From a virus: 42,273 nt of DNA. The stretch covers positions 1-42,273 of IMG/VR virus record IMGVR_UViG_3300023220_000904; one strand, written 5' to 3'. The translations under genes and the position numbers were made by a program. The notes beneath the pieces are model-generated. The model saw nothing but the letters and a program-made list of their open reading frames with translations. It searched no databases and was not told where the DNA came from. Numbering within the stretch: position 1 is the first letter of the stretch; each line of letters opens with the position of its first letter. This document shows, piece by piece, positions 1-42,273 of the stretch.

Positions 1-40
1 ATATCGTGACTCTGAAAAAAAAAACAAACTCGGTTTAAAA

Positions 41-226
41 ATGACATTATCAAATCAGGAAAAACCAATGAACTTAAGAATATCTAAAAAAATAGTATCC
101 GACTTTGAAAAGAAATATAAATACGACACAGTAATTACAATCGCATATAATTTCGGACAAATAGATGCGGCATATAAAGTAATCCGGAAATTAATGAAAA
201 GAAACCGAAAAAGTAAAAGATTTTGA
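41..226 (+). CDS. Small basic hypothetical protein (61 aa)
   Basis: I do not recognise this protein. It is lysine/arginine-rich, especially at its C-terminus, with no signal peptide or membrane segment. The ATG is preceded by the same AACTCGGTTTAAAA element that precedes the next gene at 295, which supports this start. There is no clear Shine-Dalgarno sequence. It is the first of four short plus-strand genes at the left edge of the window. Confidence 0.5.
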   Translation: MTLSNQEKPMNLRISKKIVSDFEKKYKYDTVITIAYNFGQIDAAYKVIRKLMKRNRKSKRF

Positions 227-240
227 AATATAAAAACAAA

Positions 241-285
241 ATAAAATCAATAACTTAAGGGTTAATTGTGTGTATAATTAAACTC
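241..285 (+). repeat. Direct repeat, copy 1 (promoter-like)
   Basis: This 45-base stretch recurs at 841-885, exactly 600 bases downstream, with about six mismatches. Both copies end in TGTGTGTATAATTAAACTC, which contains a perfect TATAAT -10-like hexamer (273-278 here). Here it lies about 15 bases before the ATG at 295, so a short-leader promoter for 295-839 is plausible. No good -35 box is visible, so an activator or extended -10 might be needed. Confidence 0.5.
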
Positions 286-294
286 GGTTTAAAA

Positions 295-537
295 ATGAAA
301 TTATTCAAAACCTTCACGATTATTTTAATGCTCTCCGTAATTATCTGGATTTACTATTCATCTCTGAGGGAGGAAACCAATGAGGAATATTGTGAGTCGA
401 TTTACTGGGAGGATGAGGAAAACTGTATATATTTCGAGCCGGGAGTTTTTACAGGCACTCCCGAATTCTGCGACAAGATAATTTTTGAATCTACTCGAAA
501 AGCCTGTTTCAAAGCTATTCAGCGAAATAAAAAATGA
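295..537 (+). CDS. Small membrane-anchored protein (80 aa)
   Basis: I do not recognise the family. Residues about 5-22 form one hydrophobic segment after a short basic start, followed by an acidic region with four cysteines, so it is probably anchored with an exported domain. A GTG at 268 would add nine residues, but it lies inside the promoter-like repeat. The ATG at 295 shares its AACTCGGTTTAAAA leader with the gene at 41 and is preferred. The stop overlaps the next start (ATGA at 534-537), so the two are translationally coupled. Confidence 0.55.
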   Translation: MKLFKTFTIILMLSVIIWIYYSSLREETNEEYCESIYWEDEENCIYFEPGVFTGTPEFCDKIIFESTRKACFKAIQRNKK

Positions 538-839
538 AAAAATTATTAATGGCAATATGTTTAATCATATTCATGGCCGGGCAGATTCAAGCCGGAACTA
601 TCCCTATTGATGATCCAGGTAAGCCTACTGTAAATGAAATGATTATGGAATTATCTAAATATGGCTACCCCTGGATTTATCAGACTGAATACGGATGGTT
701 AGTAAAGGTAGATATCGTATCTGCTTATGATATGGATCTGCAGATCAAATCTGATTATTTAAAGAATCCTTCAGATGCACTTTCTGATGTATTAAGAAAA
801 ACAAAAAACATTTTAAAGAAGATCACCTTTAAAAAGTAA
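534..839 (+). CDS. Secreted hypothetical protein (101 aa)
   Basis: The N-terminus is a typical Sec signal peptide: two lysines, a hydrophobic core and a QIQA-G cleavage site near residue 20. The mature part is about 80 residues with several tyrosines and tryptophans and a lysine-rich end. The family is not recognised. It overlaps the preceding membrane protein by four bases, so the pair may act together at the envelope, for example in exclusion or lysogenic conversion; that is inference. Confidence 0.6.
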   Translation: MKKLLMAICLIIFMAGQIQAGTIPIDDPGKPTVNEMIMELSKYGYPWIYQTEYGWLVKVDIVSAYDMDLQIKSDYLKNPSDALSDVLRKTKNILKKITFKK

Positions 840-840
840 A

Positions 841-885
841 ATAAAATCAATCACTTAACTCTCAAGTGTGTGTATAATTAAACTC
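841..885 (+). repeat. Direct repeat, copy 2 (promoter-like)
   Basis: Second copy of the 241-285 repeat, with the same TGTGTGTATAATTAAACTC end. Here the inner part also forms a short dyad (CACTT...AAGTG). The repeats flank the two-gene unit 295-839, so this may be a duplicated control region or the border of a small cassette. Confidence 0.5.
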
Positions 886-928
886 TTAAACTAAAAAAGC
901 CCGTGTTTAAAGGGATGTAGGGTAACTT

Positions 929-956
929 TGTGTGTATAAATTAAATTATACACACA
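929..956 (+). promoter_or_regulatory. Perfect 11-bp inverted repeat, probable operator
   Basis: TGTGTGTATAA, six bases, then TTATACACACA: a perfect palindrome ending 26 bases before the ATG at 983. The half-site matches the TGTGTGTATAA core of the repeats at 267-277 and 867-877. One DNA-binding protein could therefore recognise all three sites, with a full dyad here and half-sites at the others. The regulator is not identified. Confidence 0.5.
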
Positions 957-982
957 CTTAAAATTTTCAAAAGGAGTTAAAA

Positions 983-1288
983 ATGTTAAAATATTTATCA
1001 CTTATTTTTGTTTTATTGTCTGCGGAAAATACCTCTGCTCATTTTCCTTACGGTGCTGATTATAACGGCTTCCGGCCTCAATATATTCGAGTTGCGTTAT
1101 TATACAGCGGAGAAAAAGTCGAATATGACGCTTGTTCAGGCATAGATAACGAGAAAGCGGCCCGTGAGTATAAGAAAAACGGATTCTGGTTTCTTGGAAA
1201 AGGTAAGATTCATTCAATCAACGGAGTTGAACAAAGTAATCATGATAAATGCAGATTCTGGGTTAAATTAAAGCCTTTAAATCAATAA
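983..1288 (+). CDS. Secreted hypothetical protein (101 aa)
   Basis: A Shine-Dalgarno sequence AAGGAG at 971-976 fixes the ATG. The first ~19 residues are a signal peptide ending in NTSA-H. The mature part is about 80 residues with two cysteines (in DACSG and DKCRF), compatible with one disulfide. The family is not recognised. It is preceded by the 929-956 palindrome and followed by a hairpin at 1291-1319, so it looks like an independently controlled single gene. Confidence 0.6.
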   Translation: MLKYLSLIFVLLSAENTSAHFPYGADYNGFRPQYIRVALLYSGEKVEYDACSGIDNEKAAREYKKNGFWFLGKGKIHSINGVEQSNHDKCRFWVKLKPLNQ

Positions 1289-1290
1289 AA

Positions 1291-1319
1291 CTCAACGGAA
1301 ACTCCCCAGCCCCGTTGAG
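1291..1319 (+). terminator. Hairpin after the secreted-protein gene
   Basis: CTCAACGG and CCGTTGAG form a perfect 8-bp stem around a 13-base loop, three bases after the stop codon. There is no T-run after it, so it is either a weak or Rho-assisted terminator or an mRNA-stabilising hairpin. Confidence 0.4.
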
Positions 1320-1331
1320 CATCGCAAACAG

Positions 1332-1372
1332 TTCTTATTACTATTGTTTACATAGTTGATAGATAATAAGAA
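1332..1372 (+). promoter_or_regulatory. 9-bp inverted repeat upstream of the DciA-like gene
   Basis: TTCTTATTA and TAATAAGAA are perfect 9-base arms 23 bases apart, in the A+T-rich spacer before the ATG at 1424. The dyad could be an operator for the replication gene that follows. A weak promoter-like TTGTTT(17)TAAGAA overlaps it. Confidence 0.35.
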
Positions 1373-1423
1373 TAAATGACGATTATATAACCATCCGCTT
1401 TCCGGATTCAAGAAAAAACTGCA

Positions 1424-1918
1424 ATGGAAAAACAGCTCACCTCGATTGATCAGGCTTTACGGGATTCTTTCAAGGAAAACGGCCATCCTGAATTTTATCA
1501 TTTCAGACGGATCGTGAAATACTGGGAAGTGATCATGGATAAGCTCTCTGAGAAAACAGCACCGAGCAGTCTTAGAAAAAAGGTGCTTTATATTACGGTC
1601 TCTGACTCGGCCTACACCGACACTCTCAGTTATTACGTTGATGAATTGATTAATCTGATTTCCTCTGAGGCGATCTGCGGAGAGGGAGCGGTCAGGAAGA
1701 TTATTTTCCGGACGGGAGAATTACCGACGACATTCATCGTTCCGCCGGAAATCGGAAAAAATGCGAAAAAACTTCCGACGGAACGGAAAGAGACAATATT
1801 ACCTGAAGTCATTCAGGAATCCAATCATATTCAGGATGAGGAGTTAAGAGACATCTTCAGCCGTTACATGAATAAAACAATCAGAAACCAAAGAAAAAAA
1901 ACAGAAGACGTCAATTAA
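1424..1918 (+). CDS. DciA-like (DUF721) helicase-loader homologue
   Basis: 164 aa. Residues ~25-100 match the DUF721/DciA pattern: a Trp-centred helix (VKYWEVI), then TAPSSLRKKVLYITVSDSAY, a long helix, and VRKIIFRTGELP, which corresponds to the usual strand ending ...I.FR.G. DciA is the ancestral bacterial factor that loads or operates the replicative helicase DnaB; phages more often carry DnaC/DnaI-type loaders. The C-terminal ~60 residues are charged and probably disordered. Together with the Rep gene this suggests the element directs host DnaB to its own origin (inference). The family call rests on pattern reading only. Confidence 0.65.
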   Translation: MEKQLTSIDQALRDSFKENGHPEFYHFRRIVKYWEVIMDKLSEKTAPSSLRKKVLYITVSDSAYTDTLSYYVDELINLISSEAICGEGAVRKIIFRTGELPTTFIVPPEIGKNAKKLPTERKETILPEVIQESNHIQDEELRDIFSRYMNKTIRNQRKKTEDVN

Positions 1919-1971
1919 CCAGGAAACATTTTAAGATATTCAGCATTCCGATTTTCAGCCTGAACCGTGCT

Positions 1972-2211
1972 GTGAAAGGTGAAGAAGTTTTAAAAAAGTA
2001 TATTTACCCAGCCTACACCTGCGCTGAATTGATTCAGATGCGTGAAAACGCCTTTCGCGGATTATCTATCAAAGATATTCAGGATTACAATTCTTATCTG
2101 TTTTCCGGAAGAGAACCCGGTCTATACTTACCCCAGGCGGAAATGTATGCGGCGAGTATTATATTCTGGTTAGAACAGAAATACATCAAGCCGGAAGATT
2201 TAAAGTTATAG
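1972..2211 (+). CDS. Hypothetical protein (79 aa), GTG start
   Basis: I do not recognise it. It is mainly helical with several aromatic residues and no signal peptide. It begins with GTG 53 bases after the DciA-like gene in the same direction, so it may share that transcript. Its last 26 bases overlap the 3' end of the convergent late operon, and no terminator is visible between the two. Confidence 0.45.
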   Translation: MKGEEVLKKYIYPAYTCAELIQMRENAFRGLSIKDIQDYNSYLFSGREPGLYLPQAEMYAASIIFWLEQKYIKPEDLKL

Positions 2212-2509
2212 CGGAAGCCGGGAGTTGATAACCTGCCTTCTCCATATTTTTCCGTTCATACCAGAGGGTAAATCCCGCGATAAATATAAAAGCGCAGATC
2301 AAGAAAATCACGATAGTATGAAATACCCGGATTCTAAGCCGTTGTGTAGGTCCCCGAACGATCTGATTCTTCTGCCCTTGGTAAAAAACCAGACAGATCA
2401 CGACCAAGGCTATCAGAATCACCACCAGCCCGAAGTTCTCGCTTAACAGCAGATAGATCGATCTGTAACCGTACCAGAGCGCGATGGCGTTGAATACCTC
2501 TCCGAACAT
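2186..2509 (-). CDS. Two-TM membrane protein (107 aa), last gene of late operon
   Basis: Two hydrophobic segments, at residues ~24-43 and ~62-83, are joined by a basic loop with several arginines. Small two-TM proteins at the end of a late operon are sometimes holins, but nothing specific supports that here and no endolysin is recognised nearby. It follows the YdjM-like gene by 9 bases. Confidence 0.55.
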   Translation of the reverse strand: MFGEVFNAIALWYGYRSIYLLLSENFGLVVILIALVVICLVFYQGQKNQIVRGPTQRLRIRVFHTIVIFLICAFIFIAGFTLWYERKNMEKAGYQLPASAITLNLPA

Positions 2510-2518
2510 GATTTCTCC

Positions 2519-3028
2519 TTAAAGCGGATTGAGTTTAACGAACCAGGCTTTTCCGAGCTGCCAGGGGAAAATCCCGTCCAGCAGCAGATGAATGACCACT
2601 CCCAGGGCAAAGCCTCTGAGCATGGCCGGCAGCAGATATTCTTGTAAAGACGGTAGCCAGTCGGTTCCGTAGGGTAGAAAAGACAGCAGACAGAGACCGA
2701 GCGGAATCCAGTATTTATGAGTCAGTCCCCGGTGTTTGGAGCCTTGAGTCAGTAGCGAGACCAGACCGATCAGAGCCGCTATCAGCCAGAACAGAGAAAT
2801 CTCCCAGATTTTCCCGGCGATAATCAGAAACAGTGAGGTTCCTCCTCCGATTCTACCGAACCAGCGGGCCGGGATCGAGCCGGTGTCCAGGTCAGGAAAT
2901 TGTGAGCCGACAACCACTCCTCCGGCCAGAGCGAGATTGTACGCTCCCGGCGCATCCAGGAACAGACCCAGAGCAAAAGCCGCCGCCCCTCCGATTAGTC
3001 CTGCGCTCCAGTGAAATTTAAAGTTCAT
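2519..3028 (-). CDS. YdjM-type membrane-bound metal-dependent hydrolase family
   Basis: 169 aa with about four hydrophobic segments. Two motifs fit the YdjM/DUF457 membrane hydrolase family: QFPDLDT after the first membrane segment, and KHRGLTHKY near the middle. A third, GVVIHLLLDGIFPW, lies near the C-terminus. The Asp and His residues are presumed metal ligands; the substrate is unknown for the family. Its start overlaps the end of a 41-aa membrane ORF (3018-3143), so translation is coupled. Confidence 0.7.
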   Translation of the reverse strand: MNFKFHWSAGLIGGAAAFALGLFLDAPGAYNLALAGGVVVGSQFPDLDTGSIPARWFGRIGGGTSLFLIIAGKIWEISLFWLIAALIGLVSLLTQGSKHRGLTHKYWIPLGLCLLSFLPYGTDWLPSLQEYLLPAMLRGFALGVVIHLLLDGIFPWQLGKAWFVKLNPL

Positions 3029-3143
3029 AAATTATATAAATAAATGTACTTAAAAATACTGATACAAAAAACACAGTAAATGTGACGACTATTTTAGTCA
3101 AATCTCTTACCCTTTCTATCTCGTCTGTCTCACCTTTTATCAT
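3018..3143 (-). CDS. Small single-TM protein (41 aa)
   Basis: A short ORF with an acidic/basic N-terminus (about 17 residues) followed by a ~20-residue hydrophobic segment rich in Val, Phe and Ile. Its stop overlaps the ATG of the YdjM-like gene by 11 bases, which favours it being real and coupled. Function unknown; a small holin-like or regulatory membrane peptide is possible. Confidence 0.45.
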   Translation of the reverse strand: MIKGETDEIERVRDLTKIVVTFTVFFVSVFLSTFIYIIYEL

Positions 3144-3162
3144 ACTGGAACCATTTTTATCT

Positions 3163-3270
3163 TTAGTAAAAAATTAACTCTGATATATTTATTCCCAGAT
3201 AACCAAGTATCACCGTCGCACCGACACAGAAGCACACGATTTTTATTAACTTCCAAAGAATTCCGAACAT
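3163..3270 (-). CDS. Small hydrophobic peptide (35 aa)
   Basis: It begins MFGILWK, contains one membrane-spanning stretch and ends after 35 codons. It begins only 9 bases after the secreted protein at 3279-3791 ends and lies 19 bases before the next micro-ORF, so it fits the tight packing of the operon. It explains most of the apparent gap between 3144 and 3278. Confidence 0.4.
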   Translation of the reverse strand: MFGILWKLIKIVCFCVGATVILGYLGINISELIFY

Positions 3271-3278
3271 AATTTTAT

Positions 3279-3791
3279 TTAATAAATCTCATATTTTCGT
3301 TTACAGCTTCGAGCGAATTTCTTTTTACGGAGTCGGACCTGTTTAAAATGAAGCACCTGCCAGTCTTTGACCCAGGATCGGTTTTTTTCCACCAGTAAGG
3401 TGTTTTTTCCTCTGGTGATCACGTAGGTTTCGGCCAGTCCGGGTTGATAGCCTCCGGAGATCACCACCAGCGAACCGCTGAACCAGAAATTCCCGTTGAG
3501 ATCGGGAGTTCCGTCCACGGTCAGCCCTGGCCATAATACTCGAAGCAGCAGGTCACGAACAGACGGTCTCAGTTGATAACGGGATTGCTGATCACCTAGC
3601 GGCGAGCGGTAGAAGTATTTAAAAGATAAATCCGATTTATCCACTAGCGGATCGGATTTACTGACATCATAAAGACAGACTTTATCTCCGGGAGCGAACT
3701 CCGTCCCCCATGGTATTTTTTTCCGAGCCGTCGCCGGAGTCGAAAAACCGAGGGTGATCAGGATCAGAAAAGTTACAAGGAAATGATACAT
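3279..3791 (-). CDS. Secreted hypothetical protein (170 aa)
   Basis: An N-terminal signal peptide ends around the ATARK site near residue 22. The mature protein has a very basic C-terminus. A segment reading LVVISGGYQPG weakly recalls the SGYR region of M15-type murein peptidases, but the HxxG-D zinc motif of that family is absent, so I do not call it an endolysin. It starts one base after the stop of the preceding four-TM protein gene. Confidence 0.55.
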   Translation of the reverse strand: MYHFLVTFLILITLGFSTPATARKKIPWGTEFAPGDKVCLYDVSKSDPLVDKSDLSFKYFYRSPLGDQQSRYQLRPSVRDLLLRVLWPGLTVDGTPDLNGNFWFSGSLVVISGGYQPGLAETYVITRGKNTLLVEKNRSWVKDWQVLHFKQVRLRKKKFARSCKRKYEIY

Positions 3792-3792
3792 T

Positions 3793-4335
3793 TCAGTAGT
3801 TATTATTTGATTCGATTTCAGATTCCAGATTTCCCACGAAGAAGCAGATGGTGATCAGAATCAGAGCCGGGATGAAGGCCCACATATAACCGTAAGTGAT
3901 ATTCGCGTAAGTGTAAGGCTTACAGGAGGCGATGGAGTCGATATTCTGCAGAGACCAGAAACCGTACGTCTGATAGGCCAGATAATGACCGCAAAGCCCG
4001 ACTCCCAGTAATCTGAGCAGACGTCCTCCGGTCAGCGGCACCAGCAGAAAGGTCTGGAAAATAAAAAAACAGACCAGCATGATCAGAAAATAAGAGAGCG
4101 GAGAATTCAGCTCGATCTTTCCTTCACAATGGCCGTGAATCCCGTCTATAAAAGAGATACAGGCTCCGGCGGACATCGAGAACAGCAAGGCCCCGTAAAA
4201 AGTGAAGTAAGCCTGGTAGATTCCGCCCACATAATCCTGAAATCTTTGAATCAGCTCGTTAAGCTTCTGATAATGTCTTATCCAGAAGCTTTTAAAACGA
4301 TTCTCGGCGATCAGTTCTCCAGTCGTCTCACGCAT
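3793..4335 (-). CDS. Multi-spanning membrane protein (180 aa)
   Basis: It has an ~35-residue soluble N-terminus and about four hydrophobic segments, at residues ~40-62, ~80-100, ~105-120 and ~148-168. Several cysteines lie in the loops. The family is not recognised. Its start lies inside the 3' end of the FGE-like gene (25-base overlap), so the two are co-translated and may form one membrane complex. Confidence 0.6.
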   Translation of the reverse strand: MRETTGELIAENRFKSFWIRHYQKLNELIQRFQDYVGGIYQAYFTFYGALLFSMSAGACISFIDGIHGHCEGKIELNSPLSYFLIMLVCFFIFQTFLLVPLTGGRLLRLLGVGLCGHYLAYQTYGFWSLQNIDSIASCKPYTYANITYGYMWAFIPALILITICFFVGNLESEIESNNNY

Positions 4336-5159
4336 AACAAACTTAAATTTATATCGTTGTAGCCGTTATCTCGGTAAACCTTCTGATCCGTGCCGGGTAC
4401 GAAGACCCCGTAATCATCACCGAACATGAATGAGAACATACCGCCGTCTCTGAAATCCGAAGTCCAGAGGGCGATATTCGGATAGATATTGAGTTCCAGA
4501 TTGCTTTTAGCGATTTTACCGAATCGGCTTTTGACGTTATTGACATCGGTATAATTATAAGCCCAGGCCAGTTCCCGATAGCTGGGCAGACGTCCGCCCA
4601 ACCCGGCGCAGTATCCGGCGGCTTCATCATGATCAATATCGGAGATCGGATAATACATTTCTTTTTTACCCTGCTCGCTTCTCTGGTAGAACTGATGGTC
4701 GGTGACGTAATATTTCTGCATCAGCAGACCGTTACCCAGATAAAACCAGTGTTCCTTTAAAGCTTCATTCCCTTTAAAGACAGAATGCCGCCCGGTTCCG
4801 ATCAGCCCCAGTTTTTCCGCTATCGAAGGCGCGAATGCATTCTCCGCCGATTTCTCTTTCCAAGGTTGTTTGGGCAGACTGCCGACGTTTTTTATAAAAT
4901 CAAAAGCACTGGAATAAATAATCAATTCCTGTAATTCTTTTTTATATTTCCTAGATTCTTCCGGGTAGATGATCGGAAAGAATAAAGCCCCGACAAAAAC
5001 CAGAATGGCGAACATCCAGCAAAGAATTAAAACCAGACGACTGACACTCATCAAAGCCCCGGAGGTGTTATCCACCGATGTATAATCACTGATGTTATTA
5101 TCAGCGGACGGACAGTCTAACCGATGCTGCGGCGTCTCAAGCGATTCTCTCATTCCCAT
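4311..5159 (-). CDS. Membrane-anchored FGE/SUMF1-like (C-type-lectin fold) protein
   Basis: 282 aa. Residues ~41-64 are a transmembrane anchor. The C-terminal part (from ~125) has the formylglycine-generating-enzyme-like pattern: YPISDIDHDEAAGYCAGL, then GGRLPSYRELAWA (the usual RLPTEAEWE motif), ALWTSDFRDGG, and a final LLCVRR (usual GFRCVR). The paired catalytic cysteines of true FGE are not seen, so it is probably a binding domain and not an enzyme. A strong Shine-Dalgarno sequence (AGGAGAG, 4 bases spacing) supports the ATG at 5159, inside the end of the patatin-like gene. Such folds also serve as receptor-binding or DGR targets, but no reverse transcriptase is present. Confidence 0.6.
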   Translation of the reverse strand: MGMRESLETPQHRLDCPSADNNISDYTSVDNTSGALMSVSRLVLILCWMFAILVFVGALFFPIIYPEESRKYKKELQELIIYSSAFDFIKNVGSLPKQPWKEKSAENAFAPSIAEKLGLIGTGRHSVFKGNEALKEHWFYLGNGLLMQKYYVTDHQFYQRSEQGKKEMYYPISDIDHDEAAGYCAGLGGRLPSYRELAWAYNYTDVNNVKSRFGKIAKSNLELNIYPNIALWTSDFRDGGMFSFMFGDDYGVFVPGTDQKVYRDNGYNDINLSLLCVRRLEN

Positions 5160-6492
5160 TTTTCTCTCCTGTAATATTCAGGTTATCGATCTGTCCGGAA
5201 CCGCTGTTGATGCCGGCGATTCTGGCTTCATCGGAAGTATCGTTGGCCACGATCCAGTCTATCGGCTCGCATTCCAGCCTTAGATATTTGATTTTATAAT
5301 CGGCCTCCTTCAGTTTTGCGATGGTGGCTTCCACTCTTTTATCATAAACGAAGTGGCTGGCTGTCCGTGTCGCTTTGACTGTCGCTCCGGAGCCTTCTTT
5401 GTTCAGGGTTTTGGCTCCTTCCGGGTTAATTCTTACCGGAGTCCCGATGGAGGTTATGGACATATTTTTATTATCGGGTGAGAGACAGAAACTGAGAACA
5501 TCGTTTTTTTCCACCGCTCCCAGAAAGACGGACTCGCCTTTGATGGTTTCCCGTTGGCTGTATCCGACTTTGGTTATGGCTGAATCCTCCACCGCTGTGT
5601 AGATTTCCATATCCTGATTTCCACCGGAATAATGAACGGATATTTTCATATCGGCCTGCATCACCGTGATCTGTAAAGCGGTCAGTACATCTTTCATTCT
5701 GAGATCGGCTTTACTTCTGGTGAATAATTTTCTCAAAGCCGCCGTCGCTTTTTTAGCGTTGTAGCCGCTTTGATAAGGTTTGAATTTAGAGACCACCGAC
5801 CGGGCCACCTTCGAGACGAACCCCGGAGAATGTATTTTCCTCCAGTCATTGATCCACCAGTCCGTCAGCGTTTTGTAATCAATCCCGACGGAGATAGCGG
5901 CGGCGATGATCGCTCCGTCCCCCTGTCCGGTGATGATGTCATAATAACGATAGATTTCCCGATCAAGCTGGTGTTCAAGCTGCATCGCTTTGGAGATCAT
6001 GCCCAGACCTCTGGCCCAGCAGCCGGTATAATCGAAGGTCAGAATCCTTTTACCGTTGATATTCCGATAAGAAATCTCCTGATTACGAAGAGCGTCTATT
6101 TTCCCCTGATTCAAGGCGACTCTGGTTTCCTGTCTTTTCTGCAGAAGTCCGAAAACAGGCAGACGTTTTTTAGGAACATCCGGTTTTTTAGGCACCAACT
6201 CCAGTTTAGGCGGTGGCGGAGTTTCCTTTTTAATCTCTGATTTCTTCTCTTCTTTCTCACCTTCCAGCAGCAGATAAAAGCCCACCTGAATCACGGAATT
6301 AATCGGACTGTTATATTTCAGAATATAATTAGGCGGTTTCAGAGCGTGGGTCAGATTCTGGCGTACACCGTCCGGGGTTTCGGCCTGAATCTTTTTAACG
6401 TCGTAGTTCACGATTTCAGGCAGAGCGATTTCCTGCTGACCGTAGATCGGAACTTGAAACTTTCTCGTTTTTAACAGTAATCGGTTTTGCAT
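5137..6492 (-). CDS. Patatin-like protein with lost catalytic serine
   Basis: 451 aa. After a ~75-residue N-terminal domain and a Pro/Lys-rich linker (~83-112), residues ~149-215 follow the patatin core. ILTFDYTGCWARGLG occupies the place of the DGGGxRG oxyanion loop. YDIITGQGDGAIIAA occupies the place of FDxIxGTSTGG, so the nucleophile Ser becomes Gly (position ~191). No DGG/DGA motif for the catalytic Asp is obvious. The enzyme activity (phospholipase/acyl hydrolase) is therefore probably lost and the fold reused, perhaps structurally or for lipid binding. It overlaps its neighbours by 77 and 23 bases. The family call is from motif spacing only. Confidence 0.5.
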   Translation of the reverse strand: MQNRLLLKTRKFQVPIYGQQEIALPEIVNYDVKKIQAETPDGVRQNLTHALKPPNYILKYNSPINSVIQVGFYLLLEGEKEEKKSEIKKETPPPPKLELVPKKPDVPKKRLPVFGLLQKRQETRVALNQGKIDALRNQEISYRNINGKRILTFDYTGCWARGLGMISKAMQLEHQLDREIYRYYDIITGQGDGAIIAAAISVGIDYKTLTDWWINDWRKIHSPGFVSKVARSVVSKFKPYQSGYNAKKATAALRKLFTRSKADLRMKDVLTALQITVMQADMKISVHYSGGNQDMEIYTAVEDSAITKVGYSQRETIKGESVFLGAVEKNDVLSFCLSPDNKNMSITSIGTPVRINPEGAKTLNKEGSGATVKATRTASHFVYDKRVEATIAKLKEADYKIKYLRLECEPIDWIVANDTSDEARIAGINSGSGQIDNLNITGEKNGNERIA

Positions 6493-6904
6493 ATTTCCCT
6501 CCGGAAATCGGTTTTAATTTAAGTTCGTAAAAATCCAGAAAATTAATAGTTTCAAGAGTAGGCTCTTTCAGAATATCGGCTTTCTTACCGTCGATTTCCA
6601 GAATCAGAGCCGGAGAATGAGCCTGCCGTTTACGGATCAAGCTGATGTTCTCACTGATGATAATCCGACTGAATCCCGGCAGCAGTTTTTCCAAAGAGTC
6701 TAACACGTTTAAGAGGTTCCAGGGCATTTTATTTTCATAAGCCGGACCGACGGCGGCCAGTTCGTCATGTTCCAGAAACAGCTCCTCGCAGACGTCGGAT
6801 GAAAAGCAGAAGGAACTGCCGATCTCTTCCAGCCGCCAGCAGCGTTCACTTAATGGGTTGCCGCCTGTTCTCTGTCTGTTTTTAGAGCCGATGATCTTGA
6901 TCAT
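6416..6904 (-). CDS. Hypothetical tail-region protein (162 aa)
   Basis: I do not recognise this. It is a soluble mixed alpha/beta protein without signal peptide or membrane segment. Its end overlaps the start of the patatin-like gene by 77 bases, a long overlap that suggests either co-translation or that the patatin-like protein starts further in. It follows a coiled-coil/TM protein by two bases. Confidence 0.5.
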   Translation of the reverse strand: MIKIIGSKNRQRTGGNPLSERCWRLEEIGSSFCFSSDVCEELFLEHDELAAVGPAYENKMPWNLLNVLDSLEKLLPGFSRIIISENISLIRKRQAHSPALILEIDGKKADILKEPTLETINFLDFYELKLKPISGGKYAKPITVKNEKVSSSDLRSAGNRSA

Positions 6905-6906
6905 GA

Positions 6907-7128
6907 TTAAATCAGAAGTTTAATTAAAACTCCGCTGCTGATAATCAGATTAAAGCCGACCATCCACCTTAAGAGATTAATATCACCTTGCATTTTCATG
7001 ATTTTATTTTCCAAAGAAACAAACTTGTCATCATATTCCGTAATTGATTCTGCCGCTTTTCGGGCTTTTCCCTCATCTGCTCCGGCATCAATCAAGGCAT
7101 CATAAATTTCAGTCACCATCGTTGTCAT
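6907..7128 (-). CDS. Coiled-coil protein with C-terminal TM (DUF1640-like), paralogue 1
   Basis: 73 aa. Its N-terminus, MTTMVTEIYDALIDAGADE, is almost identical to that of the 8138-8398 protein. A short coiled coil follows, then a C-terminal hydrophobic segment ending IKLLI. The architecture resembles bacterial DUF1640/CCDC90-type proteins. In phage tail operons such proteins have no established role; membrane docking or holin-like activity is possible. The third relative is at 11809-12081. Confidence 0.55.
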   Translation of the reverse strand: MTTMVTEIYDALIDAGADEGKARKAAESITEYDDKFVSLENKIMKMQGDINLLRWMVGFNLIISSGVLIKLLI

Positions 7129-7130
7129 TC

Positions 7131-8141
7131 TTAAACTCCAATTCCGTACTTTTCTTCCAATTCAGTCTGACGGGTGGCTAAAAGAGCCTGAGTCTGAGTG
7201 AGAGCGTCTTTCGCCTTCTCTCCGTTGATCTCCAGGCCCTGGCGATGATAAATCATTTCTCCGGTGAGCCTGACCATAGCCTGATCGAATTCAGTCTGAC
7301 GGTCGGCTTGCGATAAAGCGTCGATCCGTTCCTGTTCCAATTGTTCGGAGATTTCCAGTTTATCATCAGCGGTTAAATCCTCCGGAAAGAGAGCTTCAGC
7401 AGGCGGTTCCTCTCCCAAAGCCGTGATTTTACTTTTCGTCCAGGTGTCATCGGTATAAAACCAGTAATCTTTTCCTCTGAAATCAGAGACCGTTTCCAGC
7501 GCGCCTTGCGCGTCACGAGCCAGCACCGAGTTTTCCGGCAGTCCGTCCAGTTCGGTCTTGATCGTATCTCCATCCTCATCCGTGATTATTTCCTCTCCGG
7601 CTCTGGGGGTGAAATAAACAGCGTGTTCTTTAAATAACGCCTGGCGTTTTTCCGAAGCTTTCCGAGCCTGCGTCTGTACTTTCGCTTTTTCCTTTTTACA
7701 CAGTTCTATAAATTCGAGGTGGGTCTCGCTTTGAAAAAACTCACGATTAGCGTTGCTGGCTTTTAACAAATCTTTTCTCCAGGCGTCAAATTCCTGCCAG
7801 GCGGCCATCACCGCCTGATTTTCTTCCAGAGAGGGATTCTTCGACAGAGCTTTTTTGAGCTTCAGATAATTTTTATACTGTTCGGATTGCGGCAGTTCCT
7901 TCTGATAATCTTTATTGAATTTAGTCAGCACCATCTGATAGCGTTTGTTTTTGCAGACTTTCTCGGCCTGAGCCAGAGTCTTCCGGCATTTTTCCGCCGC
8001 TTTAAGCTGCCGGTCACACTCCGCGCTCGCTTCAAATAAAGGTTGCGCCGCCAGTCGGGTGGCCACCGGGTTCGGCACCGGATAATCAAGCCCTTTCACC
8101 ACTTGGTAGCCGTTAATTTCTTTTGTGATTACTGTTCTCAT
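7131..8141 (-). CDS. Coiled-coil protein, possible fibre-associated factor (336 aa)
   Basis: It is mostly helical and rich in Lys, Glu, Gln and Ala: residues ~40-180 and ~260-335 look like coiled coil. A short beta-rich stretch lies between (~185-235, with KDYWFYTDDTWTKSK). No known family is recognised. It is placed two genes downstream of the tail fibre, between two nearly identical coiled-coil/TM paralogues, so a fibre chaperone or fibre-attachment role is a reasonable but unproven guess. Confidence 0.5.
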   Translation of the reverse strand: MRTVITKEINGYQVVKGLDYPVPNPVATRLAAQPLFEASAECDRQLKAAEKCRKTLAQAEKVCKNKRYQMVLTKFNKDYQKELPQSEQYKNYLKLKKALSKNPSLEENQAVMAAWQEFDAWRKDLLKASNANREFFQSETHLEFIELCKKEKAKVQTQARKASEKRQALFKEHAVYFTPRAGEEIITDEDGDTIKTELDGLPENSVLARDAQGALETVSDFRGKDYWFYTDDTWTKSKITALGEEPPAEALFPEDLTADDKLEISEQLEQERIDALSQADRQTEFDQAMVRLTGEMIYHRQGLEINGEKAKDALTQTQALLATRQTELEEKYGIGV

Positions 8142-8398
8142 AATAATTTAATCAATCCCACTATGATTGTGATTTGAGCCAGAGACATGGTGAACATCCA
8201 TTTCAGAATTTCCGTTTTAACATCCGATATTTTTTTATCAAGTTCTGTTATTTTCACATACAGATGATCTTTAGTCACCAGATTCAACAGATTATCATTA
8301 TGCTGTTGTGTATAAGCCACAGCCGCCTTTTTCGATTTCTCTTCAGAGGCTCCGGCATCAATCAGGGCATCATAAATTTCAGCAATCATCGTTGTCAT
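8138..8398 (-). CDS. Coiled-coil protein with C-terminal TM (DUF1640-like), paralogue 2
   Basis: 86 aa; it begins MTTMIAEIYDALIDAGASE, matching the 6907-7128 protein nearly residue for residue over ~19 positions. It has a central heptad-like region and a C-terminal membrane segment ending VGLIKLL. Its stop overlaps the start of the 336-aa gene by four bases. Confidence 0.6.
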   Translation of the reverse strand: MTTMIAEIYDALIDAGASEEKSKKAAVAYTQQHNDNLLNLVTKDHLYVKITELDKKISDVKTEILKWMFTMSLAQITIIVGLIKLL

Positions 8399-8400
8399 TT

Positions 8401-9009
8401 TTATTCCTGGATAATGATCATCTGCGGTGCGTCTATCTCAATCGGTGTCGGAAAAGGATAAGTCTCGATTCCGGTCACTGCCGAGTCGTTCGGTAGTAGT
8501 TTGTAGTAAAGTGCTTCTGGTGGGTCAAAATTAACACAGCCTTCATTTAAAACATAAACACTTTTAGCTATGAACTGATAAATATTCTTTTCTCCGGGCT
8601 GATAATAATAAAGCTGAGTCTGATAATCTATTAATCTGCCTTTTAATTTAGGAAATCTGAACACATCTCCGATATCATCATACCGAAGATAAATATCACC
8701 TTGGCAATCAAGTCCTTTAAAATAAAATTCCTGATTAGATGCCGTTTGAATAGTACCGCTTTTATTCAGAACCACCTTTTCAAAATAATTATGAAAAATA
8801 AAACCATCTGAAGACTCGTCTCTTTTGGTGATCCCGATATTTCTACCATTAGCCCTGACGTTATAAACAGCTTCATCAGGCAGACAGGTGATCAGAGCGG
8901 CCTGATGGCCGCAATTGTTCTGCTTTAATTCTTCAGCATCCAGATCATTTTTACATGAAATTAGAAACGGAACTGAAAGCAAAAATAAAATCAGATAAAG
9001 ATATTTCAT
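8401..9009 (-). CDS. Putative lipoprotein (202 aa)
   Basis: It has a short hydrophobic signal followed by the lipobox FLISC, with the modified Cys at ~19, then a polar mature region with three further cysteines and many tyrosines. It should be lipidated and anchored in the cell envelope after export. A phage-encoded lipoprotein inside a late operon could act in superinfection exclusion or lysis. The family is not recognised. The lipobox indicates a diderm host and is of a type common in spirochaetes (weak inference). Confidence 0.65.
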   Translation of the reverse strand: MKYLYLILFLLSVPFLISCKNDLDAEELKQNNCGHQAALITCLPDEAVYNVRANGRNIGITKRDESSDGFIFHNYFEKVVLNKSGTIQTASNQEFYFKGLDCQGDIYLRYDDIGDVFRFPKLKGRLIDYQTQLYYYQPGEKNIYQFIAKSVYVLNEGCVNFDPPEALYYKLLPNDSAVTGIETYPFPTPIEIDAPQMIIIQE

Positions 9010-9016
9010 ATTCTCC

Positions 9017-9898
9017 TTAAAAATAAATTCCCCAGCGTACCGCTAAATTAACCGCCCGACTTTCAGTAGAGGTTCTGGCTCCGGGAGAACCGGAAGCATC
9101 AAAATCTGTTATTTCCGGCGTATTATTAGCGGGTCCGGTTGTAGATATACCAGCAAATAATATTGGTGGTGGTGGTATTCGTGCTGTCGGGCCGCCAGGA
9201 CTAAAAGCCCCGCTTTCCAATTGTATAACATTCGTTCCTCCATCCAATTCTAATTGTTCAAAACTCCCCGTAATATTCTGGAAAGCGTCTAACTGGCTGC
9301 TGCCCGGTATCCGGGAGGCTCCGTCGGGATCAACCAAGGCTCCGGGGTCATAACCTCGAAGGAACTGACCTCTCATATCAGGCATGATCAGAAACTGTCC
9401 GACAACATTACGAATCGTTCCGGCGGCGTCATCGGCCCGGTAGAAAGCCTCGGCGGTGGGGTTCGCGGCATTTCCCACGTAACATAACTGGTTTAAAGCC
9501 TCGAAATCAGAAGTAGCGAATAAATCTATGCCCTGTCCCTGCAGAAAAAAGAAGCGGATATCCAAGCCTAAAAAACCTCCGACATTTACAGGTAACAAAG
9601 TCTCTTCCCACATCAGAGCGATTATCTGACCGGGAGTCTGATAATTATAATACATCTGAGCTAAGGGTTGAGAAAACGGCTTACCGGTACCATCCTTTCC
9701 GGGATCGTCAGGACTGCCGTTAGGAGTCTGATTATAAAAATCCAGTGCGGCCTGCTTTTCGGCCCAGACATCGTCCATTACTTCTTTCAGAAGTTCGCTG
9801 CCGTCAGTGGCCAGCGGCCCGGAGGAGTCGATCGGTTTGGTATCGGGAAAAACAGCTGCGTCATTATTTGCGGTAATCGCAAGGTAAGCTTCACTCAT
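9017..9898 (-). CDS. Tail fibre / phage tail collar-type protein
   Basis: 293 aa. The C-terminal half carries the phage fibre/collar pattern: MPDMRGQFLRGYD, then DPDGASRIPGSSQLDAFQNI, and the terminal TESRAVNLAVRWGIYF. These are hallmark segments of Mu/P2-type fibre tips and T4 gp12-like collar domains. The N-terminus probably attaches to the baseplate. It directly follows the gp48-like gene, the expected place. It is likely to contribute to host binding. Confidence 0.75.
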   Translation of the reverse strand: MSEAYLAITANNDAAVFPDTKPIDSSGPLATDGSELLKEVMDDVWAEKQAALDFYNQTPNGSPDDPGKDGTGKPFSQPLAQMYYNYQTPGQIIALMWEETLLPVNVGGFLGLDIRFFFLQGQGIDLFATSDFEALNQLCYVGNAANPTAEAFYRADDAAGTIRNVVGQFLIMPDMRGQFLRGYDPGALVDPDGASRIPGSSQLDAFQNITGSFEQLELDGGTNVIQLESGAFSPGGPTARIPPPPILFAGISTTGPANNTPEITDFDASGSPGARTSTESRAVNLAVRWGIYF

Positions 9899-9902
9899 AA
9901 TT

Positions 9903-10622
9903 TTAAGTATAATTAATGATTAACACCGCCCAGGTCTCCCAGGGTTTGGCTTGCAGAATAAAACTCTTAAATCTGTCCTGACGGTGCAGCGGCACATCAG
10001 CCGGCAGAATCGAGGTTAAAGCCCCGAAACCGTCACGGGTGGCGTCACCTCCCACGAAAAAAATAAAACCCCAGGAATCGGGATCAGTCGGAAGTTCCGG
10101 CACTACTTCCACTCTGCTGGCATTTTGAAAAAAAGCGCAGACGGCTTTCTGATTACCGCAGACAGCGATTTCATTACCGCAGCAGGCGGCTATTCCCGGT
10201 GATGACAATAAAATACTTCCGTTCAGAAGCAGATCACCGGGAAAGAGAGCCGGATCGACCGGCGGATCGTTGCGGTGTACCTGGACATCGAATCCGGCCT
10301 TCACTAAAAAGTCCTGGAGATCGTCATCGCTGGCCCGATTATCGGTTCGGTCGAATTTAACCGCCGCCAGTTGGGTTCTTCGTTCGTCATCGGTCAGATC
10401 GAAATCAGGGATGATCCCGTGTTCTTCTTCCAGTTCCTGCAGGAGAACGGTTTTAAAAGGATCCCTGACATCACCTGCTGTTTCGGCGAAAGCTCTGACC
10501 GTCTCCCAGTTCAGAGCCTGTCCGTTCAGCAGTTTATCAAAATCATCCTCGAATTTGATCTGCCAGAGACTACCGTCGGGCAGCAGGGCTTTCTGAGTCT
10601 GTTTAATCAGTTCGCTAGACAT
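9903..10622 (-). CDS. Mu gp48-like tail protein (DUF2313)
   Basis: 239 aa. The N-terminal pattern (LLPDGSLWQIKFEDDFDKLLNG) and the middle (ELEEEHGIIPDF...DDERRTQLAAVKF) match the DUF2313/YmfQ family, the Mu gp48 equivalent that links the baseplate wedge to the fibre. Two CCGNEIAVCGNQKAVC-type cysteine pairs near residue 150 are unusual insertions. It overlaps the baseplate J-like gene by 8 bases. Confidence 0.7.
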   Translation of the reverse strand: MSSELIKQTQKALLPDGSLWQIKFEDDFDKLLNGQALNWETVRAFAETAGDVRDPFKTVLLQELEEEHGIIPDFDLTDDERRTQLAAVKFDRTDNRASDDDLQDFLVKAGFDVQVHRNDPPVDPALFPGDLLLNGSILLSSPGIAACCGNEIAVCGNQKAVCAFFQNASRVEVVPELPTDPDSWGFIFFVGGDATRDGFGALTSILPADVPLHRQDRFKSFILQAKPWETWAVLIINYT

Positions 10623-11802
10623 AAATAACTCCGCCGGCGTCCAGTTTCACCAGTTCACCCGGAACCAGTTTGAAAAATCCCTCGAAGGAAGCCGGAGCGA
10701 ATCCGAATCCGACACCCTCAGCCGAGGAATTATTGACCTTGAGTACATCCTGAACCGCAGCTGACAGAGCTAAGTCGGTTATTTCATCGTTTCGTTCATC
10801 TTCAGCGTCCAGCCCTTCGATGAACGGAGCCAGGTTTTCCAGAAAGACGGTCACGGCGGCATCAACCTGAGTCTGCACGTTAGTGAGCTGACCGGCCGGA
10901 GTAACCAGATTACGGACTTCGACGAAAATAGTCAGCCGGCTGATAGATTCCACGAAAAGAGTGGCATCAGTCAGACCGAGCGGCAGTCTGGAAATTCCGG
11001 TTACGGGATCCGTGTTCAACGCATCTCGTACCGCATCCAGCAAAGGTACACCGGCGATTCCTCCGGGGCCGATTTCAACACTCGGTTCAGCCTGAACATA
11101 CATCGTACGTTCCGGCGGTACCGTCCCGATGGAAGGAAAGGGACTCCCGGTCAAAGGAAAAGCGGCGGCCACTCCGGGCACGGCTTCGGCAAAGGCACGG
11201 GTGTCGGCTGTGTTATAACCTCCGCTCTTTTTGCGGATGGCGGCTTGTACCCGGCGGCGATAGGCTTCCTGTTCCTCTTCCTCGGTTCCCAGAGTCACGG
11301 TGGTGACGACAGTGGCCACGGTGGTCGCTCCGGGAATCTGTACATTGATGGTCAGCGGTTCCGAATCGTTCAGATTTCCGATCACCCCGACATTTTCAGC
11401 CGTGACCGTCAGCAGGGCTACCCCGGCGGCGGCGGTGGCGTCGTTATCGGGAAAATACCGTTCTCCGTTATTATCTCCGGTGAAGATGGCGGTCTGCGGA
11501 ATTATAGTCCCGTTGACAGCCGGCAGAGAAATATCGAGAATAGCGGCCTGGGCTTTTTTGAGAATAACCTCGTGTTCCTCACCAAGATTGATTAAATCAT
11601 CGCCCTGAGCGGTTTTAGCTAAGTTGGCTTTGCTCCGTTCCTCCGTGTACTTTCTGAGAGAAGAAGCCAGCAGAGCTTCTACCCCGGACAACACTCGCAA
11701 AAAAGCCTGGTCATTGAGCGGACTTTCCTGGCTGAGTTCTGACTCCAGGTTGGCCAGATTTTCTGCGGCAATCTGTTTAGTGGTTTTAGTTTCTATTCCC
11801 AT
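10615..11802 (-). CDS. Baseplate wedge protein, gpJ/Mu gp47-like
   Basis: 395 aa. It has the baseplate J-like arrangement: a helical N-terminus, then a beta-rich region ending LTINVQIPGATT and the motif GTEEEEQEAYRRRVQAAIRKKSGGYNTADTR (cut here: YRRRVQAAIRKKSGG), typical of the family. The following segment carries VYVQAEPS-like repeats. It forms the baseplate wedges in contractile tails. Its order between gp46-like and gp48-like genes is the same as in phage Mu. Confidence 0.85.
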   Translation of the reverse strand: MGIETKTTKQIAAENLANLESELSQESPLNDQAFLRVLSGVEALLASSLRKYTEERSKANLAKTAQGDDLINLGEEHEVILKKAQAAILDISLPAVNGTIIPQTAIFTGDNNGERYFPDNDATAAAGVALLTVTAENVGVIGNLNDSEPLTINVQIPGATTVATVVTTVTLGTEEEEQEAYRRRVQAAIRKKSGGYNTADTRAFAEAVPGVAAAFPLTGSPFPSIGTVPPERTMYVQAEPSVEIGPGGIAGVPLLDAVRDALNTDPVTGISRLPLGLTDATLFVESISRLTIFVEVRNLVTPAGQLTNVQTQVDAAVTVFLENLAPFIEGLDAEDERNDEITDLALSAAVQDVLKVNNSSAEGVGFGFAPASFEGFFKLVPGELVKLDAGGVIYV

Positions 11803-11808
11803 TTTATT

Positions 11809-12081
11809 TTATAGCAGTTTTATGACAGCGATCATAATTCCGGTCAGAACAGCGGTCTGAGTGATCATCAATCCGGCCATTTTAAACATGATTTTAGCTT
11901 CCAGTTCTTTCAGCTTCAATTCAAGATATTCTTTAGTGACCAACTCTTTTTTTAAAAATGCAGTGTTGGCAACGGTCTGCAATTCAATTTGAGCCTTGGC
12001 CTGTTTTTCCGTGAAACCGGCTTTAACCAGTTTTTCAAAAGCGGAGTAGGTATCAAAAGCAAAAGAGTTCGCGATTTCCAT
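11809..12081 (-). CDS. Coiled-coil protein with C-terminal TM (DUF1640-like), paralogue 3
   Basis: 90 aa. It has the same architecture as the proteins at 6907 and 8138: a short alpha-helical head (KLVKAGFTEKQAKAQIE), a coiled coil and a C-terminal hydrophobic segment ending in IKLL. Sequence identity is lower than between the other two. It is inserted between two core baseplate genes. Confidence 0.55.
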   Translation of the reverse strand: MEIANSFAFDTYSAFEKLVKAGFTEKQAKAQIELQTVANTAFLKKELVTKEYLELKLKELEAKIMFKMAGLMITQTAVLTGIMIAVIKLL

Positions 12082-12088
12082 TTTTATT

Positions 12089-12538
12089 TTACAATCGTTT
12101 ATGAGCCGGATCGTTAGCCTGTACCAGCCAGTTAGTACCGTGTCTGGTCAAAAGTAATTCCCGGACGTTTCCACCCGGAGGAGTGATTAAAACCGTCATT
12201 TTCAGATTTCGGCTGCTGGGGTTAGTGACCGTGACATCGATTTTAGAAGCCAGATTAGAAGCGATCATCGGTGCCAAGGCTCTCTCCGCCGCTTCTCTGG
12301 TATCATTCAGAGAGCTGATGGTGATCGCTCTGGAAGCCACTTCCTCGAAGTCCGAGCCTATTTTCTGATTCGGATCGTCAAAGAGATCGTTCCCGGCCCA
12401 GCCTTCAGCGGTGAAAAGGAGAATCAGCGGCACGTTTTCCAGTCCGCCGTCCATCACAGGTTGCCCCCCCTTGAATCTGAGGGTGGAGCCGTCCTCCGTT
12501 AAAATAATTCTGGGGTCTCCCTGGAATCTGTTACTCAT
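12089..12538 (-). CDS. Baseplate protein, Mu gp46 / gpW-of-P2-like
   Basis: 149 aa. The family features are a short N-terminus leading to DIxxxxG-like residues, then LILLFTAEGWAGNDLF, a central helix (LNDTREAAERALAPMI) and a C-terminal strand pair ending TNPSSRNLKMTVLI. This is the pattern of Mu gp46 and P2 W (T4 gp25-like) baseplate proteins. It sits directly between the gp45-like spike and the gpJ-like gene. Confidence 0.75.
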   Translation of the reverse strand: MSNRFQGDPRIILTEDGSTLRFKGGQPVMDGGLENVPLILLFTAEGWAGNDLFDDPNQKIGSDFEEVASRAITISSLNDTREAAERALAPMIASNLASKIDVTVTNPSSRNLKMTVLITPPGGNVRELLLTRHGTNWLVQANDPAHKRL

Positions 12539-12762
12539 TATTCATTCTCAGAAAGATGAATTCCTTCTAATAAAGCAAGCTTAACACTCTCCATTAACCA
12601 CACCGCTCCTTCTGCTGTAACCTTTGTATCAGCAGTATACTGCATTTTTCCATCATGATCATAACCCAAAATCAAAATAGTTTTGTATTTACCCTTTGCG
12701 TTTTCTAACATTACATCAGGTTTTTCAGAAGCAAATTCTAATTTAATTATATTATTTTTCAT
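12538..12762 (-). CDS. Small hypothetical protein (74 aa)
   Basis: A soluble alpha/beta protein with a beta-hairpin-rich N-terminus (KYKTILILGYDHDG) and a C-terminal helix. The family is not recognised. It is more A+T-rich than the flanking baseplate genes, which suggests a small accessory gene inserted into the module. It overlaps the gp46-like gene by one base. Confidence 0.5.
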   Translation of the reverse strand: MKNNIIKLEFASEKPDVMLENAKGKYKTILILGYDHDGKMQYTADTKVTAEGAVWLMESVKLALLEGIHLSENE

Positions 12763-12769
12763 AATTTGT

Positions 12770-13300
12770 TTAAGGCAGTTTCACCGTATCGACTCTGGCC
12801 GGAGTCATATCAGCCGGCAACAGAGTATTTGCGTAGCCTGGAAGAAGTACTCCTATTTGAGTTAATTCAGTATTCAGACTGACCAGGAAAGCGTCGAAGA
12901 CGGCTTTGAACGAGTTAAATCTCATGGCGAAATCAGCCAGCCCGTTAATTTCAATCGAGCCGTCAACTCTGAGATTGAGCGTGGCCTGTTTGGTTCCGGG
13001 AGTTTCCTCGGTTCCACCGGATGAGCTGTAAAGCAGTTTCTCTCCGGGAGCAACTTCAGGCGTGATATTGTCTTCCGAAGCGATCGCGAATTTGACATCG
13101 CCCACCGTTCCGATCAACACCGTGGAGCCGATCGGAGGCGCGCTGTCCTCTCCGACATGATTCATAAGCTGAACGGTCTGGACGTCTTCGGGATCGGTCA
13201 CGATGCACTGAAGAAGCCTCGCCGAGAACTCTCCATCCCGGTTTTTCTTGATTTCACTCCCTGTCACCACTCCCGTTTCCAATGTCATCTGAAAAGCCAT
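12770..13300 (-). CDS. Baseplate spike / assembly protein, Mu gp45 (gpV)-like
   Basis: 176 aa. It begins with an OB-like beta region (TGVVTGSEIKKNRDG...VQLMNHVGEDSAPPIGSTVLI) typical of gpV/Mu gp45 tail-spike proteins, and ends with a helix-rich piece. In Mu the protein trimerises as the membrane-piercing tip below the hub. Its place after the LysM-hub gene agrees with that role. Confidence 0.7.
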   Translation of the reverse strand: MAFQMTLETGVVTGSEIKKNRDGEFSARLLQCIVTDPEDVQTVQLMNHVGEDSAPPIGSTVLIGTVGDVKFAIASEDNITPEVAPGEKLLYSSSGGTEETPGTKQATLNLRVDGSIEINGLADFAMRFNSFKAVFDAFLVSLNTELTQIGVLLPGYANTLLPADMTPARVDTVKLP

Positions 13301-13363
13301 TTTACCGCTGTTTATTATACTGTTTTTTAATTCCGACCTGAACTACCGGCCTTCCTCTCTTTT

Positions 13364-13492
13364 TCAATCGTGAAGCCGTCTTTCAAAGATTTTTTCTTTC
13401 ACTTTTTTTTTGGTATCCAAAAATGACCAGATAACAAAAATACCACCAGTACAAGACATTATCGCAGTTAAAACAATTATAAATGTTTCCAT
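13364..13492 (-). CDS. Small single-TM protein (42 aa)
   Basis: An ORF beginning two bases after the hub gene's stop codon: METFIIVLT, a ~20-residue hydrophobic segment with one Cys, then a lysine-rich tail. The tight spacing and the amphipathic N-in/C-basic layout support a real gene. It accounts for most of the gap between 13301 and 13494. Function unknown. Confidence 0.5.
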   Translation of the reverse strand: METFIIVLTAIMSCTGGIFVIWSFLDTKKKVKEKIFERRLHD

Positions 13493-13494
13493 AA

Positions 13495-14751
13495 TCAAAG
13501 ATTTTTTCTCCAGGGCAGTTTCGGTTCCCGGTTAGTGTAGAGACTGGGGGGTACGATATCCAGCACCGCCGTTCTACCTTCTTTATTAAATTGATACTCG
13601 ACTTTTCTGATCAGAAAATCAAACCCGTTCGGCACCCGGAAAGTTCCCGACTTGACGGTGATGATGGTATTCTCACGCCAGAGAGTGAAATCCGGAGCCA
13701 GCCAGCCCGTGACCGGCAGCGAGAGTTTCAGCGATTTAGCGATCTGGTTGTTTCTTTTCCAGGCTGCAATCTGGTTCATATCGCCTTTGAGACTGTTATT
13801 GACCTGGAAGGTCATCACTCTGGAACGGGGAATATGCTTATCTTTAGCGATCCCGACTTTCTGATCCCAGTTCGCACCCTGACTGATGGCCCGGTAAGTA
13901 TGAAACAGCCGGCGACCGTCCGAGGCGAATTTCCACTGCTCGACATCCTCTCCGGTTTCCTGCACCGTTCCCACGCTTCGGGAGTCGATATCGGCCTGAG
14001 TGTAGAGCAGTTTGCCCTCCGGAGTCGAGGAGGTCAGAATCTGCCGTTGTTGAGCCAGCTTCATTAAATGATCGGCTATTTTCTCCGTGGGACTGGCCAC
14101 CACCCGATCGAACTGACCTTGTAATAATAATTCCGGCTGAATCTCCAGCCCGATCCCTAAAGGGTCGAGAATGCGTTTGGTGTGCTGTTCCAGCGTAAAA
14201 TTACTGTCCTCGTATGGCGGCAGCAGATTCGAGTCTAATAAATCCATCGTAAAGGAACCGCCCTGGAGCGCAGCCGTCCGGCCTTCGCTATTGAGGCTGG
14301 TTTCAGGCGTATACAATAATCCTCTGACCAGCAGCCGACCGTCCAGAAAGACCGAGGCTTCCGTAAAGCTTTCCGGCAGAATCAGCTTATCCAGTTCGGG
14401 ATCGGATTCCGGCTCCCAGGCGATCACAGCCGACCAGCCGTCCGCCACGGTGTTCATGGTTCTGGTCACTCTCCCGGAAATGACGGGAATCCGTCTCCGT
14501 CCCAGTTTCAGGATAAAGCCGTCGGAGGTTTCGGACTGAAAAAAGCGTTGTCTGAGATCGTCGATTTCCGTCAGCAGCGGAATGATCAGGATTTCACCGA
14601 CCGCTATTTTATCAGGATCACCGGAAGCCAGTCTGTTGGCTCTGAAAATCCGAGGCCAGAGGTTGATGTCACCGTAAGCCTGCCCGGCGATGCCTGACAG
14701 CGTGTCTCCGGCGACTACTTTATATCTTTGCCCTGGGATCGGTTTAGCCAT
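13495..14751 (-). CDS. Tail hub protein (gpD / Mu gp44-like) with N-terminal LysM
   Basis: 418 aa. Residues ~8-58 are a LysM domain (YKVVAGDTLSGIAGQAYGD...IAVGEILIIP). The remainder fits the late-control-D/Mu gp44 hub family, which closes the tube and carries the spike. The LysM part, comparable to P2 gpX or PBSX XkdP, is here fused to the hub on one chain. It lies between the DNA-circulation-like gene and the spike gene, as in Mu. Confidence 0.75.
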   Translation of the reverse strand: MAKPIPGQRYKVVAGDTLSGIAGQAYGDINLWPRIFRANRLASGDPDKIAVGEILIIPLLTEIDDLRQRFFQSETSDGFILKLGRRRIPVISGRVTRTMNTVADGWSAVIAWEPESDPELDKLILPESFTEASVFLDGRLLVRGLLYTPETSLNSEGRTAALQGGSFTMDLLDSNLLPPYEDSNFTLEQHTKRILDPLGIGLEIQPELLLQGQFDRVVASPTEKIADHLMKLAQQRQILTSSTPEGKLLYTQADIDSRSVGTVQETGEDVEQWKFASDGRRLFHTYRAISQGANWDQKVGIAKDKHIPRSRVMTFQVNNSLKGDMNQIAAWKRNNQIAKSLKLSLPVTGWLAPDFTLWRENTIITVKSGTFRVPNGFDFLIRKVEYQFNKEGRTAVLDIVPPSLYTNREPKLPWRKNL

Positions 14752-14754
14752 TTA

Positions 14755-15114
14755 TCAAATTTTTTTGTTTCCAAATAGACCAGGACAATAATCAACTTTA
14801 ATCTGGTTATTCAAAGGATTCCTGATAATTTCCCAGTTAGGATTAAACGTTCCGATATTATGACCGATTTGAGCAGCAAAGCCTAACAGACCTACTCCAG
14901 TCAGTAATGCCCCGGCATTTACAGCAGTCCTGTTTTTTGTTCTTATCCGACATGACATCCCTTTCTTTTCAATTATCGTTTCAATCTGACTGCAATATTC
15001 CATGAGATTTCCTTTTCCGATATGAAGTAGAAACGTCTCTTTTTTATCGATCAATTCTTCAATTTCCACAACTGAAGGATCACTTATAATTGATAGTTTT
15101 TTTCTACCGAACAT
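14755..15114 (-). CDS. Hypothetical protein with one hydrophobic segment (119 aa)
   Basis: I do not recognise this. The N-terminal ~60 residues are soluble. A Gly/Ala/Leu-rich segment (~68-85) could insert in a membrane, and two cysteines lie in the C-terminal region. Its base composition is lower in G+C than the neighbouring tail genes, so it is probably an insert in the tail module. Confidence 0.45.
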   Translation of the reverse strand: MFGRKKLSIISDPSVVEIEELIDKKETFLLHIGKGNLMEYCSQIETIIEKKGMSCRIRTKNRTAVNAGALLTGVGLLGFAAQIGHNIGTFNPNWEIIRNPLNNQIKVDYCPGLFGNKKI

Positions 15115-15128
15115 AAAATAATTTCCTT

Positions 15129-16394
15129 TTAAACATAAACCACTACTTCCTTTCCGGCAGGGAGCAGCAGAATATCGGTGTCGTGCAGTTTGTTGGTTTC
15201 GGTGAAAAAATCAAAGTTGGCGTCGTCTTCTCCCAGCGTTCCGTATTCCTTGATGGTGATTTCAATCGGTGCTCTATCTCTATCCAGGATGAATCTTTTC
15301 TCGATTCTGAGGTCGAATGATTCTCTGAGAATGAAATTGAGAGCCAGAGCGATCATCAGGCTGACATCGGAAAAGCTCTCGGCCTGGCTGAAATATTGAA
15401 ACTGGATCAGCCTGTCTTTAAAAAGTTCCTGATTGGCATCGAGGCCGTCGGTGATCTCGGTGAAAATATCGGAAATCAGCCGGGCTGTTTCCAAAGCTTC
15501 GGTACGCGTGAAAAAACTGCCGCTGATGGAGGTCTGTCCCACCGCTCCTAAAATCCCGTTTAGTACCATTTCCTGAACAAAAACCGTATTGAGGTCGTCC
15601 ACAAAATCCACGGTGGGAGAGATATCAAAAATAGATTGACTCAGATTCTGGTACGATTCCAGCCGGCTTTGAATATTATTCGTAGCCAGCAGAGGCAGTT
15701 GAGCCAGTTCCTGAAACTGAGCGGCTAAAAGCAGCGGTCTCAGAATAACTTCATTTAAAGCGGCATTCACTCCCCGGACAATGGCATTGAAGCGGCGGTT
15801 GATTTCGGCGTTCAGTTCGTACAAGGCACGTAAACCGCTCTGCATTTTAGCCAAGATCGATTTCATTCCGGTGACGGCTCTCTGTCTTCTGGTGGAAGTG
15901 GTCTGATCCAGATTCCGTTCAAAGGATCCGGAAGCGGTCTCGTTGATGACCGTCACTTGAAAATTAAGGTTCTCTTGAATTTCGGCGATGCTGATCACCC
16001 GGTCTCTGGAAATCGATTCCAGCCAGGAAGTGGTAAACATCGTGACGTTGGCTCCGTCCACCCGGCTGATTTTCTGAGAGACTTTGGCCAGAAAGAGATT
16101 CAAAGTACCGACTACCGTGGGATGAATGACCTGCCAGCTTCCGTTTTCGTCACAGGCTTGAAAAAAAGCCTGGGCTTCCTGGTCGTGATTCTCTCCGGTA
16201 AAAAAAAAGGTCAGCGGATAATCCACCGCCCCGACATCTAAATCCTGAATCACCGCGCCTTTCACTCCCGGATATTTAAAAATACCCAGAGCGTGTTCTT
16301 TTTCGCGATCGTTCTCACGCCACAAAGCCGTAAAGACTTTTTTGAGCGGAGACGTAAATCGGATTTCGGGTTTGGTGCGTTCCTCGAAGCTCAT
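15129..16394 (-). CDS. DNA-circulation / tail protein, Mu gp43 (N)-like
   Basis: 421 aa. The N-terminal ~100 residues match the DNA_circ_N family: the pattern RFTSPLKKVFTALWREND...FKYPGVKGAVIQDLDVG and then YPLTFFFTGENHDQEAQAF. In Mu-type phages this protein (N/gp43) is a baseplate/hub component. The central part is helical. The gene lies between the tape measure and hub genes, matching Mu order. Confidence 0.75.
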   Translation of the reverse strand: MSFEERTKPEIRFTSPLKKVFTALWRENDREKEHALGIFKYPGVKGAVIQDLDVGAVDYPLTFFFTGENHDQEAQAFFQACDENGSWQVIHPTVVGTLNLFLAKVSQKISRVDGANVTMFTTSWLESISRDRVISIAEIQENLNFQVTVINETASGSFERNLDQTTSTRRQRAVTGMKSILAKMQSGLRALYELNAEINRRFNAIVRGVNAALNEVILRPLLLAAQFQELAQLPLLATNNIQSRLESYQNLSQSIFDISPTVDFVDDLNTVFVQEMVLNGILGAVGQTSISGSFFTRTEALETARLISDIFTEITDGLDANQELFKDRLIQFQYFSQAESFSDVSLMIALALNFILRESFDLRIEKRFILDRDRAPIEITIKEYGTLGEDDANFDFFTETNKLHDTDILLLPAGKEVVVYV

Positions 16395-16588
16395 TTAAAC
16401 CGGTCTAAAAGTGATTCGGATAATTGACGGCAGAAACTTTTATTAAGATCAACCGAAATCGATTTATTATGTTTATACAAAGAGAGCGTTATTTTGTTTT
16501 CATCTTCAGGCCAGTCGATGCCGTAACCTTGGACAAAACCTCCTTTTCCGTTATACGTTTTTAAAGTCACCTTATCTTGTATTCTCAT
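16391..16588 (-). CDS. Small hypothetical protein (65 aa)
   Basis: A compact beta-rich protein with Lys and Asn. It overlaps the tape measure gene by four bases (end of 16585-18474) and the gp43-like gene by four. The family is not recognised; its position between two structural genes suggests a small assembly factor or an insert. Confidence 0.5.
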   Translation of the reverse strand: MRIQDKVTLKTYNGKGGFVQGYGIDWPEDENKITLSLYKHNKSISVDLNKSFCRQLSESLLDRFK

Positions 16589-18474
16589 GGATTCTCTCCC
16601 AGCATGTTGATGATGATCGGCGGGGCGTCGTTGCCTCCGGTATCGACTGAGACTTTAGTTCCTTGAGGCAGTCCTCCGAAATCCAGTTTAACCAGGTGTT
16701 CGATAACCTGTTTGTTGAATCCGGCGAAAAACGGAATATTCAGACCGGGGGTATCGGTGGTGCTGTCCGTCGCGGCAGGCGTAGAAGCTGCAGATGGACT
16801 TCTGCCGGGAGCGAAGGGTAGCACTCCACCGGCGGCGGACAGAGGACTTCTGAACACAGGCTGAATACCGAAAGTAAAACCTCCCTGCGGAATACCTAAA
16901 GCGTGCGCCAGCAGATCGATTTTTCCGGGAATGGGTTCCACCGGAAATCTGAGTCCGGCTTTTATCAGCAGTTTGCGATGGATTTCGGAAATTTTCTCAC
17001 TTAAAGCATCAAACGCCGTAAATTCAATTCCGAAAACATCTCCCAGTTTAGAAACCATGATCGCAAACAGTTTTATGATTCCGCCTATTACAAAAAAAGC
17101 CATCGACAGAATTTCAAAAAAGGTTTCTTTGGCAAAAGTCCCGATTCCTTTGAAAGCCAGAATCCCCTTCTCTTTCAGAAAATCCCAGTTTTTGACCACC
17201 AGAAAGATTCCGACCCCCAGAGCCGTCAAAAGGACGATAATCCCTGTAATAATCAATCCGATAGGATTAGCGATAACCGAAGCATTCCAAAGCCATTGAG
17301 CACCGGTCAAAGTTCTAACAGCATTAACCACAAGTTTTATATCTTTAGCTAAAAGAAAAAAAGAAAGACCTCCCAAAGCGACTTTATTCAACAACCAGCC
17401 AGCGGCCATGATCGGCAGAATCGGAGCCAGTTTTTCCACTACCGGCAGCATAATTGTAAAAGCCTTTCCTATCCCTTTAAAGATAGGCCAGATATCCTTT
17501 CCGAAATTTTTAATTCTTTCCAGACCGTTTACAAACTTTTCTGTAATCAGCCCTTGATTAGCTTTAGCCCACTCGATAGTCTCAGTGGTCACTTTGATGG
17601 CCAGATCAACCCATTTTTTAGCTTCGGGCAGCATGGCTTTCCCGATGGTTGCGGCAAACTGGAGAACAGTATCTTTTAATCTGACGAATCTGGCAGGTAA
17701 AGTCTTAGCCCCAAGTTCAGTAGCCCGGAAAAATTTTCCGCCTGCCGAGGTCATGGCCTTAAAAGCCTTGGTCATTTCCGGTAAAGTAGCCCGGCCTTGC
17801 GTCACCATCTTTCTGGCCGCTGCAGTGTTGACTTTCCACTGTTTAGCCAATTCAGGCAGCAGAGCGACCTGGGCGTTGGTGAACTGACGTATTTCCTGAA
17901 AGGAGGCTTTACTGTTGGTAGCGATCTCACCGGCGGCGAAGGCGATTCTCAACAATCTGTCCTCATCACCTTTAGCCAGATCACCGACTTGTCTCAACAT
18001 CGGAATCAGATTCTCACGGGTAGTCACTCCCATATTAAGCAGCAGGTTAGCGGTAGCAGCTAAACCCCTGAATGAAAAGGGAGTCTCCAGTGTCAGTTTT
18101 CTGAGATCAACTACGGTCTGTTTACCTTTTTCGATACTGTTGAACAACACTCTGAAATCAACCTCGGCCTTCTCTACTTTCCCGGCCTCAGTGAAAAAGG
18201 CTGTGAATGCGGAAGTAGCTCCTCGCAATCCTTTACGAATCAGGTCAGCCGCCAGAATTCCTCCGGTGATTCCTCTGAAGGCTTGCGCTCTCTGTTGAAG
18301 ACGGTCGATATTCCGGGAAAAGGTCCTTTCAAACTGACTGGAAGCTCTTCCGGCCTGTCGGAAAGAAGACTTAGCGTCCCGACTGAACAAACCGATGGTC
18401 TTGGTCGTCCGCTGGAATAACCTTCCAGCGTTGCTTGTGACTATTAATTGAGTACTGACAGAGAAATCAGCCAT
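16585..18474 (-). CDS. Tape measure protein
   Basis: 629 aa. A helical N-terminus (to ~330) is followed by three or four hydrophobic segments at ~355-385, ~410-440 and ~455-485, and a low-complexity Ser/Ala/Pro/Thr stretch near 550-580. This is the usual tape measure design (Mu gp42): it sets tail length and is ejected. It immediately follows the frameshifted chaperone gene, whose stop codon abuts this ATG. Confidence 0.85.
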   Translation of the reverse strand: MADFSVSTQLIVTSNAGRLFQRTTKTIGLFSRDAKSSFRQAGRASSQFERTFSRNIDRLQQRAQAFRGITGGILAADLIRKGLRGATSAFTAFFTEAGKVEKAEVDFRVLFNSIEKGKQTVVDLRKLTLETPFSFRGLAATANLLLNMGVTTRENLIPMLRQVGDLAKGDEDRLLRIAFAAGEIATNSKASFQEIRQFTNAQVALLPELAKQWKVNTAAARKMVTQGRATLPEMTKAFKAMTSAGGKFFRATELGAKTLPARFVRLKDTVLQFAATIGKAMLPEAKKWVDLAIKVTTETIEWAKANQGLITEKFVNGLERIKNFGKDIWPIFKGIGKAFTIMLPVVEKLAPILPIMAAGWLLNKVALGGLSFFLLAKDIKLVVNAVRTLTGAQWLWNASVIANPIGLIITGIIVLLTALGVGIFLVVKNWDFLKEKGILAFKGIGTFAKETFFEILSMAFFVIGGIIKLFAIMVSKLGDVFGIEFTAFDALSEKISEIHRKLLIKAGLRFPVEPIPGKIDLLAHALGIPQGGFTFGIQPVFRSPLSAAGGVLPFAPGRSPSAASTPAATDSTTDTPGLNIPFFAGFNKQVIEHLVKLDFGGLPQGTKVSVDTGGNDAPPIIINMLGENP

Positions 18475-18621
18475 TTATTTTACAGGTTTATTTCTGATCT
18501 TATCGAGTTCAACAGCGTGTTCAGTCCAGTATCTGATGGAACTGAAGCTCATTCTTTCAATCTCCAGAGGCGAGACCTGATGAGCGAATAAATAAAACAT
18601 TTTCGAGTGAAGAATCGGCAT
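18475..18621 (-). CDS. -1 frame extension of the chaperone (48-codon ORF)
   Basis: It has its own ATG (18619-18621) but is better read as the frameshifted tail of the chaperone, because its frame is continuous with the slippery site. It resembles gpE'-type ends (EIERMSFSSIRYWTEHA). If it were translated alone it would be a 48-aa peptide. Its stop at 18475-18477 abuts the tape measure ATG. Confidence 0.65.
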   Translation of the reverse strand: MPILHSKMFYLFAHQVSPLEIERMSFSSIRYWTEHAVELDKIRNKPVK

Positions 18622-19091
18622 TACACGTTTAGTAAGAAAAAACCCAAGCATTCGACCACGACTAAATCCGACCCTTTAAATTTTACAATATCAGACAATC
18701 CCAGATTAGCCATATTAGCGATTACCGAATAAGTACGCTCAGTAATCATAGCAACGTTCGAAGTTTCATTAGTACTCAATTTCTGATCCTGAACTTTATG
18801 AATTCCCAACAATTCAGAGTATGTGATCTCAGTTCCGGAAGATAGTTTGTGAGTAATCACCAATTCTCCCTTCTCACCGTTTTCGATAGTGAGAATACCT
18901 TTCCTGATTACGATAACCATTTTATCGTAATGAATCTCACAGGCTTTTATCATTTCCTCATTAGTGATAGTATCAGCCGAAATTTCATAATAACTGAGAA
19001 ATTCATGGATCTGAGCTTCAGCGACTTCCTGACTGATCGGAAAATCGTTCTTTAACTTAAAACTTCTGAATCCGACTTTTTTATTTTTCAT
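18475..19091 (-). CDS. Tail assembly chaperone with programmed -1 frameshift (gpE/E', Mu gp41-like)
   Basis: The short product (18621-19091, 156 aa) fits the tail chaperone E/41/14 family: VITHKLSSGTEITYSELLGI near the middle, then a helix and a C-terminal LVVVECLGFF. Near its end the codons T TTT TTC (heptamer at 18636-18642) are in the frame needed for -1 slippage. Slippage yields a ~205-aa product whose last ~53 residues are read from the -1 frame (ending FSSIRYWTEHAVELDK...) and stop directly before the tape measure ATG. This reproduces the G/G-T or E/E' arrangement of tailed phages. Confidence 0.8.
18636..18642 (-). promoter_or_regulatory. Slippery heptamer for -1 frameshift
   Basis: Read on the minus strand, the bases are T TTT TTC, split by the zero frame exactly as X XXY YYZ requires. 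Three Gs precede it. The zero-frame stop follows six codons later, so slippage decides between 156- and ~205-residue products. Confidence 0.75.
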
Positions 19092-19107
19092 ATTTATTTA
19101 TTTTGGT

Positions 19108-19482
19108 TTAACCAACGAAAATGATAAAGCCGTTTTCCGGCTGCAGTTTTATAGTGGCTTTCTGATCAGCCGTGGTATAGCTTACATAATCGATATTCCC
19201 GAAATCAGTGAACCGGTCGCCGTTAGCATCAGTGAAACTGATTTTAAAAGGTATGGTTTTATCGTTGAGTTCGTTTAAAAGTTCATGCTGCAAAGCACTG
19301 GCTCTAACCGTCAGAGCATCAGCCTCCTGATTGTGTCTGGTTTTTTTATTATAATTACGACCGCTGGTAGCGATGGACTCATTATCGAATTTACCTCCTT
19401 TCAGAGAAATATCGACGTCGCCGAAGGCGTCTAATCTGAGTCCGTCTAAATTAACTTCTCTTATTGTTCCGGAACCTGCCAT
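19108..19482 (-). CDS. Tail tube protein, Mu gpM-like
   Basis: 124 aa, beta-rich. Its N-terminus (MAGSGTIREVNLDGLRL) and the following DVDISLKGGKFDN segment fit the Mu M/tail-tube family. It lies between the sheath and the chaperone, the order found in Mu and P2 (sheath, tube, chaperone, tape measure). It should polymerise into the inner tube of the tail. Confidence 0.75.
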   Translation of the reverse strand: MAGSGTIREVNLDGLRLDAFGDVDISLKGGKFDNESIATSGRNYNKKTRHNQEADALTVRASALQHELLNELNDKTIPFKISFTDANGDRFTDFGNIDYVSYTTADQKATIKLQPENGFIIFVG

Positions 19483-19493
19483 TTATGTTCTCC

Positions 19494-21080
19494 TTAATTT
19501 TGTGCTAAAATAGTCAGACTAACATCAAACTGAATCGTATTATCGAAAATACCGCCCTCACCGGACAGGATACCGGGCATCAGCACCTTAAAACCTCTGC
19601 CGCTGGTCAGAACAGTAACCAAAGATGGATCGGATTTCAATCGTTGAATCGTAAAATCAGCGGTAAAAAACCATGCTTTACGGCCGAAAAGACGTGCCAG
19701 ATTTACCACATCATCAACCGCATCGGTACGATCACGTACTTTTTCCTGATCAACATTATCAGTGACTTTATTAGAGTCCTCCACGATGGTGATATTCTGC
19801 CAGAAAGCCCGCTCGAAATTGGCTTTGTTATTGGCTTCCAGATTCTGAATAATGGCGATGTTACGCATGGAACGATAACCGTTGGATTCAGGCACCACCG
19901 CGGCCGGACGGTAGAAGCTGATCACGTCCTGGACGGTGAGCGTAAGATTTTTAACCTGAGTGGTACCGACCCCGTTTCGGATAGCGTCATCTCGCAAAGT
20001 ATAGTCGTTCGTCCAGCGGTCGGAACCCAGGGAAGTCGGGGGCATATTCGGAATAATTTTATTAACGTAATTGTCCTGCGCTCTCAGATTATTGGTACGG
20101 GCCATGATTCCGACAACCGAAGCCGCGATTTCCATCGGATGATAAAACTCTCCGGGAGCACCGATAACACCGTTAGTACGATCCAGTTCAGCCCTGCCGT
20201 CGGCTGCTGAAATCAGAGTAGTCAAAGCTCCGGTACCGGGAACTGTATCTCCGACCAAAGCGCGGAAGGCTCTCGCCACTGTTTTTGAATAATTCCCGAC
20301 GAAGTCATTTCCGACGCCGTTGTAAACTGAGATTTTATCCAGAGTAGATGTATCCTGGCCGTAACCGCAGATGACATCGGTGAAAAAGTTCTCGTTCTGA
20401 TTATCTCCGGTACCCAGTCCGTCCAGAGCTGTCTGGACATCCGGCGTTCCGGCTCCGGAAGCCATGTCGGTGATAACCGCCAGGACTCCGACAGGAGACT
20501 CATCTCTGGCTCTGAGATTAAAAGCCAGGGTGATATCATTACCCCAAAGCCCCTCGCTTTTGGATGTGAAATCAACCTGAGCGAGAGTGCCGCCGTTTAC
20601 CGCAGCGGTAACAGGCAGGGTTTTATCGGCGGTGACAGCCGCCACTACTTTCAGGGCGATATCATCGTCTGTTTCTCCGGCAATCAGGTTGATAGCAGCC
20701 ACCAGCACACCGGCGATATAAAGAAACAACTGCCCGGCCACCACTCCGGTTGACCCGGTAAAGTCGATATCTCCGACAGCCTGGGCACCACCCCCGGCTT
20801 CACCTTGCAGAATCATCCAGGTTTCCGCTCCCTGTGATCCCTCGAAGGCTCTGATCGCCAGCCGGTGAGCCATGAAACCGTCACCGGCCTCAATTCCGGC
20901 TTCGTTAGCGTTAAAAATTCTGAACGGGACATCTTCCACCACCGAAGTCAGAAGCGGATCATAAGTAGCGATAATCAGAATTTTCCGAAGGACGATCTCG
21001 ACGATCTGAGCAAACTGTACGTTTTCAACTCCGGCACTATTACCGGAGGCCAGTGCGCCCGGCAATCCGAATTCAGCCAT
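19494..21080 (-). CDS. Contractile tail sheath protein, Mu gpL-like
   Basis: 528 aa. Family-like features include an N-terminal VPFRIFNANEAG strand region, the low-complexity domain with FTGSTGVVAGQLFLYIAG, the segment TDVICGYGQDT, and a C-terminal half with KNLTLTVQDVISFYRPA and a final IQFDVSLTILAQN. It polymerises outside the tail tube and contracts at infection. Residues of the N-terminal segment and 37 of 41 bases (20935-20975) reappear in the small gene at 30780-31013. Confidence 0.85.
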   Translation of the reverse strand: MAEFGLPGALASGNSAGVENVQFAQIVEIVLRKILIIATYDPLLTSVVEDVPFRIFNANEAGIEAGDGFMAHRLAIRAFEGSQGAETWMILQGEAGGGAQAVGDIDFTGSTGVVAGQLFLYIAGVLVAAINLIAGETDDDIALKVVAAVTADKTLPVTAAVNGGTLAQVDFTSKSEGLWGNDITLAFNLRARDESPVGVLAVITDMASGAGTPDVQTALDGLGTGDNQNENFFTDVICGYGQDTSTLDKISVYNGVGNDFVGNYSKTVARAFRALVGDTVPGTGALTTLISAADGRAELDRTNGVIGAPGEFYHPMEIAASVVGIMARTNNLRAQDNYVNKIIPNMPPTSLGSDRWTNDYTLRDDAIRNGVGTTQVKNLTLTVQDVISFYRPAAVVPESNGYRSMRNIAIIQNLEANNKANFERAFWQNITIVEDSNKVTDNVDQEKVRDRTDAVDDVVNLARLFGRKAWFFTADFTIQRLKSDPSLVTVLTSGRGFKVLMPGILSGEGGIFDNTIQFDVSLTILAQN

Positions 21081-21104
21081 AATTTATCTCCTAATTAAAT
21101 ATAT

Positions 21105-21794
21105 TTAGTCATTCTCGACAAAAACTCCGGTTTTAGTCACCGTGTCATCGTTAAGTTCCAATTCCAGATCGATCTCGGACTTCTCACCTGCCGGCGGTCC
21201 GATCGGAACAGCTCCGTCCACCACTTCATCGGCTCGACATTCCAAAGTCATCAGAGCCACCATCCGGACTAAATCTCCGCCTTCTTTGGCTCTCATCGGC
21301 TCGGTTTTATCGACAGCCGTAACCATCCTGCCCTGTACTCTGACCGGGGAAGACGGTTCGATACGATCCACACCCAGGTCGCGATTTTTCGCATTCATCA
21401 CGATCTGATAAACAATCCGGATCAGTTCATCGAGCAGAGCGTCGCAGCGGGCCTCGGCCAGTTTCATCTGAGCCAGAGCGTCCCGTCTGAAAACCTGAGC
21501 TTCCGGTTCGGGTAAAGTCTTCTCCAGTACCAGCAGATCGGCTTTGGAATCAGCCGCCACCGTCATTTCGATATTGATGGTGATATTATGAAAAGGTTTT
21601 TTGAGACCGCCGCCGAACTTACCTCCGGCGTAATAAACGGCTACTTTTCTTCTCTCGTTCAGGACTCCGTCCGATCCCAGGTGCGGCATGGGAAAATCAA
21701 GGGTTTGGAAAAGATCGCCCTGAACCGGTTGCAATACGTTTTCAATCAGACTTTTTTTAATGACCTCGAAGGCCATCAGATCGCTGAGACTCAT
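21105..21794 (-). CDS. Putative head-tail/tail completion protein (229 aa)
   Basis: I place it by position: between capsid and sheath genes, where Mu has gp36-gp38 connectors and tail terminators. The protein is soluble with an acidic C-terminal ~40 residues. No specific family is recognised. It overlaps the previous gene by four bases. Confidence 0.5.
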   Translation of the reverse strand: MSLSDLMAFEVIKKSLIENVLQPVQGDLFQTLDFPMPHLGSDGVLNERRKVAVYYAGGKFGGGLKKPFHNITINIEMTVAADSKADLLVLEKTLPEPEAQVFRRDALAQMKLAEARCDALLDELIRIVYQIVMNAKNRDLGVDRIEPSSPVRVQGRMVTAVDKTEPMRAKEGGDLVRMVALMTLECRADEVVDGAVPIGPPAGEKSEIDLELELNDDTVTKTGVFVEND

Positions 21795-22198
21795 GACTGC
21801 GTCAACCTCTGGAGTTTGAGCTGAATATAATTCAAAGTATTAAAAAGTTTAGGCGGACCTGATAAAGTGTAGCTCCGCGTTTCATCGGTCAGCGGTGATT
21901 TAGGAATTCTGACCACCCACTGGGCGGTGGGTTCTGAAAATCGCTCTTCAGGCACCCGTTCCAGATCATCCAGAAAAATACTGACCACCGGACGTTGCAC
22001 CATCGTGTCCATCCCGGTGGCGAAATCGACATCCCGGCTTTCCCACATCACCATTCCCATGATTTTTTTAGTAGGATCAGCCTTCGACTGAGTATAAAGC
22101 TTACCGTCAAGATCAATCAGCTCCACCGGCTGATTAAAATCATTCCGGATGATATCACCCACGGTTTCCGTGATTTCCTTCAGTAGAGGATTAGTCAT
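21791..22198 (-). CDS. Putative head-tail connector (135 aa)
   Basis: A soluble protein whose compact mixed alpha/beta pattern (VVSIFLDDLERVPEERFSEP...AQWVVRIP) resembles head-tail joining proteins of myo- and siphophages. There is no definite family match. Its location between the capsid and sheath supports a neck role. Confidence 0.45.
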   Translation of the reverse strand: MTNPLLKEITETVGDIIRNDFNQPVELIDLDGKLYTQSKADPTKKIMGMVMWESRDVDFATGMDTMVQRPVVSIFLDDLERVPEERFSEPTAQWVVRIPKSPLTDETRSYTLSGPPKLFNTLNYIQLKLQRLTQS

Positions 22199-22200
22199 GA

Positions 22201-22497
22201 TCAGAAGTCCACATCGTCATCAATATTATTCTCCTTCTGCTGATCGGATTCCGTCAGATCATCTTCTGAAAGCTCAGGGGTTTTATTCTTCTCAGCTTCT
22301 TTCAAAGCCGCAGCTTCCTTTTTATCCTGCTCTTTCAGATAATCCTTCATCGGGATCAGATTAGCGGTAAAAAAATTACGATATTCCTTTGAACTCTGAA
22401 ATTGTTTCATCAGATATTCCGGCAGGGTGTCACCCGGTTTAAAGGTTTTTGCTCCCACCGTAATACTTTTTCCCATCTGTACCGTGGTCTGTTCCAT
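22201..22497 (-). CDS. Small acidic hypothetical protein (98 aa)
   Basis: The N-terminal half is soluble and mixed; the C-terminal half is a charged Lys/Glu then Asp-rich tail. It sits among head-tail genes, so it may be a minor head or assembly factor, comparable in position to Mu gp35. No family is recognised. Confidence 0.45.
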   Translation of the reverse strand: MEQTTVQMGKSITVGAKTFKPGDTLPEYLMKQFQSSKEYRNFFTANLIPMKDYLKEQDKKEAAALKEAEKNKTPELSEDDLTESDQQKENNIDDDVDF

Positions 22498-22500
22498 AAT

Positions 22501-23136
22501 TTATCCCGGCCCCGCTTTTGTTTCAAGATTGACGAGTCCGGGGTCATCATTAAGGTTTACATTATCACCTTCATTTTCCCGGTCATCCTCGGTAATAGGA
22601 ATTCCTTTTTTAGTCAGCTTCTTCTCCAGCTTCCCGACTTGTTTATGAAGCTTATCATTGTGTTTTTTGAGAGTTTTATTAGCCGAGGTCAGATCCTCAA
22701 CCTCTATTTTCAATTCCCGATTTTGACCGCACTTGGTTTGATAAGCTTCGTCTTTATTCAATAATCTCTCCCCAAGTTTTTTATACGCAGGTGATTTCTC
22801 AACATCATCTGAATTACCTGCTTTAGCATCACTCAGCTCTTTATTCTTCTGAGCCAGATCGACCGAAGCTTCAGTCAAAGTTGAAATAGTAGTTTTCAAA
22901 TCCGCTATTTCAGCCTGCAGCTTTTTAACGGCTTCCTGAGTATTCTTTCCGGCCTGCTGACGAGCCAGAGTCGCAGTAAGCCCGGACATCTGTTTTTTGT
23001 CAACAAAGTACTTGATTCTTTTCTCTCCCAGATATTCCAGCACTTCCACCGGTATTATCTTATTCGGGTAAACATCCTTCCCGTCTTTACCCGCAGAAAG
23101 TACTCCCGGACCTAACCAGTATATTTCTTTATTCAT
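22501..23136 (-). CDS. Coiled-coil structural protein (211 aa)
   Basis: A short N-terminal globular piece (~55 residues) is followed by two long coiled-coil stretches (~60-105 and ~120-175) and an acidic, Asn-rich end. It is the first gene after the capsid gene. A fibrous head or neck protein, or an accessory scaffold, would fit; nothing proves it. Confidence 0.5.
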   Translation of the reverse strand: MNKEIYWLGPGVLSAGKDGKDVYPNKIIPVEVLEYLGEKRIKYFVDKKQMSGLTATLARQQAGKNTQEAVKKLQAEIADLKTTISTLTEASVDLAQKNKELSDAKAGNSDDVEKSPAYKKLGERLLNKDEAYQTKCGQNRELKIEVEDLTSANKTLKKHNDKLHKQVGKLEKKLTKKGIPITEDDRENEGDNVNLNDDPGLVNLETKAGPG

Positions 23137-23147
23137 TTTCTCCTGTA

Positions 23148-24353
23148 TTAAGCGGCTGCAAGACCTGTTAAGACGGCAATCGAATCAGTCATGGTCGTAG
23201 CGTAAATAGGAGCGGACTCAGTGACGACCCGGATCACCTGCTGATCACGTTCAAAGGCGTAGGTATGAAACATCCGGGAATCGAAAATACCGTCAACGGG
23301 TTTATTTTCCGGCATCGGAATATCATCCGGAGTAAAACCGAAACGATCCAGATACCATTGAATCTGGCCGGTGGTAGGATCAAGGGCTTGGCCGGGACCG
23401 AAATAACGATCATGACGGGCTTGAGACCAAGCGACTATAGCCTTATCCTGATCCATAAAATAAATATTGATGCCTTTAGGGTTTTCATATAACTGATTAT
23501 AATTAAAGACCCAAAGTTCACGGCCCTTCGGTGTCATCAGAACACCTCTGGGTTCCAGACCTCCCGGCCCGGTAAAACGTTTGAATTTTTCCGGCAGTCG
23601 AGATGCGGAATTAATATCAATAGATCCCTGATCAAGCCGCCGAGTCTCGAAAAACGTCTTTATTTCAGGTTGAGCGAGAAAATCGACCATCGCATTTCGT
23701 CCGATGATAATCATATCGGCCAGGACTTTTCCGTTTTCATGTACCTTATCAGCGGCTTTATCAATATCGAACATAATTTCATTGCCGCCCTCACTCCAGT
23801 CTGAGCCAGTGATAGTATTGTCGACACTGCGTCGCCAGTCATAAATGAGATTAGCATTGGTGGTACCGAGAATAGCCGGCATTTTACCATCCAGAATCGA
23901 CCTGGAAGCCATCAGTTCATGGGTTCCCATGTGTTTTTTAATAATGGCCAGATGTTTTTTACGAGCCAGTTTACGCAGACGGTCGGCTTTAGTCATTCCG
24001 CTGTAAGGACGTTCTCCGAGCAGACGGTTCATGGCCTGTTCAGCATTAAGCGAAACAGCCTCTCTGACCAGAGGGAAAACCCGACTGAAAGCCGAGAACT
24101 GATCTCCGGTTTCCACTTCGGTGTCGGTGAAAGTACCGGTGATGCCGCGCAGAACAGTAGCGGCGATGGTACGCCCGGAACGTTCAATATCAATATCAAA
24201 CGCCTGGGTATCAAAAAGAAAATTAGTTTCACCTCCGTTAATCAGATTACCGAAAAAGGAGAGAAACCCGCTGGAAACTCCGATCATTTTTTCATCAGCG
24301 AATGAACCCTGATAAAAACGGGAGTAATTATTGGGAGCAATTAAGTCAGGCAT
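23148..24353 (-). CDS. Major capsid protein, lambda gpE-like
   Basis: 401 aa. The family pattern (Phage_cap_E) is visible: an extended N-terminal region, FSRVFPLVREAVSLNAEQAMNR-type helix, and the central segment with GTHELMASRSILDGKMPAIL, then DWRRSVDN. The middle carries the usual beta-rich domain. It lies after the gpD-like decoration gene, as in lambda (D, E). It builds the icosahedral shell. Confidence 0.85.
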   Translation of the reverse strand: MPDLIAPNNYSRFYQGSFADEKMIGVSSGFLSFFGNLINGGETNFLFDTQAFDIDIERSGRTIAATVLRGITGTFTDTEVETGDQFSAFSRVFPLVREAVSLNAEQAMNRLLGERPYSGMTKADRLRKLARKKHLAIIKKHMGTHELMASRSILDGKMPAILGTTNANLIYDWRRSVDNTITGSDWSEGGNEIMFDIDKAADKVHENGKVLADMIIIGRNAMVDFLAQPEIKTFFETRRLDQGSIDINSASRLPEKFKRFTGPGGLEPRGVLMTPKGRELWVFNYNQLYENPKGINIYFMDQDKAIVAWSQARHDRYFGPGQALDPTTGQIQWYLDRFGFTPDDIPMPENKPVDGIFDSRMFHTYAFERDQQVIRVVTESAPIYATTMTDSIAVLTGLAAA

Positions 24354-24407
24354 TATATCGTACCTTTTTAGTTGGTTTACGGTTTTAAGTATCTGTCAAT
24401 TCGTCAG

Positions 24408-24875
24408 TCAGTTTTCAAAACCGGCTCGATTAATGGTTGAAACAGGAATAAGCTGTCGTCTGCGTAATACATCTTCCACGGTTCTGGCGTTTACCGTACC
24501 GGCAGCGATGATCGTCGCAAGCAGTTTAGAATTTTCGATAATCAGTCTGGTATCATCGAAAGTGGCGTTATCCGTCAGAATAGCGACCAGCGAAACATCA
24601 CCGTCTATAATATCCTGTTCGGGGATAGTCGCCCCCAAATAGATACCGCCCGGATCAGCAGTGCCGTCGGTAGCGGTTTCATCCGTGTAACTGGTGAATT
24701 TACCGTTAGCGGAGATTTGAGCGAGCAGAGTGAAGGTTTCCAGATCGCCGGAACGACCGCCGTCCTGCTCGAAAACAGCGTTACCAAGATTTTTAGGGTG
24801 TCCTTCCAGCACGAAGGGACGAGTATCGACATCGGTTCGCTTCTGGACAGGTTGATAATTAGGAGCACCGGACAT
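24408..24875 (-). CDS. Head decoration protein, lambda gpD-like
   Basis: 155 aa. The segment LGNAVFEQDGGRSGDLETFT and the middle GGIYLGATIPEQDIIDGDVSLVAIL match the gpD/head-decoration family. It trimerises on the capsid surface after expansion. It lies between the protease/scaffold gene and the capsid gene, as in lambda C-D-E. Confidence 0.8.
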   Translation of the reverse strand: MSGAPNYQPVQKRTDVDTRPFVLEGHPKNLGNAVFEQDGGRSGDLETFTLLAQISANGKFTSYTDETATDGTADPGGIYLGATIPEQDIIDGDVSLVAILTDNATFDDTRLIIENSKLLATIIAAGTVNARTVEDVLRRRQLIPVSTINRAGFEN

Positions 24876-24923
24876 AGTTAAATCCTCGGATAAGATTAAA
24901 GATTATTTCAGTTAAAGTAAGTC

Positions 24924-25349
24924 TTAGAAACTTTTTGACCTTTCGATAGCGGCCTTCATATCCTCCTCGTTTCTGACCACGCCATCAGTGGAAGCCTTAG
25001 AAATATCAGGGTCAGTATCGCCGATTTTATCAGTCTCTTTTTTAGCCTCGGATGAATTATCCTTTTCGTGCATCATATCGTAAGTGGTGATTGCCGTTGA
25101 TAAGACAATCATCGACTCTTCCCCTTTCAGGACTTTTACGGCCACGTTCCGAATGATTTCATTTTCAAAATAAGTACTGCCTTCTTTCATGTAAGACATG
25201 GCCTGAGTCATCCGGCCCTGGACTTCCTCAGCACCCTCGGTTTTTCCGGTTGTTTTTCCTTTATTAAATTCAGCCGTCAGCTTCTGATCCAAGTCTGCTT
25301 TCACTTCCGGATGAGCTGCCAGCACTTCTTCTATCGTCTTAAAAGCCAT
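24924..25349 (-). CDS. Scaffold protein from internal start (Nu3-like)
   Basis: It is in frame with the protease gene and begins at ATG 25347-25349 (MAFKTIEEVL). A strong Shine-Dalgarno AGGAG (25359-25363 on the opposite strand) is nine bases before the ATG, in the low-complexity linker following the protease domain. The product is 141 aa: helical and charged. Internal scaffolds of this kind are known from lambda C/Nu3. Confidence 0.7.
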   Translation of the reverse strand: MAFKTIEEVLAAHPEVKADLDQKLTAEFNKGKTTGKTEGAEEVQGRMTQAMSYMKEGSTYFENEIIRNVAVKVLKGEESMIVLSTAITTYDMMHEKDNSSEAKKETDKIGDTDPDISKASTDGVVRNEEDMKAAIERSKSF

Positions 25350-26213
25350 TTTTTCGTTCTCCTGTTTAGATTGAGCGGAAGCAGAAGAATCACCGCCTGC
25401 TGTCCCCTGATTAGTTATTTTATCTATCATTTTTACGGACAAAGCGTCCGGCGACTCATCCAGAGTCTGGGAAAAAAGAACATCTCCTCTTCCGAAGTTC
25501 TTAATGATGAAAGCAGGTTCCAGTTTACGGCCCTGACTGATGCGATCTATGAAAAAACTCTCGGCGGTATCGATCCGTTTCTGAAGTAAAGCGATTCCTT
25601 CCTCGGTCTCAATCCCGATCGCTTTATCGGGAGCGTTACGGGAAACGATAATCACTTCTTTAATACCTCGTTGTTTGTCAGATTCCGTAAAATCGAACCC
25701 GGCGATCAGCACTCCGATTGATCCACTTAAATTGGTCGGGCTGGTGGATTCAATGACATGAGCGGCGGAAGCCAGATAAAACCCGGCGGAAGCCAGTAAG
25801 CCCTCATTAACGGCTGTGATCTGATTAGTCTCACGCAGACCCATCAGAGCCTGCCAGACCAGTTCAACTCCCTGAAAATGACCGCCCGGAGTATCAAAAA
25901 GCAGTCTGGTATTTTTTACATTCGAGTCAGCCTGAATCAACTCAACAGAGCGGATAATTTCAGAGAAAGCGGTCACTCCGCCGAAAATACGGTCAAAGAA
26001 ATCAAGTTCAGAAACCATTACCCCCTTAATCCGGATCGTGGCGGTATCGCCTTCAATCTTCAGAATGGAAGGGTTTTTATCATCGTCATCCTGTTCAGCC
26101 CGCAGAAAGAAAAAAGATTTCATTTCCTCTTCATTGCCCTGATAACGGAACCCGGCTTTCTTTTCCAGGTAGGCTCTCAGTCCGTTTTCTTCAGCGGCCC
26201 ATAATTCAAACAT
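24924..26213 (-). CDS. Head maturation protease (S49) with C-terminal scaffold, lambda gpC-like
   Basis: 429 aa. Residues ~50-260 are an S49/SppA-type serine protease: IRIKGVMVSE, FDTPGG, the nucleophile Ser ~142 in LLASAGFYLAS, and SPTNLSGSIGVL. The Lys in SDKQRGIKEV (~180) is the likely general base. The C-terminal part (~289-429) is a helical scaffold domain. An internal start at residue 289 should make the scaffold separately, as lambda Nu3 is made within C. Confidence 0.85.
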   Translation of the reverse strand: MFELWAAEENGLRAYLEKKAGFRYQGNEEEMKSFFFLRAEQDDDDKNPSILKIEGDTATIRIKGVMVSELDFFDRIFGGVTAFSEIIRSVELIQADSNVKNTRLLFDTPGGHFQGVELVWQALMGLRETNQITAVNEGLLASAGFYLASAAHVIESTSPTNLSGSIGVLIAGFDFTESDKQRGIKEVIIVSRNAPDKAIGIETEEGIALLQKRIDTAESFFIDRISQGRKLEPAFIIKNFGRGDVLFSQTLDESPDALSVKMIDKITNQGTAGGDSSASAQSKQENEKMAFKTIEEVLAAHPEVKADLDQKLTAEFNKGKTTGKTEGAEEVQGRMTQAMSYMKEGSTYFENEIIRNVAVKVLKGEESMIVLSTAITTYDMMHEKDNSSEAKKETDKIGDTDPDISKASTDGVVRNEEDMKAAIERSKSF

Positions 26214-26225
26214 TTATTCTCCTGT

Positions 26226-26546
26226 TCATAGATCGACTCTGACTTCACCATCGTTCGGTTCGGTGTAAATGTAGACATCGATAGCGGCCGCCGCTTCAAT
26301 GTTCGCCACTCCCACGTTAAAATTTCTACCGGCCTGACTGCTTTTAGTCATAAGGATCGGCACCCCTTCGAAAAGGTCTTCCTGGGGATTGGGCGTGTTG
26401 CTCGGCGCGCCTCCTCCGGTATCCCGATAAGTCTGATAATATCTGGTATTGGTTTTCTTGAAAATATGAATGAGTCCGGTGGTTACGTTTATCGCCACCG
26501 GGGTCCATTGATCAGCCGGACAAGCCGTTAAAACCGGGTTAGCCAT
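26226..26546 (-). CDS. Small hypothetical head-region protein (106 aa)
   Basis: A beta-rich, proline-containing protein located between portal and protease genes; its start overlaps the portal's end by 8 bases. Nothing specific is recognised. A minor head or stabilising role is suggested by location only. Confidence 0.45.
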   Translation of the reverse strand: MANPVLTACPADQWTPVAINVTTGLIHIFKKTNTRYYQTYRDTGGGAPSNTPNPQEDLFEGVPILMTKSSQAGRNFNVGVANIEAAAAIDVYIYTEPNDGEVRVDL

Positions 26547-28146
26547 TTTGTATTTCCTTAAGGTTAAAAGGGTCTGTCGGTAATTCCTTCAGCTCCTCGG
26601 TTAAATTCATTCGGTTTGATTTACCGGATGAGCCATTCACTTCCATCGCATATTTATCCAGGGTGGTAGCACCCAGCCCGATATTGATCTGAGCGGCTTT
26701 AGCAGCTTTGACCGGATCGATATTCGGAAGAGCGATGCCGTGCCAGACCGCGTTGAGCCAGGCCGAGCGTAAAACCGGATCACTCCATCCCGGAGCGTTG
26801 ACCGTGCCGCGAGCGATTTCTTCAGAGAGCCAGCCTTCATAAATCGGATTGCAGAAGTCTGAAATCTCCTCTTGTCTATGGATATTGCATATTCTCCAGA
26901 AGAGAATCAGGGACGCTCTGGAAGCCGAGAAATTATTACTGAATCTCATCAGAAGAACTTCCATCGGAACCCCGCTGGCCGCTGAAAGATAAGCGGTAAA
27001 ACTATCCACAAACTTATCGAAACTATCAGCCGGAGCGGTATTGACAAAGGGTTTGATCTCTTCTCCCCTGTCCAGATTCATGACCGCCGTCGATCCAGGA
27101 GTCGATATATTGACGTTCTCCATCTCGAAATGAGTCACCGGACTGATCACTTCCGGCACGTTCTGAGCGTCTTCCGACGGAGTCGGATTAGAGCCAAGCA
27201 GAGCGGAAGCGAGAGGACCGGCCGGAGGATTGCTGAACCCCTCGAAGGGATTAGAAGCCGCCGCGTCCGAAGACGGTTTAACGAACATCCAGATTTGAGA
27301 TTGATTAATCGCCTTCTTAATCTGAGAAGTGGTAAAATCCGTCAAGTCAGCCATTTCCTGTAAAGCATGAGAGAGCGGAGGAAAGCCCCGACTCTGTCCG
27401 GCGTATTCCTGGGAGTAGCCGTGTAACATCATTCTGCGACCGGAACCCCGACCCATCGCCGGGATTTTGACGTTTTCAAATCCGCCCTTGTCTTTTCTGA
27501 CTCTGATATTGTACGAGATCGCTTTCCCGGCGGCGTTGCGTTCGATGCCGTCTTTATTTCTGAGGTATTGACCGAAGGAAGTGGTGATCGTATCTCCCAC
27601 GATCTGATCAGGATCTATAAACTCGAATTGTAAAGGATTCATCAGCGATCTGTCGGATGAATAAAAAAGCCTGACGAAAATATCGTTATCGCGCTGCTGG
27701 GAAAAAGCGTAAAATCTTTGAGACTGATAAAAATTCATCTCCTCGGCCCGATGTCCTTTCTTCGATCTACTCCAGAGATCGAAAAGACTGCTGACGTTCT
27801 CCGACCATGCTCGGCCCTGTTTTCTGGAAATACCGAGAATACCGATTAACGGTACCGATTCCATTCTGATTCCGACATCCGCCACGGTATCAGTGATACG
27901 TGTCACTATTGACCTGGCGTTCAGATCAGTGTGTACGGCTCGTCTGACGTTCTGTCTTAATCTTCGGTGATCCAGATAAGTGGGGGCACCGTCTCCGGAG
28001 ATCCCGAAAGGCGATTTAGCCCCTCCGGAATGAAAACCGCCTCCGAATCCGGCACCGGGAGCGTGCGAAGCGGTCATACCGCCGGACTGAACCCGACTGA
28101 TTTTATAAACCGCCTCAGCGATCCGCTCCATTGATTTATCGGACAT
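26539..28146 (-). CDS. Portal protein, lambda gpB-like
   Basis: 535 aa. The pattern LRQNVRRAVHTDLNARSIV in the N-terminal third, DNDIFVRLFYSSDRSLMNPLQFEFIDPDQI in part (FEFIDPDQI), and the middle SQIKKAINQSQIWMF are typical of the lambda-type portal. The loop FSNNFSASRASLILFWR follows near residue 400. It forms the dodecameric gate at one vertex and binds terminase. It is followed by the protease in standard lambda order. Confidence 0.85.
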   Translation of the reverse strand: MSDKSMERIAEAVYKISRVQSGGMTASHAPGAGFGGGFHSGGAKSPFGISGDGAPTYLDHRRLRQNVRRAVHTDLNARSIVTRITDTVADVGIRMESVPLIGILGISRKQGRAWSENVSSLFDLWSRSKKGHRAEEMNFYQSQRFYAFSQQRDNDIFVRLFYSSDRSLMNPLQFEFIDPDQIVGDTITTSFGQYLRNKDGIERNAAGKAISYNIRVRKDKGGFENVKIPAMGRGSGRRMMLHGYSQEYAGQSRGFPPLSHALQEMADLTDFTTSQIKKAINQSQIWMFVKPSSDAAASNPFEGFSNPPAGPLASALLGSNPTPSEDAQNVPEVISPVTHFEMENVNISTPGSTAVMNLDRGEEIKPFVNTAPADSFDKFVDSFTAYLSAASGVPMEVLLMRFSNNFSASRASLILFWRICNIHRQEEISDFCNPIYEGWLSEEIARGTVNAPGWSDPVLRSAWLNAVWHGIALPNIDPVKAAKAAQINIGLGATTLDKYAMEVNGSSGKSNRMNLTEELKELPTDPFNLKEIQNG

Positions 28147-28428
28147 TTACTCGCTCTGTATTGAGAACCAGCCCTCGTCAGCCAGATATTCGACACCGAC
28201 CAGATTAGGCTCATCATAATATGATAATTTCTGCTCCGCCGTCATTCCGGCGCAGGCATCGGTCAGAGAATCCTCAACGATACAGGCCACCCGTGAATCA
28301 CCTCCGTCAAAATGAACCATATTCAATCGATATTTAACCGATCCGTTAGGAAATCCCAGCAAAGTATTTATATTGGCATTTATCACATCCGCCTGCGGAA
28401 CATCATCAAATATCTGGAATCTGATCAT
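28147..28428 (-). CDS. Hypothetical protein (93 aa)
   Basis: A soluble, mixed alpha/beta protein with two cysteines (VACIVED, DACAG) ending in an acidic tail. Its stop abuts the portal ATG exactly. No family recognised. Confidence 0.5.
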   Translation of the reverse strand: MIRFQIFDDVPQADVINANINTLLGFPNGSVKYRLNMVHFDGGDSRVACIVEDSLTDACAGMTAEQKLSYYDEPNLVGVEYLADEGWFSIQSE

Positions 28429-28431
28429 AAT

Positions 28432-29289
28432 TTAGACATTGTTGTTGATTTCAGTACTGACCTCGTCGATCTGGGCCTGATTAAGAAAAGCGCGATATCC
28501 CCGGAAATCCCCGTGACTGACATCACCGGCAAAGGTAGAGAGGTTTATATTCCCCCAATTAAAAACCGATATTCTGGGAGTAGTGAGAGCCGTCGATGAT
28601 ACAATATTGGTAAGCGGCTGAACCACTCCGTTTAATCTCATATCATGCAGATTATTGATCCTGCTGTAACGGATCACCAGCAGATTCGTCGAACCGAGAA
28701 CTAAATTATTAGGAGGATCATTAGAAATATTATCAAAAGAAACAAAGGTCATCAGATTAAACATAAAACTGGTGATTCTATTGAACGAATTAACCGAAAT
28801 CGACCAACTGACACCTGCGGCTGTTATCCAGTCCGTAAATGTCATCCGCAGCAATATAGTAGTAACAGCAGTACTTCCGGCGGTATATTTAAACCGCATG
28901 AAAACAGTCATCTCCGGAGGAAAGGAAGGCCCAGGCGCGCCGCCGTTACCCGTACTTAACATTAAGTTCGTACTGTCCTGAATCGTACGCATACCATCGA
29001 CCGTACCGAAAACAGCGGTATCCAATTCAGGTTTGTCCGCCATTACAGTCTGAACGAAATCATTGGTTTTAACAGCAGCAGCCGTTCTGTTATTAACCAG
29101 AAAAAAAAGAGGAGTAGGTTCAGCCCCGACCCCACGATTAGCCACGTCACCAGGGTCATAATCCCAGAGCGGAGCCGGAACGATCAGATCACCTCCAGGC
29201 GCACCGCCGATAAAATTCGGGTAGAGCTGCCTTTTAGCGGCGGGACTCATTACATTCCCGATTGAGTTGATGAACGGTTTACCTGCCAC
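28432..29289 (-). CDS. Jelly-roll (LamG/ConA-like) virion protein
   Basis: 285 aa. Residues ~100-275 form the alternating strands of a concanavalin-like fold: MTVFMRFKYTAG, LLVIRYSR, LHDMRLNGV, then DFRGYRAFLNQAQIDEVS, which is typical of the last strands and helix in LamG/pentraxin-like modules. A Gly/Ala/Pro N-terminus (~20-60) may be an attachment region. Between gpW-like and portal genes it is probably a capsid surface or neck fibre that binds carbohydrate; that is inference. Confidence 0.5.
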   Translation of the reverse strand: MAGKPFINSIGNVMSPAAKRQLYPNFIGGAPGGDLIVPAPLWDYDPGDVANRGVGAEPTPLFFLVNNRTAAAVKTNDFVQTVMADKPELDTAVFGTVDGMRTIQDSTNLMLSTGNGGAPGPSFPPEMTVFMRFKYTAGSTAVTTILLRMTFTDWITAAGVSWSISVNSFNRITSFMFNLMTFVSFDNISNDPPNNLVLGSTNLLVIRYSRINNLHDMRLNGVVQPLTNIVSSTALTTPRISVFNWGNINLSTFAGDVSHGDFRGYRAFLNQAQIDEVSTEINNNV

Positions 29290-29671
29290 GTTGATTTTGT
29301 GCGTTAACCATCAGTTTCGCCAGATGCGTTTCCAGATCTTTGAGTAGTTTTTCTTTAACCCGATCATAAAGTCCTTTTTCGATTTCATTATCATCTGAAA
29401 GATTATTTTTAATCCGGGCATACATTCCTTTTTCGATTTCATTATCATCTGAAAGATCATTTTTAATCCGGGCATACATTCCTTTTTCGATTTCATTGAG
29501 AAGTTTTTCTTCCAATCTTCGATAAAGAACTTCTTCACCGTTCAGAGTCCGGGTCAGGCTGAAGATGGGAATACCCAGTATTTTAAAAACCCATTTAAAG
29601 GTTTCGATCTCCGGTTTTATTATCATCGGTGTTTTATCTTCAGACAACGTTCCTCCTGATGCCGTCGACAT
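29279..29671 (-). CDS. Repeat-containing helical protein (130 aa)
   Basis: After a ~50-residue N-terminus there are two complete 18-residue repeats NEIEKGMYARIKNxLSDD and a third partial copy, encoded by 54-bp tandem DNA repeats, followed by a Lys-rich C-terminal helix. Copy number could change by recombination, altering a coiled-coil length. No family recognised. It lies just after gpW-like and overlaps the jelly-roll gene by 11 bases. Confidence 0.5.
   Translation of the reverse strand: MSTASGGTLSEDKTPMIIKPEIETFKWVFKILGIPIFSLTRTLNGEEVLYRRLEEKLLNEIEKGMYARIKNDLSDDNEIEKGMYARIKNNLSDDNEIEKGLYDRVKEKLLKDLETHLAKLMVNAQNQRGR
29373..29500 (-). repeat. 54-bp tandem repeat within a gene
   Basis: Two complete units (29373-29426 and 29427-29480) and the start of a third (from 29481), differing at only a few positions. 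The unit is a multiple of three so repeat number can vary without changing frame. Confidence 0.8.
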
Positions 29672-29924
29672 TTCTTCTAAGGCTAAAACTGACGATACCC
29701 TTACCGCCCAGTTTGCGTTCGATCAGATCGATTCCGTTTTCCAGCCGGTGAATGGCTTTGTCCAGTTCTCCCAGGCTGCGGTTGGTGTACTCGACCCGAC
29801 CGTCCCCGGTATCCATTTCAACCCGTCCTTTGGGATTAGCGGCCAGCAGGTCGTAAGTATCATAAAGCTTTTCGAGAGTGGCGCAATGTCTGGTTAATCT
29901 GTCTTTAAGACGCTGAAGGCTCAT
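29640..29924 (-). CDS. Head-tail joining protein, lambda gpW-like
   Basis: 94 aa. The gpW pattern is clear: a first helix, then RVEMDTGDGRVEYTNRSLGELDKAI, i.e. beta-hairpin followed by the second helix. gpW closes the portal after packaging and accepts the tail tube. The lambda order (W before B) is nearly preserved, but here a repeat protein and jelly-roll protein intervene. The ATG at 29924 begins 9 bases after the winged-helix gene. Confidence 0.7.
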   Translation of the reverse strand: MSLQRLKDRLTRHCATLEKLYDTYDLLAANPKGRVEMDTGDGRVEYTNRSLGELDKAIHRLENGIDLIERKLGGKGIVSFSLRRNVDGIRRNVV

Positions 29925-29933
29925 GTTTTATGA

Positions 29934-30527
29934 TTAAAATGATAATTGTCTTTCCGGTAATCCGTCTCCATCCACTCCGACGAAAATCTCTTTAAAATCA
30001 GTCTGAAGGGCGTCTTCTTCTTTTTCACCGGTGATCTGAGCATAAACGGCCAGCCCTTTGGTATTCAGTCGGTGATAATAAATCCGTTTATCTCTGGAGT
30101 CCCGTTCACTGACAACCACCTCTTTTTTACGGAGCTGAGTCAGACAATTGCTGATCACCCTCTGCTGACTGTCCAGATGCCGATCCAAGTTTCCGGTGGT
30201 GACATCGCCTTTTCCGATGAAATTTATAATCCGACAACCGAGCGCACTGTACAGTTTTTCCATTTCAAAACAGCGGTCAACCGTCTGATAAAGCTCCCGA
30301 CCGTAGTCGGTCAGGCTGTAACAACGAGAAGAGTTTTTAACGACCGCCTGTCTTTTTTCCAGCCATTTCAGGGCACCTCCGGTCGAAGCGACTTTTAATT
30401 TTTCATCCGAGCAGCTTATCGCTCTGACTCCGCTGGACGGGTAACTACTCAGACATTTCATGGTCAGAAAAATAACCTCGCCGTGTCTGAGTTTCTCTTC
30501 AGTCGTTTTCTCAGAAGAGCTGGGCAT
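29934..30527 (-). CDS. Tandem winged-helix DNA-binding protein (197 aa)
   Basis: Two MarR-like winged helix units appear: residues ~18-85 (ending RCYSLTDYGRELYQ) and ~100-170 (ending RIYYHRLNTKGLAVYAQI). Each has the beta-wing pattern of a helix-turn-helix followed by KxxxR. It is probably a transcriptional regulator at the head of the late operon. It overlaps the neighbouring winged-helix gene by 17 bases. Confidence 0.65.
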   Translation of the reverse strand: MPSSSEKTTEEKLRHGEVIFLTMKCLSSYPSSGVRAISCSDEKLKVASTGGALKWLEKRQAVVKNSSRCYSLTDYGRELYQTVDRCFEMEKLYSALGCRIINFIGKGDVTTGNLDRHLDSQQRVISNCLTQLRKKEVVVSERDSRDKRIYYHRLNTKGLAVYAQITGEKEEDALQTDFKEIFVGVDGDGLPERQLSF

Positions 30528-30795
30528 CGTTCCTTACTTCCTCCAGATAATATTCACCGTCGGAGGTCAGAGAGTGCTGATGAAATATCGCCTTGCGTAA
30601 TTTCCGGGTTTTAACCATCCCGGCCTTACGACAAGCCGCCAGATAATTACAGACGTTACTGCGTTGAGGGTAGGTATCGTAAGTCGGAAGCTTGGACAGA
30701 TGCTCGATCAGAACATTGGTGGTCTTAGCTCCCATTTTCAACTGGATCATGATTTCAATCGATCTGCCTTGAGTGTGACTTAATTTACCGCCCAT
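30511..30795 (-). CDS. Winged-helix protein (94 aa)
   Basis: One winged-helix unit: helices at ~8-35, a likely recognition helix near RSNVCNYLAACRKAGM, then the wing KLRKAIFHQHSLTSDG. It is placed between two other probable regulators and overlaps both (17 and 16 bases). Family not identified further; a late-gene regulator is likely by context. Confidence 0.6.
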   Translation of the reverse strand: MGGKLSHTQGRSIEIMIQLKMGAKTTNVLIEHLSKLPTYDTYPQRSNVCNYLAACRKAGMVKTRKLRKAIFHQHSLTSDGEYYLEEVRNDAQLF

Positions 30796-31013
30796 TTGAG
30801 ACCGAAGTATGTCATGAAAGGAGATTTGTCAGTAAATCTCGGTAATAAATCATCTAAAGATTCAGCCAAAGTCTCAACATCTTCCGGCATCGCAATCACT
30901 TTGACAGCTGCTGCGTTAGAGCTAACTCTTCTGACCCGGACTCCATCCACCACCGAAGTCAGAGCCGGATCATAAGTTCCGATAATGACTTCCTTTTTTC
31001 TTTCTGATTTCAT
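30780..31013 (-). CDS. Small protein containing a tail-sheath-like segment (77 aa)
   Basis: Residues ~8-33 (EVIIGTYDPALTSVVDGV) match the sheath N-terminus (LIIATYDPLLTSVVEDV), and 37 of 41 bases agree between 30946-30986 and 20935-20975. The remainder is unrelated. The ATG overlaps the 57-aa gene's stop (ATGA). The start and stop fit the operon, so it appears to be a real gene carrying a duplicated sheath fragment, either a remnant or a domain with a role in sheath assembly. Confidence 0.55.
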   Translation of the reverse strand: MKSERKKEVIIGTYDPALTSVVDGVRVRRVSSNAAAVKVIAMPEDVETLAESLDDLLPRFTDKSPFMTYFGLKWAVN

Positions 31014-31183
31014 AAAACATCCTCGTAATATTCAATATTCGCCTGATATTCCTTAATCTTTTTATCTAATTTAATTTTTTCTATTTTAGCACTGTTGACA
31101 GAGCTGAGAGCTTTCCGCCTTTTCACCATTTCCGATTTACTGACTGTTCTGATTTCTTTTTCGGAATTTATTTTTTTATCCAT
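31010..31183 (-). CDS. Small charged protein (57 aa), first gene of the late operon
   Basis: A very Lys/Glu-rich helical protein with no membrane segment. It begins 103 bases after the conserved late site at 31286-31328 and overlaps the next gene (ATGA). It would be the first gene read from that promoter. No family recognised. Confidence 0.55.
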   Translation of the reverse strand: MDKKINSEKEIRTVSKSEMVKRRKALSSVNSAKIEKIKLDKKIKEYQANIEYYEDVL

Positions 31184-31285
31184 GATTTATTTTAAAAAAT
31201 TCTGCAATTATAGAATTAAAGGCATAAATAAACAGGGCAGTCAAATAAAAACCAAAACAATCATCAAAACAGCTCCATCGTAACT

Positions 31286-31328
31286 AAACGTATAGCACCG
31301 ACCGACCACCTCACGAACTCAACACCAA
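31286..31328 (-). promoter_or_regulatory. Shared late-promoter-like site A
   Basis: Read on the minus strand the site is TTGGTGTTGAG, 17 variable bases, then CGGTGCTATACGTTT. Site B at 39035-39077 has exactly the same two boxes and the same 17-base spacer. TGCTATACG resembles an extended -10 element. A lies between the Rep gene stop and the late operon, B upstream of the terminase operon, so a common promoter/activator site is inferred. Confidence 0.55.
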
Positions 31329-31385
31329 GTCCGAAAACCAACACAAAATAAACCGTACAGAAAAGTCCGCTTACCTCGATGTAAG

Positions 31386-32759
31386 TCATGAGAAACCCAG
31401 GAAAAAGCCCATGAGTTTAACCATCAGGGGGTTGTAGACATCCATAAATTTATCGGTTTTTTTACTGATTAAATCATCGAGATAAAGTTTAAGTTCCTCC
31501 TCTTGTCCCGGTTTCAGATGATCGATATCAGGCAGAACCGACCAGACGAATTCCGGGCGTTTTTTAATTTCCAGCAGGCGATATTCGGTATCCCACTGTC
31601 TTTTCTGGTTCCGGTATTCCTCTTCCCGGAGTTTCCCGGTTTCTTCTTTTCGTTTTTTCTGTGCTTTCCGGTATTCATCCAGTTTTTTAAGCAGAAGTCT
31701 GGCGTCTTCCTCCTCAGAGTTCCGCATTTCGGTTTTAAGTAAATCTTCCTGTCGCCGCTCCCAGCGCACGGAATGCCAGCCGTCACGGTAAGCGGCCAGG
31801 ACAGCGGAAACCGGAAACTTCAGATTTTTACCGGAGTCTTGCAGACGTTTTTGATATTCCTCTACCGCCCAGACCGTCTGCCAGACCTGCTCTTCCTTGT
31901 GAGCATAAGTGACCGGGAACTGTCGGCTGAAATCCGAAGGACATCGTAATTTTTTAAGCCGTATAAAGATAGCTTCCTGGACTTTGTTCAGTTCAAGTTG
32001 AACAGGAGGAACGACAGCCCCGTAAATCAGAAATTCGATACCGGCGATCTCCCGTCCGGTTTTAATCATTTTGAATTTGAAATGGGAAGAGGTCTGAGCA
32101 TTAACTTCTTTCTGAGCCGGAACCAGCACTCTTGTTTTGAAATTGTAAGGGCGAGGATAAAGCGTGGATTTCAAACCGAGTTTGTCCCGTAATTCCGGCA
32201 TGGTGTAGAATTTACGGGTCACGTAGCGATTATCGATGATCAGATCATGAAAATCAGAGCGCGGCTCAAACGATTTACAGAATTCCAAAAAACGGATGGA
32301 ATATTCGCTGCGTAAACCAGCTACATCAGAGAGTTTGTAGGTAGAGAAATGAGTTTGAAGCTGAAGCAGATAAGGTCTGAGAGCAGAAGAAACCCTGACC
32401 GAGAGCGTTTCCTGATCCCAGTTGATTTCAGGAGTCTCGATCCAGGCCGGCATACTGAGAATTCTATCCCCGTTTCTGATCGAGGTGATATGCAGAACAT
32501 TACGCTGGAGACTTTCCAGCACTCTGATCATGATTTTTTTTCTGACCTCGACCCGTTTTTTCTTCAGATTCAGAATTTCATTTATCTCGGCAAAACTGAA
32601 GGAGTAACACTGAAAATCAGTATCCTTGGGATGGATTTTGGAAATAACAGTCAGAATCAGCCGCTGCTCATTGAGACCGAGAGCGTACTTGGCTTCAATC
32701 AGATTATGATGTTTGGTGACCAGGACTGTATTGTCGGTTTTTTCTTCTGTTTTTCCCAT
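31386..32759 (-). CDS. Rep_3-family replication initiator
   Basis: 457 aa. The N-terminal half fits Rep_3/RepB initiators: LVTKHHNLIEAKYALGLNEQRLIL, then the winged helix and YSIRFLEFCKSF (usual YS.RLYELLK), and a second winged helix. The C-terminal ~120 residues are an extra highly charged coiled coil. It should bind the iterons at 33178-33263 and recruit helicase for extrachromosomal replication. A long leader (about 420 bases) with hairpins separates the iterons from the ATG. Confidence 0.8.
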   Translation of the reverse strand: MGKTEEKTDNTVLVTKHHNLIEAKYALGLNEQRLILTVISKIHPKDTDFQCYSFSFAEINEILNLKKKRVEVRKKIMIRVLESLQRNVLHITSIRNGDRILSMPAWIETPEINWDQETLSVRVSSALRPYLLQLQTHFSTYKLSDVAGLRSEYSIRFLEFCKSFEPRSDFHDLIIDNRYVTRKFYTMPELRDKLGLKSTLYPRPYNFKTRVLVPAQKEVNAQTSSHFKFKMIKTGREIAGIEFLIYGAVVPPVQLELNKVQEAIFIRLKKLRCPSDFSRQFPVTYAHKEEQVWQTVWAVEEYQKRLQDSGKNLKFPVSAVLAAYRDGWHSVRWERRQEDLLKTEMRNSEEEDARLLLKKLDEYRKAQKKRKEETGKLREEEYRNQKRQWDTEYRLLEIKKRPEFVWSVLPDIDHLKPGQEEELKLYLDDLISKKTDKFMDVYNPLMVKLMGFFLGFS

Positions 32760-32761
32760 AT

Positions 32762-32815
32762 CCGTTCAGAGTCCGGATTCCGAGCAAAAAAAAAGACTCA
32801 GAATCTTTTGAACGG
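32762..32815 (-). promoter_or_regulatory. Leader hairpin just before the Rep start
   Basis: In the transcript, CCGTTCA pairs with TGAACGG (7 bp), enclosing a second stem GAGTC/GACTC. The structure ends two bases before the ATG, so it probably occludes the ribosome and may make Rep synthesis dependent on unfolding or an antisense RNA, as is known for other plasmid initiators (inference here). Confidence 0.45.
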
Positions 32816-33177
32816 TGAAACAAGCACCTTCCATCAGCTTTGACGTGCTAACGGTCTACAAAAAACTCTGAGCCTTTTTCTCTGTCTTTTCAGTTCCGGC
32901 GTCACCCTTGAATTCTACCTTGTTTATAGAATTATGAAACGAAAGAAAAAACCTCAGTTATGAAACTAAAGTTATCTAATCAAAATCTAAAAAACAACAA
33001 CTTTTTTACATGTAGTCGTTTTATTTTCAAAGGCAAGAAAATTCAAGCAGATACCGAGATTAAAATTACCTCTTCACGCTCAAATAATTTCACTTTAAAA
33101 GAATGCTCAGAAAAAATAATAAAAGTCAACTTTTTTTTAAAATAAAATACACGGGTTTTTTAATCGTTTCCGATCAT

Positions 33178-33263
33178 TTTGCGCTTTCTGTAGTTGCTTT
33201 CAATAATATTTGCGCTTTCTGTAGTTGCTTTCAGAGCTGTTTTGCGCTTTTTGTAGTTGTTTA
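33178..33263 (+). other. Iterons; probable plasmid origin
   Basis: Three direct repeats of about 23 bases, TTTGCGCTTTCTGTAGTTGC and following bases, begin at 33178, 33209 and 33241 (31-32 bases apart, three helical turns). The third has two or three changes. A very A+T-rich stretch lies beside them (32930-33170). Location upstream of the Rep gene is typical of iteron-controlled plasmids. No certain DnaA box is seen. Confidence 0.75.
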
Positions 33264-33443
33264 TCGTCTTAACCATCTGAAATTTAAAGCAAAAAAACAC
33301 CCCCAAACAAGAAGAAAGACAAACAAGAAGAAAGAACAAACAAGATACCTAATGGTAAGAGTATATTCTACACAAAGAAGAGCAGAAAATAAATTTATCT
33401 GTAGATTCTGAAAAGGTGAAAAATAAAAACAGGAAATTCATTT

Positions 33444-33725
33444 TTAAGAATATTCCGGGAAATAATCAGCGAGATTTATTCCTTTAAAAAAAACCTTGCA
33501 GAGCAGACGTCCGTAACTGAGTGTTATCGGCTTACCTAAAACCACTTTTTTATTTAAAATAAGTCTTTTCAACTTGAGAGTAGCGGAATTAAAACCGGGT
33601 TCATTTCGTTCAGGGGTATCGTAGCCGGTGGGCCTGACTCGATCTCCGTATTTGAAGCCCCACCTCCAGACCGGATCAATCACGAAGGTATCGCCGTCGA
33701 TAATTTTTATAACTCGATAATTCAT
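33444..33725 (-). CDS. Staphylococcal-nuclease-like (SNase) protein
   Basis: 93 aa. Residues 6-12 (IKIIDGDT), then DRVRPTGYDTPERNEPG, and LSYGRLLCKV match the SNase fold. The catalytic set seems present: Asp10 or 12, Arg31, Asp36, Glu39 and Arg73. There is no signal peptide and it is shorter than secreted nucleases (~150 aa), so it would act inside the cell or on DNA during entry. Function in the phage is unknown. Confidence 0.75.
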   Translation of the reverse strand: MNYRVIKIIDGDTFVIDPVWRWGFKYGDRVRPTGYDTPERNEPGFNSATLKLKRLILNKKVVLGKPITLSYGRLLCKVFFKGINLADYFPEYS

Positions 33726-33750
33726 ATTAATTAGTATTTATTTGTATTAT

Positions 33751-33791
33751 TTTGTATACAAATAGTATTTATGTATTTATAACTACTATTT
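33751..33791 (+). promoter_or_regulatory. GTATAC-type repeat and dyad between divergent genes
   Basis: TTTGTATACAAATAGTATTTA (first part) and a perfect 8-bp inverted repeat AAATAGTA/TACTATTT with a 16-base spacer. Similar GTATACAAAAGTATTTA-type sites occur at 35599-35615, 39190-39206 and 41300-41316. It lies between the SNase gene and the gene at 33834, consistent with an operator or promoter. Confidence 0.45.
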
Positions 33792-33833
33792 TGTATTTAA
33801 TCATATTATTTTTAACTAAAAGGTATTTTTAAA

Positions 33834-34124
33834 ATGAAAAAAGAACTTACTCCAAAAGGAGTTGAATACGTGGATTTTACAGATTCTCATAAAGAGGAAT
33901 GTACTTTGAGAAAATGTTATTTACCAGATAATGAAGATAAAATCGGGATTGCGTTAGGTATTAAAGACCCAAAGGTTTATATTTTTAATAAAGATACATG
34001 GGAATGGGATGATCATCCTATTCCTGAGAAAGTAAAAGTCGAAACTCAAATTCACCTTACCAGAGAGCAGGTTAAAGAATTACTGCCTTATTTACAATAT
34101 TTTGTAGCAACAGGAAATATATGA
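33834..34124 (+). CDS. Hypothetical early-region protein (96 aa)
   Basis: A soluble acidic protein whose C-terminus (IHLTREQVKELLPYLQYFV) looks like a helical phage-specific module. The upstream AAAGG could be a ribosome site. It overlaps the next gene (ATGA, four bases). Family unknown. Confidence 0.5.
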   Translation: MKKELTPKGVEYVDFTDSHKEECTLRKCYLPDNEDKIGIALGIKDPKVYIFNKDTWEWDDHPIPEKVKVETQIHLTREQVKELLPYLQYFVATGNI

Positions 34125-34471
34125 ATAAAACAAAGATCACTCCGGAGATAATACCTTTTGCCCCCGAATCTGATTCCGATGGTTATCCGACGGATCATAC
34201 TTTGAAAACCATTCGGGAATATCAGACTCATAACAAAGAAGATCGTAAAGAATTGTTGGAATTCTGTATGGAAGCCTGGAAATATGATGATTATGTTTCT
34301 CAGAAAAACGAACGGTACAGTTTCAGTACAGGCGGTTGGAGCGGAAACGAAGATATTATCGCCGCGATGATGAAAAACCATATATTCTGAATGATAGTCT
34401 GGTATTCTTCTCGCAGAGGCGGGCATTATGAATTTAAATTAAGCAGAGACGGATATTATGAATTTGATTAA
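34121..34471 (+). pseudogene. Conserved phage protein interrupted by in-frame TGA
   Basis: The first part (89 aa) has DSDGYPTDHTLKTIREY and STGGWSGNEDIIAAMMKNHIF, a segment seen in a widespread phage protein family. In that family the sequence normally runs on as FW...W.SSRRGGHY.F. Here TGA (34388-34390) stands where the Trp codon would be, and the same frame continues for 26 codons (IVWYSSRRGGHYEFKL). So it is a nonsense-interrupted gene or a candidate for readthrough. The family memory is not verified here. Confidence 0.6.
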
Positions 34472-34486
34472 GCGGAAAAGGTAATC

Positions 34487-34903
34487 ATGTTATTAACCAT
34501 AATTACTGAAACAGGCTGGGCTTGTTTAGGTCTGTCGTCCAGTCAGAATTTTATTGAACAGGTGATTGATTCTGATATTAAATGTTTTGATGAAATTCAG
34601 ATTCTTACCGAGAGAAGGATGAAATCCATTAATGAGCTGCCGATAATAAACCCCGAATTCACACCTGAACATAAAAAAGCATTGATCGATATTTTTACAA
34701 ACCTGACAGGCCGTAAAATCGGCTGTTATCCATACTGGCTCGACAAAAGCGGGATGAAACAGAAAAATTATTTTTATCGAATAATACAGTTGGTAAATAC
34801 AGGCATAACCACCGAACAAGCATACAAAGAAGCATATAAAAATTATAAGACAATAAACAGAAATAATCCCGTGACAATAATAAAAGAGACAGATTATGAA
34901 TAA
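34487..34903 (+). CDS. Hypothetical protein (138 aa)
   Basis: Soluble; N-terminal ~45 residues are followed by a region with HKKALIDIFTNLTGRKIGC and a helical end. An internal ATG at 34619 could also be a start. It overlaps the next gene by 8 bases. No family recognised. Confidence 0.45.
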   Translation: MLLTIITETGWACLGLSSSQNFIEQVIDSDIKCFDEIQILTERRMKSINELPIINPEFTPEHKKALIDIFTNLTGRKIGCYPYWLDKSGMKQKNYFYRIIQLVNTGITTEQAYKEAYKNYKTINRNNPVTIIKETDYE

Positions 34904-35276
34904 AAATCTACCTTACGATCCTGATTTAAAAGAAGCGATGTTAAAAATTCAGGAAATCATGGACGAGTACGAAATCGGCGGCAGTATCGCTCTGGCTTCC
35001 AAAACACATGCTGAATTTTTATACCATTTCCCGAAGTGGAGTATCGTTCAGCTTGTAAAGCCGTCCGGAGTGAGAATCAGATCAAAACGGGAAGACTTCA
35101 GCTCAAAAGAAGCGCAGCACAAAGCCAATGAAGAAACCTGTCATTTGGTGGCAAGAACCAGAGACAGTTCAGGAAAGGCTTTTATGGTGTTTGAAGATAT
35201 ATTTAAACAGCTGGATAAACAATTTGATATAGAACACGAACCTTTTTCAAAGTTCACTCCTCATCGTGAGAACTGA
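34896..35276 (+). CDS. Conserved-type phage protein of unknown function (126 aa)
   Basis: Residues ~8-55 (LKEAMLKIQEIMDEYEIGG, then AEFLYHFPKWS) resemble a hypothetical protein that recurs in phages of many hosts. Function is unknown. It is the end of the small plus-strand block starting at 33834 and converges with the secreted protein gene on the other strand (2-base gap). Confidence 0.5.
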   Translation: MNKNLPYDPDLKEAMLKIQEIMDEYEIGGSIALASKTHAEFLYHFPKWSIVQLVKPSGVRIRSKREDFSSKEAQHKANEETCHLVARTRDSSGKAFMVFEDIFKQLDKQFDIEHEPFSKFTPHREN

Positions 35277-35278
35277 GT

Positions 35279-35593
35279 TTAATCGACGGTCATGTTTTCC
35301 AGTTCTTCGGTTACGGTCCATAATTTAAAGCCTTTAAAAACAAAACAGCTGACACCGCTGAAAACTCCGTGGTCAGTGACCGTCACCTTCAGTCCGGATT
35401 GCAGAATCAGGCATTTTTCAGTAGTGAGGTAAGCCTGAAAACTATCGAAGTCTTTAGCGTTAGCGAATTTGAGCATATCCTGAAGCCATTCCTTTTTAGA
35501 ACAGGAAGCGTATGTTCCTCTGGTGGTGGCCGATAAAGCGTATAATTGAACGGCGAACAAACAGCAGACGAGAATAAAAAGTATTTTTTTCAT
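35279..35593 (-). CDS. Secreted hypothetical protein (104 aa)
   Basis: A signal peptide (MKKILFILVCCLFAVQLYA) is followed by a mature domain with three cysteines and aromatic residues. The family is not recognised. It lies alone on the minus strand between two plus-strand blocks with an operator-like repeat just upstream (35599-35615), so it is probably independently regulated, possibly in the lysogenic state. Confidence 0.55.
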   Translation of the reverse strand: MKKILFILVCCLFAVQLYALSATTRGTYASCSKKEWLQDMLKFANAKDFDSFQAYLTTEKCLILQSGLKVTVTDHGVFSGVSCFVFKGFKLWTVTEELENMTVD

Positions 35594-35598
35594 ATTCC

Positions 35599-35615
35599 GT
35601 ATACAAAAGTATTTA
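35599..35615 (+). promoter_or_regulatory. GTATACAAAAGTATTTA repeat
   Basis: GTATACAAAAGTATTTA lies between the divergent genes 35593(-) and 35674(+). It matches the similar sites at 33751, 39190 and 41300, so it is a plausible operator for an unidentified phage regulator. Confidence 0.45.
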
Positions 35616-35673
35616 ATTGTATTAATTTATATTATTTTCAGTGTAAAACGTATTATTTTTTAAAAGAGGTAAA

Positions 35674-35895
35674 ATGAATAAAGATTTAATTGAATTGGCA
35701 AGAACACTTCCGATTTCATTAAACGATCTGAAGCCGGCTTATGAATATTTATTAAAGGATAAAGAAACGGATAATAGTAAGATTATCAGCATTTTAAAAA
35801 AATGCTGTGATATCTCTCTTCAAAGTAATTCTGATCTTCTCCAAACAGTAGTTTATTTTACTACATCCACCAGATCACAAACAGGCACAAAATGA
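35674..35895 (+). CDS. Hypothetical protein (73 aa)
   Basis: A mainly helical, soluble protein with an AAAGAGG ribosome-site-like sequence before the ATG. It overlaps the next gene by four bases (ATGA). No family recognised. Confidence 0.45.
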   Translation: MNKDLIELARTLPISLNDLKPAYEYLLKDKETDNSKIISILKKCCDISLQSNSDLLQTVVYFTTSTRSQTGTK

Positions 35896-36104
35896 ATAAA
35901 AGACAGAGGAAAAAGGCAACTAAAAAGTTAAAAAAGAAAATATTTACCGGTCAATTAAAAGAATTCACGATAAAACCGGATTTTAAGCGAGGTGTAGATT
36001 GGACTGCAAGCAGTAGCGTTATTGATATTACCGAACTTACTGACATTGCTTCTGTTATTATCGACACCGAAAAGCTTTATAAAGAACGGATTCCGGATGA
36101 CTAA
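35892..36104 (+). CDS. Small basic hypothetical protein (70 aa)
   Basis: The N-terminal 25 residues are strongly Lys/Arg-rich, then the protein becomes acidic and mixed. No family recognised. It ends 4 bases into the convergent Ig-like gene. Confidence 0.45.
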   Translation: MNKRQRKKATKKLKKKIFTGQLKEFTIKPDFKRGVDWTASSSVIDITELTDIASVIIDTEKLYKERIPDD

Positions 36105-36412
36105 GAATAATCAACCAGATCATTCAGATTCTGAGTCGCCGGAGTGTCCTCCAGACGTTTCCTGAAGACGCTCTCGTTGATGGTGATGCGGTAGTAGGTG
36201 TCTGGGGTCATGTTGGTGGTTTCGGTGAGGTTTATCGACCATGAGCCGTCGACGTCGGAGCTTTGAACGATCTGTTCTTCTCCGGAGACGCTGATCTTGG
36301 TTTTATATTTCGTCACTTTTTTATTGAGAGCGAGACTGACCTCTGTTTCCAGAGGATTCCCTTCGATATCGAAAATGTTACCCTGCAAAGTGATTAAATC
36401 CTGTGTTTCCAT
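36101..36412 (-). CDS. Ig-like/beta-sandwich protein, paralogue 1 (103 aa)
   Basis: A beta-rich pattern (LQGNIFDIEGNPLETEVSLALN ... DVDGSWSINL ... YYRITI) shared with the protein at 36692-37003 over its full length, with the same length of 103 aa. Carboxypeptidase-regulatory or Ig-like folds of this type decorate phage heads and tails. It is transcribed from the terminase operon. Function is inferred. Confidence 0.5.
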   Translation of the reverse strand: METQDLITLQGNIFDIEGNPLETEVSLALNKKVTKYKTKISVSGEEQIVQSSDVDGSWSINLTETTNMTPDTYYRITINESVFRKRLEDTPATQNLNDLVDYS

Positions 36413-36419
36413 AATTTTT

Positions 36420-36668
36420 TTAAGCTGTAAGGGCGGTCATCTCGTTCCATTCCTGAGCTATCAGATTAAAAGCCTTCTTCTCGACCTTCCTGGAGTATCT
36501 GAATTTTTTTATTTTCCAGCTTTTTCTATCCTGCATGGTCAGATAATCGTGTTTCTGTTCGTTCACAGTCCGGCAGCACTCGATGGTGATATAAGTTCCG
36601 AAGTCATCAATCATCGGATTATCACCGCAGACAGGACAGGGTGAGAGAATTCTCTTTATTTTTCTCAT
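36420..36668 (-). CDS. Lar-like zinc protein (putative restriction alleviation)
   Basis: 82 aa. A CPVCGDNP motif near the N-terminus, a second cysteine cluster (ECCRT), and an AFNLIAQEWNEM end fit the Lar-like family (CPFCG...C..C...A...WN). Known Lar proteins reduce restriction of incoming DNA. With a neighbouring phage methyltransferase, an anti-restriction role is reasonable. Zinc ligation by the second cluster is uncertain. Confidence 0.45.
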   Translation of the reverse strand: MRKIKRILSPCPVCGDNPMIDDFGTYITIECCRTVNEQKHDYLTMQDRKSWKIKKFRYSRKVEKKAFNLIAQEWNEMTALTA

Positions 36669-36691
36669 GATATTTTCTGTTTCAGCCGGAA

Positions 36692-37003
36692 TCAGACAGT
36701 CACGTCCGGCAATTCCGTAAAATTAAGATCGGTCAGACTGAAAGGAACGGTTTTTCTGAATTTCATTTTCAGGATCGTGAAAATATAATGAGGATTATCG
36801 CTCATTTTATCGTTATCCACCAGATCAACCGTCCAGTCACCGCCGCTGTCCGTGAGAACCGTCCGACTGCTGCCCACGATCTGAGCGTCAGCGTCGTAAA
36901 AAACGGTTTTGAGACTGAGACGAATTTCAACTTCCACCCCTGCCGCCGCCACCGCGCCGACATCGCTCAGATTTCCGTTTACGGTTATTTTATCAGGAGG
37001 CAT
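36692..37003 (-). CDS. Ig-like/beta-sandwich protein, paralogue 2 (103 aa)
   Basis: Same length and alignable residue pattern as the 36101-36412 protein: NGNLSDVGAVAAAGVEVEIRLS, then SSRTVLTDSGGDWTVDLVDN and a FRKTVPFSLTDLNF end. The two genes flank the zinc-protein gene. They lie immediately after the large terminase, with which this gene overlaps by 11 bases. Confidence 0.5.
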   Translation of the reverse strand: MPPDKITVNGNLSDVGAVAAAGVEVEIRLSLKTVFYDADAQIVGSSRTVLTDSGGDWTVDLVDNDKMSDNPHYIFTILKMKFRKTVPFSLTDLNFTELPDVTV

Positions 37004-39002
37004 TTGTTATATTTTTATCCGGTTTTTTCATTTCAAGTTCCTTAGTAAGATATTCGATCACATAATGGCGATTGATTAAAGCTTCGAGTTCATCTTTTTT
37101 ATATATGGTTTTATATTGCTCTCTCATTTTCCTGACCATATTATCCAAGAAGATATCAGCCAGACAACAGTTATAAACCCGGCAGTCAAGAGCCTCGTTG
37201 CGTCTGGCTCCGGCGTCAAAACTACCATCGGCGCGTTTGTCCTCGGCGGTCAGCATCATGAAATAACGCTCGCCGTAGTCAGCCGGAAAATCACAGAAGC
37301 CCGGTTTCTGGAGAGTCAGTAACTGCTGGCGTCGGACATGCAGATTATTATAAATATGATTTTTATAATAATTGGTACTGATCTGAAAAAGGATTATGCC
37401 GTTAAGATTCTTTATTCGATAGCGCATCAGGTTGGAGGAGGTCATTTCATCGCCTTTCTCCTCTTTGCGCTTGGCCAGTTTGCTGAAATTCCAGAGGGGA
37501 TAAGTACTCCCCCAGCTTCTGGTGAATTGAAAAACGATATCCGCCATATTTCCGTCGGTCGCATCGATACCGACCATTCTGACCGGGAATTCCACACCGT
37601 CATCTCTTAAATAAGTCAGTTTATTTTTTTTAGCCAGATCATTCAGCTGTCCCCAGGCTCCTTTTTCATCGTAGATATTTTTTACATTACCCTCGAAACG
37701 ATAATAAGCGATCGACCAGGTCCGATAATCAGCTCCATGACCGCAGACCTCAAGTTCCAGACGCGGCGGATTATTGGGATCATCCGCCGACCCGGTCTGA
37801 ACATCACCGGTCATCGTCAGAAAAAGCACTCCGCGCGGTACGGTTCCGGAGAGATAAGTACCTTGCCCCTCCATGATTTTTTTGTGTTTGGGCCTGGTTC
37901 CCATATCCCGATAAGGCATCCCGACCACCAGATTGATGAAGGAGCGTAATTTATCGGGGTTCCCTTCGGCGGCCTGCCTTCTCTGATACATTCTTTTCCA
38001 GGGAGCGAAACCGAGCGGAGCGTACCAGCCGGAGAGCTGATAACTGCGGACATCATCTTTTTGGGGATCAGCGGTCGGTTCCCAGTGTCCGCCGATTAAA
38101 AATTCCAGTTTATCATGCTCGAAAATAGCATCGGTACAATAATCACATTCATAATACATCCCTTTTAATTTTCCGGCCACGGTTTCGCCTTTGAATTTCG
38201 GCCAGATCATAACCTGAAATTTTCCGCAATGAATACAAGACACGAACCAGTGTCTTTTATCTCCGAGATCATATCTTTTCTCAATCGCGCTGTGACCGGC
38301 CAGGGTGGGAGTGGAAACGATCATTACTTTAGCGAGATCACCCCAGGATTCCGCTCTCATTTCGGCCACATCGAGGTAGCTGCCCTCTCCGGTGTCCAGT
38401 TGTTCCTTGGCTCCATCGGCTTCATCAATCAGAATGATTCTTTTGGTCAGAGCGCGCAGGCTGGCCGCTGACAGAGCGGAAACGAGGTCGAACTGACCAC
38501 CGGGATATTCTTTAGTGGCAAGTCTGTCTCCGGTCTGTTTGCCTGATTTTCTGAGTTCCTGGGGACGAATCAGCTCACGATAACCGTATGAGTTGATGGC
38601 CGGTTCCAATCTGCGACCGACCCAGCGGCGATAGTTGTCGGCACTGGACGTCACCATCAGCAAATCCGCCGGAAAATACCCCATATAATAACAGATGATT
38701 GATTCCAGTGCGGTGGTCATAGCCAATTGAGCGGCTTTCATGATCACGGTCTCCCGAATCGGTGACATCGGCGACATGTTTTCCAGAATCTCTCTCATGT
38801 ACGGAGTACGGTAAAGCTGGAACGGGCCGGGGTAGCGTTCACCATCCGGCAGCACCCGGTATTTTTCACAATGCTCTGCGATATTGAGACTCGGTTTGGA
38901 GGTCGGAATCATCTTGGCGCACTTCATAAAGAAGTCGGCCCAGCGTTGTCTGTCTTCGTGCCTTACCGGGTATTTGAGATCAAAAGTAGTTGTACTTTCC
39001 AT
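36993..39002 (-). CDS. Terminase large subunit, lambda gpA-like
   Basis: 669 aa. Features of GpA terminases are the N-terminal ATPase (ETVIMKAAQLAMTTALE around ~85-100), the DEAD-like Walker B (KRIILIDEADG, ~188-198), a zinc-like CIHCG...CDYC (~256-289), and a nuclease region (RMVGIDATDGNMADI). It packages DNA into proheads. It is preceded by the late site B and separated from the small subunit by the methyltransferase gene and the two cassettes. Confidence 0.9.
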   Translation of the reverse strand: MESTTTFDLKYPVRHEDRQRWADFFMKCAKMIPTSKPSLNIAEHCEKYRVLPDGERYPGPFQLYRTPYMREILENMSPMSPIRETVIMKAAQLAMTTALESIICYYMGYFPADLLMVTSSADNYRRWVGRRLEPAINSYGYRELIRPQELRKSGKQTGDRLATKEYPGGQFDLVSALSAASLRALTKRIILIDEADGAKEQLDTGEGSYLDVAEMRAESWGDLAKVMIVSTPTLAGHSAIEKRYDLGDKRHWFVSCIHCGKFQVMIWPKFKGETVAGKLKGMYYECDYCTDAIFEHDKLEFLIGGHWEPTADPQKDDVRSYQLSGWYAPLGFAPWKRMYQRRQAAEGNPDKLRSFINLVVGMPYRDMGTRPKHKKIMEGQGTYLSGTVPRGVLFLTMTGDVQTGSADDPNNPPRLELEVCGHGADYRTWSIAYYRFEGNVKNIYDEKGAWGQLNDLAKKNKLTYLRDDGVEFPVRMVGIDATDGNMADIVFQFTRSWGSTYPLWNFSKLAKRKEEKGDEMTSSNLMRYRIKNLNGIILFQISTNYYKNHIYNNLHVRRQQLLTLQKPGFCDFPADYGERYFMMLTAEDKRADGSFDAGARRNEALDCRVYNCCLADIFLDNMVRKMREQYKTIYKKDELEALINRHYVIEYLTKELEMKKPDKNITNAS

Positions 39003-39034
39003 GATTTAAGAGAATATTTATCTAAATAGCAACA

Positions 39035-39077
39035 AAACGTATAGCACCGGAGACGCATCCACTGGGCTCAACACCAA
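39035..39077 (-). promoter_or_regulatory. Shared late-promoter-like site B
   Basis: It repeats site A (31286-31328): two identical boxes with the same 17-base spacer whose bases differ. It lies 33 bases upstream of the terminase ATG. Beside it, CGGACTA (39080) and TAGTCCG (39110) form a 7-bp dyad; site A has related AGTCCG motifs, though there as direct repeats. A late activator or phage-specific promoter is inferred. Confidence 0.55.
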
Positions 39078-39189
39078 ACCGGACTAATTGTTACAAAACC
39101 TTACCATTCTAGTCCGCTCACTCTAACGAAAGACAAGCGGAAATAAGACGGATAATATTATAGATTCGGGAATAATAAACGGATAAACC

Positions 39190-39206
39190 GTATATAAAAG
39201 TATTTA
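39190..39206 (+). promoter_or_regulatory. GTATATAAAAGTATTTA repeat
   Basis: GTATATAAAAGTATTTA lies between the methyltransferase stop and the late site B. It matches the 35599-35615 site except at one base. Orientation and binding protein are not known. Confidence 0.4.
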
Positions 39207-39230
39207 TAAAGACTATTTTGTATTATTTAA

Positions 39231-40598
39231 TCATTGTGAGGAATACTCTGTCCAGGATTTTTCATGGCCGTTGATTCTGACCGTGTCCGACTCCGTGAAA
39301 TCACACCACCGCTGGACGATGACCTGACAGTAAAGAGGATCGATCTCCATCCCGAAGCATTTCCGCCCGGTCTTCTCACAGGCCATCAGGGTGGAGCCGG
39401 AGCCGAGGAAACCATCATAAATGGTCTTAAAATCATCAAAATCTTTAAAAATATTACTGAATAGACCGACTGGTTTCTGTGTGGGGTGAACTCTGCTTTT
39501 AAGCTCTTCTTTCCTCTTACCTTCACGGCTTAACCCATTCCATAAGAATTTAAATATTTTAACACCGCCCTTTGTAAAAGAAGTCCAAGCCATTTCCGCT
39601 TGAGAAAAATTACCTGTCATTTCTTTATCCCAAATCACCCAGCAACGAGAAGGCGGCAGAAAATCAGTAAAATAATTTCCTCCCCAAAGAATAATATTAT
39701 CAAATCCTAAATCCAGACAGCATTTATAAAAAGATTCTGCTATTTCCGTAGTCTGATCTCCCTCTATTTTTCTGTAAACCTTACTAGGTCTGATGTTTCC
39801 ACCGCCTATTCTACCCGTATTTTTTACTCCACCAAATGCATATCCTCCATTATTAGGATCCCCACCACCTCCGACCTGGTTACTCTGAACGACATCAATA
39901 CCGTAAGGCGGATCAGTGAAGACCATATCGACCTGCTGTCCGTTCATCAGCCTTTGGACCTGCTCGGCTGCGGTGGAATCTCCGCACAGCAGACGGTGGT
40001 CTCCCAGCTCGATCAGGTCTCCGACTTTCAGACAGCTTTCCTCTGGAATTTCGGGAGTCTGATTGTCTCTGCCGTCGTCCTTTTCTTTATCCTCCTCCGC
40101 GTCTAAAACCTCCTCCCAGGTGAATTCAGGCAGGTCGATGGTGGAGGAAACGGTCTCGTAACTAAGATTAACCTCTCTCAGATAATCGGCCACCACTTCG
40201 GAGTCGATCCAGCTTGTCCGGCTTTCCTTCAGGATCAGCAGTTTTTTAGCTTCGGTTTTAGTAGCGGCCAGACAGCGTGTAGCCGGGAGCCTGGGAATTT
40301 CCAGACCGATTTCAGCCAGGAGAGCGAGAGCCTTTTTGCGGTGGTGAGCGTCGAAGCAGAAAACATTCTCTTTCTCATCGATCCAGACCTGGAGATTATT
40401 GACGATCCCGAATCTGAGCAGAGATTTAGCCAGCTTCATTATTTTTTTATCATCGGTCAGTTTGAGACTCCGACCGCTCTCTAAAAGCTGGAGGTCTTCG
40501 AGTGAATTATAGTCCACCAGAATTTCACCGGTACACATCACTTTCAGCGTATCCATTCTGAGTTGAGTTTTCAGAACTTCCAGATCCAGTAAGTCCAT
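39231..40598 (-). CDS. ParB-like domain / DNA methyltransferase fusion
   Basis: 455 aa. The N-terminal ~170 residues are a ParB/sulfiredoxin-like nuclease-fold domain (FDAHHRKKALALLAEIG). The C-terminal part is a beta-class N4/N6 amino methyltransferase: DPPYGIDV (~229), HPTQKP (~371), and FLGSGST (~397). No restriction enzyme is adjacent, so it is probably an orphan modifying enzyme for anti-restriction. The region ~240-380 (target recognition) is clearly A+T-richer than its flanks. An extended -10 TATAAT lies only 5 bases before the ATG. Confidence 0.85.
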   Translation of the reverse strand: MDLLDLEVLKTQLRMDTLKVMCTGEILVDYNSLEDLQLLESGRSLKLTDDKKIMKLAKSLLRFGIVNNLQVWIDEKENVFCFDAHHRKKALALLAEIGLEIPRLPATRCLAATKTEAKKLLILKESRTSWIDSEVVADYLREVNLSYETVSSTIDLPEFTWEEVLDAEEDKEKDDGRDNQTPEIPEESCLKVGDLIELGDHRLLCGDSTAAEQVQRLMNGQQVDMVFTDPPYGIDVVQSNQVGGGGDPNNGGYAFGGVKNTGRIGGGNIRPSKVYRKIEGDQTTEIAESFYKCCLDLGFDNIILWGGNYFTDFLPPSRCWVIWDKEMTGNFSQAEMAWTSFTKGGVKIFKFLWNGLSREGKRKEELKSRVHPTQKPVGLFSNIFKDFDDFKTIYDGFLGSGSTLMACEKTGRKCFGMEIDPLYCQVIVQRWCDFTESDTVRINGHEKSWTEYSSQ

Positions 40599-40630
40599 TT
40601 GGTATTATATCAGCATTTCAATGTTGTTCT

Positions 40631-40665
40631 GGACTAGTTTCCAACCATACCTATAAAACTAGTCC
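40631..40665 (+). promoter_or_regulatory. 10-bp inverted repeat upstream of methyltransferase
   Basis: GGACTAGTTT and AAACTAGTCC are perfect arms separated by 15 bases. The GGACTA/TAGTCC arms resemble those of the dyad beside the late site B (39080-39116). It is 33 bases upstream of the methyltransferase start, and also upstream of the first cassette on the other strand, so it may be an operator for either. Confidence 0.5.
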
Positions 40666-40698
40666 ACTACTTACAAAATATTTATTGTATATAAATTT

Positions 40699-40721
40699 AC
40701 GGAGTGTTCAAAGCACTCCGT
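40699..40721 (+). ncRNA. Leader hairpin, copy 1
   Basis: ACGGAGTG and CACTCCGT form a perfect 8-bp stem. The second copy has GCGGAGTG and CACTCCGC: the outer pair has changed from A-T to G-C on both sides, a compensatory change that supports the hairpin as an RNA element. Confidence 0.6.
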
Positions 40722-40804
40722 AAAATGCGTTATATGATGATACGTCCCTCAGGTTTTTAATTAAGGGTATAAACTCATCTATAACATTATTTCTTAGGGA
40801 CCGA

Positions 40805-40915
40805 ATGATACCTAAAAAAGAAGTAAAAGTAAGAGCATATATTCGTTATCGTTTAAGACGATTTGAATATATATCTACTCATTTTCGTAGTCTACCTAGA
40901 TTAAAACTTAGTTAG
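40805..40915 (+). CDS. Arginine-rich micropeptide, copy 1 (36 aa)
   Basis: 36 codons from ATG to TAG, preceded by AGGGA. The product is strongly basic with an AYIRYRLRRFEYI centre and a PRLKLS end; no membrane segment. Compared with copy 2, 32 of 36 residues agree and 8 of the 12 differing codons are synonymous, so both copies evolve as coding sequences. Function unknown; RNA or DNA binding is likely from its charge. Confidence 0.7.
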   Translation: MIPKKEVKVRAYIRYRLRRFEYISTHFRSLPRLKLS

Positions 40916-40927
40916 GTAAATAATAAA

Positions 40928-40960
40928 TACAAACTGCATATATAATGTATGTAGTTTGTA
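40928..40960 (+). promoter_or_regulatory. Inverted repeat ending copy 1
   Basis: TACAAACTGCATA and TATGTAGTTTGTA pair over 13 bases with one G-T, around a 7-base loop. It ends the cassette and is also found in copy 2. There is no T-run, so either a terminator aided by factors or an operator. Confidence 0.5.
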
Positions 40961-41013
40961 TAGAAAATAGTAGAAAATAATACAAATAAATACTTTTTAT
41001 TGTATATAAATTT

Positions 41014-41035
41014 GCGGAGTGTTGAAGCACTCCGC
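41014..41035 (+). ncRNA. Leader hairpin, copy 2
   Basis: GCGGAGTG, six bases, CACTCCGC: perfect 8-bp stem with a shorter loop than in copy 1. See copy 1 for the compensatory base change. Confidence 0.6.
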
Positions 41036-41116
41036 ACATGCGTTATATGATGATACGCCCCTCACGTCTTAATTAAAGGGTACAAACTCATCTATAACAT
41101 TTTTAGGAGCAGTCAT

Positions 41117-41227
41117 ATGACACCTAAAAAATCTGTGAAGGTGAAGGCCTATATTCGCTATCGTTTAAGACGATTTGAATATATACCTACACACTTTCGT
41201 AGTTTACCTAGATTAAAACTTAGTTAG
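41117..41227 (+). CDS. Arginine-rich micropeptide, copy 2 (36 aa)
   Basis: 36 codons, ATG to TAG, with a good AGGAG ribosome site 7 bases upstream. Differs from copy 1 at four residues (Ile2Thr, Glu6Ser, Arg10Lys, Ser24Pro). The core and C-terminus are identical. Not a typical type I toxin, because it is basic and not hydrophobic. Confidence 0.7.
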   Translation: MTPKKSVKVKAYIRYRLRRFEYIPTHFRSLPRLKLS

Positions 41228-41239
41228 GTAAATAATAAA

Positions 41240-41271
41240 TACAAACTGCATATTAATGTATGTAGTTTGTA
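41240..41271 (+). promoter_or_regulatory. Inverted repeat ending copy 2
   Basis: Same 13-base arms as at 40928-40960, with a loop one base shorter. The GTATAC motif next to it recurs at 41300-41316. Confidence 0.5.
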
Positions 41272-41299
41272 TACAAAATAATACAAATAAATACAGTTT

Positions 41300-41316
41300 G
41301 TATACAAAATAGTACT
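41300..41316 (+). promoter_or_regulatory. GTATACAAAATAGTAC repeat
   Basis: GTATACAAAATAGTACT lies downstream of cassette 2, near the 3' end of the small terminase gene. It is another member of the GTATAC-type motif set listed for 33751, 35599 and 39190. Confidence 0.4.
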
Positions 41317-41374
41317 ACTTATTTGTCAACCAATTACTATGACATTCCGTTTGGATTAATCTCATTATTCAGTC

Positions 41375-42061
41375 TCAAGATGATTTTTCGGGAGGCTGGA
41401 GCAGGCCGGCTGACTTTTCCGCACTCATTTTGACACGGGAGAGAGAGTTCATTATTTCATCACAGATTTTTTCTTTGACTTTTAAGACGGTTTTATTGTC
41501 CGTGGTACCGCAGATCGCGCAGATATCATTGGCTAATCTGTCATCTAAAGGCATGAAATTACTCTTCAGACTGCCCATAATGTTCTCCCAGAAGCTGAAC
41601 ATGAACTCACTCGGTATCAGTTTGCCCATTTTCTCAGCCAGACTGATGCTGACCGTATGCAGTTTGACCTCGGCGATCTTCTGTTTCAGTACTTCCTCAC
41701 TGGTCCCGGAAGCCCCTCCCGGAGTCTTATATTGTTCAGCCTGCTTTAGTTCAACCTCTCTCCGATGGTTTATTTCCGCTCGTTGATCCTCTTCCTTTTT
41801 TTTCTTTTCTTGCTTTTCCTCCTCCTCTCTCAGCATCAGATCTTCTTTCTTTTTCTCATCAGCCACTCTTCCAATATAAGACTGAGTGACAAAATCATTC
41901 AGAATAATTTTCTTACGCTTTTCACAATAGGAAATATTCTTATACTGAATAGCCCTTGATACTCTCTGGTGGCTTATGTCATATAAGTTGGCAAAGCGTT
42001 GTCTGTTGATATATTCCGGAAGGTGTTCAGAAGTGATGGAGCTTTCCATTTTGAAATACAA
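41375..42061 (-). CDS. Terminase small subunit, Nu1-like
   Basis: 228 aa. An N-terminal winged-helix/HTH (INRQRFANLYDISHQRVSRAI ending with DFVTQSYIG) is followed by a very charged coiled coil (~70-110) and a C-terminal oligomerisation/binding region (~135-200, with EKMGKLIPSEFMFSFWENI). This is the Nu1 layout. It would recognise the packaging site and recruit the large subunit. A second in-frame ATG (codon 5, 42049) may be the real start. No ribosome site is obvious at either. Confidence 0.7.
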   Translation of the reverse strand: MYFKMESSITSEHLPEYINRQRFANLYDISHQRVSRAIQYKNISYCEKRKKIILNDFVTQSYIGRVADEKKKEDLMLREEEEKQEKKKKEEDQRAEINHRREVELKQAEQYKTPGGASGTSEEVLKQKIAEVKLHTVSISLAEKMGKLIPSEFMFSFWENIMGSLKSNFMPLDDRLANDICAICGTTDNKTVLKVKEKICDEIMNSLSRVKMSAEKSAGLLQPPEKSS

Positions 42062-42273
42062 GCGTTTTAGAATGAAAAATATGTTGTGTTTTTGTTGTAA
42101 ATTATCTTTACATACTGAGTTGATAACAGCTATAAGTATTTAAAAAATAATATTTAAACGTAAAAACAAAAAACCGATATTCCCTCTGTAAACAGATTTC
42201 GAACTGAACAGGCACACTCAGCAGGTTTTTGAAATATCGCTGAAACAGCCCGTAAACGCTGGCTTTCCAGCTC
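42062..42273. other. Noncoding end region; possible packaging site
   Basis: I see no gene. In the more G+C-rich end there are three related motifs: CTGTAAACAG (42186), CTGAACAG (42204) and CTGAAACAG (42240). They lie upstream of the small terminase gene, where lambda has cosB. A terminase binding site is possible; cohesive ends cannot be confirmed from one linear window. Confidence 0.35.

Follow-up and report, generated by a model that had tools for sequence, protein, structure and literature searches.

Twin folded-RNA units in a viral genome belong to a widespread micropeptide family that often adjoins defence genes

Two imperfect tandem units lie on the plus strand of IMG/VR virus record IMGVR_UViG_3300023220_000904, antisense to the genes on either side, which encode a terminase small subunit (42061-41375) and a methyltransferase (40598-39231). 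A sequence-only reading had noted this orientation and suggested that the units might control the packaging genes or act as a leader-peptide switch, and the question that the locus raises is what such a pair of structured, peptide-coding repeats does there. Repeat analysis of the window, by which we mean the whole 42,273-nt stretch that was analysed, placed the two units at a spacing of ~312 bp, with 89% identity over 137 nt in one repeat family (D1) and 88% identity over 67 nt in another (D4). Both units have the same parts in the same order, that is, a 5' hairpin, a leader, a micro-ORF and a 3' inverted repeat (Table 1).

Table 1. Positions of the parts of the twin units and of the associated palindromes in the window
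Feature	Position	Strand	Basis or remarks
Unit 1, folded RNA region and micro-ORF 1	40690..40968	+	MFE -78.4 kcal/mol, z -7.96; repeats D1, D3, D4
Unit 1 5' hairpin, 13-bp stem	40696..40724	+	predicted fold
Unit 1 short upstream ORF, MRYMMIRPSGF	40725..40760	+	sequence; probably untranslated
Unit 1 predicted hairpin, ribosome-site region paired to first ORF codons	40787..40826	+	fold prediction
Micro-ORF 1, MIPKKEVKVRAYIRYRLRRFEYISTHFRSLPRLKLS	40805..40915	+	36 codons; PHROG 21154 (E 1.3e-4); purifying selection
Unit 1 3' hairpin, 17-bp arms (40927-40943 / 40945-40961), 88% complementary	40927..40961	+	inverted repeat I3 and fold
Operator-like palindrome TTTGTATAGAAA, 1 mismatch	40955..40966	.	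motif count
Unit 2, folded RNA region and micro-ORF 2	41005..41280	+	MFE -87.3 kcal/mol, z -8.18
Unit 2 5' hairpin	41010..41039	+	inverted repeat I10 and fold
Unit 2 short upstream ORF, MRYMMIRPSRLN	41038..41076	+	sequence; probably untranslated
Unit 2 predicted hairpin, UUUUUAGGAG...CCUAAAAA, masking ribosome site and start codon	41100..41131	+	fold prediction
Micro-ORF 2, MTPKKSVKVKAYIRYRLRRFEYIPTHFRSLPRLKLS	41117..41227	+	36 codons; PHROG 21154; AlphaFold, predicted strands 6-9, 12-16, 19-23, 26-29
Unit 2 3' hairpin, 14-bp arms (41239-41252 / 41259-41272), 93% complementary	41239..41272	+	inverted repeat I7 and fold
Operator-like palindromes TTTGTATACAAA (two), perfect, 31 bp apart	41266-41277, 41297-41308	.	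motif count
TTTGTATACAAA palindrome, divergent promoter region elsewhere in phage	33751..33762	.	motif count

Some of these parts differ from their first description. The 3' inverted repeat exists, but its length of 13 bp was an understatement, as the arms extend over 14-17 bp. The promoter-like box was not borne out: we found no sigma-70-like site at the expected plus-strand promoter place, and the count of promoter-like sites was at the level of shuffled sequence (5 found vs 4.7 expected). The short upstream ORF that begins MRYMMIRPS is present in both copies, with different ends (11 vs 12 codons) and with no evident ribosome site before it in either unit, but it is not a feature of the family, since none was seen by eye in the leaders of relatives. 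The ribosome site proposed for the micro-ORF is AGGAG in unit 2 and a weak CUUAGGG in unit 1; in the predicted fold of both units this region pairs with the first micro-ORF codons. We also noted that the complement of the unit 1 5' hairpin resembles a minus-strand terminator.

The micro-ORFs encode a conserved peptide. Twelve codons differ between the two window copies and 8 of these 12 changes are silent, in agreement with the earlier count; with a pN of 0.065 and a pS of 0.40 for this pair, the peptide is under selection, and pN was lower than pS in all 201 usable pairs within the family. The earlier statement that the peptide has no family was nearly right, as its sole match was PHROG 21154, annotated as function unknown (E 1.3e-4 and 8.3e-5 for the two window peptides), which was matched by 35 of the 35 members tested, window copies included. 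What is common with PHROG 21154 is this match to a protein profile; the PHROG records the protein only, and the RNA architecture, the spread to plasmids and chromosomes and the defence neighbourhood described below lie outside it. A known protein family was rejected as an identity for the peptide: neither Pfam nor NCBIfam gave a match at the curated cut-off or a credible one, and the PDB held no convincing relative.

The family core reads V.V..Y.R.R.G..E.V..H.RS.P, and V3, Y6, R8, E15, H20 and R22 of its 22 residues are invariant in 60 units, which were picked by a pattern that fixes most of these positions. With the window peptide and 13 relatives as input, AlphaFold2 predicted four short beta strands (pLDDT 86; 94-98 in the core), and the Arg-rich peptide has no hydrophobic helix. 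From its composition, with the invariant Y, R, R, E, H and R on the predicted beta sheet, nucleic-acid binding is plausible. The top viral fold match was H0092, an uncharacterised 40-aa protein of Enterobacteria phage VT2-Sa, with a probability of 0.99, an rmsd of 1.0 and 42% identity over 26 columns, although the Foldseek E-value was only 0.4. Related copies in lambdoid phages sit between cI and N in the immunity region; those that we examined differ from the window copies in having a longer N-terminus and in being single.

The peptide search that the sequence-only reading had proposed revealed a broad unnamed family on plasmids, prophages and chromosomes. The window peptide as a tblastn query gave weak plasmid relatives, and an E. 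coli copy then served as a stepping stone to the broad family. Plasmid hosts on the gammaproteobacterial side are Escherichia, Raoultella, Klebsiella, Acinetobacter, Halomonas, Vibrio, Alteromonas, Rahnella, Pseudomonas and Xanthomonas, to which Croceicoccus (alpha) and Limnohabitans (beta) are added; other copies are found in lambdoid phages and bacterial chromosomes, and most copies are unannotated. Twin copies occur in Pseudoalteromonas as well. In profile searches of samples that each include a centre genome chosen for having the element, the peptide was found in 25 of 299 Pseudomonas species genomes (about 8%), in 6 of 149 Acinetobacter genomes and in 8 of 369 genomes from the class to which Acinetobacter belongs. 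One copy, on a Salmonella prophage-plasmid (L025, 3001-3087), is decayed, as its ORF has a premature stop. A cyanobacterial hit (L031) may be contamination, because it is nearly identical to Pseudomonas copies, and a copy on a Synechocystis plasmid (L024) is perhaps contamination too. We found no description of the family in the open-licence literature, and the main text of a Ribo-seq paper on E. coli O157 does not mention the peptide.

The micropeptide does come with a structured leader, as had been proposed: both window units fold far beyond dinucleotide shuffles (z about -8), and 0 of 200 shuffles was as stable as either unit. Across 48 representatives of the family, the mean folding z was -3.3, and ORFs folded better than their synonymous recodings (mean z -1.1, p 2e-7). 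No Rfam family matched at the gathering threshold, by which we rejected a known RNA family, and the sub-threshold matches did not cover the units. The PhrS and PesA sRNAs were considered and dropped, as the literature found had no bearing on the matter.

Many relatives have an end-closed RNA, in which a 5' strand in the leader pairs with a stretch 7-25 nt beyond the stop codon. Examples of such strands are GACGGTCCGCCGT/GCGGCGGACCGTC in Croceicoccus and GGAATCTCTCC/GGAGAGATTCT in Acinetobacter, and the pairing is kept despite changes of letters (GAAGACCCTC/GAGGGTCTTC; GTCACTTCC/GGAAGTGAC). Matched 5' and 3' strands scored 22.0, compared to 17.4 for strands from mismatched loci (permutation z 10; 47 nonredundant units, 20000 permutations; p < 5e-5 in the first run), with the pairing clear in a subset, that is, 12 of 47 units above the 99th percentile of mismatched pairs. 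It was not evident in the window copies, where strong hairpins cap both ends. In several loci, as read from the sequence, a -10-like box directly precedes the 5' strand. Taking peptide and RNA together, we regard the family and its RNA structure as real with near certainty.

We searched for a complementary antisense partner in the 500-nt flanks of 45 loci and found none (26.1 observed vs 25.4 shuffled); an antisense RNA that overlaps the module itself may still exist. At six loci (L021, L023, L138-L140 and L143) the stop of a convergent gene lies ~32-41 nt past the micro-ORF stop. The module's 3' end falls between the two stops, and the tail of the convergent mRNA could be antisense to the module there. 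A C4 antisense RNA (Rfam RF01695) was seen near one Pseudomonas copy (L049, 1129-1215).

The relatives that we examined have repressor, defence or recombinase genes as neighbours, in either orientation, and at several loci recombinases are the only neighbours. One repeated close partner is PDC-S06, a RloC/PrrC-like ATPase, which lies at 230-300 bp in seven Pseudomonas loci (L078-L082, L085, L091). It also adjoins the element at a Rahnella locus (L023), at a Klebsiella locus (L143) and in two viral contigs, L107 and L108, where it was recognised from sequence; across these loci the arrangement may be parallel, divergent or convergent. Of the 299 Pseudomonas genomes, the peptide occurs in 25 and the PDC-S06 subtype in 21; they occur together in 7, compared to 1.8 expected, and in each of these 7 they lie next to each other, within ~300 bp. 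We rejected an obligate partnership, however, since about half of the close PDC-S06 genes are without the module, which makes the module an accessory. PDC-M12 (AbiL-like) stands head-to-head with the module on ColE1-like and Acinetobacter plasmids, in four plasmid types, and XRE-M78 pairs (CapH/CapP-like) immediately precede the module on its own strand at six loci, called with HMM support at L090 and L097 and recognised from sequence at L041, L042, L043 and L089. Further neighbours are an RmrA-like gene, AbiD, PD-T7-4, a type VI retron RT, a DUF3800 gene (PDC-M04A), a PD-T4-6-like kinase, a type I MTase (R-M), PD-Lambda-2 and a ThiF/multiubiquitin operon; on one Acinetobacter plasmid (L138, 1658-3779) an HTH gene, the type VI retron-like RT, the micropeptide and the DUF3800 gene are side by side. 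These neighbour families are profile matches, the PDC families are themselves predicted defence systems, and the background of the defence association was measured for PDC-S06 only.

These neighbourhoods bear directly on two of the functions first suggested for the units. That the units regulate the terminase and methyltransferase genes as antisense transcripts is very improbable indeed: they do run on the opposite strand between the two genes and point towards the 3' end of the gene for the terminase small subunit, but they overlap neither coding region, the peptide is conserved, and control of packaging genes was rejected more generally because the relatives examined have no linkage to terminase or other packaging genes and adjoin repressor, defence and recombinase genes instead. 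A leader-peptide switch is likewise unlikely, since the downstream gene is often convergent and there is thus no obvious regulated operon behind the ORF; we rejected attenuation as there is no same-strand regulated gene directly downstream. The placement of the relatives, in either orientation and beside differing defence or immunity genes on plasmids, in prophages and in defence islands, instead shows the module to be autonomous.

We compared the module with known systems of similar anatomy. In type I toxin mRNAs (hok/sok, aapA1/IsoA1, tisB/istR) a small ORF lies in a strongly folded RNA with a hidden ribosome site and 5'-3' long-range pairing, and these systems are located on plasmids and prophages and occur in tandem copies; most, but not all, of their toxins are hydrophobic transmembrane peptides. 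The module resembles them in its small ORF within a folded mRNA, its ribosome site hidden according to the predicted fold and, within the family, 5'-3' long-range pairing, plasmid and prophage location and tandem copies. In contrast, its peptide is basic, predicted to be beta-folded and without a hydrophobic membrane helix, and no antisense RNA was found in the flanks of family loci. Retron ncRNAs, with their paired a1/a2 ends, are similar in having paired ends around a folded RNA and a defence setting, but the family RNA has a conserved coding ORF inside and an RT is adjacent at one locus only (L138), with none beside the window units. Dual-function sRNAs such as SgrS/SgrT, PhrS and VcdRP also combine a short RNA with a small ORF, whereas the family is mobile, defence-associated, folded through the ORF and without an Rfam match.

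Since the anatomy is like that of type I systems, but no antisense partner was found in the flanks and the peptide is soluble and basic, we tentatively propose, at a little under an even chance, that the module is a translation-restrained mRNA for a small beta-peptide effector, serving mobile elements as an accessory immunity or abortive-infection module. The twin units would then represent a mobile micropeptide module (PHROG 21154) in two copies, each a self-contained transcript of ~210-280 nt that folds almost completely around an ORF of 30-36 codons for a basic beta-sheet peptide. The fold would keep translation low or stabilise the RNA; release by processing, by DNA-damage derepression or by infection would allow the peptide to be made, which might then bind RNA or ribosomes and either halt growth of the infected cell or modulate the neighbouring defence system, much like the mRNA of a type I toxin, though with no antisense RNA found in the flanks, or like a module for abortive infection. 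It is possible, if rather doubtful, that these modules form an undescribed class, in which an end-closed RNA has its coding sequence as part of the fold and a mini beta protein acts with or through that RNA; mobile elements would insert such a module next to defence systems of unrelated kinds, where it would be their common trigger, regulator or effector. In the most extreme version of this reading, the peptide could be a minimal RNA-cleaving or ribosome-targeting toxin that works via its invariant Y, R, R, E, H, R set.

The main rival to the effector reading is a shared regulator or accessory of defence systems: the peptide, alone or bound to its own RNA, would tune or trigger the adjacent defence genes, as CapH/CapP- and BrxR-type regulators do for unrelated systems. 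We consider this unlikely, if still to be taken seriously: a single family beside many unrelated systems, the repeated close adjacency to PDC-S06 in several orientations and the head-to-head arrangement with PDC-M12 in four plasmid types all fit it, but the module is optional among close PDC-S06 relatives, lambdoid phages have it without such a system, and the varying orientation argues that it is not a cis leader. A decidedly improbable alternative makes the folded RNA the main actor, as a decoy, sponge or scaffold with the peptide as its binding partner; the structure does span leader, ORF and 3' end, the ORF folds above synonymous expectation and the end-pairing covaries, but the leader sequence is poorly conserved between subgroups, compared to the strictly conserved peptide motif.

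We also considered that the module might be a lysogeny or immunity accessory, that is, a superinfection exclusion or anti-repressor peptide borne by prophages and plasmids. The palindromes of the window bear on this, as TTTGTATACAAA has 4 sites in the window (0.13 expected), 3 of them at the 3' ends of the twin units, and such operator-like sequences may tie the units to a phage regulator in a regulon shared with the 33.75-kb site. A 35-bp stretch at 35605-35639, in another divergent intergenic region, is 89% like 40963-40997. The location between cI and N and the placement directly downstream of XRE-M78 pairs also favour this accessory role, but the module is found as well on small ColE1-like plasmids and on chromosomal islands without phage genes, and we regard the role as improbable. 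The window phage itself is probably a phage-plasmid, because a Rep3-type initiator gene (31386-32759) sits in a tailed-phage genome with a lambda-type portal and a gpA-type terminase. The N-terminal part of its methyltransferase also weakly matches ParB-like proteins. No near relatives of this phage came up when IMG/VR was scanned with the peptides of the two units and with the methyltransferase, and its best terminase matches were below 30% identity.

Because its relatives often adjoin anti-phage defence genes, the module is probably a component of bacterial immunity that has been overlooked, and not a DNA-packaging switch. A gene of ~100 bp, usually missed by annotation, adjoins ten or more kinds of defence genes, known or predicted, across Gamma-, Alpha- and Betaproteobacteria. 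Should it act as an effector or a regulator, published constructs of defence systems, whether they contain the gene or leave it out, may have been misinterpreted, and it would connect RNA structure, micropeptides and phage immunity in a very small system that is easy to test.
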